Part shown: positions 1 through 64,000 of the stretch, one piece after another
How positions within the stretch are numbered: the first letter of the stretch is position 1
How the letters are laid out: the number at the start of each line of letters is the position of its first letter
NCBI RefSeq assembly: GCF_001513675.1
Contig: NZ_CP013859.1
Span: 1,551,081-1,615,080, forward strand
Length of the DNA: 64,000 nt
Reading direction: 5' to 3'
From: Microbacterium sp. XT11
Lineage (GTDB): Bacteria; Actinomycetota; Actinomycetes; Actinomycetales; Microbacteriaceae
Notes under the pieces: generated by a model
What the model was told of the DNA's origin: nothing
What the model saw: only the letters and a program-made list of their open reading frames with translations
Database searches by the model: none
Position numbers and translations under genes: made by a program

Positions 1-1
1 C

Positions 2-67
2 TTCGTGCCGAAGGAGGCGTTCACCGATCGTCCGGCGGTGGCCGAGGCGGCGTTCACCGATCGGTAG
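2..67 (+). CDS. C-terminal end of an unidentified protein (partial)
   Basis: An open frame enters from the left edge and ends at TAG (65-67). Only the last 21 residues are visible. They contain a near-duplicated short segment (EAFTDR, then AAFTDR), matched in the DNA by two copies of a GCGTTCACCGATCG block. This is too little to assign a family. The gene is co-directional with folE, 72 bp downstream, so it may belong to the same transcription unit, but the AT-rich gap could separate them. Confidence 0.5.
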   Translation, partial: FVPKEAFTDRPAVAEAAFTDR

Positions 68-70
68 TTT

Positions 71-98
71 CTAAAAAACAAGACTCATGATTTTAGAG
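71..98. other. AT-rich intergenic hairpin
   Basis: This short AT-rich stretch stands out in a roughly 70% GC window. It contains CTAAAA and, about 14 nt later, its complement TTTTAG. It could be a weak terminator for the upstream gene or part of the promoter of the folE operon; the sequence does not decide. Confidence 0.3.
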
Positions 99-139
99 TG
101 GCGCCGGGTGTCTCATGGAGGAAGACGAAGGAGGCGCCG

Positions 140-793
140 ATGTCACTCGCATACGCAGAAGAACCCGCAGCTCCCCTCGATGAGCGCGCCGTCGTGGATC
201 GGCTGCGCATCAGCGCGGGGCACCGCACCATAGACGTCGCCGCAGCCGAGCATGCGGCGCGCGCCTTCCTGCGGGCTCTCGGCGTCGAGGTCGACGTCCT
301 CGACGCCTCCGATCTTGCGCGTACGCCGCACCGGCTCGCCGCGGCGTACGCCGAGCTGCTGACCCCTGAGCCGTTCGACTTCACGACCTTCGCGAACGCC
401 GAGGGCTATGACGAGCTCGTCCTCGTCCGAGACATCCCGGTCCGCTCGGTATGCGAGCACCACCTTCTGCCGTTCACGGGCGTGGCCCACCTGGCCTACC
501 TCCCCGCAGACAGGGTCGTCGGCCTCTCGAAGCTTCCGCGCCTGGTCGATCACCACGCCCGTCGTCCGCAGACGCAGGAGCGGCTCACGGTGCAGGTCGC
601 AGACGCGCTCGACAGACATCTGCGCCCCCGCGGGGTGGGAGTGGTGATCGAGGCGGCGCACAGCTGCATGACCCTGCGCGGGGCCAGAGCCGGAACGGCG
701 ACGACCACGACATCCGCCGTGCGCGGAGCGCTGCGTGACGAAGCCCGCTCGCGCGCCGAGTTCTTCGCGCTCGCTGGCGGGCGCGCGCACTGA
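140..793 (+). CDS. folE: GTP cyclohydrolase I (FolE), 217 aa
   Basis: Catalyses GTP to 7,8-dihydroneopterin triphosphate, the entry step to folates and other pterins; cytosolic homodecamer. The zinc site is clear: C105 and H108 in VCEHHLLPFTG, and C176 in AAHSCMTLRG. The QERLT motif is also present. The ATG at 140 is chosen because a GAAGGAGG ribosome-binding site lies just upstream; an in-frame ATG at 98 has none. Some conserved spots are unusual (RRPQTQERLT and CMTLRGARA rather than the common RRLQVQERLT and CMxMRGV), which suggests a paralogue rather than the main housekeeping copy. It heads an operon with an FAD reductase, a FolP-like gene and a DHFR-fold reductase, so the locus probably makes a reduced pterin or extra tetrahydrofolate. 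Confidence 0.93.
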   Translation: MSLAYAEEPAAPLDERAVVDRLRISAGHRTIDVAAAEHAARAFLRALGVEVDVLDASDLARTPHRLAAAYAELLTPEPFDFTTFANAEGYDELVLVRDIPVRSVCEHHLLPFTGVAHLAYLPADRVVGLSKLPRLVDHHARRPQTQERLTVQVADALDRHLRPRGVGVVIEAAHSCMTLRGARAGTATTTTSAVRGALRDEARSRAEFFALAGGRAH

Positions 794-832
794 CCGCCGG
801 GAGCAGCCGGCATCCATGAGGAAGGACGCATC

Positions 833-1966
833 ATGACCATCGCGATCGTCGGCGGCGGCCTCGCGGGCGCCACCGCGGCCACCGAACTGCGCGCACGTGG
901 ATACGACGGGGAGATCGTGCTGTTCGCGGCCGAGCCGCATCTGCCCTACGAACGTCCGCCGCTCTCCAAGGACGTCCTGCTCGGCACCAAGAGCGTCGAC
1001 GAGGCCGCCGTGCATGATGCCGCGTGGTACCGCGACAACGCGGTGCGGGTGGAACAGGGAACCCGGGTGACGCGCATCGATCCGGTCGGGCACCTCGTCA
1101 CGGCGCATGGCGCGGCGGGCGCGACGGAGGTCCGCTACGACCGCCTGCTGCTCGCCACGGGCGCCGAGCCGCGCAGGTTCGCGCTCGCCGACGACGTGAC
1201 CTCGCCCGTCTACCTCCGGACCGTCGACGACAGCCTCCGGCTGAAGGCTCAGCTGCGCGGCGGTGCCAGGGTGACGATCGTGGGTGCGGGGTGGATCGGG
1301 CTCGAAGTGGCATCCGCCGCACGGCAGGCGGGCGCGGAGGTCACGGTCTTCGAAGCCGCCGAACTGCCTCTGGTCCGCGTGCTGGGGCCCGAGGTTGCCG
1401 CGGTGTTCGCCGATCTGCACAGGCACCACGGCGTCGACCTGCGCTTGAACGCCCGTGTCGAGGCGTCCGACCTCGCCGAGACCGACGTCGTCGTGGTCGG
1501 AGTGGGGGCCGTGCCATCGACGGGACTCGCAGAGGCCGCCGGACTCGAGGTCGACAACGGCGTGCTGGTCGACGCCGCTCTCCGCACGTCCGATCCCGAC
1601 ATCTTCGCCGTCGGAGATGTGGCCGCACACGATCATCCCGTGCTCCGGCGGCGCATCAGGGTCGAGCACTGGGACACCGCGATCGGCCAGGGTGAGGTCG
1701 TGGCACGGAACCTGCTCGGAGCCGAGGAGCCGTACACGCGCCTGCCGTATTTCTTCACCGATCAGTACGACCTGGGCATGGAGTACTTCGGCAGCGTGGG
1801 ACCGGGAGGGTACGACCGCGTCGACATCGAAGGAAACACGGATGCCGCGCACGGCGGCGCGTTCCGCGCGTACTGGGTCGCCGATGGCCGCGTGGTGGCC
1901 GCGATGCACGCCAACGACTGGGATGCGTCCGAGAGCGTGCGCGACAGCATCGGGACGAGCAGATGA
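833..1966 (+). CDS. FAD-dependent NAD(P)H:ferredoxin-type oxidoreductase, 377 aa
   Basis: Pyridine-nucleotide-disulfide family flavoprotein of the ferredoxin/rhodocoxin reductase type; these pass electrons from NAD(P)H to a [2Fe-2S] ferredoxin or Rieske oxygenase. The N-terminal FAD-binding motif GGGLAG is at residues 7-12, the signature RPPLSK at 41-46, the NAD(P)-binding GAGWIG at about 151-156, and the second FAD motif (FAVGD) ends near residue 262. A C-terminal reductase domain follows. Length is slightly below the usual 390-410. It starts 39 bp after folE and its last four bases overlap the folP-like start, so it is co-transcribed. The electron acceptor is not in the window and may lie to the left. 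The substrate is unknown; the family call is firm. Confidence 0.88.
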   Translation: MTIAIVGGGLAGATAATELRARGYDGEIVLFAAEPHLPYERPPLSKDVLLGTKSVDEAAVHDAAWYRDNAVRVEQGTRVTRIDPVGHLVTAHGAAGATEVRYDRLLLATGAEPRRFALADDVTSPVYLRTVDDSLRLKAQLRGGARVTIVGAGWIGLEVASAARQAGAEVTVFEAAELPLVRVLGPEVAAVFADLHRHHGVDLRLNARVEASDLAETDVVVVGVGAVPSTGLAEAAGLEVDNGVLVDAALRTSDPDIFAVGDVAAHDHPVLRRRIRVEHWDTAIGQGEVVARNLLGAEEPYTRLPYFFTDQYDLGMEYFGSVGPGGYDRVDIEGNTDAAHGGAFRAYWVADGRVVAAMHANDWDASESVRDSIGTSR

Positions 1967-2834
1967 GCGCGTCAGGTCGCCCCGTCCTCGTGCCGGGGCG
2001 TGTCGCCGTGATGGCGGTCGTCAATCGGACCCCTGATTCGTTCTTCGACCGTGGCGCGACGTTCGCGCTCGAGCGGGCGGTGGACACCGCGCTGCGTGCC
2101 GCAGAGCTCGGCGCCGACTGGGTTGACGTGGGAGGTGTGCCGTTCGGGCGCGGGCCGGCCGTCACCACGGCGGAGGAGATCGACCGGTTCGTGCCCGTCG
2201 TCGAGGCGATCGTGCGATCCGGCGCCGACGTGGTGATCTCCGTCGACACGAACGACGCCGAGGTCGCCCGGCACGCCATCGCCGCGGGTGCATCGGTGAT
2301 CAACGACACGAGCGGCCTCGGCGACCCGCGGATGGCCCGCGTGGTGGCCGAGGGGGCGCGCACATCGTGATCACGCACAGCGTGGGGCCGCCGCGCGCCG
2401 AGAAGCCGGCTGCGCGGTACGAGGATGTCGTCGCGGAGGTGCGCGACTTCCTCGTCGAGCGCATCTCGCGAGCAGAGGCAGCCGGCATTCCGAGGGAACG
2501 GATCGTGATCGATCCCGGCCACGATCTCGACAAGAACACGCTGCACACGCTCGAGCTGACCCGCCGGCTCGAGGAGATCGCCGCGATCGGGCCGCCGCTG
2601 CTCGTGGCCGTGTCGAACAAGGACTTCATCGGCGAGTCGATCGACAGGCCGCAGGGCGAACGGCTGGCGGGATCCATCGCGGCGATGACGGCCTGCGTCG
2701 TGAAGGGCGCGCGCATCGTCCGGATGCACGACGTCGCAGCCGCCGTCGACGCGGCCCGCATGATCGAGGCGATACTGGGCATGCGACCGCCTGCCCGCCT
2801 GGAGCACAACGCGCACCCGACGCACAACGTGTGA
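1963..2834 (+). pseudogene. folP: FolP2-like dihydropteroate synthase homologue split by a -1 frameshift
   Basis: Two overlapping frames make one pterin-binding TIM-barrel protein. Frame 1 (1963-2370, 135 aa) carries NRTPDSFFDRG and DVGGVPFGRGP. Frame 2 (2367-2834, 155 aa, GTG start) carries ITHS, IDPGHDLDKNTLH, SNKDFIGE and VRMHDVAA. The two halves join if one G is added to the G5 run at 2352-2356, which restores VAEGGAHIVITHS and a 290-residue protein of normal family length. The motifs resemble actinobacterial FolP2 paralogues (as I recall, mycobacterial FolP2 lacks dihydropteroate synthase activity) rather than FolP1. The break could be a sequencing error in the G run, a true mutation, or a slippery site. 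The TGA/GTG overlap would also allow the second half to be translated separately. Neighbouring genes look intact. Confidence 0.8.
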
Positions 2835-2843
2835 GGAGGAGCC

Positions 2844-3581
2844 ATGACCAGCATCGACCGGCTCTGGCCCGACCCGGAGGGCGACCTCGACGACGAGCGG
2901 CTGCTCGAACTGACCCGCATGCCTGACGGGCCGTGGCTGCGCATGAACTTCATCTCGAGCATCGACGGCGCCGCCACGCAGGACGGCCGCTCTGGTGGAC
3001 TGGGCGATGACGCCGATCGGCGGCTGTTCGGGCTGCTCCGCTGGGACGCAGATGCCGTGCTCGTCGGTGCGGGCACCGCTCGCGCAGAGGGGTACGCGGA
3101 GTTGCGTGTCGCCCACGACGCGGTCGCGTGGCGCATCGCGCGCGGGCTTCCGCCGCAGCCGACGCTCGTGCTGGTGTCGGCGAGCCTCGACCTCGACCCG
3201 GACGACCGGATGTTCGCCGAGGCGCCGGTCAGGCCCGTCGTGTGCACGGTCCCGGGGGTGCCGTCCGCGCGGAGAGACCGGATCGCCGAGGTGGCGGATG
3301 TGGTGGTGACCGGGGGATCCGGTGTCGACCCGCAGGCGCTGCGCCGTGAGCTTGCGGCGCGCGGTCTGCGGCGCGTGCATGCCGAGGGCGGCCCGACGCT
3401 CTTCGCCTCGTTCCTGGAGGCGGGGGCCGTCGACGCTCTGCACCTGACCCTGGCGCCGCGACTGCAGAACGGTTCGGCGGGACGGATCGTCCGCGGTGGG
3501 ACGGAGGCGCCGACCGGCATGCGCCTGGAGTCGGTGCTGCGTGCCGGAGATGAGCTGTTGCTGCGCTACACCCGCAGCTGA
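2844..3581 (+). CDS. RibD C-terminal/dihydrofolate-reductase-fold reductase, 245 aa
   Basis: A stand-alone RibD_C (DHFR-fold) domain; family members reduce pyrimidine or pterin substrates with NADPH. Visible features are the N-terminal substrate segment PWLRMNFISSIDG, the turn DADAVLVGAGTARAEGY (about residues 70-86), and the cofactor-loop region HAEGGPTLFASFLEAGAVD in the C-terminal third. The deaminase domain of full RibD is absent. A GAGGAGG ribosome-binding site sits immediately before ATG 2844, 9 bp after the folP-like gene. Next to folE and a folP-like gene it may act as an alternative dihydrofolate or dihydropterin reductase instead of in riboflavin synthesis; that role is inferred from context only. 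Confidence 0.82.
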   Translation: MTSIDRLWPDPEGDLDDERLLELTRMPDGPWLRMNFISSIDGAATQDGRSGGLGDDADRRLFGLLRWDADAVLVGAGTARAEGYAELRVAHDAVAWRIARGLPPQPTLVLVSASLDLDPDDRMFAEAPVRPVVCTVPGVPSARRDRIAEVADVVVTGGSGVDPQALRRELAARGLRRVHAEGGPTLFASFLEAGAVDALHLTLAPRLQNGSAGRIVRGGTEAPTGMRLESVLRAGDELLLRYTRS

Positions 3582-3587
3582 CGGCGG

Positions 3588-3998
3588 CTACTCCGCGGTC
3601 TCGCGCGGCGGGTTGTGCATGAACTCGATGCGGATCCCGTTGTCGTCCTCGACGAATGACGCGTAGTAGCGGTCGCTGAAGCGCGGATAGACCTTCGGGT
3701 CGCGCACGACGGTCCAGCCGGCATCCGTCGCGACGCGGTGCAGACGGTCGACCTCATCGCGCGAGTCGACCGCGAAGGCGAGGTGCTGCCATCCGACGCG
3801 GCCGTGCTGGTGCGGCTCCGGATCGTCGGCGCGCGGCGCGTAGAGGATGATCTCGGTGTCGTCGCCGTGGTGCCAGGAGATGCCGCCCTCCTCCTCGGTG
3901 CCGAGCTCGTAACCCAGCGCGGTCAGGACCGGGTGGAACTGCGCGCGTGCGCGCTCCACGTCGGCGACGGTGATTCCCAGGTGATCGACGAGTGCCAT
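3588..3998 (-). CDS. VOC (glyoxalase/bleomycin-resistance fold) protein, 136 aa
   Basis: A single vicinal-oxygen-chelate domain with the N-terminal strand VDHLGITVADVERARAQF, a central HLAFAV strand, and the C-terminal strand YYASFVEDDNGIRIEFMHNP ending in the conserved Glu. Members include glyoxalase-like lyases, dioxygenases and drug-binding proteins; the substrate cannot be read here. The start is ATG 3996-3998: the hexamer CAGACT sits exactly 6 nt upstream and there is no Shine-Dalgarno sequence, consistent with a leaderless transcript. Convergent with the reductase gene (6 bp gap) and 41 bp downstream of the siderophore-interacting gene on the same strand. Confidence 0.85.
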   Translation of the reverse strand: MALVDHLGITVADVERARAQFHPVLTALGYELGTEEEGGISWHHGDDTEIILYAPRADDPEPHQHGRVGWQHLAFAVDSRDEVDRLHRVATDAGWTVVRDPKVYPRFSDRYYASFVEDDNGIRIEFMHNPPRETAE

Positions 3999-4039
3999 GT
4001 CCCCAGTCTGACGGATGCTGCGGCCGACGTGCGGGAGGG

Positions 4040-4801
4040 TCAGTGCGGGGCGTGGTACTCGGCCTCGCCGCGCTTCCAGTAGCCCTTCACCACGGCGACG
4101 GCCGGGTCGACGCCCCAGTGGGACAGCAGGGCGCGGCCGGGCTTCACGACGGACTGCTCGGCCGCGATGAACACGAACGGGTCGGGCCCCGCGGCATCCG
4201 GCATCCCCGCCAGGAAGGCGATGAGCGCCGAGCCTGCCGGCGCGTCGCCGCGGTGCAGCCACTCCACGTCGACGGGGGTGTCGATGTCGACCTCGCGTCC
4301 TGCCGACAGGGTCTCGATCACGATGCGCGCGGGGGTGCCGTCGGGGATGAGGTGGGAGAACCGCCGGATGGCGGGGATCGCGGTCTCATCGCCCGCGAGC
4401 AGCCAGGAGCCGGGCGAGCCCGTGATCACGGCGGAGCCGCGCGGTCCTCCTACGCCGATCTGCGATCCGAGGGGAGCGCCCGCCGCCCATGGCGCGGCCA
4501 GACCCTCGTCGCCGTGCACCGCGAACTCCACGTCGAGCCAGTCCTCGCCCCAGGCGAGCGGCGTGTACTCGCGGCTGGGAGAGGCCCGCAGCTCCTCGAC
4601 GGAGCCGACCGGACCGTCGGGGAAGAACAGCCGCATGTGATCGTCGGCCCCGAGCGACTGGAACCCGGCGAGCTCCTCGCCGCGAAGGCGCACGCGCACG
4701 AAGTCGGGCGCGAGCCACTCGCGCTCCGCCAGCGTGGCCAGGCGGAAGCGGAGATCGAGGCCGTGGCGCTCGATCGAGAATCCGGATTTCGATTCGCTCA
4801 T
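4040..4801 (-). CDS. Siderophore-interacting flavoreductase (SIP family), 253 aa
   Basis: Cytosolic FAD protein that reduces Fe(III)-siderophores so that iron is released after import. The N-terminal FAD-binding domain carries the diagnostic REYTP (residues 77-81), and the C-terminal NAD(P)H-binding domain carries LLAGDETAIPA (about 134-144) and the closing GYWKRG typical of the family. Length matches. The start codon is preceded by TAGCCT exactly 6 nt upstream, so the message is probably leaderless, and that -10 hexamer lies inside a DtxR-type box, implying iron repression. Divergent from the siderophore ABC importer, whose lipoprotein starts 99 bp away. Confidence 0.93.
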   Translation of the reverse strand: MSESKSGFSIERHGLDLRFRLATLAEREWLAPDFVRVRLRGEELAGFQSLGADDHMRLFFPDGPVGSVEELRASPSREYTPLAWGEDWLDVEFAVHGDEGLAAPWAAGAPLGSQIGVGGPRGSAVITGSPGSWLLAGDETAIPAIRRFSHLIPDGTPARIVIETLSAGREVDIDTPVDVEWLHRGDAPAGSALIAFLAGMPDAAGPDPFVFIAAEQSVVKPGRALLSHWGVDPAVAVVKGYWKRGEAEYHAPH

Positions 4802-4819
4802 AAAGTAAGGCTAACCTAT
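4801..4819. promoter_or_regulatory. DtxR/IdeR-type iron box 1
   Basis: A 19-bp sequence with core AAGGCTAACCTA. It matches about 15 of 19 positions of the actinobacterial DtxR/IdeR consensus (TTAGGTTAGSCTAACCTAA). It overlaps the start codon and contains the likely -10 hexamer of the siderophore-interacting gene, so a bound regulator would block that promoter. Counted by eye. Confidence 0.75.
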
Positions 4820-4824
4820 CCTCA

Positions 4825-4850
4825 TCGAGGTAAGGTCGTCCTAACCTCGA
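4825..4850. promoter_or_regulatory. Second iron-box-like dyad upstream of the siderophore importer
   Basis: A 26-bp near-palindrome with outer arms TCGAGGTAAGG and CCTAACCTCGA around a 4-bp centre. The half-sites look like DtxR half-sites but are spaced differently from the canonical box. It lies about 50 bp before the lipoprotein start and probably controls the importer operon, perhaps with box 1 as a tandem operator. Confidence 0.6.
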
Positions 4851-4900
4851 TGATCCGGCGCCGAGCGCGCGCACTCTCACAGCAGAACAGGAGTCTCTCC

Positions 4901-5899
4901 ATGTCCGTGCCCAGAAGAACCCTCGCGATCAGCGGCCTCGGTGTCGTCGGCCTGCTCGTCCTCGCCGGATGCGCGTCCGGCGGCCCCGCGGAGCCCGAGG
5001 GGGCGAAGGCGTCGGCCGCCACGGTGACGGTGGAGGACAACTCCGGCACGCACGAGATCGCGACTCCCCCCTCGTCGGTCGTGGCGCTCGACAACCGCAC
5101 CTTTCAGACCCTCGCCGACTGGGGTGTCGAGCTCAGCGCCGCGGCCGTGGCGCTGATGCCCGACACCGTCTCGTACGCCTCTGACGACTCGATCGTCGAC
5201 CTCGGCCTGCACACGGAGCCGGATCTGGAATCGCTCGTGGCGGTCGAGCCCGACCTCATCATCAGTGGTCAGCGCTTCACCCAGCACGACAAGGCGATCG
5301 CCGACCTCGTTCCGGACGCGACGATCATCGATCTCGAGCCGCGCGAGGGCGAGCCGTTCGACGCCGAGCTCATCCGACAGGTCACGGCGCTCGGCGAGAT
5401 CTTCGGCAAGCAGGACGAGGCCGCGGCGCTCGTCGCCGACTTCGAGGCGGCGGTCGACCGTGCGAAGGAGGCCTACGACAGCGCCGACACCGTCATGGCG
5501 GTGAACACGTCGGGCGGCACCATCGGTTACCTGGCACCCACGGTCGGACGGTCGCTCGGGCCGATCTACGACATCCTCGGCCTCACGCCGGCCCTCGAGG
5601 TCGCCGACGCCACCGACGACCACCAGGGCGATGAGATCTCGGTCGAGGCGATCGCCGCGGCCGACCCCGACTGGATCCTCGTGCTCGACCGCGACGCGGT
5701 CTTCGCCGACGAGACGCCCGACTACGTGCAGGCGGCGGAGATCATCGAGAACACCGAAGCTCTGGCCGGGGTCACGGCGGTGACGCAGAAGCAGATCGTC
5801 TACATGCCCACCGACACGTACCTCAACGAGAGCATCCAGACGTACACCGAGTTCCTCAACGACCTCGCGGACGCCCTCGAGAAGAGCGCGAAGAAGTAA
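4901..5899 (+). CDS. Siderophore ABC transporter substrate-binding lipoprotein, 332 aa
   Basis: Extracytoplasmic iron-siderophore binding protein of the FatB/CeuE type. A lipoprotein signal with lipobox LAGC puts the acylated cysteine at residue 24. The mature part has the two-lobed periplasmic-binding-protein fold with VVALDNRTFQTLADWGVE, VEPDLIISGQR and a C-terminal QIVYMPTDTYLNES segment typical of FatB homologues. The start at 4901 follows a CAGGAG site and gives the signal peptide; the open frame extends upstream to 3992 but that part overlaps the divergent gene. First gene of the importer operon, behind DtxR-like boxes, so expected to be induced by iron starvation. A strong hairpin follows its stop codon. 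Confidence 0.92.
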   Translation: MSVPRRTLAISGLGVVGLLVLAGCASGGPAEPEGAKASAATVTVEDNSGTHEIATPPSSVVALDNRTFQTLADWGVELSAAAVALMPDTVSYASDDSIVDLGLHTEPDLESLVAVEPDLIISGQRFTQHDKAIADLVPDATIIDLEPREGEPFDAELIRQVTALGEIFGKQDEAAALVADFEAAVDRAKEAYDSADTVMAVNTSGGTIGYLAPTVGRSLGPIYDILGLTPALEVADATDDHQGDEISVEAIAAADPDWILVLDRDAVFADETPDYVQAAEIIENTEALAGVTAVTQKQIVYMPTDTYLNESIQTYTEFLNDLADALEKSAKK

Positions 5900-5906
5900 G
5901 GGCGTC

Positions 5907-5940
5907 GCGGCGGCATCCGGCGACGATCGGATGCCGCCGC
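5907..5940 (+). terminator. Intercistronic hairpin between binding protein and permease genes
   Basis: A perfect 13-bp inverted repeat (arm GCGGCGGCATCCG) with an 8-nt loop, starting 7 bp after the lipoprotein stop. There is no T-tract. In importer operons such hairpins commonly give partial termination or protect the 5' message, so more binding protein than permease is made. It contains an in-frame ATG (5931) that would otherwise be a possible permease start. Confidence 0.65.
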
Positions 5941-5954
5941 TCGCGCGAGCCGTC

Positions 5955-6941
5955 ATGATCCGCACCGCACCGACCGAGGAGCCCCGCACCCGCGGGCGGC
6001 TCCTCGACCCCCGACTCCTGCTCGGCGTGCTCGTCGTCGCCGTGCTGCTCGTCGTGTCCCTCGTCACGGGTGTCTACGACATCGCCGGAGCCGCCGATGG
6101 CGGGGAGATGTTCCTCATCACCCGCGTTCCGCGCACGATCGCCCTCGTGCTCGCCGGCGCCTCCATGGCGATGGCCGGTCTCGTGATGCAGCTGCTCACC
6201 CAGAACCGCTTCGTCGAGCCCACCACGACCGGGACGACCGAGTGGGCCGGGCTCGGCCTGCTCGCCGTCATGGTGCTCGTGCCGCATCCGTCGATCCCGC
6301 TGCGCATGGCGGGAGCGGTGCTCGCAGCTTTCGTGGGGACCATGGTCTTCTTCGCGTTCCTGCGCCGGGTGTCGCTGCGCTCCTCTCTCATCGTGCCGAT
6401 CGTCGGCATCATGCTCGGCGCCGTGGTCGGAGCCGTCTCCACCTACCTGGCGCTCGTGACCGATTCGCTGCAGACGATCGGCGTGTGGTTCGCCGGCAGC
6501 TTCACCTCGGTGCTGCGCGGGCAGTACGAGCTCCTCTGGCTCGTCGCCGTGGTCGGGGTTCTCGTCTTCCTCGTGGCAGACCGGCTGACCGTCGCCGGAC
6601 TGGGCGAGGAGATCGCGACGAGCGTCGGCGTGAACTACGACCGCATGATCCTGCTCGGAACGGCGCTCATCGCCGTCGTCACCGGCGTCGTCACGGTGGT
6701 CGTGGGCAACCTCCCCTTCCTCGGGCTCATTGTGCCGAACGTCGTCTCCCTCGTGCGCGGAGACGACCTGCGCAGCAACCTCCCGTGGGTGTGCCTCCTC
6801 GGCATCGCCGTCGTGACGGTGTGCGACATCATCGGGCGGACGATCATCATGCCGTTCGAGGTACCGGTGTCGCTCATCCTCGGCGTCGTCGGAGCCGCCG
6901 TGTTCCTCGTCCTCCTGCTCAGGCAGCGCCGCCGTGGCTGA
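5955..6941 (+). CDS. Iron-siderophore ABC transporter permease 1 (FecCD family), 328 aa
   Basis: Membrane component of the siderophore importer, with about nine hydrophobic helices. Family features include TRVPRTIALVLAGASMAMAGLVMQLLTQNRFVEPTTTG near the N-terminus (split here only by reading, it is continuous in the protein) and the cytoplasmic coupling region LPFLGLIVPNVVSLVRGDD. I prefer ATG 5955 because the alternative ATG 5931 lies inside the stem of the preceding hairpin. The gene overlaps the second permease by 8 bp, so the two are translationally coupled and likely form a heterodimer. Confidence 0.9.
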   Translation: MIRTAPTEEPRTRGRLLDPRLLLGVLVVAVLLVVSLVTGVYDIAGAADGGEMFLITRVPRTIALVLAGASMAMAGLVMQLLTQNRFVEPTTTGTTEWAGLGLLAVMVLVPHPSIPLRMAGAVLAAFVGTMVFFAFLRRVSLRSSLIVPIVGIMLGAVVGAVSTYLALVTDSLQTIGVWFAGSFTSVLRGQYELLWLVAVVGVLVFLVADRLTVAGLGEEIATSVGVNYDRMILLGTALIAVVTGVVTVVVGNLPFLGLIVPNVVSLVRGDDLRSNLPWVCLLGIAVVTVCDIIGRTIIMPFEVPVSLILGVVGAAVFLVLLLRQRRRG

Positions 6942-7953
6942 GGCGACGGAACTCCGCACGGCCGGCCCCTTCCCGACCGTCCGATCCCGGCGACGGTTCG
7001 CCGTGATCCTCGCGGTGCTGGTCGTGCTCGCGGCCGGCTCGGGGTTCGGGCTTCTCGCGTGGGGCAACCCGATGCCGTTCGGGACCGACGCGTTCTGGCG
7101 CATCGCCGCGCACCGCGCGACGAACGTGACCGTCATGGCGGTCGTCGCCCTGTCTCAGGCCGTTGCGACGGTGTGCTTCCAGACAGTGACCGGCAACCGC
7201 ATCATCACGCCGTCGATCATGGGGTTCGAGTCGCTCTACCGGGTCGTGCAGACGACCTCCGTGTACCTGTTCGGGGTCGCAGGCGTCGTCGCGCTGCAGG
7301 GGGTGGGCTCGTTCGCGCTGCAGGTCGCCGTGATGGTCGCGCTCGCCGTGGCCCTCTACGGCTGGCTGCTGTCTGGGCGGTACGGCAACCTGCAGATCAT
7401 GCTGCTCGTCGGCATCGTCATCGGCGGCGGCCTCGGGGCCGTGTCGACGTTCATGCAGCGGCTGCTCACTCCGAGCGAGTTCGACGTGCTGGCCGCCAGG
7501 CTGTTCGGGAACGTGTCGAACGCCGACCCCGAGGTGCTGCCGCTGGCGATCCCGCTCTGCCTCGGCGCCTCGGCGGTGCTGTGGTTGCGCGCCCGCAGGC
7601 TGAACACGATGGCGCTCGGCGCCGACGTCGCGCGGTCGCTCGGCCTCGACCACCGGCGCGAGCTGCTGATCGTGCTGACCCTCGTCGCCGTCCTCATGGC
7701 GACGTCGACGGCTCTGGTCGGCCCCATGACCTTCCTCGGCTTCCTCGTGGCCACCCTGGCCTACCAGTTCGCCGATTCGCACGATCACCGCCTCATCCTC
7801 CCCGTCGCCGTGCTCACCGCGTTCACGGTGCTTGCAGGCGCGTACTTCGTCATGAAGCACGTGTTCTACGCGCAGGGCATGGTGTCGATCCTCATCGAGC
7901 TCGTCGGCGGGGGACTGTTCCTCCTCGTCATCCTCAGAAAGGGGCGACTGTGA
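6934..7953 (+). CDS. Iron-siderophore ABC transporter permease 2 (FecCD family), 339 aa
   Basis: Second FecCD-type permease. The N-terminus is a cytoplasmic tail, then helices starting near residue 25; the conserved coupling segment GPMTFLGFLVATLAYQF lies in the C-terminal third. GTG start at 6934 overlaps the end of permease 1, and its own stop overlaps the ATPase start by 4 bp (GTGA). The four-gene set (binding protein, two permeases, ATPase) is the layout of FatBCDE-type catechol-siderophore importers; the actual siderophore cannot be read from sequence. Confidence 0.9.
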   Translation: MAEATELRTAGPFPTVRSRRRFAVILAVLVVLAAGSGFGLLAWGNPMPFGTDAFWRIAAHRATNVTVMAVVALSQAVATVCFQTVTGNRIITPSIMGFESLYRVVQTTSVYLFGVAGVVALQGVGSFALQVAVMVALAVALYGWLLSGRYGNLQIMLLVGIVIGGGLGAVSTFMQRLLTPSEFDVLAARLFGNVSNADPEVLPLAIPLCLGASAVLWLRARRLNTMALGADVARSLGLDHRRELLIVLTLVAVLMATSTALVGPMTFLGFLVATLAYQFADSHDHRLILPVAVLTAFTVLAGAYFVMKHVFYAQGMVSILIELVGGGLFLLVILRKGRL

Positions 7954-8705
7954 TCGCACTCTCCGGCGTCCGCCGCGACTACAGCACCGACGTGGCCATC
8001 GGCCCCGTGGATCTCGACATCCCCGCCGGTGGCATCACGGCGCTCATCGGGCCCAACGGGGCGGGGAAGTCCACCCTCCTCACCATGATCGGGCGCCTGT
8101 GCGGCATGGACGCGGGCAGCATCGAGATCGCGGGGCTCGACGTCGCGTCGACCAAGCCGAAGGACCTCGCCCGTGTCGTGTCGATCCTCCGGCAGGAGAA
8201 CCACTTCGTCACCCGCCTCACCGTGCGCCAGCTCGTCGGATTCGGCCGCTTCCCCTACACCCACGGACGCCTCACGCGCGACGACGAGGAGATCATCAGC
8301 CGGTCGATCGACTTCCTCGACCTCCGCGCGCTCGAGGGCCGCTACCTCGACGAGCTGTCGGGCGGCCAGAGACAGCGCGCGTACGTCGCCATGGTGCTCG
8401 CGCAGGACACCGAGTTCGTGCTGCTGGACGAGCCGCTCAACAACCTCGACATGCGTCACGCCGTGCAGATGATGAAGCATCTGCGGCGCGCCGCCGACGA
8501 GCTGGGCCGCACGATCGTCATCGTGCTGCACGACATCAACTTCGCCGGCCACTACGCCGATCGGATCTGCGCCATGAAGGACGGCGCCGTCGTCGAGTTC
8601 GGCGCCCCCGAGGAGATCATGACGGATGCCGTGCTGACACGCGTGTTCGACACCCCCGTGCAGGTCGTGCCAGGGCCCTCCGGTCCTCTCGCGGTGTACT
8701 ACTGA
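7950..8705 (+). CDS. Iron-siderophore ABC transporter ATP-binding protein, 251 aa
   Basis: Cytosolic ATPase that powers siderophore import. Walker A GPNGAGKST is at residues 34-42, the signature LSGGQRQRAY and Walker B VLLDEPLNNLD are in the second half, and the switch histidine is in IVLHDINFAGHYADR, which is typical of FepC/FatE-type subunits. The GTG start at 7950 overlaps the permease stop by four bases. Last gene of the iron-regulated operon; convergent with a small membrane-protein gene 41 bp away. Confidence 0.93.
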   Translation: MIALSGVRRDYSTDVAIGPVDLDIPAGGITALIGPNGAGKSTLLTMIGRLCGMDAGSIEIAGLDVASTKPKDLARVVSILRQENHFVTRLTVRQLVGFGRFPYTHGRLTRDDEEIISRSIDFLDLRALEGRYLDELSGGQRQRAYVAMVLAQDTEFVLLDEPLNNLDMRHAVQMMKHLRRAADELGRTIVIVLHDINFAGHYADRICAMKDGAVVEFGAPEEIMTDAVLTRVFDTPVQVVPGPSGPLAVYY

Positions 8706-8746
8706 GCTCGCCCCCGGGGCACTGCGGAGGCAGCGGGGACCGTCGC

Positions 8747-8953
8747 TCAGAGCTCGATGCCGTGATCCTCGTCGTTCACGCCGGCGTTGTGCCCTCGGCG
8801 GGACTCGACGGCGAGGAACCATCCGAACCAGACGATGACCGCCAGCAGCACCCCGAGCCAGACGTTCTCGAAGATGAGGCCGATCACGACGCCCAGCACC
8901 AGCAGTGCCGCGGAGATGGCGAGTCGGATGCCGGTGCGACGGGGTGGAGCCAT
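8747..8953 (-). CDS. Small two-helix membrane protein, 68 aa (unknown function)
   Basis: Two hydrophobic helices (about residues 10-27 and 31-49), with a short basic N-terminus and a charged C-terminal tail (SRRGH...DEDHGIEL). I do not recognise a family. Supported as a real gene by its start: TAGGCT lies 7 nt before ATG 8953, the leaderless pattern used by many genes in this window. It sits between the convergent ATPase gene and the glycosylase gene upstream on the same strand (17 bp). Confidence 0.6.
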   Translation of the reverse strand: MAPPRRTGIRLAISAALLVLGVVIGLIFENVWLGVLLAVIVWFGWFLAVESRRGHNAGVNDEDHGIEL

Positions 8954-8970
8954 GGGCAACAGCCTAGAGC

Positions 8971-9918
8971 TCAGCGGCGCCGATGGTCTTCCGGGGCGAG
9001 CCGAGGGCCGCGCCGTGGTTCGCGCACGCCGCTCGCGAAGATGAGGCGGATGACGCGCTGGCGGTGGCCGGCCCACGGCGCGAGCAGCTCGAGCATGCCG
9101 GCGTCGTCGGTCCGGCTTCCGGTGAGCGCGTAGCCGACCTCGTGCGCGAGGTGATAGTCGCCGACGCTCACAGCATCCGGATCGCCCAGAGCGCGGATGC
9201 GCGTCTCGGCCGAGGTCCACGGGCCGACGCCGGGCAGGCTCGTGAGCACCCGGTCGCGGGCGTCGCCGTCGGCCGCCGCCAGCAGCGCGCGGTGGATGCT
9301 GTCGCCGCGGGCCGCCGCGCTCACGATCGTCTTGGACTGCGGTGGCTCGACTCCCGCGCGATGCCAGGCCCACGACGGGATGCGCCGCCACACCTCGGGA
9401 GGAGGCGGCGCGAAGAGGGGACGCGGGGTCGGGCCGGGTGCGCGCTCGCCGAACCGCGTGACGAGCGCGCGCCACGCGCCGAAGGCCTGCATGCCGGTGA
9501 CCTTCTGCTCGATGATGGCGCAGGCGAGAGCGTCGAACACCTCGCCGGTGCGGGCGAGCCGGATGCCGGGGTGGCGGCGCGCGGCATCGGCGATCAGCGG
9601 ATGCCGGGACGGATCGAAGCCGGACTGGTCGTCCTCCGCCCCGCACAGCGCTGGCACGCTCGCAAGCGCGCGTTCGGCGCCGGGTCCCCACGCCGTCGCA
9701 TGGATTCCGTCAGCCGCGGCTCGGAGCGCGAGGGTGGCGATCCCCATCGGGGTGCGCATCGCGCGCCAGATGACCGGCCCGTCGTGCACCGTCGTGGGGT
9801 CTCCTGCGCCGCGGCGCAGCATCCCCACTGTTCGTGCGAGGTCGACGGGCTGCCGGGGGCGGTACACCGTCTGCACGGACGGGCTGGGCGGCGCGTGCGT
9901 GTCTGCGGTGAGGGTCAT
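8971..9918 (-). CDS. AlkA-type DNA-3-methyladenine glycosylase (HhH-GPD), 315 aa
   Basis: Base-excision-repair glycosylase that would remove alkylated purines. The helix-hairpin-helix LPGVGPWTSAE is at residues 228-238, and the catalytic aspartate is D254 in SVGDYHL. An upstream helical block, EQKVTGMQAFGAWRALV (138-154), matches the AlkA core. No Ada or methyltransferase domain is attached. TAGGGT exactly 6 nt before the ATG suggests a leaderless message. The N-terminal 100 residues are less typical, and proline-rich around 163-175. Confidence 0.88.
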   Translation of the reverse strand: MTLTADTHAPPSPSVQTVYRPRQPVDLARTVGMLRRGAGDPTTVHDGPVIWRAMRTPMGIATLALRAAADGIHATAWGPGAERALASVPALCGAEDDQSGFDPSRHPLIADAARRHPGIRLARTGEVFDALACAIIEQKVTGMQAFGAWRALVTRFGERAPGPTPRPLFAPPPPEVWRRIPSWAWHRAGVEPPQSKTIVSAAARGDSIHRALLAAADGDARDRVLTSLPGVGPWTSAETRIRALGDPDAVSVGDYHLAHEVGYALTGSRTDDAGMLELLAPWAGHRQRVIRLIFASGVREPRRGPRLAPEDHRRR

Positions 9919-10055
9919 GCGCCCACCCTACGCGGGCCTTCTGACGTTCGGGCTCGAACGCCGGTCCGCGGCGTGATGTGCTCCTCGCCGCGGCGCGTCG
10001 GGTCGCGGCCGTGCCCATGCGCCCTCCCCGCCCTGGGGAGCGCTCGGCAGCTCCG

Positions 10056-10754
10056 TCAGAAGCGGTCGGGCGACGGGGTGCCGTGGCCGTAGCGGATGAC
10101 GACGTCGGCGTGACGGTCGAAGCGGTAGCCGATGCCGCGCACGGTTCGCACGATGTCCTCGTAGCGTCCGAGCTTCGCGCGCAGGCGGCGCACGTGCACG
10201 TCGATCGTGCGCTCACCGGGGGCCTCGTCGTCCTGGGCCTGCCACAGCGCCGACACGAGCTCCGAGCGCTCGATCGTGCGGCCTTCGCGCAGCACGAGGT
10301 ACTGCAGCAGCTCGAACTCCTTGTAGGTGAACGATGCCGACTCGCCGTCGATGAGCACCCGCTTGCGCGAGATGTCGACGACGACGCCGCCCTCGTCTGA
10401 GGTCGTCTCCTCCTCGGCTGCCGCCTTGGTGCGGGCGATGGCACCGGGCTCGTGAAGCGCGAGCCGCACCACGTCGAGGTCGCGGCCGCCGGAGCCGTGC
10501 GGTGCCAGGGCGACGGTCGCGTGGGTCTCGGCGGCGGGGGCGAGCTCGGCCAGCGTGCGGCGGAGGGCGTCGACGAGGAGCGGCAGGCTAACGCCGGCTT
10601 CCGCTGCCTTGATCTCATCGAGGCCGACGTAGAGGGCGAAGCCGCGGGGCGAGCGGGCGGCGGGGAGGTCTGCTGCCGCGGGAGCGGCGGAACGGGGCTG
10701 CGCGGTGCGGGCGGCGGAGGCGACGGGACGCTCGAGGAGTGCGGTGTTCGACAT
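10056..10754 (-). CDS. Orphan winged-helix transcriptional regulator (OmpR/PhoB-type DNA-binding domain), 232 aa
   Basis: The C-terminal DNA-binding winged helix spans about residues 124-213 (FTYKEFELLQYLVLREGRT, ERTIDVHVRRLRAKLG, VRGIGYRF), as in OmpR-family regulators. There is no receiver domain: the N-terminal 110 residues are a disordered Ala/Pro segment and then a small alpha/beta region (RGFALYVGLDEI) with no phosphoacceptor Asp pattern, so it is not a standard response regulator. No histidine kinase is adjacent. Its 5' region is unusually long and structured, and carries a Met/Cys-rich leader ORF behind a near-consensus promoter, so expression may be controlled by attenuation. Targets are unknown. 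Confidence 0.85.
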   Translation of the reverse strand: MSNTALLERPVASAARTAQPRSAAPAAADLPAARSPRGFALYVGLDEIKAAEAGVSLPLLVDALRRTLAELAPAAETHATVALAPHGSGGRDLDVVRLALHEPGAIARTKAAAEEETTSDEGGVVVDISRKRVLIDGESASFTYKEFELLQYLVLREGRTIERSELVSALWQAQDDEAPGERTIDVHVRRLRAKLGRYEDIVRTVRGIGYRFDRHADVVIRYGHGTPSPDRF

Positions 10755-10903
10755 GATGATGAGTCCTTGGGACGAGAGCCGATGCGGCTCTGATGCGTTG
10801 CATGAATGACCGGCGGAGCCGGGATATCGAGCACAGGGTGGGTGCTCGGAGACTCAGGCCTCGCAGATAGCGAGCGGCCTGGTCTGGCGGGGTGGCTGTT
10901 CGT
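10755..10903 (-). promoter_or_regulatory. Structured 5' leader of the winged-helix regulator
   Basis: A 149-nt region between the leader-peptide stop and the regulator start. On the minus-strand RNA it can form three separate hairpins: 10855-10881 (10 pairs with a 2-nt bulge, arms CAGGCCTCGC and GCGA-GGCCTG), 10828-10848 (7 pairs, CGAGCAC/GTGCTCG), and 10775-10791 (6 pairs, AGAGCC/GGCTCT) close to the start codon. There is no T-tract, so any attenuation would be Rho-dependent or translational. Together with the next two entries this accounts for the only gene-free gap over 300 bp in the window (10755-11081). Confidence 0.4.
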
Positions 10904-11005
10904 TCAGCGACACATTCGGCAACACATGCCAACGCGACCGGGCATCATCATCCCGGCAGTCCCGTTCGCCTCCTGGGCGGACAAAGGGCGTGCGTTGGTG
11001 GTCAT
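10904..11005 (-). CDS. Leaderless Met/Cys-rich leader peptide, 33 aa (candidate attenuator uORF)
   Basis: ATG at 11003-11005, stop at 10904-10906. The peptide has six Met and three Cys in 33 residues, including MMM in the middle and the ending MCCRMCR immediately before the stop. Its ATG sits exactly 6 nt after a CATAAT -10 box, so the transcript would begin at the start codon. Leaderless cysteine-rich short ORFs that attenuate downstream genes are known in mycobacteria, where they sense cysteine supply. Here the next gene is the winged-helix regulator, 149 nt away behind strong hairpins. That it is translated, and that it senses sulfur amino acids, is inference. Confidence 0.45.
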   Translation of the reverse strand: MTTNARPLSAQEANGTAGMMMPGRVGMCCRMCR

Positions 11006-11011
11006 GGGGGG

Positions 11012-11041
11012 ATTATGTCGGAACAAGTCCGGGCGTGTCAA
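11012..11041 (-). promoter_or_regulatory. Near-consensus sigma-70-type promoter for the leader peptide/regulator transcript
   Basis: On the minus strand: a perfect -35 TTGACA (11036-11041), an 18-bp spacer, and -10 CATAAT (11012-11017, 5 of 6 match). The -10 is six bases from the leader ATG, placing the start site at that ATG. This is the best consensus promoter I noticed in the window. Confidence 0.7.
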
Positions 11042-11081
11042 AACGACCCTCGCGCCGTGCCCGCGGCGTAACGTGGACGCG

Positions 11082-11390
11082 ATGAGCACTTCGGGCACGA
11101 TCGACGGCTTCCTCGTGACCGACGAGAAGGATGCGTCCCGATACACGCTGACCCGTGACGGCCAGCTCGTGAGCGTTCTGGACTATCGCGACGACGGACG
11201 CACGATCGCCCTGACGAGGGCCTTCACGATCCCGACTTTCCGCGGTCACGGCTACGCCGGGACCGTCGTGGCCGGCGCGGTCGCCGACATCGAGCGCCGC
11301 GGCGATCGCAAGGTCGACCCCGTGTGCTGGTACGTGGCAGAGTGGTTCGCGGCCCACCCGGAGCACGCGTCCCTCCTGCGTCGCCGCTGA
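11082..11390 (+). CDS. Small GNAT-family N-acetyltransferase (COG2388/NATD1-like), 102 aa
   Basis: Minimal GNAT-fold protein of the short COG2388 type. It has the acetyl-CoA pyrophosphate loop in FRGHGYAGTVVAGAVADIERRG and the family-typical C-terminal PVCWYVAEWFAAHPEHASLL. The ATG at 11082 is selected because TAACGT lies 7 nt upstream and there is no Shine-Dalgarno site. The long frame extending further upstream is not protein-like and overlaps the promoter of the divergent leader transcript. Substrate unknown. Confidence 0.85.
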   Translation: MSTSGTIDGFLVTDEKDASRYTLTRDGQLVSVLDYRDDGRTIALTRAFTIPTFRGHGYAGTVVAGAVADIERRGDRKVDPVCWYVAEWFAAHPEHASLLRRR

Positions 11391-11520
11391 GCCGCGCGCG
11401 TCCGCCTCGCCTCTCATCGTGTGACGCCGTGTTACATCGGCACGGCCGTTCGGCCCCGGTGTCGGCGCATCGACGGCACGCCTCTCCGGCGATGTCGGAG
11501 GCCCTCCGTACCGTGAGGGT

Positions 11521-12690
11521 ATGCGAATCCTGCACACCTCCGACTGGCACATCGGCCGCACCTTCCATGGCAACTCGACCATGGACGCGCTGGCCGAGGT
11601 ACTCGGCGCGCTCGTCGAGCAGGTGCGCGCGAACGCCGTCGACGTCGTGGTGGTCGCAGGCGACGTGTTCGACTCCGCGACGCCGTCAGGCCCGGCCTAC
11701 ACGTTGCTGAGCGACGTGCTGCTCGCGCTCCACGAGACCGGGGCGCGGGTCATCGTCACGAGCGGCAACCACGACTCGGCGGCGCGACTCGGGTTCCAAG
11801 CCCGCCTGCTGCGCGACGGCATCGATGTGATCACCGACCCGCTCGCCGTCGGCACCCCGGTGACGGTGAGCGATGCGCACGGCCCGGTGCACTTCTACGG
11901 CATCCCGTACCTCGAGCCCGCGATCGTCCGTCAGCACTGGCCCGACGCCGGTCCTGGCGGAGTTCCGCTGCGTACGCAGGCGCAGACCATGGCGCACGCG
12001 ATGAGCCTCGTGCGCGAGGGCATGAGAGCGCACGAAGGGCGCACGGTCGCGATCGCGCACTGCTTCGCCTCCGGAGTCGAGGCGACCGCGGGCCTCGAGC
12101 GCGAGGTGCGCCAGGGCGGACTCGACCTGGTGCCGCTCGAGGTGTTCGACGGCCCGGACTACGTGGCGCTCGGGCACATCCATGGGCGCAGCAGACTCAG
12201 CGAGCGTGTGCGCTACGCCGGCGCACCGCTGCACTACAGCTTCGGAGAGCAGAACAAGCCCCGCGGCTCGTGGCTCGTCGACCTCGACGCCGACGGACTC
12301 GCATCCGTCGAATGGCTCGAGCTGCCCGTACCCCGTCCCCTGGTCACGCTGACGGGTTCTCTCGACGAGATCCTCGCCGACGAACTCGTCGCGGCGCACG
12401 CCGCCCACTGGGTCTGCGCGGTCTACACCGATGCGGTTCCGCAGGCCGAGCCCATGCGGCGGCTCCGCGAGCGTTACCCCTACTGCGCCATGGTGCAGCA
12501 TCAGCCGGAGGTGTCGCCGGAGCAGCACGAGCGCACCTATGGCGAGCGCCTGGGTGCTGCCGTCACCGACACCGAGCGGATCGAGGCGTTCCTCGAACAT
12601 GTCCGCGCCGGGCGCGTCGCCACGGAGCGTGAGAAGGAGCTCATCCGAGAGGTCCTCGACGATCGCGTGCGGGCAGAGGCTCTCGTCTGA
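11521..12690 (+). CDS. sbcD: Exonuclease SbcD (Mre11 homologue), 389 aa
   Basis: Mn-dependent nuclease subunit of the SbcCD complex, which cleaves DNA hairpins and trims blocked double-strand ends. Metallophosphoesterase motifs are present in order: SDWHIG (D8, H10), VAGDVFDS, SGNHDS, AHCFASG and GHIHGRS. Length is normal. TACCGT exactly 6 nt before the ATG indicates a leaderless start. Its TGA shares one base with the sbcC ATG (TGATG), so the two subunits are translationally coupled. Confidence 0.96.
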   Translation: MRILHTSDWHIGRTFHGNSTMDALAEVLGALVEQVRANAVDVVVVAGDVFDSATPSGPAYTLLSDVLLALHETGARVIVTSGNHDSAARLGFQARLLRDGIDVITDPLAVGTPVTVSDAHGPVHFYGIPYLEPAIVRQHWPDAGPGGVPLRTQAQTMAHAMSLVREGMRAHEGRTVAIAHCFASGVEATAGLEREVRQGGLDLVPLEVFDGPDYVALGHIHGRSRLSERVRYAGAPLHYSFGEQNKPRGSWLVDLDADGLASVEWLELPVPRPLVTLTGSLDEILADELVAAHAAHWVCAVYTDAVPQAEPMRRLRERYPYCAMVQHQPEVSPEQHERTYGERLGAAVTDTERIEAFLEHVRAGRVATEREKELIREVLDDRVRAEALV

Positions 12691-15600
12691 TGCAGCTCCA
12701 CCGCCTCGAGGTCGAAGGCTTCGGCCCGTTCCGTGCGCGGCAGGTCGTCGACTTCGACGGCTTCGCCGACGACGGCATCTTCCTCATCGCGGGGCGTACC
12801 GGCGCAGGCAAGTCGAGCATCCTCGACGCCGTCTGCTTCGGGCTGTACGGCGGCGTGCCCCGCTACGACGGGGGAGAGAAGAGGCTGCGCAGCGACCACT
12901 GCGAACCAGACGATTCGTCGGAGGTCGTGGTGGAGTTCAGCACGGTGGCGGGGCGATTCCGCGTCACCCGCTCGCCCGAGTACCTCCGCCCGGCCAAGCG
13001 CGGCGGAGGGATGACCAAGCAGGCGGCGTCTGTGGCGCTCGACGAGTGGACCGAATCCGGTTGGATCGGACGGGCTGCACGCGCCGTCGATGTTGCCAAC
13101 GAACTCGACGAGATCCTGCAGCTCAGCCGAGAGCAGTTCCTGCAGGTGATCCTCCTCGCGCAGAACCGCTTCTCGGAGTTCCTGCTGGCGAACAGCAAGG
13201 ATCGTCAGGCGCTGCTGCGTCGGCTGTTCGGCACGGAGCGCTTCGATGACATCCAGTCCCGGTTCGACGAACGGCGCCGCAGAGCGGAGCAATCGCTCGG
13301 GAGCCGTCTCGCTGCGGTGACGGCGCGTCTCGACGACGCCGAAGACGTGGTGAGCTCGGAAGACCTGTGGGGCGATGGGCGAACGCAGGATGGTGACGCG
13401 GATGCGTCCCCTGATCGGACCCTGACGACCGACGAGCGCCTCGACGCCCTGCGCACGGCGAAGGCGCGGGCCGACTACCGAGCCGAACGGCGGACGGCGG
13501 AGCGAGACGAGGCCGAGTCGCGATTGCACGCAGCGGATGCGGCGCTCGCGGCCGCCCGCGATGACCGTCGCGCACAGGAGGAGCGCGACAGGGCGCGGAT
13601 TGCGCTCGACCGTCTCGAGGCCGAAGAGCCCGCGATCTCGGCGGCCAAAGCCGAGCTCGCGGCCGCTCGGGCTGCTGAAGCGCTCCGCTCCACCGTCGCC
13701 GCCGCCGACCGCGCGGCCGCGGCGCTCGACGAGGCGGTGGCGCACCAACGCGACGCCGCCCGTGAGTGGGGGCGTCACGGAGTGGCCCTCGAACCCGGAG
13801 ACTCGGCCGACGTGCTCGACGCGTGGGTCACGCGACGGACGAAGGAGACGGGGGCGTGGGAGAGGGCGCACGAGCTCGAGATGCAGCTGCCCGCCCTCGA
13901 CGAAGAGCTTCGCGCCGCCGACGACCAGGTGTCCGGGATCACGGCGAGGATCGCGGCATCCGACGCCGCACGCGCGGAACTGCCCGAACTCGTCGCCGCG
14001 GCGACCGCGGAGAGAGACGAGGCCCGCCGCGCCGCGGATCGCGCGCCTGATCTCCTGGTCGCGCGGGATGCCGCTGCGGCGCGTCTCGCCGCGGCCGAAG
14101 AAGTCGAGGCGCTGACCCCTCGGGAGGCCGCGGACGATGCGGACGTCACGGCGGCAGCCGCAGAGCTCGCCGAGGCCCAGGTCCTGTTCGCCCGACTTCG
14201 GGCGCGTCGCTCCGAGGGGATGGCGGGGGAGCTCGCCTCCGCACTCGTCGACGGCGAACCGTGCTCGGTGTGCGGGTCGACGGAGCATCCTGCGCCGGCG
14301 AGACTCGCGGATCCTGTCTCCGCAGACGACGTCGCCGAGGCCGAAGCAGCGCGAGACGCCGCGGCAGAGCGTGAGCGCCGCGCCGCCGAGAAGCTCGCGG
14401 CCACGCGGGCGGCCCTTGCCGCCGCGGCAGCGCGCGCAGATCAGCGCTCCGTCGCCGTCGCACGCGAAGAACTCGCGTCGGCGACCGAGGCGCACAAGGC
14501 GAGTCTCGCGGCTGCAGACGCGGCGAACGCGCTCGACGCGCAGCTCGCCGAACTCGAACGACGCGCGCAGCATGCCGATGAGGAGCGCGCCGAGGAGACC
14601 GCGGCGCTCGCAGCGGCCCGTGCGGAGTACACTCGGCTCGCGCAGCGTCGGGCCGAGGCTGCCGCCGAGATCGAGGTTGCGCGCGCTGCGCATTCGACGG
14701 TCGCCGAGAGGCTGGCCGAGGCCACCCGGCAGCTGGATGCGGCGCGACGCCTCGCGGAGGCGATCCGCGAGCGCGAGCGGCGATCCGTCGCCGAGGCCGA
14801 AGCGCGGTCGGCGCTGAGCGACGCGCTCGCGGCATCGGTCTTCGATGACGTGGCAGAGGTGCAGGAGGCGCTGCGTTCAGACGCCGCGCAGTCCGCGCTC
14901 GCGGCACGCATCGACGAGCATGCCGCACAGAAGGGCAAAGAGCGCGCGATCCTGCTCGATCTCGAACTGCGCACGCTGCCCGAGGAGCCGATCGACGTCG
15001 AGCCGCTCGAACGTGAGGCCGCAGCAGCCCGCGCCACCTGGACCGAGGCCGTGGCGGCAGCCGCTCGCGTCGTCGGGACCGTCGAGCGCCTCACCGGGCT
15101 CATCGACTCCGCCGCCGCGGAGCAGGCGAGAGTCGCCGAAGAGGCAGCCGAGTTCGAGGTGCTGCGCGACCTCGCAGACACCATCGCGGGGCGAGGGGCG
15201 AACACCCGCAAGATGACGCTCGAGACGTTCGTGCTCGCGGCCGAGCTGGAGGAGATCGTGGAGGCGGCGAACCGGCGGCTCGACGACATGTCCGCAGGGC
15301 GGTATCAGCTGCGTCACTCCGACGCCCTGGCAGCGCGCGGTGCGACCTCCGGGCTCGGGATCGTCGTGTACGACGCGTTCACCGGACAGACCCGCCCCGC
15401 CCAGTCGCTCTCCGGGGGCGAGACCTTCCTGAGCTCACTCGCCCTCGCGCTCGGACTCGCCGAAGTCGTCACGGCGCGCGCGGGCGGCATCCGGCTCGAC
15501 ACCCTGTTCATCGACGAGGGCTTCGGGTCGCTCGACGGCGACACCCTCGAGGTGGCGATGCGCACTCTCGATGAGCTGCGACAGGGCGGACGCACCGTCG

Positions 15601-15698
15601 GCGTGATCAGTCACGTGGAGGCCATGCAGGAGCAGATCCCCGCCCAGCTCACCGTGCGTGCGACCGCGGACGGTCCGAGCGTCATCGAGATGCGATAG
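12690..15698 (+). CDS. sbcC: Exonuclease SbcC (Rad50 homologue), 1002 aa
   Basis: SMC-like ATPase partner of SbcD. The N-terminal Walker A AGRTGAGKSS is near residue 35. Long Ala/Glu/Arg-rich coiled-coil arms flank the zinc hook CSVC (C525, C528). The C-terminal head has the signature SLSGGETFLSSLALALGLAE and Walker B TLFIDEGFGSLDGD. All essential elements are intact and the length is typical of actinobacteria. After its stop come degenerate tandem repeats (15712-15820) and no clear terminator hairpin. Confidence 0.96.
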   Translation: MQLHRLEVEGFGPFRARQVVDFDGFADDGIFLIAGRTGAGKSSILDAVCFGLYGGVPRYDGGEKRLRSDHCEPDDSSEVVVEFSTVAGRFRVTRSPEYLRPAKRGGGMTKQAASVALDEWTESGWIGRAARAVDVANELDEILQLSREQFLQVILLAQNRFSEFLLANSKDRQALLRRLFGTERFDDIQSRFDERRRRAEQSLGSRLAAVTARLDDAEDVVSSEDLWGDGRTQDGDADASPDRTLTTDERLDALRTAKARADYRAERRTAERDEAESRLHAADAALAAARDDRRAQEERDRARIALDRLEAEEPAISAAKAELAAARAAEALRSTVAAADRAAAALDEAVAHQRDAAREWGRHGVALEPGDSADVLDAWVTRRTKETGAWERAHELEMQLPALDEELRAADDQVSGITARIAASDAARAELPELVAAATAERDEARRAADRAPDLLVARDAAAARLAAAEEVEALTPREAADDADVTAAAAELAEAQVLFARLRARRSEGMAGELASALVDGEPCSVCGSTEHPAPARLADPVSADDVAEAEAARDAAAERERRAAEKLAATRAALAAAAARADQRSVAVAREELASATEAHKASLAAADAANALDAQLAELERRAQHADEERAEETAALAAARAEYTRLAQRRAEAAAEIEVARAAHSTVAERLAEATRQLDAARRLAEAIRERERRSVAEAEARSALSDALAASVFDDVAEVQEALRSDAAQSALAARIDEHAAQKGKERAILLDLELRTLPEEPIDVEPLEREAAAARATWTEAVAAAARVVGTVERLTGLIDSAAAEQARVAEEAAEFEVLRDLADTIAGRGANTRKMTLETFVLAAELEEIVEAANRRLDDMSAGRYQLRHSDALAARGATSGLGIVVYDAFTGQTRPAQSLSGGETFLSSLALALGLAEVVTARAGGIRLDTLFIDEGFGSLDGDTLEVAMRTLDELRQGGRTVGVISHVEAMQEQIPAQLTVRATADGPSVIEMR

Positions 15699-15711
15699 GC
15701 GGAAGCGGCCC

Positions 15712-15820
15712 CGGACTCGGCGCCCGTCCCGGCAGGACTCCGGACTCGGCGCCAATCCGGCAGGACTCCGGATTCAGCCCGCGTCCGGTACGACTCCGGA
15801 ATCAGCCCGCATCCGGTGCA
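15712..15820. repeat. Degenerate 28-29 bp tandem repeat, about 3.9 copies
   Basis: Four head-to-tail copies of a unit beginning CGGACTCGGCGCC and ending GGCAGGACTC fill the gap between the convergent sbcC and nucleosidase genes. Copies 1 and 2 are nearly identical; copies 3 and 4 have diverged (CGGATTCAGCCCG..., CGGAATCAGCCCG...) and copy 4 is incomplete. It looks like a decayed duplication array; no coding potential is evident. Confidence 0.7.
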
Positions 15821-15829
15821 GCCCGAACC

Positions 15830-16387
15830 TCAGACGCCGTACTCGTCACGGATGAACGCGCGCAGCTGTTCGCTGCATCGCGCCACCGCCTCGCGCCAGT
15901 CGGTGAGCGCACCGTCCTCGGCGCTGTCCGACACCGCCCGGAACACGCGGATCGGAACGCCGAACTGGCCGGCCACCCAGATGTACGCGTAGGTCTCCAT
16001 GTCGACCAGGGCTGCACCCGTCGGACGGATGACGGCGGTGACCTCGGCGTCGTCGACGAAGTGGTCACCGGTCGCGATGAGGACGCCGGGCATGCCCGTC
16101 GACACGCGGGCGGGGAGCGACACGTGCTGCCCGGCGACGCCGTCGAGGTCGGTGACATCGTGCTGGAAGGCGGTGCCGACCTCGTGCACGCCGTCGTCCA
16201 GCGCACGGTCGATCGCTCCGGCCGTGCCGACCACGACGATCTCGTCGTACTCCGCGGCATCCAGCGCGCGAGTGAGCGCGTACGTCGCCTGCAGCTTCCC
16301 TGGACCTGTCACCAGCCGGTCGAAGCCGGGAAGGGAGTCGGGGAAGGCGGAGAGTTCGGAGGCCAGAGCGGCGACGAGGAGTTTCAC
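15830..16387 (-). CDS. Nucleosidase of the MTA/SAH (PNP/UDP phosphorylase) family, 185 aa
   Basis: Purine nucleoside phosphorylase/5'-methylthioadenosine nucleosidase fold. Motifs are LVTGPGKLQATYALTRAL near residues 25-42, VVVGTAGAIDRAL, the substrate-binding VDMETYAYIWVA, and the catalytic Asp region RAVSDSAEDG. At 185 residues it is shorter than classical MTA/SAH nucleosidases (about 230), with a trimmed N-terminus, so the exact nucleoside is uncertain. GTG start 16387 is preceded by an AAAGGATGA site. Divergent from nadE, with a palindrome between them. Confidence 0.82.
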   Translation of the reverse strand: MKLLVAALASELSAFPDSLPGFDRLVTGPGKLQATYALTRALDAAEYDEIVVVGTAGAIDRALDDGVHEVGTAFQHDVTDLDGVAGQHVSLPARVSTGMPGVLIATGDHFVDDAEVTAVIRPTGAALVDMETYAYIWVAGQFGVPIRVFRAVSDSAEDGALTDWREAVARCSEQLRAFIRDEYGV

Positions 16388-16423
16388 CGACTCATCCTTT
16401 CAGGTCGCACCTGGTAGGACGAT

Positions 16424-16443
16424 GTGTCACGCATGCGTAACAC
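16424..16443. promoter_or_regulatory. 20-bp near-palindrome upstream of nadE (candidate operator)
   Basis: GTGTCACGCATGCGTAACAC is symmetric except for one mismatched pair and lies in the 96-bp divergent gap, 41 bp before the nadE start and 37 bp before the nucleosidase start. It has the size and symmetry of a repressor site. NAD synthesis genes in actinobacteria can be controlled by NrtR-type repressors, but I cannot match this site to a known consensus. Confidence 0.45.
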
Positions 16444-16483
16444 GCAGGGGAGATACTGGGACGACGAACAGTGAGGAGCCATC

Positions 16484-17302
16484 GTGAGCCTGCAGCAGCA
16501 GATCGCCGAAGCGCTCGGCGTGAAGTCCGAGATCGATCCCGAAGCCGAGGTGGAGCGCCGCGTGCAGTTCCTCGTCGACTATCTCCGCACCACGGGAGCG
16601 CGCGGCTACGTGCTCGGCATCTCCGGCGGGCAGGACTCCACACTGGCGGGGAAGCTCGCCCAGCTGGCGGTGGAGCGCGTGCGAGCCGAGGGCGGCGACG
16701 CGAAGTTCCTCGCGGTGCGGCTGCCGTACCGCGTGCAGCACGACGCCGCAGACGCGGAGGCGGCGCTCGCGTTCATCGCTCCGGACTCCTCCGTCGAGGT
16801 CAACATCCAGAACGGCGTCGACGGTGTCGAGGCCGACATCGAGTTCGCCGTCACCAGCGACATCAGCGACTTCAACCGCGGCAACATCAAGGCGCGCGTG
16901 CGCATGGTCACCCAGTACGCCCTCGCCGGGCACGACGGACTGCTCGTCATCGGCACCGACCATGCCGCGGAGGCCGTCACCGGGTTCTACACGAAGTTCG
17001 GTGACGGCGCGGCCGACATCCTCCCCCTGTCCGGCCTCACCAAACGTCAGGGACGAGCGCTGCTGCGCGTGCTCGACGCCCCCGACCGGCTCGCGCTCAA
17101 GGTGCCGACGGCCGACCTCCTCGACGGGCAGCCGGGGCGGGCGGACGAAGACGAGCTGGGCCTCACATACGAGCAGATCGACGACTTCCTCGAGGGCAGG
17201 CCCGTCCCGCCTGAGGTCGCAGGGCGCATCGAGTCGAAGTACTTGGCGACGCAGCACAAGCGCCACCTTCCGGTCGGGCCCGACGACACCTGGTGGCGCT
17301 GA
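16484..17302 (+). CDS. nadE: NH3-dependent NAD+ synthetase, 272 aa
   Basis: Final step of NAD synthesis: deamido-NAD plus ammonia plus ATP gives NAD. The ATP-pyrophosphatase P-loop SGGQDST is at residues 47-53. Other family segments are [59 protein letters not shown] and the C-terminal [14 protein letters not shown]. No glutaminase domain is present, so it uses free ammonia like E. coli NadE. GTG start with a GTGAGGAG site. A GC hairpin follows. Confidence 0.96.
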
Positions 17303-17325
17303 CGCCGTCGACACCGCCTCTCCCT

Positions 17326-17353
17326 CCGCCCCGCCCCTGACAGGACGGGGCGG
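17326..17353 (+). terminator. Hairpin terminator after nadE
   Basis: Perfect 8-bp arms CCGCCCCG/CGGGGCGG around a 12-nt loop, 23 bp after the nadE stop. A short TTGATG follows rather than a long T-run, which is common in high-GC actinobacteria. Confidence 0.55.
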
Positions 17354-17433
17354 ATTGATGTGTGCGCCCTCGAACGACGGGCGGTGTCGGATGCCACGGC
17401 TAGTGTCGAAGCAAGGCGAGAGAACGGAGCATC

Positions 17434-20400
17434 GTGCGGATCGACACTCAGGCGCAGCGCGTCATCTGGAGCGCGAGCGACCTCAAGGCGGCGGCCGAGT
17501 GCGAGTTCGCGTGGTGCCGTGCCATCGACGCGAAGCTCGGCCGTGTCCCCGCTGTCGAAGAACCCGAAGACGCCGCCCTCGCCCGTGCGGCTGAACTCGG
17601 CGACGTCCACGAGCGCGCCGTGCTCGCCCGCTATCAGAGCGAGCTGGGATCCGACGCCGTCCACGTCATCGACAAGGTGTCCTCGAGCGACGCCGAAGCC
17701 CTCGCCGCGGCCGTCGAAGAGACCGTCGAGGCGCTCCGATCTCCGGTGCGCGTCATCTTCCAGGCGGCGTTCGCGACCGACGAGTTCGTGGGCTTCGCCG
17801 ACTTCCTGCGTCGCGACGACGACGGACGGTGGCGGGTCGAAGACTCCAAGCTCGCCCGCACCGCGCGCGTCACCGCGCTCATGCAGCTCGCGGCATACGT
17901 CGATCAGCTCGATCAGCTCGGCGTCGATCGATCCGACGAGGTCGACCTCATCCTCGGCGACGGCTCCCGCAGCACGCACCGGGTCGACGACCTGATGCCC
18001 CTGTTCCGGGTACGGCGGCAGCGTCTGCGGGCGCTCATCGCCGATCGCCGCATCGCCGACGGCGTCGAGGGGAGCGCTCTCGCCTGGGGAGACGACAGGG
18101 GAGACCTCGAGATCATGGCCTGCGGGCGCTGCGCCACCTGCGAGGAGCAGGTGGTCGCCCACCGCGATCTGCTCATGGTCGCCCGCATGCGCCCCGTCCA
18201 GCGCGCGCGGCTTCGGGCGGCAGGCATCCGCACCATCGACGAGCTCGCCGCGGCGTCTGATGCCCCCGAGGGCATGAATCCTGACACGTTCGACACGCTC
18301 CGGCGCCAGGCCGCGCTGCAGCTGCGCGCCGACGCCGACGGCGCTCCGACCTACGAGGTGCACTACGCCGCCGCGATCCACACGCTGCCCGTGCCGAGCC
18401 ACGGCGACATCTTCTTCGACTTCGAGGGTGACCCGCTCTACACGGAGCCGGCGGCGGCGGGAGGCACCGCGCAGTGGGGCATCGACTACCTGTTCGGGTG
18501 GGTCGACAACGCCGACCAGTACACGGCGCTCTGGGCGCACGACTTCGACGCCGAGAAGCGCGCGCTCGAGACCTTCCTCGACTTCGTGAAGGTTCGCAGG
18601 GCCGCGCACCCCGGCATGCACATCTACCACTACGCGCCCTACGAGACGTCGCATCTCGTCGCCATGGCTGCGCGTCACGGCGTGCGCGAGGCCGAGGTCG
18701 ACCGTCTGCTCCGCGAAGGCGTGTTCGTCGACCTGTACCCCCTGGTGCTGCGCACCGTGCGGGTGGGGTCGAGGTCGTACTCCATCAAGAAGCTCGAGCC
18801 TCTCTACATGGGCGACGACGTGCGGACGAGCGACGTGCAGAAGGGCGACGACTCGATCGTGCAGTACGTCGCCGCACGTCAGCTGGCCGCCGCCGGCGCG
18901 CAAGACGAAGCCGACGCCGTCCTCGCCGATCTCGCGGACTACAACCGCTACGACTGCGTGTCGACACGGCGCCTCCGCAACTGGCTCATCGACATCGCGC
19001 GACGCGAGGGGGTGACCCCGGCGCCGCCCGATGAGGCCGACGAGGTGATCTACGAGCCGTCGCCCCGCTCCGTGGCGCTGCTCGCCGACGCCGAGCGCGA
19101 GGCGAGGTCAGAGGGCGACGGCCAGATGCACCGGATCGCGGCCGCGGCGATCGACTACTTCCCGCGCGAGGCGAAGAGCTTCTGGGTCTCGCATTTCCAG
19201 CGGCTGCGTGAGCCTGTGACGATGTGGGAGGGGACCCGCGACGTCATCCGGGTCGACCCCTTCGTCTCTGCCGTGCGCCGTGACTGGAGCGTCGTCGAGG
19301 GGCGGAGGGTGATGTCGCGCGACATCGAGATCCGCGGCGAAGTGTCTCCCGGTACGACGCTCGGCGCCGGCGCCGAGCCCTTCGCCCTCTACGAGGTGCC
19401 TGCGCCCTTCGACGTCGACGTGCCGTCGCGAGCGGTCCACGTTCCGCACACCGTGCGCATCACGGAGGTGCTCGACGACGGCGGGTACCTCGTGACCGAG
19501 TCGGCGGTGCAGGGCCAGATCTGGGACGACCTGCCGACGGCGCTCACGCCGGCCGCGCCACCTCGCGTGGTGTCGCTGCAGGGTGCGATCGACGAGTGGG
19601 CCGACGCCGTGCATGCGGCCGCCCCCGACTTCCCGTGCGACGCGGCGACCGACATCATCCGCCGCATCCCCCCGAGAACCGTCTCCGGGGCGCCGCTGCC
19701 CCGTGCCGGAGACGACACGGTCGACGCCATCGTGCGGGGGATCCTCGATCTGGACCGCAGCTATCTCGCCGTGCAGGGGCCGCCGGGAACCGGCAAGACG
19801 TACACCGGTTCACGGGTCATCGCGCGTCTGGTGAACGAGCACGGGTTCAAGGTCGGGGTGGTGGCGCAGTCGCACGCCATCATCGAGACGCTGCTCGACC
19901 GCGTCGTCGAGGCGGGGGGCGACGCCTCGCGCGTGGCGAAGGCGCCGAAGGAACCAGGAGCCGACCCGGCCTACACGGTCATCCCGAAGAACGGCATGGC
20001 GTCGTTCCTCGCGGAGCACGACGGACACGGCGTGGTCGTCGGAGGCACCGCGTGGGACTTCAGCAACACGCAGCGCGTCGACCGCCATGGCCTCGACCTG
20101 CTGGTCATCGACGAGGCGGGCCAGTTCTCGCTCGCCTCCACGATCGCCGTCGCGGCCGGTGCCACACGGCTTCTCCTGCTCGGCGATCCCCAGCAGCTTC
20201 CGCAGGTGAGCCAGGGGGCGCACCCCGAGCCCGTCGACACGTCGGCGCTGGGCTGGGTGATGGGCGATGACGAGGTCGTACGTCCCGAGTACGGCTATTT
20301 CCTCGCACAGTCCTGGCGCATGCACCCGGCGGTCGCGGCGCCGGTGTCGACTCTCGCATACGCGGGGCAGCTGGCCTCCGCACCGGGGGCGGAGCGCCGC

Positions 20401-20910
20401 TCGCTCGATGGCGTCGATCCCGGCCTTCACGTCGTCCCCGTGCGCCACAGGGGCAATGCCACGCAATCCGCGGAGGAGGCGGAGCACGTCGTCCGGATCG
20501 TGCGCGATCTCGTCGGCCGTACGTTCACCGACAACGATGAACGCGCGTCGCGGAGACCTCTCGCCCCACGCGACATCATCGTCGTGACGCCGTACAACGC
20601 TCAGCGCCAGGTGGTGCACGAGGCTCTCGCCGCGGCGGGCTTCGGCGACGTCCCAGTGGGAACCGTCGACAACTTCCAGGGCAAGGAGGCCGTCGTCTCG
20701 ATCACCTCTCTGGCGGCGTCGAGCGGGCGCGATGCGCCTCGTGGACCGGAGTTCCTCCTGCTGCAGAACCGTTTGAACGTGGCGATCTCACGTGCTCAGG
20801 TCGCGGCGTACCTCATCCACTCGCCGGCGTTGCTCGACGACCTTCCCCGTACACCGGAGGGTGTCGCCCGCCTCAGCGCCTTCGCACGTCTCGTGGGAGC
20901 AGCCGAGTGA
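17434..20910 (+). CDS. TM0106-type RecB-like nuclease fused to an RNase H-like domain and a UPF1/DNA2-type SF1 helicase, 1158 aa
   Basis: Three modules are visible. Residues 1-260: a RecB/Cas4-like nuclease with a probable Fe-S cluster (C23, C28, then C230, C233, C236) and the nuclease core GFADFLRR, VEDSKLA and QLAAYVDQL. Residues about 320-560: a YprB/RNase H-like exonuclease-type fold with DFEGDP (from 329), HYAPYETSHL and YNRYDCVST. Residues about 770-1155: a superfamily 1 helicase with GPPGTGKT (782-789), VIDEAGQFSLAS, LLGDPQQLPQVSQG, TVDNFQGKEAVVS and LNVAISRAQ. GTG start, with AAGGCGAGAG about 20 bp upstream. This fusion occurs in actinobacteria as a putative DNA repair enzyme; its role is not established. 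The downstream GNAT gene overlaps by 4 bp. Confidence 0.9.
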   Translation: MRIDTQAQRVIWSASDLKAAAECEFAWCRAIDAKLGRVPAVEEPEDAALARAAELGDVHERAVLARYQSELGSDAVHVIDKVSSSDAEALAAAVEETVEALRSPVRVIFQAAFATDEFVGFADFLRRDDDGRWRVEDSKLARTARVTALMQLAAYVDQLDQLGVDRSDEVDLILGDGSRSTHRVDDLMPLFRVRRQRLRALIADRRIADGVEGSALAWGDDRGDLEIMACGRCATCEEQVVAHRDLLMVARMRPVQRARLRAAGIRTIDELAAASDAPEGMNPDTFDTLRRQAALQLRADADGAPTYEVHYAAAIHTLPVPSHGDIFFDFEGDPLYTEPAAAGGTAQWGIDYLFGWVDNADQYTALWAHDFDAEKRALETFLDFVKVRRAAHPGMHIYHYAPYETSHLVAMAARHGVREAEVDRLLREGVFVDLYPLVLRTVRVGSRSYSIKKLEPLYMGDDVRTSDVQKGDDSIVQYVAARQLAAAGAQDEADAVLADLADYNRYDCVSTRRLRNWLIDIARREGVTPAPPDEADEVIYEPSPRSVALLADAEREARSEGDGQMHRIAAAAIDYFPREAKSFWVSHFQRLREPVTMWEGTRDVIRVDPFVSAVRRDWSVVEGRRVMSRDIEIRGEVSPGTTLGAGAEPFALYEVPAPFDVDVPSRAVHVPHTVRITEVLDDGGYLVTESAVQGQIWDDLPTALTPAAPPRVVSLQGAIDEWADAVHAAAPDFPCDAATDIIRRIPPRTVSGAPLPRAGDDTVDAIVRGILDLDRSYLAVQGPPGTGKTYTGSRVIARLVNEHGFKVGVVAQSHAIIETLLDRVVEAGGDASRVAKAPKEPGADPAYTVIPKNGMASFLAEHDGHGVVVGGTAWDFSNTQRVDRHGLDLLVIDEAGQFSLASTIAVAAGATRLLLLGDPQQLPQVSQGAHPEPVDTSALGWVMGDDEVVRPEYGYFLAQSWRMHPAVAAPVSTLAYAGQLASAPGAERRSLDGVDPGLHVVPVRHRGNATQSAEEAEHVVRIVRDLVGRTFTDNDERASRRPLAPRDIIVVTPYNAQRQVVHEALAAAGFGDVPVGTVDNFQGKEAVVSITSLAASSGRDAPRGPEFLLLQNRLNVAISRAQVAAYLIHSPALLDDLPRTPEGVARLSAFARLVGAAE

Positions 20911-21803
20911 GCGCGCAGACGCCGCCGACGCGGCAGAACTACGCGGATGCCGTCGGCGGCGCTCCGGTCGGCGTGGAGGCCTCGTCCCCGGCGTGGGCGG
21001 ATGCCGCCGCCTCGGGTCATGCGGGATGGGCCGGCCACCACAGCGCGGATGAGATCCTCCGTGCCGCGGCCGAATGGGTGTGGATGCCCGGCGGGAGCGA
21101 GCATGACGAAGGCGACATCCACCTGGCGCGGTACCCGGCGCGCTTCGGCGGGGGCGTGCGAGGCTCGCGGGTCAGGTCGTGCCACGACGCGCGAACGGTC
21201 GTCGAGCGGGCGGTGGAACGCACGCGCGAGTGGGGTGAGAGCACGCTCACGATCTGGACGAGTGGGTCCGATGCCCCCGGGCTCGACGACGAGCTGCGTC
21301 GCCGAGGCGCCGAGCACATCGATACCGTGGCCGTCTTCGCGCTGCCGCTCGATGCCGCAGCCATCTCCGTACCTTCGGGCATCGAGTCGGAGATCGTGCG
21401 CACGATGGAGCAGGTGCGCGACGTCGATGCGATCAACGTCGACGTGTGGCAGCAGCAGCCGCTCGACGCCGAGGGCCTGCAGGCGGAGCTCGATGACGTC
21501 CGGGCCGCGCTGGCTGACGGGAGCGGTCTGCGTGTGCTCGCGCGGATCGACGGCGAAGCGGTGAGCACCGCCGGGTGTACGATCGTCGGCGGTTTCACGC
21601 GCCTCTGGGGCGCAGCCACCCTGCCGCACGCGCGAGGTCGCGGCGCCTATCGCGCTGTGCTCGCCGAACGTCTCAGGGCGAGCGGTCAGCGGGGAGCCGC
21701 GACCGCGCTCGTCAAAGGCCGGCACGCGACATCCGCGCCGATCCTCGCGCGGTGCGGATTCACGCATTTCGGCGACGAACGCGCCTTCCGGCTCGCCGTG
21801 TGA
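20907..21803 (+). CDS. GNAT-family N-acetyltransferase, 298 aa
   Basis: A long GNAT protein. The C-terminal half carries the acetyl-CoA fold: REDs are absent, but GCTIVGGFTRLWGAA followed by ARGRGAYRAVLAERLRA fits motif A, and the end HFGDERAFRL is typical. The N-terminal half (APAWADAAASGHAGWAGHH, then DILRAAAEWVWMPGG is the approximate pattern) resembles a second, degenerate GNAT-like lobe. GTG start overlaps the stop of the nuclease-helicase gene (GTGA), so it is co-translated with it, although no functional link is obvious. Substrate unknown. Confidence 0.75.
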   Translation: MSAQTPPTRQNYADAVGGAPVGVEASSPAWADAAASGHAGWAGHHSADEILRAAAEWVWMPGGSEHDEGDIHLARYPARFGGGVRGSRVRSCHDARTVVERAVERTREWGESTLTIWTSGSDAPGLDDELRRRGAEHIDTVAVFALPLDAAAISVPSGIESEIVRTMEQVRDVDAINVDVWQQQPLDAEGLQAELDDVRAALADGSGLRVLARIDGEAVSTAGCTIVGGFTRLWGAATLPHARGRGAYRAVLAERLRASGQRGAATALVKGRHATSAPILARCGFTHFGDERAFRLAV

Positions 21804-21848
21804 TCCGCCTCCCGCGAGTCGTACGTCGGAGTCCGCCGGGTAACCGGC

Positions 21849-22481
21849 TCAGACGGTGCCGTAGAGCCGGTCGCCCGCGTCGCCGAGACCGGGCACGATG
21901 TACCCCTTCTCGTTGAGTCCTTCGTCGAGCGCGCCGAGCACGAGGGTCACGTCGCGGTCGCCCGCCATCGCCTCGATCGCCGCAACGCCCTCCGGGGTGC
22001 CGAGCAGGCAGATCGCCGTGACGTCCTTGGCGCCGCGGTCGAACAGGAACTGGATCGCGGCGGCCAGCGACCCGCCCGTCGCGAGCATCGGATCGATCGC
22101 GAAGCACTGACGGTCGCTCAGGTCGTCCGGAAGTCGCTCGGCGTAGGTCGTCGGCTCGAAGGTGGTCTCGTCGCGCACCATGCCGAGGAAGCCGACCTCA
22201 GCCGTCGGCAGCAGCTTGACGAGCCCCTCGAGCATGCCGAGGCCGGCGCGGAGGATCGGCACGACGATGGGCCGCGGCTCGGAGATCTTCACGCCGATGG
22301 TCGTGGTGACGGGGGTGGTGATCTCGACCGGGCTCACCTTCACATTGCGCGTCGCCTCATATGCGAGAAGCGTGACGAGCTCCTCGGTGAGCTGACGGAA
22401 CACCGGCGACGGCGTGCGTGCGTCACGCAGCACCGAGAGCTTGTGGGTGATGAGGGGGTGGTCGGCGACGTGAACACGCAT
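21849..22481 (-). CDS. upp: Uracil phosphoribosyltransferase, 210 aa
   Basis: Pyrimidine salvage: uracil plus PRPP gives UMP. Clear family segments are [13 protein letters not shown] at the N-terminus, [13 protein letters not shown], the PRPP loop [15 protein letters not shown], and the uracil-binding C-terminal [13 protein letters not shown]. Length matches. TAGCCT sits exactly 6 nt before the ATG, indicating a leaderless transcript. Divergent from tadA, with both promoters packed into 69 bp. Confidence 0.97.
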
Positions 22482-22550
22482 GGATACAGGCTAACGGGCA
22501 GCCCGGTCCGGCACGACATCGACGTGTGCGGACGCCGTAGGCTCGAACTC

Positions 22551-23006
22551 ATGACAGCAGCCGACGCGCGCGCCATGCGGCGGGCTCTCGAGCTCGCGGC
22601 GCAGGCCGGCGCAGCCGAGGAGATCCCCGTCGGCGCCGTGGTGGTCGGGCCTGACGGAGATATCGTCGCCGATGGTCGGAACACGCGCGAGGAGAGCCAC
22701 GATCCCACCGGGCACGCCGAGATCAACGCGTTGCGCGAGGCGGCGGCATCCGTCGGCTCATGGAATCTCGATGGTCACACCCTGGTCGTCACTCTCGAAC
22801 CGTGCGTGATGTGCGCCGGCGCGATCCTGCAGGCCCGCATCTCGCGCGTCGTGTTCGGCGCATGGGATGACAAGGCTGGGGCGGCCGGGTCGATGTACGA
22901 CGTCCTGCGCGACCGCCGCCTCCCGTATCGCGCGGAAGTCGTCGGAGGAGTCGACGAGCAGGCCGCCACCGTGCTGCTTCGGTCGTTCTTCGAGCGCCGC
23001 CGCTGA
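22551..23006 (+). CDS. tadA: tRNA-specific adenosine deaminase (TadA), 151 aa
   Basis: Converts A34 to inosine in tRNA-Arg(ACG). The zinc-dependent deaminase site is complete: H55-A-E57 in GHAEINAL and C85/C88 in EPCVMCAGAI. The family tail GAAGSMYDVL...RLPYRAEVVGG (read with a gap) supports TadA over a generic cytidine deaminase. ATG 22551 is chosen because TAGGCT lies 7 nt upstream; the frame is open further upstream but overlaps the upp promoter. A tandem-repeat array follows the stop codon. Confidence 0.93.
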   Translation: MTAADARAMRRALELAAQAGAAEEIPVGAVVVGPDGDIVADGRNTREESHDPTGHAEINALREAAASVGSWNLDGHTLVVTLEPCVMCAGAILQARISRVVFGAWDDKAGAAGSMYDVLRDRRLPYRAEVVGGVDEQAATVLLRSFFERRR

Positions 23007-23023
23007 GCACAGCCGAGCACGGT

Positions 23024-23116
23024 CGAACACCGCACGCACGGCTGAGCACCGCACGCACGGTCGAGCACGGTCGAACACCGCACGCACGGTCGAGCACCGC
23101 ACGCACGGCCGAGCAC
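23024..23116. repeat. 19-bp tandem repeat array downstream of tadA
   Basis: Four copies of a 19-bp unit (consensus YGARCACCGCACGCACGGY) at 23024-23042, 23043-23061, 23072-23090 and 23091-23109, with a 10-bp CGAGCACGGT insert between copies 2 and 3 and a partial copy at the end. Related CGAGCAC pieces begin at about 23003. It fills the gap between tadA and the convergent hydrolase gene. Direct repeats without spacers, so not a CRISPR. Confidence 0.8.
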
Positions 23117-23138
23117 CCGAGCGCGCCCGCGCGCGACG

Positions 23139-24029
23139 CTACCGCGCCGAGGCGGCGGCATCGGCAAGCGCTCCCACGAGCGTGAGGTAGCCCTGTGCGC
23201 GCTCGTCGAAGTACCCGATGTGGCGCACGCCGTGTTCGTCGACGGTGCTCTGCGACGCGTGGCCCTCGACGGGAAGGCCGGGCACAGTCCCTCCGTCGAC
23301 GGCGGGCGCCGGGCCGCCGTCGCACTCGTACACGATGACCCCGGGGATGTCCCGCGGGTCGACCGGATGCTGTCCGAGCCGCCCCAGCGGAGCGATGCCG
23401 TCGTCGGCCCCCTCTGTGGCATAGAGCACGAGGTCGCCACGGGAGATCGCGTCGGCGATCGCGACGCGAGCCGCGTGCGTGACACCGGCCGAGGCGATCG
23501 AGAAGGCCGTGTGCACCTGGCCGGACATGCCGAGCGCCAGCATCTCTCCGAGCAGGGTCGTCGAGTACGAGTAGGTCACGACGGCGATGTGCGCCGCCGG
23601 GTTCCGCTCCCTGACGCGGTCGATGTCGACGGCGAGCCTCGCCGCCCCGATCGTCGCATGCGTCGTCGACCGCGCGGTCACGTGGGTGCCCGAGTCCCAC
23701 CCGAACCACGCGATCGTCGCGACCGACCGCGGCGTTCCTCGCGCGACGCACGCGCGCAGAACGTCGGCGCAGATGCGCTGGGCGGCATCCGCCCACGATG
23801 GCAGCGCGCTCAGATCGGTGTCGATGCCGTGCAGGACGAAGACGACGAGATCGGCGGTGGAGACATCGCCGAACGAGATCACGGCATAGGCGCGCTCGCC
23901 GACCAGCGAGAACGACTCCAGGTGCGCCTGCGGGTCGCGGTCGAGAACGGCCTGCACGTTGTGCAGCTGGTGCCGTGTCCCGGTGGGCAGGTCGACGCGC
24001 GACAGCGCGTGCGTGAACGCGTCGGTCAC
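23139..24029 (-). CDS. Alpha/beta-hydrolase-like protein (DUF1023 family), 296 aa
   Basis: Resembles the actinobacterial DUF1023 alpha/beta hydrolases: VVFVLHGIDTDL, an AWFGWDSG segment, and a strand-turn-helix at the nucleophile position reading VVTYSYSTTLLGEML. The usual nucleophile elbow is GHSYGS; here both glycines are replaced while a Ser remains, so activity may be altered or lost. A late His-containing segment (VEGHASQSTVDEHGVRHIGYF) could supply the catalytic His. No signal peptide. GTG start, 7 bp after the stop of the cation transporter gene, so probably the second gene of that operon. Confidence 0.72.
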   Translation of the reverse strand: MTDAFTHALSRVDLPTGTRHQLHNVQAVLDRDPQAHLESFSLVGERAYAVISFGDVSTADLVVFVLHGIDTDLSALPSWADAAQRICADVLRACVARGTPRSVATIAWFGWDSGTHVTARSTTHATIGAARLAVDIDRVRERNPAAHIAVVTYSYSTTLLGEMLALGMSGQVHTAFSIASAGVTHAARVAIADAISRGDLVLYATEGADDGIAPLGRLGQHPVDPRDIPGVIVYECDGGPAPAVDGGTVPGLPVEGHASQSTVDEHGVRHIGYFDERAQGYLTLVGALADAAASAR

Positions 24030-24036
24030 CAGCGGG

Positions 24037-25008
24037 TCAGTCGGAGGACTTCAGCACGAACACGTCGGTCGAGGGCTCCGGGTCGATCGCGGGCCGGTAC
24101 ACGTCGGGCTCGATGTAGATCACCCGGGCGACGGGAACGGACTCGCGGATGCGCGCTTCGATGGCGTTGATGTCGTCGGCCACCTCGCGCAGCGGCCGGT
24201 CGGAGCTCATGGCGACCTTCGCGGCGACGAGCAGCTCATCGGGACCGAGGTAGAGCGTCTTCATGTGGATGATCTTCTCCACCTCGTCTCCGTCGTTGAT
24301 CGCGTCGACGATGCGGTCGTGGTCCGCGGGGCTCGCGCCCTCACCGATCAGGAGGCTCTTCGTCTCGATCCCGAGCACGATGGCGATGGCGACGAGGAGC
24401 ACGCCGATCATGATCGTGCCGAGAGCGTCGAACAGCGGGTTCCCCGTGATCAGCGTGAGCCCGACGCCGAGCAGGGCGAATGCGAGACCGGTGAGCGCGC
24501 CGGTGTCCTCGAGCAGCACCACGGGCAGTTCGGGCGCCTTCGCTCGGCGGACGAATGTCGCCCACGACTGTCCCTTCTCGCGCACCTCATTGCTCTCCTT
24601 CACGGCGGTGCGCAGGGACAACGACTCCAGCACGATCGCCACGAGCAGCACCGCCAGCGGGAGCCACCACCACGTGTGATCGAGCTCGTGGGGGTTTCGG
24701 AGCTTGTCGACCCCCTCGTAGATCGCGAAGACGCCGCCGACCGAGAAGAGGATGATCGACACCACGAAGGCCGAGACGTAGCGTTCGCGCCCGTACCCGA
24801 ACGGGTGCTCGCGGTCGGCGGCGCGCTGCGCCTTCCTGCCTCCGAACATCAGCAGGAGCTGGTTGCCGGAATCCGCGACCGAGTGGATCGCCTCGGCGAG
24901 CATCGATGCGGAGCCCGAGAGCGCCCAGGCGATGAACTTCGCCAGCGCGATCCCCATGTTCGCGAGGAACGCCGCGATGATTGCCCTGCTGCCACCCGAT
25001 GCACTCAT
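24037..25008 (-). CDS. Cation diffusion facilitator (CDF) family transporter, 323 aa
   Basis: Inner-membrane divalent metal exporter (Zn/Co/Fe/Mn class). About six transmembrane helices precede a cytoplasmic C-terminal domain. Metal-site signatures are H42/D46 in AIHSVADSGNQ, the HPFGYGRERY loop, and a second His/Asp-type pair in LEDTGALTGL. The C-terminal segment IHMKTLYLGPDELLVAAKV is the usual metallochaperone-like domain. TACACT exactly 6 nt before the ATG suggests a leaderless start. Divergent from proC; followed closely by the DUF1023 gene. Confidence 0.92.
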   Translation of the reverse strand: MSASGGSRAIIAAFLANMGIALAKFIAWALSGSASMLAEAIHSVADSGNQLLLMFGGRKAQRAADREHPFGYGRERYVSAFVVSIILFSVGGVFAIYEGVDKLRNPHELDHTWWWLPLAVLLVAIVLESLSLRTAVKESNEVREKGQSWATFVRRAKAPELPVVLLEDTGALTGLAFALLGVGLTLITGNPLFDALGTIMIGVLLVAIAIVLGIETKSLLIGEGASPADHDRIVDAINDGDEVEKIIHMKTLYLGPDELLVAAKVAMSSDRPLREVADDINAIEARIRESVPVARVIYIEPDVYRPAIDPEPSTDVFVLKSSD

Positions 25009-25090
25009 GGTTCGAGTGTAGGACCGTCGCTCCCGCGCTCGCGGGGGCCGTGCGGCACGTCGCGGGGTCGCCCCGCCGTAGGATGACGGC

Positions 25091-25930
25091 ATGGCAGACT
25101 CGCTCCCCGCTCTCGCGTTCCTCGGTGCCGGATCCATGGGGGGAGCGATCCTGCGCGGCGTGATCGCCAGCGGCATCCGCGTCGACGGCGGCATCACGGC
25201 GACCAATCGCTCTCCCGAGAGCGCGGCGGTCCTCGCCGACCTGCCGGGGGTCACGAGCATCGCTCTCGCTGACGCTCCCGAGGGCAATCTCGAGGCCGCG
25301 GCATCCGCCGACATCGTGCTCGTCGGGGTGAAGCCGGCCATGGTGCCGGATCTGCTGCGCGAGATCGCGCCGCGCCTGCGTGAGGACGCCGTCGTGGTGA
25401 GCCTGGCGGCCGGCGTGACCCTGCGGACGTTCGCCGACGCGCTCGGGGAGAGCGCGCGGGTCATCCGTTCCATGCCCAACACCCCGGCCACGGTCGGCCG
25501 TGCCGTCACCGGCCTCGCGACGGGCAGCGCGGCGACGGCGGAGGACCTGGCGGTGGTGCGTCGTCTGTTCGAGACCGTCGGCGCGGTCATCGAGGTTCCG
25601 GAGTCTCAGATCGACGCGCTGTCCACGATCTCCGGCTCGGGCCCCGCGTACGTCTTCCTCCTCATCGAGGAGTTCACCCGGGCGGCCATGGGCATGGGCT
25701 TCGACGAGGGCGCCGCGCGGCTCATGGCCGAGCAGACCTTCATCGGAGCGACCGCCCTGCTCGACGCATCGGGGGAGCACCCGGCGGAGCTGCGTCGCAG
25801 GGTGACGAGTCCGAAGGGCACGACCGAGCGCGCCATCGCAGTGCTGCAGGACGCCCACCTCGACCGGATCTTCGCGGATGCCGCGGCGGCCGCCCTGGCG
25901 CGTGCCAAGGAGCTGGCTGCCGGAGCCTGA
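25091..25930 (+). CDS. proC: Pyrroline-5-carboxylate reductase, 279 aa
   Basis: Last step of proline synthesis, NAD(P)H-dependent. The N-terminal Rossmann motif LGAGSMGGAI begins at residue 11. Conserved segments include VGVKPAMVPDLL, RSMPNTPATVGRAVTG and the C-terminal dimerisation/substrate block TISGSGPAYVFLLIEEF with VTSPKGTTERAI. Length is typical. TAGGAT exactly 6 nt before ATG 25091 indicates a leaderless message. Monocistronic by context; the next gene is convergent. Confidence 0.96.
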   Translation: MADSLPALAFLGAGSMGGAILRGVIASGIRVDGGITATNRSPESAAVLADLPGVTSIALADAPEGNLEAAASADIVLVGVKPAMVPDLLREIAPRLREDAVVVSLAAGVTLRTFADALGESARVIRSMPNTPATVGRAVTGLATGSAATAEDLAVVRRLFETVGAVIEVPESQIDALSTISGSGPAYVFLLIEEFTRAAMGMGFDEGAARLMAEQTFIGATALLDASGEHPAELRRRVTSPKGTTERAIAVLQDAHLDRIFADAAAAALARAKELAAGA

Positions 25931-25990
25931 GCCGCGGCACACGGACGGGCGCGTCGGAGCTCGAGGTCTGGCCGCCACGCCCGGCCCGGC

Positions 25991-27583
25991 TCACGACTCG
26001 CTGGACACCTCCGCGAGCACTTCGGGCCAGCGGCGGTCGAGGATGCGGCCCCCCAGCGCCCCTCCGCCCCACACCGCCGCGGCACCCAGCACGACACCGC
26101 AAGCGAGGCTCACCCAGCCGAGGGCCGGGGCGCTGAGCGCGGCGATCGCGAAGCCGAGGGCCGGGGCGCCGAGGATCAGGGTGATCGGCGACATGACGGC
26201 CATGGCGATGAGCGACTGCACGCCGCCGGACGATCCGCGTCCGAACGGGCTCGCCTCGGGCGCCGGCGCCCTGCCGGGGAGGAAGCTGCCGGCGAACGCG
26301 CCTGCGCCCGCCGACACCGCGCCGAGGCCGAGAGCCGCGCCCAGGCTCGCCGGGAGCAGATCGATCCGACCCGCGAGCACGCAGCTCGCGATGCACAGCA
26401 CGACCGTCAGCGGCACCGCGACGACGCCGAAGGCGAGCAGGCGCCCGAAGCGATCGGCCGTGCCGCGCACGCCGGAGAGGATGTGCAGGGCGACGGCATC
26501 GTTGTCGTAGGCGATCGACATCTGCACGATCGTGCCGGCGAGGAGCGCGTTGATCGCCGGCACGAGCACCACACCCGACACGAATCCCACTGCGTCATCG
26601 CTCACGCGGTTCATGACGATGACGCCGACGAGGATCGCGGGCAGGAAGAGCATCATGACGATGTTGATCACCTGACGCGGGTCGCGGCGGAAGTAGCGCA
26701 GCGAGCGGGCTCCGATCGCGCCGACCGGGTTCGCCGGGAGCATCCGGTCGACGATGCCGCCCGAACGGACCCGTCCACCGCCGCTGCTCTGGATCGGCGC
26801 GACGAGGCGAGCGGCCAGCAGCGCCCGCGCGGCGAACCACAGCGCGACGACGGTCGCGAGGGCGATCAGCAGCCGCGCGCCGGCCCACCCCAGCTCGCCC
26901 TCGACGAGCGCGGCGGGCACCCCGAAGACGGCCGCCAGCGGCGTCCAGGCGAGCACCTCCGCCACACCGCCGAAGACCGCGCCGATGTCTCCGACCCGAC
27001 GGAGTGCGCTGAGCACCAGATTGATGATGAGGCCGGAGCACGCCGCAAGCAGCACGCCGATCGTCATCACGAGGTCGCGCGCCCGGCGTCTGGCCAGCCA
27101 TCCCGCGAGGACCCCGCTGATCACTCGGGCACCGAGCACGCACAGCGCGAGAGCGAGCGGGAGGGTCAGCAGCGCGGCGATGACGGCGAAGCCGTTCACC
27201 GACCAGCCGACCAGCATGAGCAGCAGCCCGAGTGCCGTCCCGATGCCGCCGATCGTCGTCGTGCCCGCGACCACGAGGCCTGGAAGCAGCGTCTTCGCCG
27301 TGACGGGCAGCAGGGCGAACCGCTCCGGCGCCAGCGAATCGTCGCCGCTCACGAGCAGCGAGCCCACCCACCAGCCGGCGACGATGACGGCGCCCGCGAG
27401 CACCATGACCGTCACGGCGCTGCCCGGAGCCGCGAGGCGCAGCGCCAGGAGGCCGGCCGCGAGCAGCGCCAGGAAGCCGAGAGCCATGAGCCCCGTGATG
27501 ACGAGCGTGACGATCATCCACGGGTTGCGGGCGAGCTGGTGGCCGAGCTGGCGCCAGCGCAGCCCTACGAGGAGCGCAACCAT
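25991..27583 (-). CDS. ABC exporter membrane protein, 530 aa
   Basis: Polytopic protein with about 12 hydrophobic helices and an intact open frame. It pairs with the ATPase immediately upstream (19-bp overlap), giving an ABC-2-like exporter of unknown cargo. The sequence has no solute-binding partner or signal peptide. A cytoplasmic loop, VRSGGIVDRMLPANPVGAIGARSLRYFRRDPRQ in the middle, follows the pattern of large actinobacterial ABC permease subunits. Start at ATG 27581-27583; the same frame runs further upstream through the ATPase gene but that part is a shadow. Confidence 0.82.
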   Translation of the reverse strand: MVALLVGLRWRQLGHQLARNPWMIVTLVITGLMALGFLALLAAGLLALRLAAPGSAVTVMVLAGAVIVAGWWVGSLLVSGDDSLAPERFALLPVTAKTLLPGLVVAGTTTIGGIGTALGLLLMLVGWSVNGFAVIAALLTLPLALALCVLGARVISGVLAGWLARRRARDLVMTIGVLLAACSGLIINLVLSALRRVGDIGAVFGGVAEVLAWTPLAAVFGVPAALVEGELGWAGARLLIALATVVALWFAARALLAARLVAPIQSSGGGRVRSGGIVDRMLPANPVGAIGARSLRYFRRDPRQVINIVMMLFLPAILVGVIVMNRVSDDAVGFVSGVVLVPAINALLAGTIVQMSIAYDNDAVALHILSGVRGTADRFGRLLAFGVVAVPLTVVLCIASCVLAGRIDLLPASLGAALGLGAVSAGAGAFAGSFLPGRAPAPEASPFGRGSSGGVQSLIAMAVMSPITLILGAPALGFAIAALSAPALGWVSLACGVVLGAAAVWGGGALGGRILDRRWPEVLAEVSSES

Positions 27584-28341
27584 GCCAGCGTCTCCGCTCC
27601 GAGCTCGTGGGCGCCGACCAGCGACAGGAAGCGCTGCTGCAGCGACATCCCCGCGCGCACCTCGTCGAGGCTGCCGTTCGCCAGCAACCGGCCTTCGGCG
27701 ACGATCGCCACCCGGTCGCACATCGACTCCACGAGCTCCATCACGTGGCTGGACAGCACGACCGTCCCGCCGCCGTTGACGAAGGCGCGCAGGATCTGGC
27801 GGATCGTCTCGCCCGACACGGGATCGACGGCCTCGAGCGGCTCGTCGAGGATGAGCAGCCGCGGCGCGTGGATGAGCGCGCACGCCAAACCGATCTTCTT
27901 GCGCATTCCGGCGGAGTAATCCACGACGAGCGTGCTCCCCGCATCCGCGAGGCCGAGGGCGTCGAGCAGCTCGCCCGCGCGAGAGACGACGTCGGCCTCG
28001 GGCATGCCGCGCAGGAGTCCGCTGTAGCGCAGCAGCTCGGCGCCCGTGAGGCGGTCGAGCATGCGGATGCCGTCTGGCAGCACGCCCATCCTGGCCTTGG
28101 CCTCCGCGGGGTTCTGCCAGACGTCGACACCGAGCACCCACGCGGTTCCCGCGTCGGGGCGCAGCAGCCCGGTCGTCATCGAGAGCGTCGTCGTCTTGCC
28201 CGCTCCGTTCGGGCCGAGGAGCCCGAGCATGGTGCCGGACGGGACGTCGAGCGAGAGATCGTCGACGGCGATCTTCCGTCCGAACTGCTTGCGCAGGCCG
28301 CGGAGGGCGAGCACGGGAGGGGCCGCTGTGGGGTCGGTCAT
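27565..28341 (-). CDS. ABC exporter ATP-binding protein, 258 aa
   Basis: ATPase with Walker A GPNGAGKT at residues 43-50, signature YSAGMRKKIGLACALIHAP, Walker B LLILDEPLEAVDPVSG, and switch His in VVLSSHVMELVE. The YSAGMRKK signature and the C-terminal region are typical of CcmA/EcsA-type exporters. It overlaps the permease gene by 19 bp. Upstream, a 24-bp perfect palindrome (28360-28383) separates it from trkA. Confidence 0.92.
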   Translation of the reverse strand: MTDPTAAPPVLALRGLRKQFGRKIAVDDLSLDVPSGTMLGLLGPNGAGKTTTLSMTTGLLRPDAGTAWVLGVDVWQNPAEAKARMGVLPDGIRMLDRLTGAELLRYSGLLRGMPEADVVSRAGELLDALGLADAGSTLVVDYSAGMRKKIGLACALIHAPRLLILDEPLEAVDPVSGETIRQILRAFVNGGGTVVLSSHVMELVESMCDRVAIVAEGRLLANGSLDEVRAGMSLQQRFLSLVGAHELGAETLAWLRSS

Positions 28342-28359
28342 GCCCCCATCCCATCACGA

Positions 28360-28383
28360 CGACGGATGCCGCGGCATCCGTCG
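28360..28383. terminator. 24-bp perfect palindrome between trkA and the ABC exporter genes
   Basis: Half-site CGACGGATGCCG followed by its exact complement. On the minus strand it begins 24 nt after the trkA stop and ends 19 nt before the ABC ATPase start, so it could be a terminator hairpin for trk or an operator for the exporter. Its core is the GGATGCCGCGGCATCC palindrome seen elsewhere in the window. No T-tract. Confidence 0.5.
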
Positions 28384-28406
28384 CGCGGGGGATATCGTGA
28401 CGCGGC

Positions 28407-29078
28407 TCAGCGGTCGAGCGCGGCGAACCGCTCGATGTCGCTGTTGGTGCCCGACACGATGATCAGGTCGTGGTTCGTGACCACGGTGGTCGCCTCGGCG
28501 TAGCGGAACGGCTTGCCGGGGCTCTTCACGCCGACCACGGTCACCTTGTACTTCGAGCGCACGCCGGACTCGTTCAGGCCGATGCCGCGGATGAACTTCG
28601 GCGGGTACATCTTCGCCAGCACGAAGTCGTCGTCGAAGCGGATGAAGTCGAGCATCCGTCCCGAGACGAGGTGGGCGACGCGCTCGCCGGCCTCGCGCTC
28701 GGGGTAGATGACGTGGTTCGCGCCGACCCTGGCGAGGATCTTGCCGTGCGACTGCGACACGGCCTTGGCCCAGATCTGCGGAACCTTGAGGTCGACCAGG
28801 TTGGCCGTGATCAGCACCGACGCCTCGATCGACGAGCCGACGGCGACGACGGCGACCTGGAAGTCCTGCGCGCCGATCTGCTGCAGCGCCTCGATGTTCT
28901 TGGCGTCGGCCTGCACGGTGTGGGTGACCCGGTCCGACCACTTCTGCACGAGCTCGAGGTTCTCGTCGATGGCGAGCACCTCGCGGTCGAGACGGTCGAG
29001 CTCACCGGCGCACGCGGCGCCGAACCGGCCGAGACCGATGACGAGAACGGGAGCGTCGCCCCGGAGGACTTCAACCAA
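28407..29078 (-). CDS. Trk/Ktr potassium uptake regulatory subunit (TrkA/KtrA-like), 223 aa
   Basis: Cytosolic gating ring subunit of a K+ channel/transporter. An RCK-N Rossmann domain starts with VLVIGLGRFG (residues 11-20), followed by VLAIDENLELV and VVAVGSSIEASVL; the RCK-C domain occupies the last 80 residues (KVTVVGVKSPGKPF). At 223 residues it is a single RCK unit like KtrA/CeoB rather than the duplicated E. coli TrkA. It overlaps the membrane-subunit gene by 8 bp and is translated second. Confidence 0.92.
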   Translation of the reverse strand: MVEVLRGDAPVLVIGLGRFGAACAGELDRLDREVLAIDENLELVQKWSDRVTHTVQADAKNIEALQQIGAQDFQVAVVAVGSSIEASVLITANLVDLKVPQIWAKAVSQSHGKILARVGANHVIYPEREAGERVAHLVSGRMLDFIRFDDDFVLAKMYPPKFIRGIGLNESGVRSKYKVTVVGVKSPGKPFRYAEATTVVTNHDLIIVSGTNSDIERFAALDR

Positions 29079-30564
29079 CGATGGGCCTTTCCACGGGCAG
29101 TGAGTAGTACTGCGATCGGGAGGTCGCGGCGACCGCCGCGGCGAGTGTCACTGTACCAACGCGCCCCATGAAGATGGTGGCGGCCAGCACGTAGGAACCG
29201 GAGTCCGGCAGGGTCTCGGTGAGCCCGGACGACAGGCCGACGGTGGCGAACGCCGAGATCACGTCGAAGAGCACGTGGCTGATGTCGTCCTTCGTGATCT
29301 GCGCGATCACGATGGTCGAGAGGGCCACGATCGTGGCTCCCCACGCGACGACGCTGAGCGCGACGCGCTGCACGTCGCTGGGGATGCGGCGTCCGAAGAC
29401 CTGCACCGACTGGCGCCCTCGGGCCTCCGACCACACCGCGATCGCCAGCACCGCGAGCGTGGTCACCTTGATGCCGCCGGCCGTCGACGCCGAGCCGCCG
29501 CCGACGAACATGAGCATGCACGCGGCGAGCAGCGAGGAGCCGTTCAAGTCGGCCATGTCGATGACGTTGAAGCCGCCCGACCGCGTCATGGCCGAGAGGA
29601 AGAACGCCTGGAAGGTGGTGTCCGTCGCGTCCATCGAGCCGAAGGTCGCAGGGTTGTCGTATTCGAGGATCAGGAAGACCGCCGCGCCTGCGAAGAACAG
29701 CAGCACCGTGGTGACGATCGTCAGCTTCGAGTGCAGCGACCACTTCTTCACGTGCCAGGTGTGCTTCGCCAGGGTGTAGATCACGGGGAAGCCGATGCTC
29801 CCGAGGAAGACGCCCGCCATCAGCAGCGTGAGCACGAGGTAGTCGTCGGCGAACACCGCGACGCCGCCGTCGTTGGGGACGAATCCGGTGTTGGTGAACG
29901 CCATGGCGGCGAAGTACGGCGCCTCCCACAGGGCGGCGAAGGCGTCGACGCCCGCCATCACGAGGGCGGGGTAGAGCAGCACCGCGAGTGCGCCTTCGAT
30001 GATGAGGGCCGACAGGGCCACCGTCATGAGCAGCTGGCCGACCTCGCCGAGGCGCACGGTCTGGCTCTCGTTGACGACGCCGCCGTGCGCGCGGAGCGGG
30101 TTGGTGTCGCCGGCCGCCATGAGCTTGGCGCGCAGCCCGAGCCGTTTCGAGATCAGCATGCCCATGAGCGACGCGAGGGTCAGCACGCCGAGCGCGCCGA
30201 TGTTGACGCCGATGAACACGAGCACGTGACCGAACGGCGACCAGTGGTTCGCCATGTCGACGGTCGCCAAACCGGTGACGCAGATCGTCGAGACGGCGGT
30301 GAACAGGGCGTCGGAGAGCGGTGTGACCTCGCCGCTGGCCGACGAGATCGGCAACGACAGCAGCACGGTGAACACGAGGATGAGGAGGGCGAAGACCACG
30401 ATCGCGAATCGCGACGGCGATGAGGTCACGATGTGCTTGCCCCAACCGGCCACGCCTTCCAGACGCTGACGGGGAGACGACGCCGAAACGATGCCCGACA
30501 TCGCGTCCCCTCTCGCCTCCGGCTGTGCGCCCATGCCCGGCGCCGCTGGCCGAGCCTTCGTCAT
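29071..30564 (-). CDS. Trk/Ktr potassium transporter membrane subunit (TrkH/KtrB-like), 497 aa
   Basis: K+-translocating subunit with four M1-P-M2 repeats. Four selectivity-loop segments can be read in order: STICVTGLATVD, AFTNTGFVPNDG, MTRSGGFNVID and FATVGLSSGLT. Length fits KtrB/TrkH. The first ATG is 30564, but an in-frame ATG at 30501 has a better ribosome-binding site (GAGAGGGG) and would remove 21 hydrophilic residues, so the true start may be internal. Divergent from the ArsR-type regulator 34 bp away. Confidence 0.92.
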   Translation of the reverse strand: MTKARPAAPGMGAQPEARGDAMSGIVSASSPRQRLEGVAGWGKHIVTSSPSRFAIVVFALLILVFTVLLSLPISSASGEVTPLSDALFTAVSTICVTGLATVDMANHWSPFGHVLVFIGVNIGALGVLTLASLMGMLISKRLGLRAKLMAAGDTNPLRAHGGVVNESQTVRLGEVGQLLMTVALSALIIEGALAVLLYPALVMAGVDAFAALWEAPYFAAMAFTNTGFVPNDGGVAVFADDYLVLTLLMAGVFLGSIGFPVIYTLAKHTWHVKKWSLHSKLTIVTTVLLFFAGAAVFLILEYDNPATFGSMDATDTTFQAFFLSAMTRSGGFNVIDMADLNGSSLLAACMLMFVGGGSASTAGGIKVTTLAVLAIAVWSEARGRQSVQVFGRRIPSDVQRVALSVVAWGATIVALSTIVIAQITKDDISHVLFDVISAFATVGLSSGLTETLPDSGSYVLAATIFMGRVGTVTLAAAVAATSRSQYYSLPVERPIVG

Positions 30565-30598
30565 GGTACTCCGTGCCGGGGGAGACTAGCCTGATCAC

Positions 30599-31015
30599 AT
30601 GACCGACATCTTCGACGTGATCGCGGACGGCACGAGGCGCGACATCCTCCAGCTCCTCCTGCGCAGGACCGCCGAGGGTGACGCGGGGACGAGCGTGAGC
30701 CAGATCGTCGCCGATCTGGGCATCAGTCAGCCCACCGTGTCGAAGCACCTCAAGGTGCTGCGCGACGCAGAGCTCGTCACCGTGCGCGAAGACGGGCAGC
30801 GGCGCTTCTACAGCTTGTCGGTCGCGCCGCTCGAAGCCGTCGACGACTGGCTCGTCCCCTTCCTCGTCGACGCATACGGCGATGAGGCGCCCGACGTCGA
30901 TTATCCGGGGCAGCCTCTCCCCGACGGCGCCGCTCATGCCGCCGAGGTCGTCGGAAGGGCTGCGGCCTCGGCCGCGCACGCGGTCACGACCGCGCTGAAG
31001 CGGTTCGGCGGCTGA
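30599..31015 (+). CDS. ArsR-family winged-helix regulator, 138 aa
   Basis: Compact DNA-binding protein: DVIADGTRRDILQLLL at the N-terminus, then the recognition helix in LGISQPTVSKHLKVLRDAELV, and the wing VREDGQRRFYSL. No metal-binding Cys cluster is seen, so this is the non-metal ArsR subtype often paired with diverse targets. The last 50 residues are an acidic and Ala-rich tail. TAGCCT exactly 6 nt before the ATG indicates a leaderless start. Divergent from the potassium genes, convergent with an ABC exporter; either could be its target. Confidence 0.88.
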   Translation: MTDIFDVIADGTRRDILQLLLRRTAEGDAGTSVSQIVADLGISQPTVSKHLKVLRDAELVTVREDGQRRFYSLSVAPLEAVDDWLVPFLVDAYGDEAPDVDYPGQPLPDGAAHAAEVVGRAAASAAHAVTTALKRFGG

Positions 31016-31017
31016 AC

Positions 31018-31045
31018 GACGGTTCTCCCGACGGGTCGGGCCGTC
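31018..31045 (+). terminator. Nested hairpin after the ArsR-family gene
   Basis: Inner stem CCCGA/TCGGG around CGGG, inside an outer GACGG/CCGTC pair, starting 3 bp after the stop. Followed by TCTCTTCG. Plausible factor-independent terminator for the regulator. Confidence 0.45.
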
Positions 31046-31081
31046 TCTTCGTGCGCGGGCTCTCTCTTCGTGCGCGGGCTC
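31044..31081. repeat. Perfect 19-bp tandem duplication
   Basis: Two identical head-to-tail copies of TCTCTTCGTGCGCGGGCTC in the gap between the convergent ArsR gene and the ABC exporter gene. Confidence 0.8.
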
Positions 31082-31107
31082 TGCCGACGCCGGAAGGGCT
31101 CGCGGGG

Positions 31108-31926
31108 TCAGCGCCGCCCTGCCTTGCGGCGGAACAGCCAGGATCCCCAGACCACCGCGACCGCGAGGATGGCGAGGCACCAGCCGATCGCCCACCACGG
31201 CTCGGCGTGCAGCGGCGTGTCCATGAGGAGGCCGCGGATGGTCTCGACGATCGGCGTGATGGGCTGGTTCGCCGCCACCGGCTGCAACCACTCCGGCATG
31301 CTCGCGACGGGCACGAACGCGCTCGAGAGGTAGGGGAGGAAGAGCAGGATGAACCCGTATCCGTTGGCACCCTCCGGGCTCGCCGCCGCCAGGCCGATCG
31401 CGGCGAAGAGGTAGGTGAGGGCGAGGATGTACAGGGTGATCAGGGCGGCCAGGGCCACCCACTCGATGAACGACGCGGTCGGGCGGAACCCGACGAGCAC
31501 GCCGACGCCGATCACGATGGCGGTCGCGACGAGGTTGCGCAGCACGCTCGCGATGACGTGACCGGTGAGCACGGCGCCGGCGCGCAACGGCATGGTGCGG
31601 AATCGGTCGATGATGCCCGAGCGCATGTCGCCGGCGACGTACACCGCGGTGGACGAGGCTCCGAAGCCGGCACACGTCAGGATGATGCCCGGCACGACAT
31701 AGTCGACGTACGCCCCGGACGGATCGATCGCGCCGCCGAACACCCAGGTGAACATCAGCATGAGCATCACGGGGAGCATGATGGCCATGACGAGGGATTC
31801 CCCGTCGCGGAGCGAGTGGCGAAGGCTTCGTCCGACGAAGATGCTCTCCGCGGTGACGCCGCGCAGGCGCGGGCGCAGAGCCGGAGTCGATGCGGACGTG
31901 GTGTGTGCGTGGGCGAGGGTGCTCAT
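31108..31926 (-). CDS. ABC-2 type exporter permease (DrrB-like), 272 aa
   Basis: Membrane half of a drug-type ABC exporter. Six hydrophobic helices follow a cytoplasmic N-terminus; DRFRTMPLRAGAVLTGHV in the first cytoplasmic loop and YLSSAFVPVASMPEWLQPVAANQPITPIV (read with the helix between) near the C-terminus are hallmarks of the DrrB/ABC-2 family. It overlaps the ATPase gene by 4 bp, giving a two-gene DrrAB operon divergent from a TetR regulator. Confidence 0.9.
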   Translation of the reverse strand: MSTLAHAHTTSASTPALRPRLRGVTAESIFVGRSLRHSLRDGESLVMAIMLPVMLMLMFTWVFGGAIDPSGAYVDYVVPGIILTCAGFGASSTAVYVAGDMRSGIIDRFRTMPLRAGAVLTGHVIASVLRNLVATAIVIGVGVLVGFRPTASFIEWVALAALITLYILALTYLFAAIGLAAASPEGANGYGFILLFLPYLSSAFVPVASMPEWLQPVAANQPITPIVETIRGLLMDTPLHAEPWWAIGWCLAILAVAVVWGSWLFRRKAGRR

Positions 31927-32816
31927 GCGGGCTCCTTCAGGGTGATGGTGTCAGCGGAGTGTTCGGTGACGGCGAGGAAGACGTCGTCGAGGGTCGGGCG
32001 CCGCAGCGTGACGATGCCGTCCCGGCCCGACTCGTCGAGTCGATCGAGCGCGCGGCGCAGCCCCGACACCGATCCGTCGGTCGGGATCTCGCTGAGAAGC
32101 GTCCCTCGTGCGTCGTGGAGTTCGACGGTGTCGCCGCCGACACGCGCTTTCAACTCGGCGGCGGATCCCAGCGCGGCGATCCCTCCGTCGTGCAGCACGG
32201 CGATGCGGTCGGCGAGCTGATCCGCCTCCTCGAGGTACTGCGTCGTCATGAACACGGTCGTGCCCGCCGCGGCCAGCGAGCGGATGATGTCCCAGAGGTC
32301 GCGCCGGCTGCGGGTGTCCAGTCCCGTCGTCGGCTCGTCGAGGAAGAGGATCTCGGGCGCGATGACGAAGCTCAGCGCGAGGTCGAGTCTGCGGCGCATG
32401 CCCCCGGAGAACGTGCGGACGGGGCGCTTGGCGGCATCCGTCAGATCGAACTGCGCGATCAGCTCGGATGCCCTGCGACGGGCGGACGCGCGCCCGTAGC
32501 CGCTGAGCCGGGCGAACATCACGACGTTCTCCGAGGCGGTGAGCGCGTCGTCGACGGCGGCGGACTGACCGGTCAGGCTGATCCGCTGCTGCACGGCGGT
32601 GCTCTGCGTCCTGGTGTCGAAGCCTGCGACGGTGGCGGTGCCTGCGTCCGCGGCGACGAGCGTCGTGAGGATGTTGATGGTCGTGGTCTTGCCGGCTCCG
32701 TTCGGTCCGAGCAGTGCGAAGACCTCGCCGCGCGCGACGGTGAAGGAGAGGCCGTCCACGACGGGGCGTCCTCCGAAGGCCTTGCGCAGGCCCCGTACCT
32801 CGATGGCGGGGATCAT
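31923..32816 (-). CDS. Drug-type ABC exporter ATP-binding protein (DrrA-like), 297 aa
   Basis: ATPase with GPNGAGKTTT near residue 40, signature FSGGMRRRLDLALSFV, Walker B ILFLDEPTTGLDTRSR, and switch His replaced in the TVFMTTQYLEEADQL motif, as is usual in the DrrA family. A C-terminal extension follows the nucleotide-binding domain. ATG 32816 is preceded by GGAAC and gives the canonical IEVRGLRKAFGG start; the longer frame upstream runs through the TetR promoter and is not used. Probably repressed by the divergent TetR protein. Confidence 0.92.
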   Translation of the reverse strand: MIPAIEVRGLRKAFGGRPVVDGLSFTVARGEVFALLGPNGAGKTTTINILTTLVAADAGTATVAGFDTRTQSTAVQQRISLTGQSAAVDDALTASENVVMFARLSGYGRASARRRASELIAQFDLTDAAKRPVRTFSGGMRRRLDLALSFVIAPEILFLDEPTTGLDTRSRRDLWDIIRSLAAAGTTVFMTTQYLEEADQLADRIAVLHDGGIAALGSAAELKARVGGDTVELHDARGTLLSEIPTDGSVSGLRRALDRLDESGRDGIVTLRRPTLDDVFLAVTEHSADTITLKEPA

Positions 32817-32916
32817 GGTGTTCCTTTCTGTGTACGACTGAAACTGTGTATGAACAACGCAACTGTGTATGACAGTAACACACTGTTTAGAAGATAAACA
32901 GAAGTAGGATGGTTCC
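32817..32916. promoter_or_regulatory. Divergent control region with direct repeats and a palindrome
   Basis: AT-rich for this genome. It contains two direct copies of AACTGTGTATGA 19 bp apart (about 32842-32872), a related ACACACTG, and a perfect palindrome CTGTTTA-GAAGA-TAAACAG at 32883-32901. The TetR gene's -10 (TAGGAT, 32905-32910) begins 4 bp after the palindrome and 6 nt before its ATG. The palindrome is the best candidate operator for the TetR protein; the repeats lie in the DrrA leader. Confidence 0.65.
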
Positions 32917-33849
32917 ATGAGCGAGACCGAGGCGACCGAGCTTCCTCGCGGCATCGCCCTCGCCTGGGGCGTCGCCGCCAATCCCCAGCGCGGACCCAAG
33001 CGCGAGATGAGCGTGGAGCGGATCGTCGACGCCGCGGTGGAGCTGGCGGATGCCGACGGCATCGGCGCCGTGTCCATGGCCGCGGTCGCCGCGAAGCTGG
33101 GGTTCACCCCCATGTCGCTCTACCGCTACGTCAGCGCCAAGGACGACCTGCTTCTGCTGATGCAGGAACAGGCCACGGGGCTTCCCCCGGAGAGCCACCG
33201 TGAGCTCGACGGCTGGCGCGACAAGCTCCGCGCCCTCTTCGAAGCGCAGGTGCTGTGCTACCTGCGTCATCCCTGGATGCTGTCGCTGCCCATCGCCGGC
33301 TCGCCGATCACGCCGAACAGCTCGGCGTGGATGGAGGCCGGCCTCACTGCGCTCGAGGAGACCCCGCTCGACGCCGACGAGCGGCTGGCCGTGGCGCTGG
33401 CGATGACGGGCCACGCGCGCTGGTGCGGCATCGTGCAGGCGGGGTACGCCGAGGAGTCGCGCCGCACGGGACGGTCGGCGGCGGAGGTCTCCCAGAACGA
33501 GGCCGAGCTCTTCGATCGGGTCATCGATGCGACCGAGTTCCCGGCCCTGCGCCGGGCGATCGACGACGGCGTCTTCACCTCGGCCGCCGATCCGTTCCGC
33601 TTCGCCGTCGAACGCACGCTCGACGGGGTGTCGGCATACATCGACGCGCTCGACCGCGGCGAGCCCCGCGCCCTGCCGCACACCTGGCTCGCGGTCGATC
33701 CGGTCGAGCTCGCCGGCGACCGGCGCGTGCGCGAGGCGCAGAAGGCGGTGCGCGAGGCCGAGAAGGCGCTGCACGCCGCCAGGAAGGTGGAACGCCAAGC
33801 GCTCAAGGATGCCGCGGAGCGTATGGCGCGGGCGAAGCGGCAGGCCTGA
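32917..33849 (+). CDS. TetR/AcrR-family transcriptional regulator, 310 aa
   Basis: N-terminal helix-turn-helix at about residues 30-80 (VDAAVELADADGIGAVSMAAVAAKLGFTPMSLYRYVSAKDDLL, cited in part), then a large all-helical TetR_C-type ligand-binding domain. The last 45 residues are a charged, Ala/Lys/Arg-rich helix (AQKAVREAEKALHAARKVER) that looks like a coiled coil and makes this longer than a usual TetR protein. Leaderless start with TAGGAT 6 nt before the ATG. It likely represses the divergent drug exporter and itself. Confidence 0.9.
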   Translation: MSETEATELPRGIALAWGVAANPQRGPKREMSVERIVDAAVELADADGIGAVSMAAVAAKLGFTPMSLYRYVSAKDDLLLLMQEQATGLPPESHRELDGWRDKLRALFEAQVLCYLRHPWMLSLPIAGSPITPNSSAWMEAGLTALEETPLDADERLAVALAMTGHARWCGIVQAGYAEESRRTGRSAAEVSQNEAELFDRVIDATEFPALRRAIDDGVFTSAADPFRFAVERTLDGVSAYIDALDRGEPRALPHTWLAVDPVELAGDRRVREAQKAVREAEKALHAARKVERQALKDAAERMARAKRQA

Positions 33850-33893
33850 GGTCTGTCGGCTCCCGCGGGCGCAGTTCACATCTGTCACCCGGG

Positions 33894-33921
33894 TTTACAT
33901 GCGTCCCAGCAAGCACATAGA
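33894..33921 (+). promoter_or_regulatory. Candidate promoter for the BldC-like gene
   Basis: TTTACA (33894-33899), 16-bp spacer, CATAGA (33916-33921), about 30 bp before the ATG at 33951. Reasonable sigma-70-type match in an otherwise GC-rich gap. Confidence 0.45.
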
Positions 33922-33950
33922 GTGTGCACATCGAGAAAGGGGTACGTGGG

Positions 33951-34142
33951 ATGCCCGAAGTTCCTGACGTCCGGTTCCTGACCGTGGCAGAGGTCGCCGA
34001 GCTCATGCGTGTGTCGAAGATGACCGTGTATCGCCTCGTGCACGCGGGCGAGCTGCCCGCGATCCGGTTCGGGCGCAGCTTCCGCGTGCCCGAGTCGGCC
34101 GTGGCCGAGGCGTTACAGCGGCCGATCGCCGACGTCGGTTAG
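33951..34142 (+). CDS. Small MerR-like helix-turn-helix protein of the BldC/excisionase type, 63 aa
   Basis: Single DNA-binding domain: VRFLTVAEVAELMRVSKMTV, then YRLVHAGELPAIRFGRSFRV, the layout of BldC-like actinobacterial regulators that are often auto-annotated as excisionases. ATG 33951 has a GAAAGGGG site; an upstream in-frame GTG (33924) lacks one. No phage genes are nearby, and the next gene is bS22, a pairing found in other actinobacteria, so it is a chromosomal regulator and not an excisionase. Confidence 0.88.
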   Translation: MPEVPDVRFLTVAEVAELMRVSKMTVYRLVHAGELPAIRFGRSFRVPESAVAEALQRPIADVG

Positions 34143-34155
34143 CGCTCGCGTCGTT

Positions 34156-34165
34156 TGCTAAGATG
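34156..34165 (+). promoter_or_regulatory. Extended -10 promoter element upstream of bS22
   Basis: TTGCTAAGAT contains the TGN extension and a TAAGAT hexamer, lying 14 bp after the BldC-like stop. It would give a 5' leader of about 70 nt for bS22. Confidence 0.45.
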
Positions 34166-34241
34166 ATCCGAGGCATTTTTCCGTGCCCGTACCCGGGTGT
34201 CCTTTTGTGCGACGCCCAGCCCCTGACGTAGTGAGGTTTCC

Positions 34242-34340
34242 GTGGGTTCTGTCATCAAGAAGCGCCGCAAGCGCATGGCGAAGAAGAAGCACCGCAAGCT
34301 GCTTCGCAAGACTCGCCACCAGCGCCGCAACAAGAAGTAA
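34242..34340 (+). CDS. Small ribosomal protein bS22 (AURKAIP1/COX24 domain), 32 aa
   Basis: A very short, strongly basic protein (MGSVIKKRRKRMAKKKHRKL at the start, then RKTRHQRRNKK). This matches the actinobacterial bS22 protein seen in mycobacterial 30S subunits and related to mitochondrial mS38. The GTG start 34242 is preceded by GTGAGG. An extended -10 (TGCTAAGAT, 34157-34164) about 75 bp upstream gives it its own promoter, and a UUCG-loop terminator follows. Easily missed because of its size. Confidence 0.9.
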   Translation: MGSVIKKRRKRMAKKKHRKLLRKTRHQRRNKK

Positions 34341-34355
34341 GCGGCCAGACACCGA

Positions 34356-34380
34356 GCGCCTGTCTTCGGACGGGCGCTTT
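34356..34380 (+). terminator. Terminator after bS22
   Basis: Nine-pair stem (GCGCCTGTC/GACGGGCGC, one G-T pair) capped by a TTCG tetraloop and followed by TTTGTGT. A classic intrinsic terminator, 15 bp after the bS22 stop. Confidence 0.8.
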
Positions 34381-34422
34381 GTGTCTCTGCCCCCGTCCAG
34401 AATCACGCCTCAGGAGGATGCC

Positions 34423-34725
34423 GTGAAGACGATCACCGTCAGCGAGCTCGCCGCGCGGGAGAACACCCCGCTCATCGACGTGCGCGAACCGGACGAGTTC
34501 GCGGCGGGTCACGTGCCCGGCGCCGTGAACATCCCCATGTCGCAGCTCGGCGACCGGCTCGAGGAGCTTCCCGGTGAGGCCTTCGACGTGATCTGCCAGA
34601 TGGGCGGGCGGTCGGCGCGCGTGGTCGAGGCCCTCGAGGCCCGCGGCTACGACGCCACGAACGTCGAGGGCGGGACGGCCGCCTGGATCTCGGCCGGCCA
34701 CGAGGTCGAGGTGCCGTCGGCGTGA
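34423..34725 (+). CDS. Rhodanese-like sulfurtransferase, 100 aa
   Basis: Single-domain rhodanese (PspE/GlpE size). The active-site loop reads CQMGGRS with the catalytic Cys near residue 62; DVREPDEFAAGHVPGAVNIP precedes it, and GYDATNVEGGTAAW follows. GTG 34423 is chosen for its CAGGAGG ribosome-binding site 5 bp upstream. First of three overlapping genes (rhodanese, glutaredoxin-like, Dabb), suggesting shared thiol or sulfur handling; substrates are not known. Confidence 0.92.
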   Translation: MKTITVSELAARENTPLIDVREPDEFAAGHVPGAVNIPMSQLGDRLEELPGEAFDVICQMGGRSARVVEALEARGYDATNVEGGTAAWISAGHEVEVPSA

Positions 34726-35018
34726 CCACGCTCACGCTCATCGGCAAGCCCGACTGCCATCTGTGCGACGTCGCGTCCGATGTGATCGACGCCGTCGTCG
34801 CCGAGCTGCCCGATGCCGCGGCCGAGCAGATCGAGATCGTCGAGGCATCCATCCAGGACGACCCCGCGCTGTACGAGATGTGGTGGGAGAAGATCCCCGT
34901 CGTGCTCATCGACGGCGAGTTCCACGCGCACTGGCGTGTGTCGCCCGAGCGGCTGCGCCACGCCCTCGAGGATGCGCTGCGGAGCGACGCGTCCGCCGAC
35001 CAGGAGGTGTCCCGATGA
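34722..35018 (+). CDS. Glutaredoxin-like protein, 98 aa
   Basis: Thioredoxin-fold protein of the DUF836/glutaredoxin family with active-site CHLC (C12, C15) in GKPDCHLCDVA and the cis-Pro segment KIPVVLIDGEFHAHWRV. GTG start overlapping the rhodanese stop (GTGA); its stop overlaps the next gene (ATGA). Likely a cytosolic thiol-disulfide or Fe-S-related redox protein. Confidence 0.88.
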   Translation: MTTLTLIGKPDCHLCDVASDVIDAVVAELPDAAAEQIEIVEASIQDDPALYEMWWEKIPVVLIDGEFHAHWRVSPERLRHALEDALRSDASADQEVSR

Positions 35019-35317
35019 CCATCCGCCATGTGGTGAGCTGGAAGCTCGCCGCCGAAGACCCGGCTGTGCGTGCCGAGCAGGCGGCGGAGGTCGCTCGTCG
35101 TCTGCTCGCCCTCGACGGCGTCGTCCCTGAGCTGCGCGCGATCTCCGCGGGGGCGAACACGGCGTACCCCGACGCCAACTGGGACGTCACGCTCGTCGCG
35201 GACTTCGACTCGATCGCCGACCTGGAGCGCTACCAGGTGCATCCGGCGCACGAGGAGGTCGTCGCGTACGTGCGGTCGGTGGTGGCCTCGCGCGTGGCCG
35301 TCGACTTCGAGCTCTGA
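35015..35317 (+). CDS. Dabb (dimeric alpha-beta barrel) stress-responsive protein, 100 aa
   Basis: IRHVVSWKL at the start and DVTLVADFDSIADLERYQVHPAHEEVVAYV in the second half (read as continuous) are typical of the Dabb/Pfam stress-responsive A/B barrel family. The histidines in RHVV and VHPAHEEV are the usual conserved ones. Function is unknown for most members; some are cyclases. Four-base overlap with the glutaredoxin-like gene. Confidence 0.88.
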   Translation: MTIRHVVSWKLAAEDPAVRAEQAAEVARRLLALDGVVPELRAISAGANTAYPDANWDVTLVADFDSIADLERYQVHPAHEEVVAYVRSVVASRVAVDFEL

Positions 35318-35469
35318 GCCCGGCCGCACTCGCAGGGCGCGCATCGGAGCACTTGAAACACAAATGTAACCGTCAGAACGCGGTTGCCGGTGGGGGCGTC
35401 GCCTGCGAGCGTGTTTAGATGATGTCCTACCCGTCCCGGGCACACAGCCCTCGTCACACAGGAGCAGAT

Positions 35470-36288
35470 ATGCAGCGCCGCACCATCATCGCCGGGATCG
35501 CACTCGCCGCGACCGCCACCCTCGCTCTCGCAGGGTGCGCGACCGGTGGTTCGGGCGACGGGGGCGGGTCGGGTTCCGGTGCCGGCGACGAGTACGGCCT
35601 CGTGCAGCCGGGAACGCTCACGGTCTGCTCCGACGTCCCGTACCCGCCGTTCGAGATGGAGGGCGGAGACAACGGCACGGGTTACACCGGTTTCGACATC
35701 GATCTGCTCGGAGCGATCGCGAAGAAGCTCGACCTCAAGCTCTCGGTGCAGGACGTGGGCTTCGAAGCGCTGCAGTCGGGCACCACGCTCGCCAACGGCA
35801 CGTGCGATGTCGGCGCATCGGCCATGACGATCACCGAAGAGCGCAAGGCCAACATCGACTTCTCCGACCCCTACTACGACTCGCTGCAGTCGCTGCTCGT
35901 GCGCACCGACTCCGGCATCGAGAGCATCAAGGACCTCGACGGCAAGAACGTCGGCGTGCAGCAGGGCACCACGGGCGAGGCTTACGCGACCGAGAACGCT
36001 CCCGGAGCGGTCCTCGTGCAGTACCCGTCCGACGGCGAGCTGTGGCCCGCCATCCAAGCCGGGCAGATCGACGCGATCCTGCAGGACCAGCCCGTCAACC
36101 TCGAGCACGAGAAGGCCGACAAGGCGTACAAGATCGTCGAGACCTACAAGACCGACGAGTCCTACGGCTTCGCCTTCGCGAAGGGCGAGAAGGACGCCCT
36201 GCTGAAGGCGGTCAACGACGCGCTCGGCGAGCTGCGCGACAGCGGCGACTACCAGACGATCTACGACACCTACTTCGCCGCGAAGTAA
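35470..36288 (+). CDS. Polar amino acid ABC transporter substrate-binding lipoprotein, 272 aa
   Basis: Lipoprotein signal with lipobox LAGC (C23), then a Gly/Ser linker and a type II binding-protein domain: TVCSDVPYPPFEMEG, GYTGFDIDLLGAIAKKL, MTITEERKANIDFSDPYYDS, GVQQGTTGEAYATEN. These are signatures of the glutamine/histidine/cystine-type (SBP_bac_3) family. ATG 35470 has a CAGGAG site; an earlier in-frame ATG (35419) would bury the signal peptide. First gene of a three-gene importer operon; the exact amino acid cannot be read. Confidence 0.92.
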   Translation: MQRRTIIAGIALAATATLALAGCATGGSGDGGGSGSGAGDEYGLVQPGTLTVCSDVPYPPFEMEGGDNGTGYTGFDIDLLGAIAKKLDLKLSVQDVGFEALQSGTTLANGTCDVGASAMTITEERKANIDFSDPYYDSLQSLLVRTDSGIESIKDLDGKNVGVQQGTTGEAYATENAPGAVLVQYPSDGELWPAIQAGQIDAILQDQPVNLEHEKADKAYKIVETYKTDESYGFAFAKGEKDALLKAVNDALGELRDSGDYQTIYDTYFAAK

Positions 36289-36322
36289 GGCGGCGAGCAG
36301 GCGAATCGGGAGGGCCCCCACG

Positions 36323-37120
36323 ATGGCGTTGAGGCGCACTCAGAAGCAGAAGCTGTATCGGTACTCCGTCTACGCGGTGCTCATCATCCTGGTCATCTGG
36401 GGTGTGCTGAGGACCGACTGGGCCGAGATCGGCAAGATGTTCTTCGACCCGGTGGTCGCGGCGAAGATGTTCCCGGGGATCATCACGACCGCACTCGTCA
36501 ACACCCTGTGGTTCACCGCGGTCGCGTTCATCGGCGGATTGCTCCTCGGGGTCATCCTCGCGCTGCTGAAGATGTCGAGCATCGGCCCGTTCCGGTGGAT
36601 CGCGACGGCGTGGATCGAGCTCTTCCGCGGACTCCCGGCGATCATGACGATCTTCGCGATCTCGCAGGTGCTGCCGATCGCGACGAAGATCCCCGGCCAG
36701 AAGCTCGGCGGGCCGGTCGTGCTCGGTCTCATCGGCTTGATCCTCGTGGCGTCCGCCTACATGGCCGAGACGATTCGCGCCGGCCTCCAGGCCGTGCCGA
36801 AGGGGCAGACCGAGGCGGCCCGTTCCCTCGGCATGTCTCCGATGAAGACGACCTTCTGGATCGTGGTCCCGCAGGGTTTCCGCATCATCATCCCGCCGCT
36901 GACGAACGAATTCGTGCTGCTGCTCAAGGACACCTCGCTGCTGTTCGTCGCAGGCACGTTCATCTGGTCGAAGGAGCTCACCAACTTCGCCAAGGACGCG
37001 ACGACGCAGAACCAGAACGCGACACCCCTCGTGATGGCGGCGATCCTGTACCTGATCGTCACGATCCCCTTGACGCGGTTCACCGCGTACCTCGAGCGAC
37101 GGATGGCGAAGCAGCGATGA
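36323..37120 (+). CDS. Polar amino acid ABC transporter permease, 265 aa
   Basis: Membrane subunit of the HisM/GlnP family. Visible features: [16 protein letters not shown] (first helix of the domain), [42 protein letters not shown] (the EAA coupling loop, given in part), and [15 protein letters not shown]. About five or six helices. GGGAGG precedes the ATG. Overlaps the ATPase gene by four bases; one permease only, so it probably works as a homodimer. Confidence 0.93.
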
Positions 37121-37872
37121 GCACGGATCTGATCGACGTCCAGGCCCCCGCGATCGACGTGCAGGGGCTCGTCAAGACCTACGGCGACAACGAGGTGCTC
37201 AAGGGCATCGACCTCACCGTGACGGCCGGCGAGGTGGTGTGCGTGATCGGGCCGTCCGGGTCGGGCAAGTCGACGCTGCTGCGGTCGGTGAACCTCCTGG
37301 AGGAGCCGACCGCCGGCAAGGTGCTCATCGAGGGCATCGACATCACCGACCCCGACATCGACATCGACCGTGTGCGCACCCGCATCGGCATGGTTTTCCA
37401 GAGCTTCAACCTCTTCCCGCACATGAGCGTGCTCGACAACCTCACGATCGCGCAGCGGCGTGTGAAGAAGCGCTCGAAGGAGGAATCGGAGCGGGTCGCG
37501 CACGAGATGCTGGGCCGCGTCGGGATGGGGCATAAGGCGGATGCTTTCCCCGCGCAGCTGTCCGGAGGCCAGCAGCAGCGCGTGGCGATCGCCAGGGCGC
37601 TGTGCATGAATCCCGACATGATGCTGTTCGACGAGCCGACCTCGGCTCTCGACCCCGAGCTCGTGGGCGAGGTGCTCCAGGTCATGCGCTCCCTCGCCGA
37701 CGAGGGCATGACGATGCTCGTCGTGACGCATGAGATGGGCTTCGCGCGCGAGGTCGGGTCACGCCTCATCTTCATGGACGGCGGGCACATCCTCGAGGAG
37801 GGCGACCCGCGTGAGGTGCTCGCCAACCCGAAGCACCAGCGCACGAAGGACTTCCTCTCCCGCGTGCTCTAG
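37117..37872 (+). CDS. Polar amino acid ABC transporter ATP-binding protein, 251 aa
   Basis: GlnQ/HisP-type ATPase with Walker [10 protein letters not shown] (45-53), [19 protein letters not shown], Walker [15 protein letters not shown], and switch His in [12 protein letters not shown]. Complete and of normal length. The four-base ATGA overlap with the permease indicates translational coupling. Confidence 0.95.
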
Positions 37873-38072
37873 CGCTCAGATCGTATTCCCTTATACCGGT
37901 AGGGAACAGGGCTTTTCCTGCTCCGCGCCCTTTCCCCTCACGTAAGCTGGCGGCACCGGTCGCTGGGGTGGCCGGTGGTCGATCCAGCGAGTGATCGACA
38001 TCTGGGGGGCTGCACTCGTCGACCCCGTTGTCGGGCGAGATGCGGTCGAACGCTGGGCAAGGGGGATGCGGG
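37873..38072 (+). promoter_or_regulatory. 200-bp gap between the amino acid importer and the roadblock-like gene
   Basis: It contains a TTCCCT...AGGGAA inverted repeat just after the ATPase stop (about 37885-37904), a partial GGAACAGG/CCTGCTCC hairpin next to a TTTT run (37902-37922) that may terminate the operon, and TAAGCT (37943-37948) as a possible -10 for the next gene. None is strong. Confidence 0.3.
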
Positions 38073-39038
38073 GTGGCACTTTTCAGCCGTCGTCGCCGGG
38101 GAACGGACGAGCAGTCCGACGCGAACGCGTCGATGCCCGACGCAGCCAAGGGCACGGATGACGCATGGGGCCCGTTCGAAGCGCTCTTCTCACCGAGTGC
38201 CGGGGTTCCGTCTGCTGCGCAGCCGATGCCGCGCTCCGACCGGCACGCGCATGCATCCCGTGCCGACGGCGGCCCGGTGCCGGCCGTTGCCGCGCCGACC
38301 GCTGCGGTGCCGAGCGTTGCGGTGCCGAGCGTTGCGGTGCCGAGCGTTGCGGTGCCGACCGTTGCGGTGCCGACCGGTCCGGTGTCGACCGGCCCGGTGC
38401 CGACTGACCCGGTGCCGACCGTTGCGATGCCGACCGGCCCGGCGCCCGCCCGCACCGACGCGTCCGTCCGCGCGACCGCTCACGTCGCCCTGGAAGACGT
38501 GAGCACCGGCCTGCCCTCGCTGCTCCCCGACGTCGGAGAGCCGCGGCACGCCGTGCCCTTCCGCGCGACGGCGACCGGCGCGTCGCGCCCTCGTAGTCTT
38601 CCGGATACTCCGGAACCCGAGCGAACGTCGTCGCTCAGCCTCACGGCAACCGAACAAGAGAGAGCAAGAATGGCAAATCTGGAACAGTCCGTACAGGAAC
38701 TTCTGTCGATCGATGGCGCGACAGGCGCGGCGATCGTCGACTCGGCGTCGGGCATGGCGCTCGGCCAGGGCGGGCAGCCCGGGTTCGATCTCGGCGTCGC
38801 TGCGGCGGGGAACGCGAACGTCGTGCGCGCCAAGCTCCAGACCATGAAGGAACTCGGACTCGGCGGTCGGATCGATGACATCCTCATCACCCTCGATGAG
38901 CAGTACCACCTCATCAACGTGCTGAGGGGAAACGGCCTCGACAATCTCTTCATCTATCTGGTGCTCGACCGTGCGAAGTCGAATCTCGCACTGGCAAGGC
39001 ACAAGCTCGCCGCGGTGGCTGCTCAGATCTCGATCTGA
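38073..39038 (+). CDS. Roadblock/LC7-like domain protein with a repetitive Pro/Val/Ala N-terminus, 321 aa
   Basis: GTG 38073 follows a GGGGG site and gives a basic start (ALFSRRRRGTDEQ). Residues about 70-125 are low complexity, with repeating AVPSV, AVPTV and PTGPV units encoded by a 15-bp DNA repeat. The C-terminal 122 residues (from MANLEQSVQELLSIDGATGA) form a roadblock/LC7-like domain: GAAIVDSASGMALGQGG, DDILITLDEQYHLINVL, LFIYLVLDRAKSNLALARHKL (in part). Such domains regulate small GTPases or act in bacterial signalling. A second start at ATG 38670 would give only this domain, which is the usual stand-alone size, so two products or a recent fusion are possible. Confidence 0.7.
   Translation: MALFSRRRRGTDEQSDANASMPDAAKGTDDAWGPFEALFSPSAGVPSAAQPMPRSDRHAHASRADGGPVPAVAAPTAAVPSVAVPSVAVPSVAVPTVAVPTGPVSTGPVPTDPVPTVAMPTGPAPARTDASVRATAHVALEDVSTGLPSLLPDVGEPRHAVPFRATATGASRPRSLPDTPEPERTSSLSLTATEQERARMANLEQSVQELLSIDGATGAAIVDSASGMALGQGGQPGFDLGVAAAGNANVVRAKLQTMKELGLGGRIDDILITLDEQYHLINVLRGNGLDNLFIYLVLDRAKSNLALARHKLAAVAAQISI
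38300..38445 (+). repeat. 15-bp coding tandem repeat
   Basis: About nine degenerate copies of GCGGTGCCGAGCGTT/GCGGTGCCGACCGTT inside the roadblock-like gene, each encoding a pentapeptide such as AVPSV or AVPTV. The first three full copies are identical, which suggests recent expansion. Array length is a multiple of 3, so copy changes would not break the frame. Confidence 0.8.
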
Positions 39039-39048
39039 ACAGCGCGAA

Positions 39049-39080
39049 GGGGGCCGTCAGACGCTGACGGCCCCCTTCGT
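39049..39080 (+). terminator. Strong terminator after the roadblock-like gene
   Basis: Perfect 12-bp stem GGGGGCCGTCAG/CTGACGGCCCCC with a 3-nt loop, 10 bp after the stop, followed by TTCGT. Confidence 0.8.
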
Positions 39081-39139
39081 CCATGGCGCCGGGGTTCGCG
39101 CCGCGCACGCATCCTCGGACGGTGCGGCCTCCCCGTGCC

Positions 39140-39316
39140 TCAGCCCTCGACGATCTCAGCGTCGGCGTTGCGGCGCACCGAGTCGATGCCGTTCAGCGCA
39201 CCCGACTTCGACGTGTAGCTCTCGCTCGACAGCGCGATGATCTCCCCGTTTCCTGCCTTGAGGCGGAAACGGTATCCGCCGGACGAGTCGGTGTAGAGCT
39301 CCCACTTGCCTGCCAT
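39140..39316 (-). CDS. DUF1508/YegP-type small protein, 58 aa
   Basis: A single DUF1508 repeat: MAGKWELYTDSSGGYRFRLK at the start, then GNGEIIALSSESYTSKSGAL and NGIDSVRRNADAEIVE. The family occurs in one or two copies (E. coli YegP has two); function is unknown. ATG 39314-39316 is preceded by AGAAAGGACG. Short, but the match is strong. It is followed on its own strand by the terminator shared with the convergent roadblock-like gene. Confidence 0.9.
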   Translation of the reverse strand: MAGKWELYTDSSGGYRFRLKAGNGEIIALSSESYTSKSGALNGIDSVRRNADAEIVEG

Positions 39317-39403
39317 GAGGCGTCCTTTCTCTTCTGGACCGAGGGCGCGACGCCCCTCGGCATCACGGTAGCGCCGGCTCCGTCATGACGGAAGACCGGA
39401 ATT

Positions 39404-40516
39404 TCAGCCGCGCGGATGCACGGCCACGGGCTCAGGGGCGACAGCGATCCGCACACGGTCCCCGAACGACGGACGGATGCCGGGACCGTGCTGCACGCGC
39501 ACGAGCTCACCCGACTCCGTTCGGACGAGCGTGCGCCGCATGCTGCCGAGGAAGGTGCTCTCCTCGACCAGCGCGTCGGTGGCGGCCTCGGATTCCGTTG
39601 CGAAGAACACGTTCTCCGGGCGCAGGTAGACGTCGACGGGGCCGTCGGCTGGGGACTGCAGCGGCAGGCGCTGACCCCAGACCATGACGTGATCGCCGTC
39701 CGCGACCCCCGAGACCACGCTCGACAGCCCCATGAATGCCGCCACGTCCGCCGTCGACGGCGTGCGATAGAGCTGCTCGGGCGTGCCGATCTGCTCGATG
39801 GCGCCGGCGTTCATCACGGCGATTCGGTCCGAGACGGCAAGGGCCTCCTCCTGGTCGTGCGTGACGAACACGGTGGTGATGCCCAGCCGCAGCTGGATGC
39901 GGCGGATCTCATCGCGCAGCTGCACCCGCACCTTGGCGTCGAGAGCAGAAAGCGGTTCGTCGAGCAGCAGCACCTTCGGCTCGGTGACGAGCGCTCGCGC
40001 CAGCGCCACGCGCTGCTGCTGTCCGCCGGACAGCTGGTGCGGGAACCGGTCGGCGAAGTCCGCGAGGCCGACGAGCGCGAGGGCGTCGAGCGCTCGGGCC
40101 GCGGCATCCGCCTTGCCGACCCGGCGGCGCCGCAGGCCGAAGGCGGTGTTGTCGACGACGCGCAGATGCGGGAAGAGCGAGTACGACTGGAACACCATGC
40201 CGATGTCGCGCTTGTTCGTCGGCACGCGCGACACGTCCGCACCGCCCAGGAGCACGGTCCCCGCGTCGGCCCCTTCCAGCCCGGCGAGCACGCGCAGCAG
40301 CGTCGTCTTGCCGCATCCGGAGGGACCGAGCAGCGAGACGAACTCTCCCGGTGCGATGTCGAGATCGACGCAGTGGAGCACGGTGTGCGAGCCGTAGGCC
40401 TTCACGATCGACTGGAGCTGCACACGGGTGCCCTCGCCGGCGTCGGCGAGAAGCATGTTGTCAGCGGTGCGGGGGAGGGTCACGTCGATTCCCTTCGGTC
40501 GCTCTGTGCGACTCAT
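39404..40516 (-). CDS. ABC importer ATP-binding protein (PotA/FbpC type), 370 aa
   Basis: ATPase with Walker A GPSGCGKTT (64-72), signature [19 protein letters not shown], Walker B VLLLDEPLSALDAKVR, and switch His in FVTHDQEEALAVSDR. A C-terminal TOBE-like regulatory domain follows (VYLRPENVFFATESEA, FLGSMRRTLV). The first 30 residues are an unusual extension. Last gene of a four-gene operon (binding protein, two permeases, ATPase), overlapping the second permease by 4 bp. The system is of the spermidine/iron(III)/aminoethylphosphonate class; the substrate is undecided. Confidence 0.92.
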   Translation of the reverse strand: MSRTERPKGIDVTLPRTADNMLLADAGEGTRVQLQSIVKAYGSHTVLHCVDLDIAPGEFVSLLGPSGCGKTTLLRVLAGLEGADAGTVLLGGADVSRVPTNKRDIGMVFQSYSLFPHLRVVDNTAFGLRRRRVGKADAAARALDALALVGLADFADRFPHQLSGGQQQRVALARALVTEPKVLLLDEPLSALDAKVRVQLRDEIRRIQLRLGITTVFVTHDQEEALAVSDRIAVMNAGAIEQIGTPEQLYRTPSTADVAAFMGLSSVVSGVADGDHVMVWGQRLPLQSPADGPVDVYLRPENVFFATESEAATDALVEESTFLGSMRRTLVRTESGELVRVQHGPGIRPSFGDRVRIAVAPEPVAVHPRG

Positions 40517-41316
40517 GGACGGGGCTTTCCGGTTCCGCGTGCCACGCGGCCGATGAGCAGGAGCAGGACGAACACGAACAGGAGTGCCAGGAGCGTGAAG
40601 ATCGCCGGTGCGTACGGGTCCTGCTTCTGCACGACCACCATCGCCGTCTGGAAGACCTGGCGGTTCAGCAGCGACGCGATCGTGAACTCCCCGAGGACGA
40701 CGGCGATCGACAGGAGGGATGCCGCGAGCAGGCCCTGCCGCAGGTTCGGTGCGAGCACGCGCAGCACAACGGTGGGCCAGCCGGCTCCCAGCGATCGGGC
40801 GGCCTCGGAGAGCGTGCGGAGGTCGGCGGCGTCGATCGCAGCCTGGATCGACCGGTACGCGAACGGGAGCACCGTGATGCCGTACGCGAACGCCAGCGTC
40901 CACGTGCCCGTGCCGAGAGTGCGGCCGATCTGCAGATAGATGGGGGCGAGGCCGACGACGAGCACGATCGCCGGGATCGAGATCGGCAGCAGCACCGTGA
41001 ACTCGAAGGCGGGCTTCAGCGCGGGGAACCGCAGGTTCACCAGGATCATCGTGGGCGCCAGGAGCAGCAGGACGATCGCGACGGTGACGACGGCGAGGAT
41101 CAGCGAGTTGCCGAGCCCCACCCAGATGGGCCGGATCGCGGCGGAGTGGGCCGGGTCGAACAACGCGGCCCAGCGCGATAACGACACGCCGCCCTCGGGG
41201 TCGCGGAGCGTGAAGAGCAAGGTCGAGACGAGCGGGACGGCGAAGAACGCGCCGACGACGAGGGCGATCACCCAGCGGGTCACGCGCGACGGGCCGAGAC
41301 GGTTCATGCCTGCCAC
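40513..41316 (-). CDS. ABC importer permease 2 (PotC type), 267 aa
   Basis: Membrane subunit with about six helices and the EAA coupling loop EAARSLGAGWPTVVLRVLAPNLRQG (in part). Start at 41316 (MAGMNRL) or 41307 (MNRL); both overlap the end of permease 1 by a few bases, so it is translationally coupled. Together with permease 1 it forms the heterodimeric channel. Confidence 0.9.
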   Translation of the reverse strand: MAGMNRLGPSRVTRWVIALVVGAFFAVPLVSTLLFTLRDPEGGVSLSRWAALFDPAHSAAIRPIWVGLGNSLILAVVTVAIVLLLLAPTMILVNLRFPALKPAFEFTVLLPISIPAIVLVVGLAPIYLQIGRTLGTGTWTLAFAYGITVLPFAYRSIQAAIDAADLRTLSEAARSLGAGWPTVVLRVLAPNLRQGLLAASLLSIAVVLGEFTIASLLNRQVFQTAMVVVQKQDPYAPAIFTLLALLFVFVLLLLIGRVARGTGKPRP

Positions 41317-42239
41317 CTCGCTGCGCGTCGCTGCACCAGGGAGTACAGCGCCATGACGATCCCGACGACGACGACCATCCCGAGCGCCAGGGCGCCGGCG
41401 AGGTTCTCACGACCGAGCACGGTCTCGCTGGTGAGCGCAGCGCGGATCTGCAGCGGCACGATCTGCGAACCCTGGCTGGCGAGCGCGGCCGCCGTGGCGT
41501 ACGACGAGAACGCGTTCGCGAACAGCAGCAGCACGCTCGCGAGGAACGACGGAGCCAGCACGGGGATCCCCACTCGGAGCCAGAAGCTCGCGCGCGTGCC
41601 GCCGAGCGTGAGGTTCGCCTCGGCCCACTGCGGCTTGAGCGCTGCCAGGGCCGGCATGAAGGTGATCACCATGAGCGGCACCTGGAAGTAGATGTACGGC
41701 AGCACGAGGCCGGGGAGCTCGTAGAGCCACGTGCCGTCCTCGTAGATGTTCACGCCCCACGAGTCGCGCAGGAAGACCGTGAGCACGCCCTGGATGCCGA
41801 TCGTCGCGATGAACGCGAAGGCGAGCGTGACGCCGCCGAACTGTGCCAGTACGCCGGCCGCGGCGTCGACCATGCTGCGCACGACCCCGTCGGGGTTCAG
41901 GCCGAGCAGCGCGTAGCAGACGAGAGCGCCGACCGCGGCGCCGACGAGCGCGGTGAGCAGCGACAGCCCAGCGGAGTTCGCGAACGTCGCAAGGACCACC
42001 GGGGCGCCGAGAGCTCCGAGGTTGGTCCAGGTGAAGGCGCCGTCCTTCGTGACGAAGCCGGAGCCGATGGCGAGCACGGTCGGCACCGCCAGGAAGAGCA
42101 CCACATACGCGGCGAACGGCACGAGCCCCAGCCACGCGGTCGACGGGGTCGCACGCCGGGGCTGCACGGCCGGCGCGAGCCCGGAGGGGGTGGGGGCGGA
42201 TGCCGCGGCATCCACCCCCGTCGTCACGACAGCGGTCAC
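41304..42239 (-). CDS. ABC importer permease 1 (PotB type), 311 aa
   Basis: Membrane subunit: cytoplasmic N-terminal tail of about 35 residues, then helices from WLGLVPFAAYVVLFLAVP; the coupling loop reads WAEANLTLGGTRASFWLRVG. GTG start 42239 overlaps the binding-protein stop (GTGA). A 28-bp hairpin-forming palindrome with the GGATGCCGCGGCATCC core (42192-42219) lies in the first codons, which might tune translation of the permease relative to the binding protein. Confidence 0.9.
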   Translation of the reverse strand: MTAVVTTGVDAAASAPTPSGLAPAVQPRRATPSTAWLGLVPFAAYVVLFLAVPTVLAIGSGFVTKDGAFTWTNLGALGAPVVLATFANSAGLSLLTALVGAAVGALVCYALLGLNPDGVVRSMVDAAAGVLAQFGGVTLAFAFIATIGIQGVLTVFLRDSWGVNIYEDGTWLYELPGLVLPYIYFQVPLMVITFMPALAALKPQWAEANLTLGGTRASFWLRVGIPVLAPSFLASVLLLFANAFSSYATAAALASQGSQIVPLQIRAALTSETVLGRENLAGALALGMVVVVGIVMALYSLVQRRAARWQA

Positions 42240-43375
42240 TGGACTGCCGCTGCCCACTTCTCGCCGAGGAGCTTGCCGGCGTCGGCGCTCTGCTGCTCCG
42301 TCGGGACGACCGTCTCGGACGGGACCTCCGGGAGCGCTGCGGCGAGCTCGGCGTCGATGGTGCCGGCATCCGTCATGGCCTCCATGCGCGCGGGGCGGGC
42401 GCCGCCCTTGAGCCACAGGTTCTGCACCTCGTCGCTGTAGAGGAATTCCTGCCACAGGCGAGCCGCTGCCGGGTGCGGAGCGTCCTTGTTGATGGCCTGG
42501 TTGTAGTACCCGGCGTACCCGGTGCCGTCGAGGACGACGACCTTCCAGTCCTTGTTGTCCTTCTGGTGGGCCGCGTTCAGGTAGTCCCAGTCGAAGACGA
42601 CCGGGGTCTCGCCGCTCGCGACGGTGGCCGTCGTCACATCGACCTTGAGCAGGTTTCCCGCCTTCTGCAGCTCGGCGAAGAAGTCGATGCCCGGCTGGAA
42701 GTCGTCGAGCGTGCCACCGGACTGCACGGTGGCGAGGCCGACGGCCGCGAAAGCCGCGCCGGCCTGCGTGGGGTCGCCGTTGATCGCCACGGCGCCCTTG
42801 TAGTCGGCGCCCAGAAGGTCGTCGAGGGAGGTCGGCTCGGGGAACTTCGACGAGTCGTAGCCGATCGACATGTACCCGCCGTAGTCGCCGACGAAGAGCC
42901 CGCTGGGCTCCTTGAGGGCGTCAGGGATCTCGTCCCACGTCTGCACCTTGTACGGAGCGAAGACGTCGGTGTTCTGCAGAGCGACGGTCAGCCCCAGGTC
43001 GAAGACGTCGGGCGCGGTGTCCAGCCCCTCGTTCGTCTTCGCTGCCTGGATCTCCTCGGCGCTGGAGACGTCGGGCGATGCCTCGTTGATCGTGATCTCC
43101 GGGTACTTCTCGGCGAAGAGGTCGAGGATCTCGCCGTAGTTGGCCCAGTCACGCGGCAGGGCGATGACGTTCAGCGCGCCCTCCGCCTTGGCCGCAGCCT
43201 CGAGGTCGGCGAACGTGCCGAAGTCGGCGACGGAGGTTGCGGATGCCGCATCGACGTCGCCGCCTGCGGCGGCGGAGGCGTCTCCGTCGGATGCGCAGCC
43301 AGTGAGGGCGAACGCGGCGGTGGCGGCGAGGGCGATGCCGGCGCCGAAGCGGGCGCGGCGGGGGAAGTGTGCCAT
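42236..43375 (-). CDS. ABC importer substrate-binding lipoprotein (polyamine/iron type), 379 aa
   Basis: Lipoprotein with lipobox LTGC (C27) and a type II solute-binding domain: LNVIALPRDWANYGEILDLF, DVFDLGLTVALQNTDVFAPY, GDYGGYMSIGYDSSKF, ETPVVFDWDYLNAAHQ. The pattern fits the SBP_bac_6/8 group that includes iron(III), spermidine/putrescine and 2-aminoethylphosphonate binders. No tyrosine pair diagnostic for iron can be called with confidence. First gene of the operon, with GAGAGGACC before the ATG. Confidence 0.88.
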   Translation of the reverse strand: MAHFPRRARFGAGIALAATAAFALTGCASDGDASAAAGGDVDAASATSVADFGTFADLEAAAKAEGALNVIALPRDWANYGEILDLFAEKYPEITINEASPDVSSAEEIQAAKTNEGLDTAPDVFDLGLTVALQNTDVFAPYKVQTWDEIPDALKEPSGLFVGDYGGYMSIGYDSSKFPEPTSLDDLLGADYKGAVAINGDPTQAGAAFAAVGLATVQSGGTLDDFQPGIDFFAELQKAGNLLKVDVTTATVASGETPVVFDWDYLNAAHQKDNKDWKVVVLDGTGYAGYYNQAINKDAPHPAAARLWQEFLYSDEVQNLWLKGGARPARMEAMTDAGTIDAELAAALPEVPSETVVPTEQQSADAGKLLGEKWAAAVQ

Positions 43376-43497
43376 GGGGGTCCTCTCGGTGTCCGGCCGG
43401 GTCAGCCGGGTCGGGTTGCGATCGGACGCTACGCGGCGTGGGTTACGCGGCGACCCGGTGGCGGTGAACGAGCGGTGACGGAGCGGTTGCGCGTCGG

Positions 43498-43523
43498 CAG
43501 ACGGGTGCCGCGGCATCCGTCTG
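43498..43523. promoter_or_regulatory. 26-bp near-palindrome upstream of the TauE/SafE gene
   Basis: CAGACGG...CCGTCTG arms around a TGCCGCGGCA core, with one G-T pair, 14 bp before the TauE/SafE start. In the divergent gap, so a possible operator; its core is the recurring GATGCCGCGGCATC-like palindrome. Confidence 0.4.
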
Positions 43524-43536
43524 ACATCCTGGAGGG

Positions 43537-44358
43537 ATGGATATCGGCGCACTCCTCGGTCTCGAGCATCTGACATGGGGAGTGCTGATCCTCGTGGTGG
43601 TGGCCGCCTTCGGCGCCGGCTGGATCGACGCGGTCGTCGGCGGCGGCGGACTGCTGCAGCTGCCGGCGCTGCTGCTCATCCCCGGGATAGCTCCGGTGCA
43701 GGCGCTGGCCACCAACAAGCTCGCGTCGGTGTTCGGCACCGCGACGAGCAGCGTCACCTATTACCGTCGAGCGAAGCCCGACATCCGCACGGCCATCCCG
43801 ATGGCGGCGATCGCGCTCGCCGGATCATTCGGCGGAGCGGCGGTCGCGACCGTGCTCCCGTCGGCCGCGTTCAAGCCGATCATCGTCGTCGCGCTGCTCG
43901 CCGTGGCGCTGTTCACGGCGTTCCGTCCGCAGCTCGGCGCCGCAACCCGACTGCGCTTCAGCGGTCACAAGCACCACATCATGGCCGGTGCGGCGGGGCT
44001 CGGCATCGGCTTCTACGACGGCATGATCGGACCGGGCACGGGCACCTTCCTCGTGATCGCCCTCGTCGCCCTGCTCGGCTACGACTTCCTGCAGGCGAGC
44101 GCGAAGGCCAAGATCGTCAACTTCGCCACCAACGCCGGAGCCCTCCTGCTCTTCATCCCGCACGGGTCGGTGCTGTGGCTGCTGGGCGGCATCCTCGCCG
44201 TCGCCAATGTCGCAGGGAGCTACCTGGGATCGCGCATGGCTGTCTCGCGCGGCGCCCGATTCATCCGGATCGTCTTCCTCGTCGTCGTCATCGCGCTGAT
44301 CGCGAAGCTCGGCGTCGACGTGTGGAACGAGAACATCGCGCCTGCACTCGCCGCCTGA
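43537..44358 (+). CDS. TauE/SafE (TSUP) family sulfite/sulfonate exporter-like permease, 273 aa
   Basis: Eight-helix membrane protein with an internal duplication. The signature GWIDAVVGGGGLLQLPALLL occurs in the first half, followed by NKLASVFGTATSSVTYY, and the second half has GFYDGMIGPGTGTFL and FATNAGALLLFI. Members export or import small organosulfur and sulfur oxyanions; the substrate is not determined here. GGAGGG directly before the ATG, with CATCCT 6 nt upstream, so it may be leaderless. Convergent with aspS. Confidence 0.92.
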   Translation: MDIGALLGLEHLTWGVLILVVVAAFGAGWIDAVVGGGGLLQLPALLLIPGIAPVQALATNKLASVFGTATSSVTYYRRAKPDIRTAIPMAAIALAGSFGGAAVATVLPSAAFKPIIVVALLAVALFTAFRPQLGAATRLRFSGHKHHIMAGAAGLGIGFYDGMIGPGTGTFLVIALVALLGYDFLQASAKAKIVNFATNAGALLLFIPHGSVLWLLGGILAVANVAGSYLGSRMAVSRGARFIRIVFLVVVIALIAKLGVDVWNENIAPALAA

Positions 44359-44425
44359 GGTCTGCCCCTCCGCTTGCCGGCTCCGGATGCCGGCTCCCGC
44401 CCTGCGACGTCGAGACCCCCACCTG

Positions 44426-44463
44426 TCGCCGAGACCTGCGGGTATACCCGCAGGTCTCGGCGA
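44426..44463. terminator. 38-bp perfect palindrome (bidirectional terminator)
   Basis: Exact inverted repeat without a loop, half-site TCGCCGAGACCTGCGGGTA. It lies in the gap between the convergent TauE/SafE and aspS genes, 16 bp from the aspS stop. A hairpin forms on either RNA, so it probably ends both transcripts. Confidence 0.7.
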
Positions 44464-44478
44464 GAGGAGAGAGACGGG

Positions 44479-46260
44479 TCAGACCTCGGCGGAGTCCGGC
44501 ACGGCATCCACTCCGGCCTCCTTGCGCTGCTCGGCCGTGATCGGCGCGGGCGCGGAGGTCAGCGGATCGAAGCCGTTGCCCGACTTCGGGAAGGCGATGA
44601 CATCGCGGATCGACTCGGTCTTCGACAGGTGCTGCAGCACCCGGTCCATGCCGAGGGCGATGCCGCCGTGCGGCGGTGCGCCGAACTTGAACGCGTCGAG
44701 CAGGAAGCCGAACTGCTCCTGCGCGACCTCGTCGCTGATGCCCATGACCTCGAACACGCGCTTCTGGATGTCCTCGCGGTGGATGCGGATCGAGCCGCCG
44801 CCGAGCTCCGAGCCGTTGCACACGATGTCGTACGCGTAGGCGAGAGCCGAGCCGGGGTCGGTGTCGAACGTGTCCTCGAACTCCGGCTTGGGGCCGGTGA
44901 ACGCGTGGTGCACGGCCGTCCATGCGCCTGCTCCCACGGCCACGTCGCCCGACGCCACGGCATCCGCTGCGGGCTCGAACATCGGAGCGTCGACGACCCA
45001 CGTGAACGCGAACTCGTCCGGGTTCAGGTAGCCGAGGCGGCGGCCGATCTCCACGCGCGCGGCGCCGAGGAGCGCTCGGCTCTCCTTCGCGGATCCGGCG
45101 GCGAAGAACACGCAGTCGCCCGGCTCAGCGCCGACGAACTCCGCGAGGCCGGCCTGCTCGGTCTCGGACAGGTTCTTCGCGGCGGGTCCGCCGAGCGACC
45201 CGTCCTCGTTGAACAGCACGTACGCCAGTCCGCGGGCCCCGCGCTGCTTGGCCCAGTCCTGCCACGCGTCGAGCTGCTTGCGCGGCTGCGAAGCGCCGCC
45301 CGGCATCCGCACCGCACCGACGTACTCGGACTGGAACACTCGGAACGGCGTGTTCGCGAAGTACTCCGTCGCGTCGACGAGCTCGAGCCCGAAACGCAGG
45401 TCGGGCTTGTCGGAGCCGTATTTCGCCATGGCGTCGGCGTAGGTGATGCGCGGCAGCGGGGTCTGCACCTCGACGCCGATGGTCTTCCACATCGCGACGA
45501 TGAGGCGCTCCATGAGGGCGATGACGTCCTCCTGGTCGACGAAGCTCATCTCGATGTCGAGCTGCGTGAACTCGGGCTGGCGGTCGGCGCGGAAGTCCTC
45601 GTCGCGGTAGCACCGCGCGATCTGGAAGTACTTCTCGATGCCGCCGACCATGAGCAGCTGCTTGAACAGCTGCGGCGACTGCGGGAGGGCGTACCAGCTG
45701 CCGGGGTGCAGGCGAGCGGGCACGACGAAGTCGCGGGCGCCCTCGGGCGTCGAACGCGTGAGCGTCGGCGTCTCGACCTCGGTGAAGCCGTCGTCGTGCA
45801 GCACGTCGCGGATGGCCTTGTACACGTCGGAGCGCAGACGGAGAGCGGATGCCGCGGCCGGACGGCGCAGGTCGAGGTAACGGTACTTGAGCCGCACCTC
45901 CTCGCCGACGTTCTCGGTGTCGGCCAGCGCTGTCGAGACCTGGAACGGCAGCGGCGCTGACTCGTTGAGCACCACGACGTCGGTCGCGATGAGCTCGATC
46001 TCCCCGGTCGGCAGGTTCGGGTTCTCGTTGCCATCGGGGCGGCGCGACACCTCACCGGTGACCTTGAGGACGAACTCGTTGCGCAGCGGGTGGGCCACCT
46101 CTTCGTCGCGGATGACGACCTGGGCGATGCCCGACTCGTCGCGCAGATCGATGAACGCCACGCCTCCGTGATCGCGACGACGATCGACCCAGCCCGTGAG
46201 GGTGACGGTCTGACCGATGTGCTCGGCTCGCAGGGAGCCGGCGGAGTGTGTGCGCAGCAC
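44479..46260 (-). CDS. aspS: Aspartyl-tRNA synthetase, 593 aa
   Basis: Class IIb synthetase of bacterial length. The N-terminal OB anticodon-binding domain starts [21 protein letters not shown]. Class II motif 2 is [21 protein letters not shown], the bacterial GAD insertion occupies the middle, and motif 3 is [14 protein letters not shown] start at 46260. The ribosome-binding site AGGAGGA is part of a small GGAGG-ATT-CCTCC hairpin immediately upstream, which could affect initiation. A -10-like TAGAAT lies about 40 bp upstream. Whether it is the discriminating or non-discriminating type is not decided. Confidence 0.97.
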
Positions 46261-46273
46261 GGAGGATTCCTCC
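46261..46273 (-). promoter_or_regulatory. aspS ribosome-binding site inside a small hairpin
   Basis: GGAGGATTCCTCC directly abuts the aspS GTG. Read on the minus strand, the SD sequence GGAGG pairs with CCTCC over a 3-nt loop. Confidence 0.45.
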
Positions 46274-46320
46274 TGATCTGAGAAATGACGGTTCCGCCCA
46301 TTCTACGGTGGCGGCAGGAG

Positions 46321-46360
46321 CGTCTCCGTCGGCGCGAGATCGTCTCCGTCGGCGCGAGGT
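46321..46360. repeat. 20-bp tandem duplication
   Basis: Two head-to-tail copies of CGTCTCCGTCGGCGCGAGRT, differing at one base, in the divergent gap between aspS and the histidine phosphatase gene. Confidence 0.75.
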
Positions 46361-46394
46361 CAGTAGGATCGCGGGGGACGAAAGGGGCCAGAGG

Positions 46395-47018
46395 ATGCCG
46401 GCATCCCGATTGCATCTCGTGCGTCACGGCGAGGTGCACAACCCCGACCGCGTGCTCTACGGACGCCTTCCGCACTATCACCTCAGCGAGGCGGGGCGTC
46501 GGATGGCGTCGGCCGCTGCCGAGCACGTCGCCGCGCTCGGCCGTCCGGTCACGTCGCTGCGCTGCTCGCCGCTCGAGCGCACACAGGAGTCCGCGGCGCC
46601 GTTCGCGGAGAGGTTCGGGCTGACCCCGGAGATCGACGAGCGCGTGATCGAGCCCACCAACGTGTTCGAGGGGACGCGCATGCGGCGCTCGCTCATGAAC
46701 CCGCTGAACTGGTGGCACCTGCGCCAGCCCTCCGTGCCGAGCTGGGGTGAGGCGTACGCGTCGATCGCCGAGCGGATGCTGAGCGCGATGGACGAGGCGT
46801 GGGACGACGCCCCCGACGGCGACGCCGTGATCGTGTCGCACCAGGCGCCCATCTGGATCACGCACCTGCGGGTCGCCGGACTCCCGCTGCGTCACGATCC
46901 GCGCTCCCGGCGCTGCGCGCTGTCGAGCGTGACATCGTTCGAGCGCGTGGGTGACGTGTGGCGCGAGGTCGACTACGCCGAGCCGGCTGCGGGCGGCATC
47001 GACCTCGGCGCGGTCTGA
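46395..47018 (+). CDS. Histidine phosphatase (phosphoglycerate mutase-like), 207 aa
   Basis: The catalytic phosphohistidine motif LVRHGEVHNPDRVLYGR is at the N-terminus, the second-site SPLERTQESA in the middle, and the C-terminal catalytic His in VIVSHQAPIWI. These are the two-His-two-Arg sites of the branch-1 family. An insertion (MRRSLMNPLNWWHLRQPSVP) typical of actinobacterial members is present. GAGG site before ATG 46395. Substrate unknown. Confidence 0.92.
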   Translation: MPASRLHLVRHGEVHNPDRVLYGRLPHYHLSEAGRRMASAAAEHVAALGRPVTSLRCSPLERTQESAAPFAERFGLTPEIDERVIEPTNVFEGTRMRRSLMNPLNWWHLRQPSVPSWGEAYASIAERMLSAMDEAWDDAPDGDAVIVSHQAPIWITHLRVAGLPLRHDPRSRRCALSSVTSFERVGDVWREVDYAEPAAGGIDLGAV

Positions 47019-47033
47019 CGGGCCTGTCGGGGT

Positions 47034-47092
47034 TTCGAGTCGCATGAATTGCCCTCTCCGGGCCGGAATCGGGGCAAATCATGCGACTCGAA
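47034..47092. repeat. 59-bp palindromic repeat, copy 1
   Basis: Arms TTCGAGTCGCATGAATTGCC and GGCAAATCATGCGACTCGAA enclose a GC-rich centre. It fills the gap between the convergent phosphatase and TrxB-like genes, starting 15 bp after the phosphatase stop. A second copy of the same length occurs at 48488. The hairpin would end transcripts from both sides. Confidence 0.8.
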
Positions 47093-47102
47093 GTTGCGGG
47101 CG

Positions 47103-48008
47103 TCAGCTGCCCATGAGCGACTGCACCATGCCGACGGCCGCGAGTTGACCGGCTGCGGCCGCCGCGATCACCGACGCCATCGGTCCCGGCAGGGCAGCGC
47201 GATGCGCGAGGTCGCCCGCCGCCGAGACCCCCAGCACCGAGGTGCGGCCGAAGTCGTCGATCTCCACGGCCCCCGACGGCAGCATCCGCAGTCCGAGCTG
47301 CTCGGCGAACGGGGCTCGCTGGCGCAGGGTCCCCGAGGCCACGAAGACGCCGGCGACCTCGGACGTGCCGTCGTCCGTCACGACCGACACGCCTCCGGAT
47401 GCCGCGTCAGCCACCTCGCGGACGGGACTGTCGCTGACGCGCGCGCCCGCGACCTCGAGTGCTCGCCGCTCGTCGTCGGTGTACGTCGTGCCGATCGGGA
47501 AAGCGGTGATCGACGAGGCGATGCGCCCGAGCAGGCCGAGAAGATGACCGGCCCGCTCGGCCGCGCCCAGCACGGCGATGGGCTTGTCTGCGTGCTCGTG
47601 ACCGTCGCAGAACGGGCAGCTGAAGGCCTTCACACCCCACAGGGCGCCCAGTCCCGGCACGTCGGGGAGGTCGTCGGCCATCCCGGTGGCGAGGATGAGG
47701 CGTCTGGCGATGGCGGTCGTGCCGTCGGCGAGGCGCACTGCGAACTGCCCCTCCGCCTCCGCAGAGACGTGCTCGGCGGCGAGCGACCGGACCTCGATGC
47801 CGGCGTACTCCGAGAGCTGAGCCCTGGCGGTCTCGCGGAACACCGAGGGCGGTGTGCCGTCGTTGGCGATCACGTTGTGCATGTGCAGCACGGTGCCGTT
47901 GCGGTACTCGCCGGAGTCGAGCAGCAGCGCCGAGCGGTGCATACGGCCGAGGGTCAGGGCGGCCTGTAATCCTGCGGGTCCTCCGCCGATGATGATGACG
48001 TCGTGCAT
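47103..48008 (-). CDS. TrxB-like NAD(P)/FAD-dependent disulfide oxidoreductase, 301 aa
   Basis: Thioredoxin-reductase-fold flavoprotein: FAD motif IIGGGPAGLQAAL (6-18), redox-active CPFC (C131, C134) in SCPFCDGHE, an NADPH-binding segment AVLGAAERAGHLL, and the closing AGDLAHRAALPGPMASVIAAAAAGQLAA (in part). Compared with classical thioredoxin reductase the CATC motif is CPFC and there is a GHE after it, a pattern of TrxR-like proteins of unknown partner. Ribosome-binding site GGAAGGA. Divergent from a MerR regulator that likely controls it. Confidence 0.88.
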   Translation of the reverse strand: MHDVIIIGGGPAGLQAALTLGRMHRSALLLDSGEYRNGTVLHMHNVIANDGTPPSVFRETARAQLSEYAGIEVRSLAAEHVSAEAEGQFAVRLADGTTAIARRLILATGMADDLPDVPGLGALWGVKAFSCPFCDGHEHADKPIAVLGAAERAGHLLGLLGRIASSITAFPIGTTYTDDERRALEVAGARVSDSPVREVADAASGGVSVVTDDGTSEVAGVFVASGTLRQRAPFAEQLGLRMLPSGAVEIDDFGRTSVLGVSAAGDLAHRAALPGPMASVIAAAAAGQLAAVGMVQSLMGS

Positions 48009-48049
48009 GTGCGTCCTTCCGTCGATGGGTTGCGTTCGTGCTCAGTCTG

Positions 48050-48073
48050 TGACTTCATGTCGACATGAAGTCA
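48050..48073. promoter_or_regulatory. 24-bp perfect palindrome overlapping the MerR-family start codon
   Basis: Half-site TGACTTCATGTC followed by its exact complement. MerR proteins bind such dyads in spacers of target promoters; here the dyad lies in the divergent gap and includes the MerR ATG (48065). It is the likely operator for both the regulator and the TrxB-like gene, with autorepression by covering its own start. Confidence 0.75.
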
Positions 48074-48469
48074 AGCGACCAGCATCCGTGGTCCGTCGGC
48101 GACGTCGCCGCCCGATTCGACCTGCCGACCAACGTGCTGCGGCACTGGGAATCCGTCGGCCTGCTGCGGCCCGCACGGGATGCCGCGGGGAGGCGCCGAT
48201 ACGGCGAAGACGACATCGTGCGCATCGCGGTGATCCAGCGCAGCAAGGCCGCGGGCATGAGCCTCGAGCAGATCGGCGTGCTGCTCGACGACGGAAGCGC
48301 GGGGCGCCACCAGGTCTTGCAGGCGCATCTCGACGAGCTCGACCGGCGCATGGACGAGATGAGGCGCTCACGAGCGATGACGGAGCACGCCATGAGGTGC
48401 CGGTCGCACGACATCGCCACGTGTCCGAGGTTCCGCGCCGGGGTGGCCGACGTGCTCGCCCGGTTCTGA
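48065..48469 (+). CDS. MerR-family transcriptional regulator, 134 aa
   Basis: N-terminal MerR HTH: WSVGDVAARFDLPTNVLRHWESVGLLRPARDAAGRRRYGEDDIVRI (in part), then a helical dimerisation segment LDELDRRMDEMRRSRAM. The C-terminus has two Cys (about C118 and C123: MRCRSHDIATCPRF), which might sense metal or redox; that would fit control of the divergent disulfide reductase. There is no Shine-Dalgarno site, so the ATG is probably leaderless or the start differs. Confidence 0.9.
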   Translation: MKSSDQHPWSVGDVAARFDLPTNVLRHWESVGLLRPARDAAGRRRYGEDDIVRIAVIQRSKAAGMSLEQIGVLLDDGSAGRHQVLQAHLDELDRRMDEMRRSRAMTEHAMRCRSHDIATCPRFRAGVADVLARF

Positions 48470-48487
48470 GGAGCCTCCCCGACGTCG

Positions 48488-48546
48488 TTCGAGTCGCACG
48501 AATTGCCCCGAAAAGGCCGAAAACAGGGCGAATCATGCGACTCGAA
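48488..48546. repeat. 59-bp palindromic repeat, copy 2
   Basis: Same arms as copy 1 (TTCGAGTCGCACGAATTGCC ... GCGAATCATGCGACTCGAA), exactly the same length, but a different centre. It starts 18 bp after the MerR-family stop and lies before the cytochrome c maturation operon. Confidence 0.8.
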
Positions 48547-48599
48547 AGCGTGGGAGACGCCCGGCCCACGCATAGGAACCCCTGCGTAAGCTGGAAGGC

Positions 48600-49250
48600 G
48601 TGCCACTCGCCTCGACGGTTCGTCCGATCCGCAGCGGCCGCCGCTCCTGCATCCGCCTCCGTCGCGGTGCGGTCGGAGTCGCGCTCGCTGCGGTGTTCGC
48701 CGTCGGTCTGAGCGCCTGCGCCCCCGACCCGGTGAGCGAGTCGTTCCTCAGCGGGGAGAACACCGGCTACGTCGCCGCCGACGGCGCGATCACCGAGATC
48801 CCGGTCGCCGAGCGCGGCGAGCCCGTCGAATTCGGCGGCGTCACCGAATCCGGAGACGCGTTCGACAGCGACGACATCGCCGGACAGGTCGCGGTCGTCA
48901 ACTTCTGGTACGCCGGCTGCGCCCCGTGCCGCGTGGAGGCGGGGGCGCTCGAAGAGGTCTGGCAGAAGTTCGAGGGCCAGGGGGTGTCGTTCATCGGCGT
49001 CAACACCCGCGACCAGCCCGACACCGCGAAGGCCTTCTCGCAGGAGTACGGCGTCACGTACCCGAGCCTCATCGACGTCGACACGGCGGAGGCCAAGCTC
49101 GCGTTCGCCGCGGCCGTTCCGATCCAGGCGACGCCGACCACGCTCGTGCTCGACAAGCAGGGCAGGGTCGCCGCCCGCATCATCGGTCCGATCGACGGTC
49201 CGTCGATCCTCTCGACGCTCGTCAAGGACGCGCTGGCGGAGGACTCGTGA
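48600..49250 (+). CDS. TlpA/ResA-like thiol-disulfide oxidoreductase, lipoprotein, 216 aa
   Basis: Membrane-anchored thioredoxin-fold protein that would keep apocytochrome c cysteines reduced for heme attachment. Signal region with lipobox LSAC (C40), active site CAPC (C107, C110) in FWYAGCAPCR, and the cis-Pro segment QATPTTLVLDKQG. GTG 48600 is preceded by TAAGCT 7 nt upstream (leaderless). First of four genes for system II cytochrome c maturation: TlpA/ResA, CcdA, ResB, CcsB. Confidence 0.92.
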   Translation: MPLASTVRPIRSGRRSCIRLRRGAVGVALAAVFAVGLSACAPDPVSESFLSGENTGYVAADGAITEIPVAERGEPVEFGGVTESGDAFDSDDIAGQVAVVNFWYAGCAPCRVEAGALEEVWQKFEGQGVSFIGVNTRDQPDTAKAFSQEYGVTYPSLIDVDTAEAKLAFAAAVPIQATPTTLVLDKQGRVAARIIGPIDGPSILSTLVKDALAEDS

Positions 49251-49266
49251 GCCCCGCGGGTGCCTC

Positions 49267-50043
49267 ATGAGCCCCGAAGCCATCATCAACTCGGGAGCGC
49301 TGTGGCTGGCGATCCCGGTCGCGATGCTCGCCGGGCTGATCTCCTTCCTCTCGCCGTGCGTGCTCCCGCTCGTCCCCGGCTACCTCGGGTTCCTCGGCGG
49401 CGCCGTGTCGCCGCGGCCGTCAGTCGCGGCCGCGCCGTCAGCAGGGACCGTGCCGACCGCCCCGGGGCGCGGACGTCTCGTGCTCGGGGTGCTGCTGTTC
49501 ATCCTGGGATTCAGCGTGGTGTTCGTCGCCATCACGGCTCTCGGCGGTGCGGCGAACGTGTTCCTCATCCGCTGGGGCGACCTCATCACGCGCGTCCTGG
49601 GCGCCGTGATCGTGCTCATGGGCCTCGTGTTCCTCGGCTTCTTCGGCTTCGCGCAGCGCGAGCTGCGGTTCCACGTCGACGCGAAGTACGGGGTCATCGG
49701 GGCACCGCTGCTCGGCGTCGCCCTCGGCATCGGATGGGCGCCATGCCTCGGCCCGACCCTCACGGCGATCTTCGCGCTGTCGTTCAACGCGGGCGATCCG
49801 GTGCGCGCCGGGTTCCTCGGCCTGGCGTACTCGCTCGGCCTCGGCATCCCGTTCCTGCTCGTCGCGCTCGGGTTCGGCTGGGCCGCGCGGGCGATCGGCT
49901 TCCTGCGCCGTCACATCCGGGTCGTCAACATCATCGGCGGGGGGCTGCTGATCGTGCTGGGGCTGCTCATGGTGACGGGTCTGTGGACAGACATCATGTC
50001 TCGACTGACGGCGGTGATGAACAGTGTCCTCCTCCCACTCTGA
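49267..50043 (+). CDS. ccdA: Cytochrome c biogenesis transmembrane protein CcdA, 258 aa
   Basis: Six-helix membrane reductant carrier that moves electrons from cytosolic thioredoxin to the extracytoplasmic TlpA/ResA protein. The two redox cysteines are in SFLSPCVLPLVPGYLGFLGG (C31) and in GWAPCLGPTL (about C160). ATG 49267 follows the TlpA stop by 16 bp. Overlaps ResB by 20 bp if the first ResB start is used. Confidence 0.94.
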   Translation: MSPEAIINSGALWLAIPVAMLAGLISFLSPCVLPLVPGYLGFLGGAVSPRPSVAAAPSAGTVPTAPGRGRLVLGVLLFILGFSVVFVAITALGGAANVFLIRWGDLITRVLGAVIVLMGLVFLGFFGFAQRELRFHVDAKYGVIGAPLLGVALGIGWAPCLGPTLTAIFALSFNAGDPVRAGFLGLAYSLGLGIPFLLVALGFGWAARAIGFLRRHIRVVNIIGGGLLIVLGLLMVTGLWTDIMSRLTAVMNSVLLPL

Positions 50044-51823
50044 TCCCCGCCCCGACCAGAAGACGACGCACCGGAAGGACGCCGTGACCCGCGACTCGAC
50101 CGACCCTCTGCGGCCGTCCGACCACGTCGACGGCGACGACTCGATCACGCAGCCCAAGCTCGGCGTCGTCGGCTGGCTGCGGTGGGGCTGGCGTCAGCTA
50201 ACCTCCATGCGCACCGCGCTGATCCTGCTGCTCGTGCTGGCGATCGCGGCGATCCCCGGGTCGATCTTCCCGCAGCGCATGGCCGATCCGAACGGCGTCA
50301 CGCAGTGGCAGCGCGACAACCCCGACCTCTTCCCGGTGCTCGACGCGCTGAAGATGTTCGACGTGTACCTGTCGCCGTGGTTCTCGGCGATCTACCTGCT
50401 GCTGTTCACGTCTCTCGTCGGCTGCGTCATCCCCCGCATCAAGCACCACGCGAAGGCACTGCGCGCGCGGCCTCCGCGTACGCCCGCGCGGCTGCAGCGT
50501 CTCGCGGACTTCCGCGCGGTCGACCGCGCGGCGGCGGATGCCGGAGCCGACGCGGTGACGGCGGTCGACATCGCGGAGAAGCAGCTGAAGGCGCTGGGCT
50601 ACCGTGTCGAGCGGTACGACGACAAGAAGTCGTCGTCCGTCTCGGCTGAGCGCGGATACTGGCGCGAGACCGGCAACCTGCTGTTCCACATCGCGCTCGT
50701 CGGCGTGCTCATCACGGTCGGCGTGGGCGGCGGATTCGCCTACACGGGGCAGCGCGTGCTCGTGGAGGGCGAGACCTTCGCCAACACGCTGCTCGACTAC
50801 GACTCCATGAACAGGGGGCGATTCGTCGGCGACGGCGCCCTGACGCCGTACTCGATGCAGCTCGACTCGTTCGACGTGACCTACCAGCCGTTCGGCGAGC
50901 CCGGCTCGGGGCAGGCGGGCGACTTCGCGGCCAACATGACCGTGAAGGAGAACGGCGAGGAGCGCACCGGGGCGGTGCGGGTGAACCATCCGCTCGACAT
51001 CGCCGGCGACAAGATCTACCTGCTCGGCAACGGGTACGCCCCGACGATCACCGTGCGCAACGCCGACGGCGAGGTCGTCTACAAGAACAGCGTCCCGTTC
51101 CTGCCTCAGGACAACAACCTCACCTCTCTCGGCGTGATCAAGGTGACCGACGGGATGCCGGAGCAGCTCGGCCTGCTCGGCTTCTTCTACCCGACGACGG
51201 GCGTTCTCGACACGGGCGCGTTCTTCTCCGCCTACCCGGATCTCACCAACCCCACCCTCACCCTCGACGTGTACGAGGGCGACCTCGGCATCAACGAGGG
51301 CGATCCCAAGTCGGTGTACGTGCTCGACACGACCGATCTCACGAAGCTCACCGGGCGCGGCACGGACGTCGAGTCGCTCGAGTTGAGCCCGGGGGAGACG
51401 GCCGACCTTCCGGGCGGACGCGGAACCGTGACGTTCGAGGACGAGTCGCCGGCGGGGGCCACGGATCTCTCGCAGTCGGTCAAGCGCTTCGCCTCGCTGC
51501 AGATCCATCATGACGCCTCCGCCGTGTGGGTGCTGGTGTTCGCGCTGCTCGCCCTCGGCGGGCTGATGCTCGCGCTGTTCGTGCCGCGGCGCCGCGTGTG
51601 GGTCAAGGCGTACCCGGCGGGCGACACGGTCACGATCGAGTACGCGGGCCTGGCGCGCGGCGAGGACCCGACGCTCGCCGCCGCGGTCGACGACCTCGTG
51701 GCCGGCCACGCGCGGCTGCTCGACGCCGCCGGGGTCACCGCGGCGATGCCCGCCGACGAGCGGGGCGAGACACCCTCCGAACCCGCGGATGCCGAGCCCG
51801 CGGCATCCGACACCCGAAAGTAG
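50024..51823 (+). CDS. resB: Cytochrome c biogenesis protein ResB (Ccs1), 599 aa
   Basis: Heme-handling subunit of the system II synthase. Three N-terminal helices (from SMRTALILLLVLAIAAIPGS) and one C-terminal helix flank a large extracytoplasmic domain; family segments are SIFPQRMADPNGVTQW, ETGNLLFHIALVGVLITVG and VNHPLDIAGDKIYLLGNGYAP (in part). Length is typical of actinobacterial ResB. GTG 50024 overlaps ccdA; an internal GTG (50084) has a better ribosome-binding site (GGAAGGA) and would remove 20 hydrophilic residues. The last 70 residues are a cytoplasmic Asp/Ala-rich tail. Confidence 0.93.
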   Translation: MSSSHSDPRPDQKTTHRKDAVTRDSTDPLRPSDHVDGDDSITQPKLGVVGWLRWGWRQLTSMRTALILLLVLAIAAIPGSIFPQRMADPNGVTQWQRDNPDLFPVLDALKMFDVYLSPWFSAIYLLLFTSLVGCVIPRIKHHAKALRARPPRTPARLQRLADFRAVDRAAADAGADAVTAVDIAEKQLKALGYRVERYDDKKSSSVSAERGYWRETGNLLFHIALVGVLITVGVGGGFAYTGQRVLVEGETFANTLLDYDSMNRGRFVGDGALTPYSMQLDSFDVTYQPFGEPGSGQAGDFAANMTVKENGEERTGAVRVNHPLDIAGDKIYLLGNGYAPTITVRNADGEVVYKNSVPFLPQDNNLTSLGVIKVTDGMPEQLGLLGFFYPTTGVLDTGAFFSAYPDLTNPTLTLDVYEGDLGINEGDPKSVYVLDTTDLTKLTGRGTDVESLELSPGETADLPGGRGTVTFEDESPAGATDLSQSVKRFASLQIHHDASAVWVLVFALLALGGLMLALFVPRRRVWVKAYPAGDTVTIEYAGLARGEDPTLAAAVDDLVAGHARLLDAAGVTAAMPADERGETPSEPADAEPAASDTRK

Positions 51824-51832
51824 ACTGACACC

Positions 51833-52810
51833 ATGTTCGAGCTCACCGTGATCTCGCCGGTGCTGCTGTGGACCGCGATCGCGATCTATGCAGCCTCGTT
51901 CGTCGCCTTCGCCTTCGACCTCGCCCGGCGATCGCAGGTCGCGGCCGACGTCCGCACGGTGCGTGAGGCGGAGCTCGTCGGCGCCGGCGTCGGCGGACGC
52001 GGGGGTGCGAGCACGCCTCCGGCCACCACTGCCACGCCGCCGCAGCGTTTCGTGATGGCGCGCATCGGCACGTCGCTCATGGTGCTGGCGTGGCTGTTCC
52101 ACCTCGCCGCGACGGTGACGCGCAGCATCGCGGCCGGCCGCGTGCCGTGGGCGAACCTGTACGAGTTCGCGATGATCGGCACGCTGCTCATCGTCGCGGT
52201 GTTCCTCGTCGTGCTCACCCGCGTCGACCTGCGCTTCCTCGGCACGTTCATCACGGGGCTCGTGGTGGTGCTGCTCGGTCTCGCCGCGACGAACTTCTAC
52301 GTCGACGTGACGCCGCTCATGGACCCGCTGAAGAGCGTCTGGCTGATCATCCACGTCTTCGTCGCCTCGCTGGGCACGGCGTTCTTCGCCCTCGCGTTCG
52401 CGCTCTCCGTGCTGCAGCTCATGCAGTCGCGCCGGGAGCGGCTGCTCAGCGAGGGATCGAGTAAGAAGGCGCCGGGCTTCCTCCGCACGCTCCCCGCCTC
52501 CGACCGGCTCGAGAGCATGGCGTACCGGTTCACGATCATCGGCTTCATCCTCTGGACGTTCACGCTCATCGCGGGCTCGATCTGGGCGCAGGACGCCTGG
52601 GGGCGCTACTGGGGCTTCGACGTCAAGGAGACCTGGACCTTCGTGATCTGGGTCGTCTACGCCGGGTACATCCACGCACGCGCGACGCGCGGGTGGCGAG
52701 GCAACCCGTCGGCGTGGCTCTCGATCGTCGGGTTCGCCGCCGTGATGTTCAACTTCACCATCGTGAACGTGTTCTTCAAGGGGCTGCACGCCTATTCGGG
52801 CCTCAGCTGA
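51833..52810 (+). CDS. ccsB: Cytochrome c biogenesis protein CcsB/ResC, 325 aa
   Basis: Heme transporter-ligase subunit partnering ResB. About eight helices; the heme-handling WWD-like domain reads GSIWAQDAWGRYWGFDVKETW, with flanking histidines in WLFHLAATVTRSI and WLIIHVFVASLG. Start ATG 51833, 9 bp after resB. It ends 8 bp inside the convergent phosphoesterase gene. Together with the three preceding genes this is a complete system II set, implying c-type cytochromes in the respiratory chain. Confidence 0.95.
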   Translation: MFELTVISPVLLWTAIAIYAASFVAFAFDLARRSQVAADVRTVREAELVGAGVGGRGGASTPPATTATPPQRFVMARIGTSLMVLAWLFHLAATVTRSIAAGRVPWANLYEFAMIGTLLIVAVFLVVLTRVDLRFLGTFITGLVVVLLGLAATNFYVDVTPLMDPLKSVWLIIHVFVASLGTAFFALAFALSVLQLMQSRRERLLSEGSSKKAPGFLRTLPASDRLESMAYRFTIIGFILWTFTLIAGSIWAQDAWGRYWGFDVKETWTFVIWVVYAGYIHARATRGWRGNPSAWLSIVGFAAVMFNFTIVNVFFKGLHAYSGLS

Positions 52811-53399
52811 TCCCGCCCAGCGGGATCGTCTCGGCGTACTCCTCGCCGTTCTCGTACCAGACGAACTCGACCGCATCGACGGTCTCGGCGGGTGACGGGT
52901 CGAGCGGGCGCACGGCTGCCGCCTCCAGGCGATCCCACGCCTCCGGGCGCAGGGTCTTGGCGTAGACGACCGAGAGGTGGAACGTCCACTCGTCGAGGGG
53001 CAGCTCGCCGAGCCGGCGGAAGTCGGAGCCGGCGAGGGCGTCCGTGAGCGACGCGTAGGCGTCGACGAGCGCCGCCGTGCGAGCGAGCCGGAGGATCACG
53101 ATCTGCCACGGCGCCGCGAAGCTGTCGACGGCATCCGCCGCCAGCGCGATCGGTCGCCGGTCGGCCGCCCACGTCCGGATGAGCGCGGCGAGCTCCTCGC
53201 GCCGATGCGGTTCGAAGAAGCCGCGCAGCGTGACGTGCCCGGTGTGCGGGTGCGGGAGCCCGCCGGCATCGCCCGCGAGCAGGGCACCCTGGACCTCCTC
53301 GTACGCGCGCGCGACGGCTCCGGCCGGCCGCAGCACCAGGTACTGCTGCCCGTCGAGCGATGCGAGGTGTTCCTGGGTGTCCATGAAGCGTCGGCGCAT
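52803..53399 (-). CDS. 2H phosphoesterase (2'-5' RNA ligase-like), 198 aa
   Basis: Two HxT/Sx motifs: HVTL (H55-x-T57) in PHTGHVTLRGFF and HLS (H141-x-S143) in WTFHLSVVYAK, about 85 residues apart, as in the 2H family of cyclic phosphodiesterases and RNA ligases. The cellular substrate is unknown. TAGTGT exactly 6 nt before ATG 53399 (leaderless); a second in-frame ATG at residue 6 is possible. Overlaps the ccsB end by 8 bp on the opposite strand. Confidence 0.85.
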   Translation of the reverse strand: MRRRFMDTQEHLASLDGQQYLVLRPAGAVARAYEEVQGALLAGDAGGLPHPHTGHVTLRGFFEPHRREELAALIRTWAADRRPIALAADAVDSFAAPWQIVILRLARTAALVDAYASLTDALAGSDFRRLGELPLDEWTFHLSVVYAKTLRPEAWDRLEAAAVRPLDPSPAETVDAVEFVWYENGEEYAETIPLGGIS

Positions 53400-53426
53400 G
53401 GCACGACACTACGCCGGCGACGCCGC

Positions 53427-55415
53427 TCAGGCGGTGGCGATGACGGCGCGAGTCGAGGTGGTGCGTCGCAGCGCCACGGCGATCGTGGTCGCCAGCAGCG
53501 ACAGGACGCCCCAGGCGACGAGCCCCGCAGCCGCTCCGCCGCTCGCGGAGATGAGCCCGGCGATGGCGGGTGCCGTCGGCAGCGCCGCGCCGATCGCCGC
53601 GAGCCACGCCGGCACGGTCGAGATCAACCCGGTCGCCACCGCGAGCACGCCGACGAGGGCCGAGAGCCAGCGTCCGATCCCTCCGAGCACCGCGACCATG
53701 GCCTGGTTCACGGCCGCGAAGACGACGCCCGCGAGCACCGCCGTGCCGGCGAAGGCCCACCACGTACCCGCGTCGTAGGCGGCGACGAACTGGACAATGA
53801 CCGAGACGAGCACGCCCTGGCCTGCGCCGAGGAGCGCTGCGGGGAGGAAGCCGCGCAGAGCGAGCCCGGCCGACGAGCGGCGCGACGTGAGCGTGCGCGT
53901 CGTGTGCGCGCGCATCACGACGAACGACGCGAGGCCGCCGAACCACAGCACGACCGCGGCGAGGAGCGGGATCGCCGTGGGGCCGAAGATCGTGTTCGCC
54001 GGGGTGTCCGCCGTGACCGGGTCCGCGATCACGGACGCGAGCGACGTCGACTCGGCGTCGGTGAACGACGGCAGCGAGTCGGATGCCGTGCGCAGGCCGC
54101 CCGCGAGGTCGCCGGTCCCCGTCGCCAGCGTGTCGAGACCGGATGCGAGGTCGGTGGCGCCGCCCGCGAGCTCCGTCGCTCCGCCCGAGAGCTGGGTCGC
54201 ACCGTCGGCGAGCTGGCGCGCGCCCGCCGTCGACGGATCGATGCCGTCGGTCGCGAGCTGCGTGAGCCCCGCGGCGATCGACGATGCGCCCGTCCCGGCG
54301 TCGCGCATGCTCGTCGCGAGGGTGCTGAAGGTGCCGGGGAGCGCCGCGATCCCGCCGGCGACCTGCGGATCGTTGAGGTAACCGGAAGCGGTTCCGGCCG
54401 AGGTAGCCGCTGTCGCGGCGTCGCCCGCCGCCTCCTGCACCTGCGCGCAGAGGTCGCCCGGCGTGAGTGACACGCATGTCGCGGCCATCGTGCCGAGCTT
54501 CTGTGCGAGCCCGGCCGTCTGGGCCGCGGCGTCTCGTGCGGCGCCCGATCCGGTCTGCACGGCGCCGACGAGCTGCGTCGTCCCGGGGATGTTCTGCTCC
54601 AGGCTGGACGCTCCGCCGAGCAGGCCGGAGCCGAGCTGGGACGCGCCGGCCGCCACCTCCCGCGTCTTCCCGGCGATGGTGCCGAGCCCGCCGGCGAGGT
54701 CGGAGGCGCCGGACGCGAGGGCGTCGGCTCCCGACGCGAGCTGCGTCGCGCCCGCGGGGATCTGGGCTGCGCCGGTCGCGGCATCCCGTGCTCCCGACGC
54801 CAGCTGTGCTGCGCCGTCGGCGGCGTCGCCGATCTGGTCGCCGATCGTGGTGAACCCGACGAGGACGTTGTCCATCGTGGCCTCCGAGATGGTGGTTCCC
54901 ATCGTCGATGCGGCGACCGAGGCGAGCTGCCCCGTGATGAGGTCGTCGGCGACGCGGCCGTCGTCCGGAGTGGTGACCGTGATCGTCGCCTTCTCGGGGG
55001 CCTCTCCGGTGCCGGCGATCGCCTGGCCGGAGGAGGTCGCCGCGCGGGAGAAGTCCTCGGGGATGGTGACGACGGCCTGATACGTGCCGTCGGCCAGTCC
55101 CTCCTTCGCGTCGTCCTCGTTCGAGATGACCCAGGTGAGGTTCGACCCGTCGGTGTCGTCATCCGCGTCCGACGAGTCGGGCCCTTCGACGAGTCCTGCG
55201 GCGAGCTGGCGGCCGAGCGGCGTCACCTGGCCGTCGATGGTCACCGGGTCGTCGAGGTTGACGATGGCGGCGGTCATCGAATCGAGGCGCTCGGTGGGGT
55301 CCTGGAGCGCCGCCACGAGGATGCCGCCGACCGCGGCGGGCAGCAGCAGCACGCCGAGCAGGGTCAGCCACGTGATCGGCTTGCGCGAGCGGGCGCGTTC
55401 GATGCGGAGGGTCAT
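53427..55415 (-). CDS. YhgE/Pip-type membrane protein, 662 aa
   Basis: One N-terminal helix (WLTLLGVLLLPAAVGGILV), a long extracytoplasmic region, and five or six C-terminal helices. The extracytoplasmic part has many LASGA/LAGGA/LADGA heptad-like repeats (for example GATQLASGADALASGASDLAGG), the hallmark of YhgE/Pip proteins related to phage-infection protein and to ESX-associated or MMPL-associated membrane proteins. Starts at ATG 55415, overlapping the MMPL stop (ATGA), so it is the second gene of an export pair. Function is likely cell-envelope export or a secretion accessory. Confidence 0.9.
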   Translation of the reverse strand: MTLRIERARSRKPITWLTLLGVLLLPAAVGGILVAALQDPTERLDSMTAAIVNLDDPVTIDGQVTPLGRQLAAGLVEGPDSSDADDDTDGSNLTWVISNEDDAKEGLADGTYQAVVTIPEDFSRAATSSGQAIAGTGEAPEKATITVTTPDDGRVADDLITGQLASVAASTMGTTISEATMDNVLVGFTTIGDQIGDAADGAAQLASGARDAATGAAQIPAGATQLASGADALASGASDLAGGLGTIAGKTREVAAGASQLGSGLLGGASSLEQNIPGTTQLVGAVQTGSGAARDAAAQTAGLAQKLGTMAATCVSLTPGDLCAQVQEAAGDAATAATSAGTASGYLNDPQVAGGIAALPGTFSTLATSMRDAGTGASSIAAGLTQLATDGIDPSTAGARQLADGATQLSGGATELAGGATDLASGLDTLATGTGDLAGGLRTASDSLPSFTDAESTSLASVIADPVTADTPANTIFGPTAIPLLAAVVLWFGGLASFVVMRAHTTRTLTSRRSSAGLALRGFLPAALLGAGQGVLVSVIVQFVAAYDAGTWWAFAGTAVLAGVVFAAVNQAMVAVLGGIGRWLSALVGVLAVATGLISTVPAWLAAIGAALPTAPAIAGLISASGGAAAGLVAWGVLSLLATTIAVALRRTTSTRAVIATA

Positions 55416-58246
55416 GCGTTCACCTCGGTCGTCGGAGCGGATGCGGAGTCGGGTGCCGGGAGCGCAGCGGGGGTGGTGACGTCGATCGTGTCGGGCGCGG
55501 GCCGGCCGGCGGACGACAGGAGTTCTCGTGCGCTCTCCGGGGCGGATGCCGTGAGCACCACGGCCATGCCCGCACCGGCGTCGCGCAGGCGGGCGGCGAG
55601 CTGATCGCGGTCGGCGGTGGACAAGCGGTCGGCGCCGTCGATCACGACCACGGCCGGGCGCCCGCGGAGGGCGTCGTCGAGCTCGGATGCCGAGACTCCG
55701 GCATCCGTCGCGATCACGGCACCGACGTGCGCACGGACCCACGCCGCGCGACCGGGCAGCAGGTGCCCTGCGACGCGCAGCCGGCCGCCGTCCGGCGTGA
55801 CCCGCCCCGCGATCGCGAGGGCGAGAGCCCGCAGCCGCCCCGGGGATGCGCCGGTCAGCACGACCGATGCGCCGGGAGTGACGCGCAGCCGGAATCCGCG
55901 GATGCCGGCCTCGTCCAGCTCGAGCTCGTCGGCGGCGACGACCGAGTCGTCGCCGGGCCAGTCGGCGAGGTGCCGCTCGCGCTCCACAGCCTCGCCCTCG
56001 ATGTCGACGCTCGGGAGGATGCGCTCCAGCCACGCGGAGAGGCTCCACGCGCGTTCGCCGAGGATCGCCATGAGGGCCGGGATCAACGTCATGCGCACGA
56101 GGAACGCGTCGATCGCGATGCCGGCGGCGAGGCCGAGGGCGATGGGCTTGAGCGAGGAGTCGCCCTCGGGGACGAACGCGACGAAGACCGCGAACATGAT
56201 CAGCCCTGCCGCCGTGACCACCTTGGCCGACCCGGCGAACCCGCTCTGTACGGCTCGGAGCGCGGCGGCGCGGCGCACCGAGCGGTCGGGGCTCTTCGAG
56301 CCGGGGTCGTGCACGTAGTCCTCCCGCATGCGCGAGACGAGGAACACCTGGTAGTCCATGGCAAGGCCGAACAGCACGCCCATGAGGATGATCGGCATGA
56401 AGCTGATGATCGGCCCGACCTTCGCCACGTGCAGGAGGTCGGCGAACCAGCCCCACTCGAACACCGCGCCGACGACGCCGAATGCGGCCACGATGGAGAG
56501 CAGATAGCCGAGGGCCGCGGTGACCGGCACCCAGATCGAGCGGAACACGATCGTGAGCAGGATCAGCGAGAGCCCGATGACGAACACTCCGAACGGCAGC
56601 AGCGCATTGCCGAGCTGGTCGGAGATGTCGATCGCGACGGCCGTGAACCCGGTGACCTTCAGGTCGATGCCGAACTCGTCGAGCCACTGGTCGTGGTGCG
56701 CACGCAGTTCGCGCACGAGGTCGGCGGTGGCGGGGTCGTCCGGCGCAGTCTCGGGGATGATCTGCACGATGCCGGTGTCGGCCGTCTCGTTCGGGGTCGC
56801 GAGGGCGACCTCCTCGACGCCGTCGATCTTCTCGACGGCCGAGCCGAGGTCGTCCATGAGCCCCAGCGGGTCGGTCGAGGTCACGATGGTGCCGGTGAGG
56901 ATCAGCGGCCCGTTGAAGCCGGGGCCGAACTCCTCGCCGACGAGATCGTAGCTCTGGCGTGCCTGCGAGTCCTTCGGCAGCACGCCCGCGTTGGGGAGCG
57001 CGAGGTCGAGGCTCAGGGCAGGCGCCGCCACGATGCCGAGTCCCAGCACGATCGCGAGCGAGACGAGCACCGGTCGCCGTGTGACGCCGGACACCCAGCG
57101 CCGGCTGAACGAGCGGCGCGGCGCGGCCTGGGCCGTCGCCGCCTCCGCAGACCCGGCTGGGTCGGCGGCCCTGGCTGCCTTCGTGCGGACGCGTCGCGTG
57201 CGCGGCGCGCGGTCACGGCGCGGCCACCCCACCACCCGGCCCTTCACGAGGCCGAGGAAGGCGGGGGTGAGCGTGACGGCGATGGCCACGGCCACCGCCA
57301 CGGCGACGGACGCCGCGACCCCCATGGTCGTCAGGAACGGGATGCCGGCGAAGCTCAGGCCGATGAGGGCGATGAGCACCGTGATGCCCGCGAACACGAC
57401 GGCCGAGCCGGCTGTGCCGACGGCACGCGATGCGGACTCTTCCGGGTCGACGCCTGCGCGTACCTGATCCTGATGCCTCGCCATGATGAAGAGCGCGTAG
57501 TCGATGCCCACAGCCAGGCCCAGCATGAGCGCGAGGAGCGGCGTCGTCGACGACACCGTGGCGAAGGCCGTGGCGGCGAAGATGCCGGCGATCGACACGC
57601 CGACGCCCAGCACCGCGGTGAGCAGGGGAAGGCCGGCGATCACGAACGAGCGGAACGTGACGATGAGCACGAGCAGGGCGATGAGCAGGCCGACCGCCTC
57701 GGTGAGCGTCACGCCGGGGATGGACGTCGCGAACAGGTCGCCGCCGAGTGCGGTGCGCGAGCCGTCGGGCAGCGCGGCGGCGAGGTCGTCGACGGCATCC
57801 GAGAGGGCGTCCTTGGTCTCGGCGGACACGTCTGTGGCCTGCCCGTCGAACTGCAGCCGCACGATCGCGGCGGTCTCGGCGTCGTTCACCATGCCCGTCA
57901 CCATCTCGTCGTACGGGGAGGTGACGGCCAGCACGCCGTCGAGGCGCGTCAGATCGTCGACGGCGTCCTCGATGTCGGCGCGGTAGTCGTCGTCGGTGAC
58001 GTGGTCGCCGTCAGCCGCGACCACGATGAACTGGGCATTGGTGCCGCTCACCTGAGGGAACGAGCGCGAGAGCTGCTCGAGGCCGGCCTGCGACTCCGTG
58101 CCGGGGATCGAGAAGGTGTTGTCCGTGCCCTGTCCGAGCACGAGTGCGCCGGAGCCGGCGATGCCAAGCACGATCAGCCACGAGAAGAGCACGCGCCACG
58201 GGTGGCGGTACGACCAGCGCCCGAGCGACGACAGGAGAGTGGACAC
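55412..58246 (-). CDS. MMPL-family RND transporter with a degenerate ATPase-like C-terminal domain, 944 aa
   Basis: Residues 1-735 are a complete MMPL transporter: first helix from LFSWLIVLGIAGSGALVL, two large extracytoplasmic domains, and two helix bundles carrying the proton-relay motifs ALMLGLAVGIDYALFIMARH and ILMGVLFGLAMDYQVFLVSR. Residues about 748-944 are extra: a nucleotide-binding-like fold with TGASPGRLRALAL where a Walker A would be (no GKS/T) and AVVVIDGADRL like a Walker B; no ABC signature. GTG start 58246 with a GGAGG site. Operon with the YhgE/Pip gene; divergent from the TetR regulator across a double palindrome. Confidence 0.92.
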   Translation of the reverse strand: MSTLLSSLGRWSYRHPWRVLFSWLIVLGIAGSGALVLGQGTDNTFSIPGTESQAGLEQLSRSFPQVSGTNAQFIVVAADGDHVTDDDYRADIEDAVDDLTRLDGVLAVTSPYDEMVTGMVNDAETAAIVRLQFDGQATDVSAETKDALSDAVDDLAAALPDGSRTALGGDLFATSIPGVTLTEAVGLLIALLVLIVTFRSFVIAGLPLLTAVLGVGVSIAGIFAATAFATVSSTTPLLALMLGLAVGIDYALFIMARHQDQVRAGVDPEESASRAVGTAGSAVVFAGITVLIALIGLSFAGIPFLTTMGVAASVAVAVAVAIAVTLTPAFLGLVKGRVVGWPRRDRAPRTRRVRTKAARAADPAGSAEAATAQAAPRRSFSRRWVSGVTRRPVLVSLAIVLGLGIVAAPALSLDLALPNAGVLPKDSQARQSYDLVGEEFGPGFNGPLILTGTIVTSTDPLGLMDDLGSAVEKIDGVEEVALATPNETADTGIVQIIPETAPDDPATADLVRELRAHHDQWLDEFGIDLKVTGFTAVAIDISDQLGNALLPFGVFVIGLSLILLTIVFRSIWVPVTAALGYLLSIVAAFGVVGAVFEWGWFADLLHVAKVGPIISFMPIILMGVLFGLAMDYQVFLVSRMREDYVHDPGSKSPDRSVRRAAALRAVQSGFAGSAKVVTAAGLIMFAVFVAFVPEGDSSLKPIALGLAAGIAIDAFLVRMTLIPALMAILGERAWSLSAWLERILPSVDIEGEAVERERHLADWPGDDSVVAADELELDEAGIRGFRLRVTPGASVVLTGASPGRLRALALAIAGRVTPDGGRLRVAGHLLPGRAAWVRAHVGAVIATDAGVSASELDDALRGRPAVVVIDGADRLSTADRDQLAARLRDAGAGMAVVLTASAPESARELLSSAGRPAPDTIDVTTPAALPAPDSASAPTTEVNA

Positions 58247-58267
58247 GAGGCCTCCGAGGATCCCATT

Positions 58268-58303
58268 CGGATACACTTCTGTATCCGATACATAGATGTA
58301 TCG
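58268..58303. promoter_or_regulatory. Double palindromic operator between the MMPL and TetR genes
   Basis: Two perfect inverted repeats that share 2 bp: CGGATACA-CTTC-TGTATCCG (58268-58287) and CGATACAT-AG-ATGTATCG (58286-58303). AT-rich for this genome. They lie 22 bp upstream of the MMPL start and 63 bp upstream of the TetR gene, as expected for a TetR repressor binding cooperatively and controlling both. Confidence 0.8.
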
Positions 58304-58365
58304 TAAGGGCGTCAGCCACCGCCTGTCTGTGTGCGGGGTGTGAGAATGTGGAGCGGGAGGATTCG

Positions 58366-58989
58366 ATGACGACACCGGCCACGCGACGACGCGAGAACAC
58401 GCGAGCGCGGCTGCTCGACGCCGCCGCACAGGTGTTCGCCAAGGTCGGCCTCGACGGCGCCTCCGTCGAAGCGGTCTGCGAGCGCGCGGGGTTCACCCGC
58501 GGCGCGTTCTACTCGAACTTCGAGTCGAAGGACGAGCTGTTCCTCACCCTGGCGGCCAGCGTCGGAGAAGAGCGGGTGACGGCGGTCCGCGCACGCGTGG
58601 AGGAGATGGCGGCCGACGGCGCGCTCGCCGAAGGCTGCGACCCCGTCGCCCTCGTGCGCGAAGTCATGGACGCCGGAGGAGACGACCGTCTCGGCGTGAT
58701 GCTGCACAGCGAGATCCGCATCAGGGCGCTGCGCGACGAGGCCTTCGGCTCGGCGTACCTCGCCCAGGAGCGCGAGATGGTGCGCAGCATCGCTCAGATC
58801 ATCACCGACATCGCGGAGGTCGGTCTGTTCCGGCTTCGCGTGCCCGCCGAAGCCGCCGCACGCATGCTCATGATCGTGTGGGAGGGGATGACCGTTCGCG
58901 GCGCCATGGCGGGACAGGATGCCGGGCAGCTGCGCCATTCAGGGGGCGAGGAGCTGGGCCGGCTGGTGCAGCTGCTCATCGCGGAGTGA
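58366..58989 (+). CDS. TetR/AcrR-family regulator of the MMPL operon, 207 aa
   Basis: N-terminal HTH: RARLLDAAAQVFAKVGLDGASVEAVCERAGFTRGAFYSNFESKDELF (in part), the FxRGAFYSNF pattern being typical of TetR proteins that control efflux. The C-terminal ligand domain is all-helical. ATG 58366 has a GGGAGG site. It most likely binds the adjacent double palindrome and represses the divergent MMPL-YhgE operon; the ligand is unknown. Confidence 0.92.
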   Translation: MTTPATRRRENTRARLLDAAAQVFAKVGLDGASVEAVCERAGFTRGAFYSNFESKDELFLTLAASVGEERVTAVRARVEEMAADGALAEGCDPVALVREVMDAGGDDRLGVMLHSEIRIRALRDEAFGSAYLAQEREMVRSIAQIITDIAEVGLFRLRVPAEAAARMLMIVWEGMTVRGAMAGQDAGQLRHSGGEELGRLVQLLIAE

Positions 58990-59021
58990 CCTGGTCGGCC
59001 GTCCGACGCGGAGGCCGACGA

Positions 59022-59336
59022 TCAGGACGCGGCGCGCGCGGCGCGCTTCTCCTGCTGGTAGACGCGGATCGCCTCGTAGCGCTCGGCCGAGCGGGCCTGC
59101 CGCTTCGCAGCCTCCTCCGCGCGGTTCTTCGGCGGCGCGGAGGTGACGAGACCGTCGAGCAGGCGACGCGTGGCCGCCGCGATCTCGTCGACCGCACGGT
59201 CGAACACCTCCTGGTTCGCGCGCGAGGGCTTCGTCGTGCCGGCGATCTTGCGCACGAACTGCAGGGCGGCGTCGTGGCACTCGTCGTCTGTGGCGGCGGG
59301 TTCCAGATTGTTCAGAGGGACGATGTTGCGGCACAT
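59022..59336 (-). CDS. DUF2277 family protein, 104 aa
   Basis: Begins with the family signature MCRNIVPLNNLEPAATDDE and DAALQFVRKIAGTTKPSRAN; the conserved Cys2 and Arg3 are present. A helical, basic C-terminus (EEAAKRQARSAERYEAIRVY) follows. Function unknown. TAGCCT lies exactly 6 nt before the ATG, so it is probably leaderless. Follows menC on the same strand by 9 bp, yet keeps its own promoter. Confidence 0.9.
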   Translation of the reverse strand: MCRNIVPLNNLEPAATDDECHDAALQFVRKIAGTTKPSRANQEVFDRAVDEIAAATRRLLDGLVTSAPPKNRAEEAAKRQARSAERYEAIRVYQQEKRAARAAS

Positions 59337-59345
59337 GCCGCCAGG

Positions 59346-60338
59346 CTAGGCCGCATCGGCCGCGCCGCCAAGGGCCTCATGGCAGCGGCGGAGGCGGTCG
59401 AGCCACCACTCGCGACGGTCGGGCGAGGCGGCGAGGCGGTCGAGGGCCGCGGCATCCGGTGTCGTCCTCCGTGCGGGGAGGGTCCCGTCGACCGGACGGC
59501 GATCGGCCACGTCGTCGAGGAACAGCGATGCGGTGCCGAGTCCGCAGTCGTAGTCGAGGTCGGGGAGGGCGGCGGCGAGCGCGGCGCCCTGGGCGAGTCC
59601 GACGGCGGTGTCCAGCGCGCTGGAGACCACCGCGGGCAGACCGGCGGCCGTCACGATCTGCAGGGCGTGTGTCACCCCGCCCAGCGGTTGCGCCTTCACG
59701 ACCAGCAGGTCGGCAGCCCCGGCCCTCGCGACCGCGAGCGGGTCGGACGACTTGCGCACGCTCTCGTCGGCGGCGACGGGGATGCCCATGTAGGTCACAC
59801 GACGGCGCAGCTCGGCGAGCTCCTCCACGGTGGCGCACGGCTGCTCCACGTACTCGAGGTCGAACTCGGCCAGGGCGTGCACGGCGTGCTCGGCCTCGTC
59901 GACGTTCCACTGCCCGTTCGCGTCGACGCGGATGCGCCCCTCCGGTCCCATCACCTCGCGCGCCGCCCGCACGCGCGCGATGTCGTCCGCGAGGGTCTGC
60001 CCCGGCTCTGCGACCTTCACTTTGGCTGTGCGGCATCCGGGGAACCGGGCGAGCACATCGGCGACGCTCTCCGCAGCCACGGCTGGCACCGTCGCGTTCA
60101 CCGGAACGCGGTCGCGCACGGGCGCGGGCTGCGGGTTCCAGGCGAAGTCGATCGCCGCCGCGAGCCACGTCGCCGCCTCGTCGTCGCCGTACTCGACGAA
60201 GGGGGAGAACTCCGCCCATCCCTGCGGACCCTCGAACAGCAGCGCCTCGCGGGTGTCCACGCCGCGGAACCGGGTGTGCATCGGAAGGGCGACGACCCGC
60301 GCCGTGGCGAGCAGGTCTGCGAGAGGCGGGAGGCTCAT
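59346..60338 (-). CDS. menC: o-Succinylbenzoate synthase (MenC), 330 aa
   Basis: Menaquinone biosynthesis: dehydrates SHCHC to o-succinylbenzoate. Enolase-superfamily TIM barrel with catalytic lysines K106/K108 (TAKVKVA), metal ligands D139 (VDANGQW), E165 (EQPC) and D191 (ADES), and the second catalytic K215 (VVKAQPLGG). This set and the length match MenC rather than other muconate-lactonising enzymes, but no other men gene is adjacent. ATG 60338 is chosen over 60371; CAAGAT lies 6 nt upstream. Divergent from metH. Confidence 0.88.
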   Translation of the reverse strand: MSLPPLADLLATARVVALPMHTRFRGVDTREALLFEGPQGWAEFSPFVEYGDDEAATWLAAAIDFAWNPQPAPVRDRVPVNATVPAVAAESVADVLARFPGCRTAKVKVAEPGQTLADDIARVRAAREVMGPEGRIRVDANGQWNVDEAEHAVHALAEFDLEYVEQPCATVEELAELRRRVTYMGIPVAADESVRKSSDPLAVARAGAADLLVVKAQPLGGVTHALQIVTAAGLPAVVSSALDTAVGLAQGAALAAALPDLDYDCGLGTASLFLDDVADRRPVDGTLPARRTTPDAAALDRLAASPDRREWWLDRLRRCHEALGGAADAA

Positions 60339-60399
60339 GGCTCCATCTTGCTCCGTCGCACACCGAAACATGCGGCGAACCCGCCCCTAGGCTGGGAGG

Positions 60400-63300
60400 A
60401 TGCACCCCCGTCACCCCCTCGACATCGAGGCGTTCGATCGCCCCGCCCGCTCGCAGGCGCTGCTCGACGCCGTGCAGTCGCGCGTGGTCATCGCCGACGG
60501 CGCGATGGGCACGATGCTCCAGCAGCACGACCTGTCGCTCGACTCCGACTTCCAGGGCCTGGAGGGGTGCAACGAGATCCTCAACATCACCCGCCCCGAC
60601 GTCATCGCCGGCATCCACGACGCCTACTTCGCCACCGGCATCGACGCCGTCGAGACCAACACCTTCGGGGCGAACTGGTCGAACCTGTCGGACTACGGAA
60701 TCGACGACCGCATCCACGAGCTCGCCGAGGCCGGCGCCCGCATCGCGCGCGAGCGCGCAGACGCCGCCGAGGCGGCGGGCGGGCGCGTGCGCTGGGTGCT
60801 CGGGTCCATGGGGCCTGGCACCAAGCTGCCGAGCCTCGGCCACACGACGTACGAGCACCTGAAGCAGACGTTCGCGCTGCAGGCCGAGGGGCTCATCGAC
60901 GGCGGCGCCGACGCGTTCCTCATCGAGACCAGCCAGGATCTGCTGCAGACGAAGGCGGCGGTGAACGGATGCAGGCAGGCGATCGTCGCTCGCGGCATCC
61001 GCCTGCCCATCTTCGTCGAGGTCACCGTCGAGACCACCGGCACGATGCTGATGGGGTCGGAGATCGGTGCCGCGCTCACCGCGATCGAGCCGTTGGGGGT
61101 CGACGCGATCGGGCTGAACTGCGCCACCGGACCCGCCGAGATGAGCGAGCACCTGCGTCATCTGTCGAAGCATGCCACGGTGCCGATCGCCTGCATGCCC
61201 AACGCGGGGCTGCCGGTTCTCGGCGCCGACGGCGCGCACTACCCGCTCACCCCTGCCGAGCTCGCCACGGCGCACGAGCAGTTCGTGCGCGAGTTCGGAC
61301 TCGGCCTGGTCGGCGGATGCTGCGGTACGACGCCCGAGCACCTCGCGGCCGTGGTCGAGCGGCTGGAGCCGTACCGTTCGCGGGCGCTCCCCGCGCGCTC
61401 GCCGCAGGTCGAGCCCGGCGTCGCGTCGCTGTATCAGCACGTCTCGTTCGACCAGGACGCTTCGTACCTCGCGATCGGCGAGCGCACCAATGCCAACGGC
61501 TCGAAGACGTTCCGCGAGGCCATGCTCGAGGAGCGCTGGGACGACTGCGTCGAGATCGCCCGCAACCAGATCCGCGTCGGCGCGCATCTGCTCGACGTGT
61601 GCGTGGACTACGTGGGCCGAGACGGGGTCGCCGACATCCGCGAGGTCGTGTCGCGCTTCGCCTCGCAGTCCACGCTCCCGCTCGTGATCGACTCCACGGA
61701 GCCTGCCGTCATCCGCGCCGGTCTCGAGCTGATCGGCGGCCGGCCGGTCGTGAACTCCGTGAACTATGAGGACGGCGAGGGGCCGGAGAGCCGGTTCGGA
61801 CGCATCATGCCGCTCGTCAAGGAGCACGGCGCCGCGGTCGTGGCGCTCACGATCGACGAGCAGGGCCAGGCGCGCACCACGGAGGGCAAGGTCGCGATCG
61901 CCTCGCGCCTCATCGACTCGCTGGTCGGGGAGTGGGGGATGCGCGTCGAGGACATCATCGTCGACTGCCTCACGTTCCCCATCGCCACGGGTCAGGAGGA
62001 GACGCGCCGCGACGGCATCGAGACCATCGAGGCGATCCGGCAGATCACGCAGAAGTACCCCGGCATCCACACCACCCTCGGCGTCTCCAATGTGTCGTTC
62101 GGCCTCAGCCCGGCCGCGCGCATCGTGCTGAACTCGGTCTTCCTGCACGAGGCCACCGCAGCGGGGCTGTCGAGCGGCATCATCGACGCCGCGAAGATCG
62201 TTCCGCTCGCCTCGCTGCCCGAGGAGCAGCGCACCGTCGCGCTCGACCTCGTGTGGGACCGGCGCGAGTACGACGCCGACGGAAACGTCACCTACGACCC
62301 GCTGGCCGCGATGCTCGACCTGTTCGCGGGCGTCGACACGGCGGCCCTGCGCGACCAGCGCGCCGCCGAGCTCGCCGCGCTCCCGGTGGGTCAGCGGCTG
62401 GAGCGTCGCATCATCGACGGGGAGGGCAAGGGGCTCGACGCCGACCTCGACCTGGCGCTCGGCGAGGGCATGACAGCGCTCGGCATCATCAACGATCATC
62501 TGCTCGAGGGCATGAAGGTCGTCGGAGAGCGCTTCGGCGCCGGCGAGATGCAGCTGCCGTTCGTGCTGCAGTCCGCCGAGGTCATGAAGAACGCGGTCGC
62601 GCTGCTCGAACCGCACATGGAGAAGTCCGAAGCGTCGGGCAAGGGCACGATGGTGATCGCGACGGTGCGCGGCGACGTGCACGACATCGGCAAGAACCTC
62701 GTCGACATCATCCTCACGAACAACGGCTACAAGGTGATCAACCTCGGCATCAAGCAGCCGATCGCCGACATCATCGCCGCGGCAGAGGAGCACGACGCCG
62801 ACGTGATCGGCATGTCGGGCCTGCTCGTGAAGTCGACGGTCGTCATGAAGGAGAACCTGCTGGAACTGCAGGCGCGCGGGCTGGCGAAGAAGTGGCCGGT
62901 GATCCTCGGCGGCGCCGCGCTCACCCGCGCCTACGTGGAGGACGACCTCGCCGGCATGTTCGACGGCGAGGTGCGCTACGCCAAGGACGCATTCGAGGGA
63001 CTCGCGCTCATGGAGCCGCTCGTGCGCGTCGCCCGCGGCGAGGACCCGGCATCCGTCGGCCTGCCTCCGCTGAAGAAGCGCATCCACGCGCGCGGGCCGA
63101 AGCTCACGCTCACCGAGCCGGAGGCGATGCCCGCCCGGTCCGACGTCGCCGCCGACAACCCCGTGCCGGCGCCGCCGTTCTGGGGCACGCGCATCGTGCG
63201 CGGCATCGCGCTGGGCGACTACGCCGCGTACCTCGACGAGCGCGCGACGTTCATGGGGCAGTGGGGCCTCAAGCCCGGGCGCGGGGAGGACGGCGCCTCG

Positions 63301-64000
63301 TACGAGGAGCTCGTGGAGCGTGAGGGCCGGCCGCGCCTGCGGTACTGGCTCGACCGCATCCTCGCCGAAGGCATGCTCGACGCCTCGGTCGCCTACGGGT
63401 ACTTCCCCGTGGTGTCCGAGGGCGACGACGTCGTGGTGCTGCACCACGGCGACGACCCGACCGGCGTGCTGGGGGTGCCCGGACTGCTCGCGCCTGACGG
63501 AGGCTCCGGCGGCGTGCTCGGCGCCGACCGGCTGCGCTTCACGTTCCCGCGGCAGCGCCGCGATCGGCACCTGAACCTCGCCGACTTCGTGCGCTCACGC
63601 GAGTCGGGCCAGGTCGACGTGCTGCCCGTGCAGCTCGTCACCGCCGGGGCTGCGATCGACAGGGTGACCGCGAAGCTCTTCGCCGAGAACCGGTACCGCG
63701 ACTACTACGAGCTCAACGGCCTCGTGATGCAGCTCACCGAAGCGCTCGCGGAGTTCTGGCACGCCCGCATCCGCGCGGAGCTCGGCTTCGCCGCCGAGGA
63801 CCCGGCCGACACGGCTGGCCTGTTCAAGCTGGAGTACCGCGGCGCACGGTTCTCGCTCGGCTATCCCGCGTGCCCCGACATGGAGGACCGCCGCAAGGTC
63901 GTCGAGCTGCTGCGCCCCGAGCGCATGGGCGTGGAGCTCAGCGACGAGCTGCAGCTGCATCCGGAGCAGTCGACCGACGCCTTCGTGTTCCATCACCCCG
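60400..64000 (+). CDS. metH: Cobalamin-dependent methionine synthase (MetH), at least 1200 aa, cut by the window end
   Basis: Transfers methyl from 5-methyl-THF via cobalamin to homocysteine. Order of modules: homocysteine-binding (about 20-325; zinc Cys in GLNCATG and GGCCGTTPEH), pterin-binding (about 345-610; AIGERTNANGSKTFREAM in part, LVIDSTEP), cobalamin-binding cap and Rossmann domain (about 650-885; DVHDIGKN with cobalt ligand near H761, GMSGLLVKSTVVMKEN), and the activation domain (about 905 onward; GYPACPDMEDR, GVELSDELQLHPEQSTDAFV). The frame stays open to base 64000, within a few residues of the usual end. TAGGCT is 6 nt before ATG 60400, and GGGAGG abuts the ATG with no spacer, so the start is leaderless. 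No cobalamin riboswitch fits in the 61-bp gap. Confidence 0.96.
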   Translation, partial: MHPRHPLDIEAFDRPARSQALLDAVQSRVVIADGAMGTMLQQHDLSLDSDFQGLEGCNEILNITRPDVIAGIHDAYFATGIDAVETNTFGANWSNLSDYGIDDRIHELAEAGARIARERADAAEAAGGRVRWVLGSMGPGTKLPSLGHTTYEHLKQTFALQAEGLIDGGADAFLIETSQDLLQTKAAVNGCRQAIVARGIRLPIFVEVTVETTGTMLMGSEIGAALTAIEPLGVDAIGLNCATGPAEMSEHLRHLSKHATVPIACMPNAGLPVLGADGAHYPLTPAELATAHEQFVREFGLGLVGGCCGTTPEHLAAVVERLEPYRSRALPARSPQVEPGVASLYQHVSFDQDASYLAIGERTNANGSKTFREAMLEERWDDCVEIARNQIRVGAHLLDVCVDYVGRDGVADIREVVSRFASQSTLPLVIDSTEPAVIRAGLELIGGRPVVNSVNYEDGEGPESRFGRIMPLVKEHGAAVVALTIDEQGQARTTEGKVAIASRLIDSLVGEWGMRVEDIIVDCLTFPIATGQEETRRDGIETIEAIRQITQKYPGIHTTLGVSNVSFGLSPAARIVLNSVFLHEATAAGLSSGIIDAAKIVPLASLPEEQRTVALDLVWDRREYDADGNVTYDPLAAMLDLFAGVDTAALRDQRAAELAALPVGQRLERRIIDGEGKGLDADLDLALGEGMTALGIINDHLLEGMKVVGERFGAGEMQLPFVLQSAEVMKNAVALLEPHMEKSEASGKGTMVIATVRGDVHDIGKNLVDIILTNNGYKVINLGIKQPIADIIAAAEEHDADVIGMSGLLVKSTVVMKENLLELQARGLAKKWPVILGGAALTRAYVEDDLAGMFDGEVRYAKDAFEGLALMEPLVRVARGEDPASVGLPPLKKRIHARGPKLTLTEPEAMPARSDVAADNPVPAPPFWGTRIVRGIALGDYAAYLDERATFMGQWGLKPGRGEDGASYEELVEREGRPRLRYWLDRILAEGMLDASVAYGYFPVVSEGDDVVVLHHGDDPTGVLGVPGLLAPDGGSGGVLGADRLRFTFPRQRRDRHLNLADFVRSRESGQVDVLPVQLVTAGAAIDRVTAKLFAENRYRDYYELNGLVMQLTEALAEFWHARIRAELGFAAEDPADTAGLFKLEYRGARFSLGYPACPDMEDRRKVVELLRPERMGVELSDELQLHPEQSTDAFVFHHP

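Follow-up and report, generated by a model that had tools for sequence, protein, structure and literature searches.

A regulator gene of Microbacterium sp. XT11, on the minus strand of the 64,000-nt stretch analyzed here (the window), is probably controlled by its own leader, which we propose to be a cis-acting translational attenuator in which the progress of a ribosome through the Met/Cys tail of a short ORF (sORF) would control translation of the regulator (Table 1). Conservation, promoter geometry, a coding signature, complementarity and partial covariation are shown by our sequence comparisons; that the pairing controls regulator translation is what we infer from them, and our proposals for signal, direction and regulon are of the same kind. 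Judging from the same comparisons, the sORF switch appears to be real and family-wide.

Table 1. Features of the sORF-regulator locus in the window.
Feature	Coordinates	Strand	Basis or remark
-35 box TTGACA	11036..11041	(-)	promoter scan; at least 5/6 match to TTGACA in 128/132 loci
-10 box CATAAT	11012..11017	(-)	ends 6 nt before sORF ATG
Predicted leaderless sORF, 33 codons plus stop, MTTNARPLSAQEANGTAGMMMPGRVGMCCRMCR	10904..11005	(-)	conservation, coding signature
P0, CCAACGC (10998-10992) with GCGTTGG (10935-10929), closing the sORF body	10929..10998	(-)	folding and alignment
P1 hairpin within the sORF	10961..10988	(-)	beats synonymous-codon shuffles, mean z -1.05
P2 hairpin, GC stem, three Met codons in or near the loop	10937..10957	(-)	compensatory stem changes between genera
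Met19-21 codons AUGAUGAUG	10943..10951	(-)	complementary to CAUCAUCAU at regulator RBS
Met/Cys tail M27 C28 C29 R30(CGA) M31 C32 R33	10907..10927	(-)	5' strand of helix P5
P3 hairpin (the strong hairpin of the preliminary description)	10850..10885	(-)	both-sided changes at 7/10 pairs in the genus
P3b hairpin CGAGCAC/GTGCTCG	10828..10848	(-)	folding and genus alignment
P5 partner CAUUC (10808-10804), AU, GCAACGCAU (10801-10793)	10793..10808	(-)	folding; f6 equivalent GCAUUCG
P4 hairpin AGAGCCG/CGGCTCT, just upstream of RBS	10775..10791	(-)	folding
Small hairpin GUCC/GGAC holding Shine-Dalgarno AAGGAC (10768-10763)	10763..10773	(-)	folding
CAUCAUCAU, between Shine-Dalgarno and start codon	10753..10761	(-)	complementary to Met19-21 codons
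Regulator, 232 aa, OmpR-type, C-terminal OmpR/PhoB-type winged helix (PF00486)	10056..10754	(-)	Pfam, Foldseek, VIA-align

The two promoter boxes are separated by an 18-nt spacer and followed by six C and the sORF ATG at 11005, and they constitute the sole promoter-like match in 1.2 kb (11/12; shuffles 0.0 ± 0.2). With only 6 nt between the -10 box and the ATG, transcription is expected to start on this codon or right beside it, and a distance of 6-7 nt from the -10 box to the sORF ATG recurs in 128 of the 132 distinct upstream regions compared. The preliminary description had placed the start site of a near-consensus promoter on the ATG of a 33-codon ORF with six Met and three Cys; all of its coordinates hold, and the ORF, whose peptide is MTTNARPLSAQEANGTAGMMMPGRVGMCCRMCR, was confirmed from the sequence. 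On sequence grounds we regard the sORF as leaderless and translated, with a predicted 5' end at its ATG.

The sORF peptide is present in 148 of 149 Microbacterium-group genomes, the weakest match (E = 0.008, with internal stops) being doubtful, and a profile of 52 members found it in 185 of 249 genomes of the family and at least 69 of 85 Microbacteriaceae genera, in one copy per genome with few exceptions. The genus and genera counts contradict the outcome that would have been fatal to the original proposal, that is, a failure of close relatives to conserve the ORF or its Met/Cys codons. In the loci read, the sORF precedes the same OmpR-type regulator. The pattern ATGATG-N11-22-TGYTGYCGAATGTGY, run against 84,980 species genomes, returned at least 119 stretches; among the matches listed, 115 are the sORF, the named records are overwhelmingly Microbacteriaceae, and an identical peptide is encoded by Microbacterium maritypicum and M. 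algeriense. NCBIfam and Pfam hold no peptide family matching the sORF, and an order-wide search with the peptide profile gave no convincing match outside Microbacteriaceae.

All 116 distinct ORFs start with ATG and are 31-34 codons long, their indels consist of whole codons only, and start codon, frame and stop are retained throughout. In the tail, C29 and M31 are each found in 115/116 distinct ORFs and C28 in 99/116, while the Arg30 codon is CGA in 115/115, a codon that accounts for ~3-7% of Arg codons in the genes of relatives. The Cys codons of the sORF are mostly TGT over TGC, though TGT makes up ~12% of Cys codons. The ORF, Cys29, Met31 and the stop position are strictly kept across Microbacteriaceae, as the proposed alignment was meant to reveal. 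At loci negative in the profile search, shorter leaderless ORFs persist, ending CCRMCA, CCRMHA or CCRMPG, and some of those in relatives lack the Met triplet. Because the shorter forms and those of a sister family (below) keep it, the deepest conserved core is not the Met triplet, which is dispensable as codons, but the Cys-Arg-Met located a few codons ahead of the stop. The idea that the Met/Cys codons matter is therefore well founded for the C-R(CGA)-M tail, the most rigid part of the sORF, but not for the Met triplet, which some relatives have lost and which also serves as an RNA loop complementary to the RBS.

The leader RNA is also strongly structured. Its 272 nt fold at -109.1 kcal/mol (z = -3.2), a value equaled by 0/200 shuffles, and in the genus alignment 19 pairs carry both-sided changes vs 9.2 in shuffled alignments. 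P2 is more stable than its synonymous-codon shuffles by a mean z of -0.51. The hairpin noted earlier at 10855-10881 is real, but it is only part of a larger stem (10885-10850), and the further leader hairpins mentioned with it were found and are largely conserved in the genus alignment. The sole Rfam match (17.8 vs 40 bits) occurred by chance, so that no Rfam family covers the leader. A scan of the leader found 0 intrinsic terminator-like sites, whereas a classical trp/ilv-type transcription attenuator would have such a site after the leader ORF. The largely conserved P0-P5 structure, the codon bias at TGT and CGA, and the conservation of most synonymous sites within the close clade would all be expected if the leader were above all a structured regulatory RNA and the sORF only a coding by-product, its nucleotides serving the folding or an RNA-binding partner and its translation being incidental. 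We consider this quite improbable, since none of the distinct ORFs has lost its start codon, frame or stop, lengths vary by whole codons, and the promoter sets the start site on the ATG.

The long-range helix P5 connects the sORF tail with the region ahead of the regulator. In both the minimum-energy and the centroid folds of the window sequence, the tail AUGUGUUGYCGAAUG pairs with CAUUC-AU-GCAACGCAU. Among 106 non-redundant loci, the mean probability of pairing between the tail and the segment 35-85 nt upstream of the regulator start was 0.344, as compared with 0.086 for shuffled leaders (P = 1.3e-15). The complementarity of the tail within the leader gave a mean z of 0.97 vs -0.11 and 0.27 for two mock pairings, and other ORF segments (codons 2-7 and 8-13) gave z of -0.06 and 0.05. 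In loci preselected as pairing, the third base of the Cys29 codon covaries with its partner (U-A 24, C-G 17, U-G 1). A strong P5 is predicted in only about a third of loci, and its changes within the genus alignment are one-sided only. Energy-based duplexes between tail and intergenic region and GC-weighted ungapped matches showed no tail enrichment over shuffles because GC-rich noise dominates these tests; the enrichment was detected by composition-weighted scores and by whole-leader folding. Since the tail nucleotides also pair with the leader, codon conservation alone is no proof of amino-acid sensing.

The sORF is also complementary to the ribosome-binding site (RBS) of the regulator. With the RBSs of neighboring genes as controls, the complementarity between the sORF and the 35 nt before the regulator start reached a median of 16.2 vs 12.6 bits (P = 1e-14). 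CAUCAUC, complementary to the Met codons, stands at the regulator RBS in 50% of loci vs 0.6% of control genes, and another group of loci carries AUUCGAC(A) at the RBS, complementary to the Cys-Arg-Met codons. A locus tends to have either one solution or the other (P = 0.0065, phylogeny not corrected), and a compensatory change, GATGCTGC with GCAGCATC, was seen at locus L141. Own and swapped Met-codon/RBS pairs did not differ significantly (permutation, P = 0.18), because the Met codons hardly vary. A modeled ribosome on the Met codons increased the accessibility of the RBS (P = 4.5e-5, a small effect), and one blocking the tail left its mean unchanged (P = 0.22). With a single ribosome placed on the tail in the window, the model closed the RBS spacer by pairing.

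A related arrangement occurs in a sister family (f6, presumably Micrococcaceae), which belongs to the same order. There, 14 of 23 regulator orthologs are preceded, ~120-170 nt upstream, by a ~30-codon ORF that was recovered only by inspecting the regions upstream of these orthologs. These sORFs mostly start with GTG and end CCRM[HQ]A or a close variant, the CC pair being present in most. At 12 of the 14 loci, the motif GCAUUCG, complementary to the sORF tail CGAAUGC, lies ~40 nt ahead of the regulator, and a second copy follows the sORF stop at about half of the loci. One f6 leader (L322, 1697-1805) has three GCAUUC copies, one after the sORF stop, another ~40 nt ahead of the start and the third at the start codon; each is complementary to the tail CGAAUGC, and they are candidate mutually exclusive pairings. 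No CCRM-type tail was seen upstream of the regulator orthologs of families f7 and f12. A leaderless-looking, very Met/Cys-rich ORF, MFTNAPSREVATTAARSMMRSMMMCMCMMHRQPSL, lies ~627 nt upstream of the regulator ortholog at one f12 locus (L329), and no ORF of this type was found in the other f12 loci.

Because the C-R-M tail is rigid across two families while its RNA partner drifts, there is room for an arrest peptide with another inducer. The nascent CCRM chain, or the CGA-AUG codon pair, would then stall the ribosome by itself in response to thiol or redox state, a metal or a ribosome-targeting drug, and not to amino-acid supply. A nearly invariant C29-R30-M31 at a fixed distance from the stop in both families, an Arg that is always the rare codon CGA, and a Met triplet that can be lost all agree with this idea. 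On the other hand, P5 pairing accounts for part of the tail rigidity, the upstream residues vary, and we recognized no known arrest motif in the sORF; we judge an arrest peptide unlikely, if worth keeping in mind. Far less probable still is a DNA operator in the tail, for example for the regulator itself, with autoregulation by roadblock. In several relatives, ATGTGTTGTCGA/ATGTGTCGCTGA indeed form an imperfect 12-bp direct repeat inside the transcribed region, as an operator might, but the sister family has a different second half, the constraint keeps to the frame of the codons, and the core TGYCGAATGTGY is found a single time in the 3.48-Mb genome. The idea of a regulon-wide operator was dropped for this uniqueness of the tail core.

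The ATG of the regulator, at 10754, lies 149 nt after the sORF. Its winged-helix effector domain matches PF00486 with 75 bits, and its DNA-binding domain is closest in both sequence and fold to that of GlnR (43-46% identity, Z 13.7 over 89-92 residues), the structure search having covered essentially this domain. The N-terminal domain has no match in Pfam, nor was a Pfam receiver domain found in the regulator; this part may be an unusual receiver remnant. The preliminary description called the regulator an orphan, but it is no stray, being carried by 240 of 249 genomes of the family, and it is kept in Microbacteriaceae genomes of 1.1-1.5 Mb where the sORF was not detected. Vatr1 of Clavibacter was considered as a known counterpart and ruled out, being a different, TetR-type regulator.

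The flanking ORFs of eight loci, read by eye, include no obvious sulfur gene. The pair in the window adjoins a DNA glycosylase-like ORF (8971-9918) and sbcCD-like genes. In 8-kb loci of several other genera (L095, L113, L126, L130, L141, and L150), the pair has a uracil phosphoribosyltransferase-like gene as its neighbor and frequently a MarR-like gene as well, both recognized by eye from sequence.

We propose the following mechanism for the translational attenuator. The mRNA would start at the AUG of the leaderless sORF, whose last codons, C-C-R(CGA)-M-C, would double as one strand of P5, the other strand being located 35-85 nt ahead of the regulator. Complementarity to the regulator RBS adds to this in many genera and involves either the Met or the Cys/Arg/Met codons. 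A ribosome on the tail would have to break P5, and one on the Met codons would have to free the RBS. A ribosome at either position would block pairing, and its speed would therefore decide whether the leader closes or opens the RBS. Slow decoding at Cys-Cys-Arg(CGA)-Met would let the ribosome hold the pairing strands, and the likeliest direction is that stalling would raise regulator synthesis. We speculate that a second ribosome, queued 9-10 codons behind Cys28/29 on the Met codons, would undo the closing of the RBS spacer.

By analogy, the likeliest signal would be low charged Cys-tRNA, with or without Met-tRNA; Cys limitation is favored because of the tandem Cys codons and the mycobacterial precedent. 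Of the earlier proposal that ribosome stalling attenuates the regulator, the leaderless geometry, the conservation of the ORF, Cys29 and Met31, the linkage to the regulator and the hairpins support the attenuator itself, whereas sulfur control is suggested only by codons and analogy, no sulfur gene having been seen nearby. It is possible, though rather doubtful, that the full scheme holds as a switch of two families, in which the sulfur-amino-acid codons of the leaderless sORF would be the anti-RBS strand and ribosome progress would sense Cys/Met supply and set a core regulator possibly heading a sulfur or thiol response. Nearly all genomes of the family carry the regulator, those of genome-reduced lineages among them, yet it seems uncharacterized; the attenuator, if true, would define a new class of attenuation and offer a first clue to the role of this regulator. 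The leader sequence, under simultaneous coding and base-pairing constraint, would also be a good test bed for leaderless translation beyond mycobacteria.

In mycobacteria, conserved leaderless sORFs with Cys codons clustered C-terminally occupy the mRNA 5' end ahead of the gene that is regulated (Shell et al., 2015, PMC4633059; PMC9031893), and leaderless poly-cysteine sORF attenuators were described there (Canestrari et al., 2020, Mol Microbiol 114:93, as cited in PMC9031893 and PMC13236596). The Microbacteriaceae sORF resembles them in its leaderless 5' position, its C-terminal Cys cluster with consecutive Cys codons, its conservation and its location before the presumed regulated gene, a comparison of features and not of homology. 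The mycobacterial examples, as far as the citing papers describe them, precede cysA2, cysteine-metabolic or hypothetical genes, whereas the Microbacteriaceae sORF always precedes one OmpR-type regulator and no sulfur or cysteine metabolism gene. The fixed C-R(CGA)-M tail doubling as an RNA strand is a further difference. The regulator is similar to GlnR and other OmpR/PhoB regulators in the DNA-binding domain and differs from them in its short N-terminal domain, in which Pfam finds no receiver.

Erm leader peptides are translational attenuators of the kind that unmasks the Shine-Dalgarno site. In such attenuators, it is the stalled ribosome that exposes this site (PMC13236596). In the literature searched, we found no report of a conserved leaderless attenuator from Microbacteriaceae. 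Leaderless Cys attenuation itself is known from mycobacteria, and control of a core regulator and codon-to-RBS pairing would be new, being undescribed in that literature. The present leader shares with the Shine-Dalgarno-unmasking attenuators a leader ORF, pairing between leader and RBS and the lack of a terminator, but differs from them in that its strand complementary to the RBS region consists of sense codons of the sORF.
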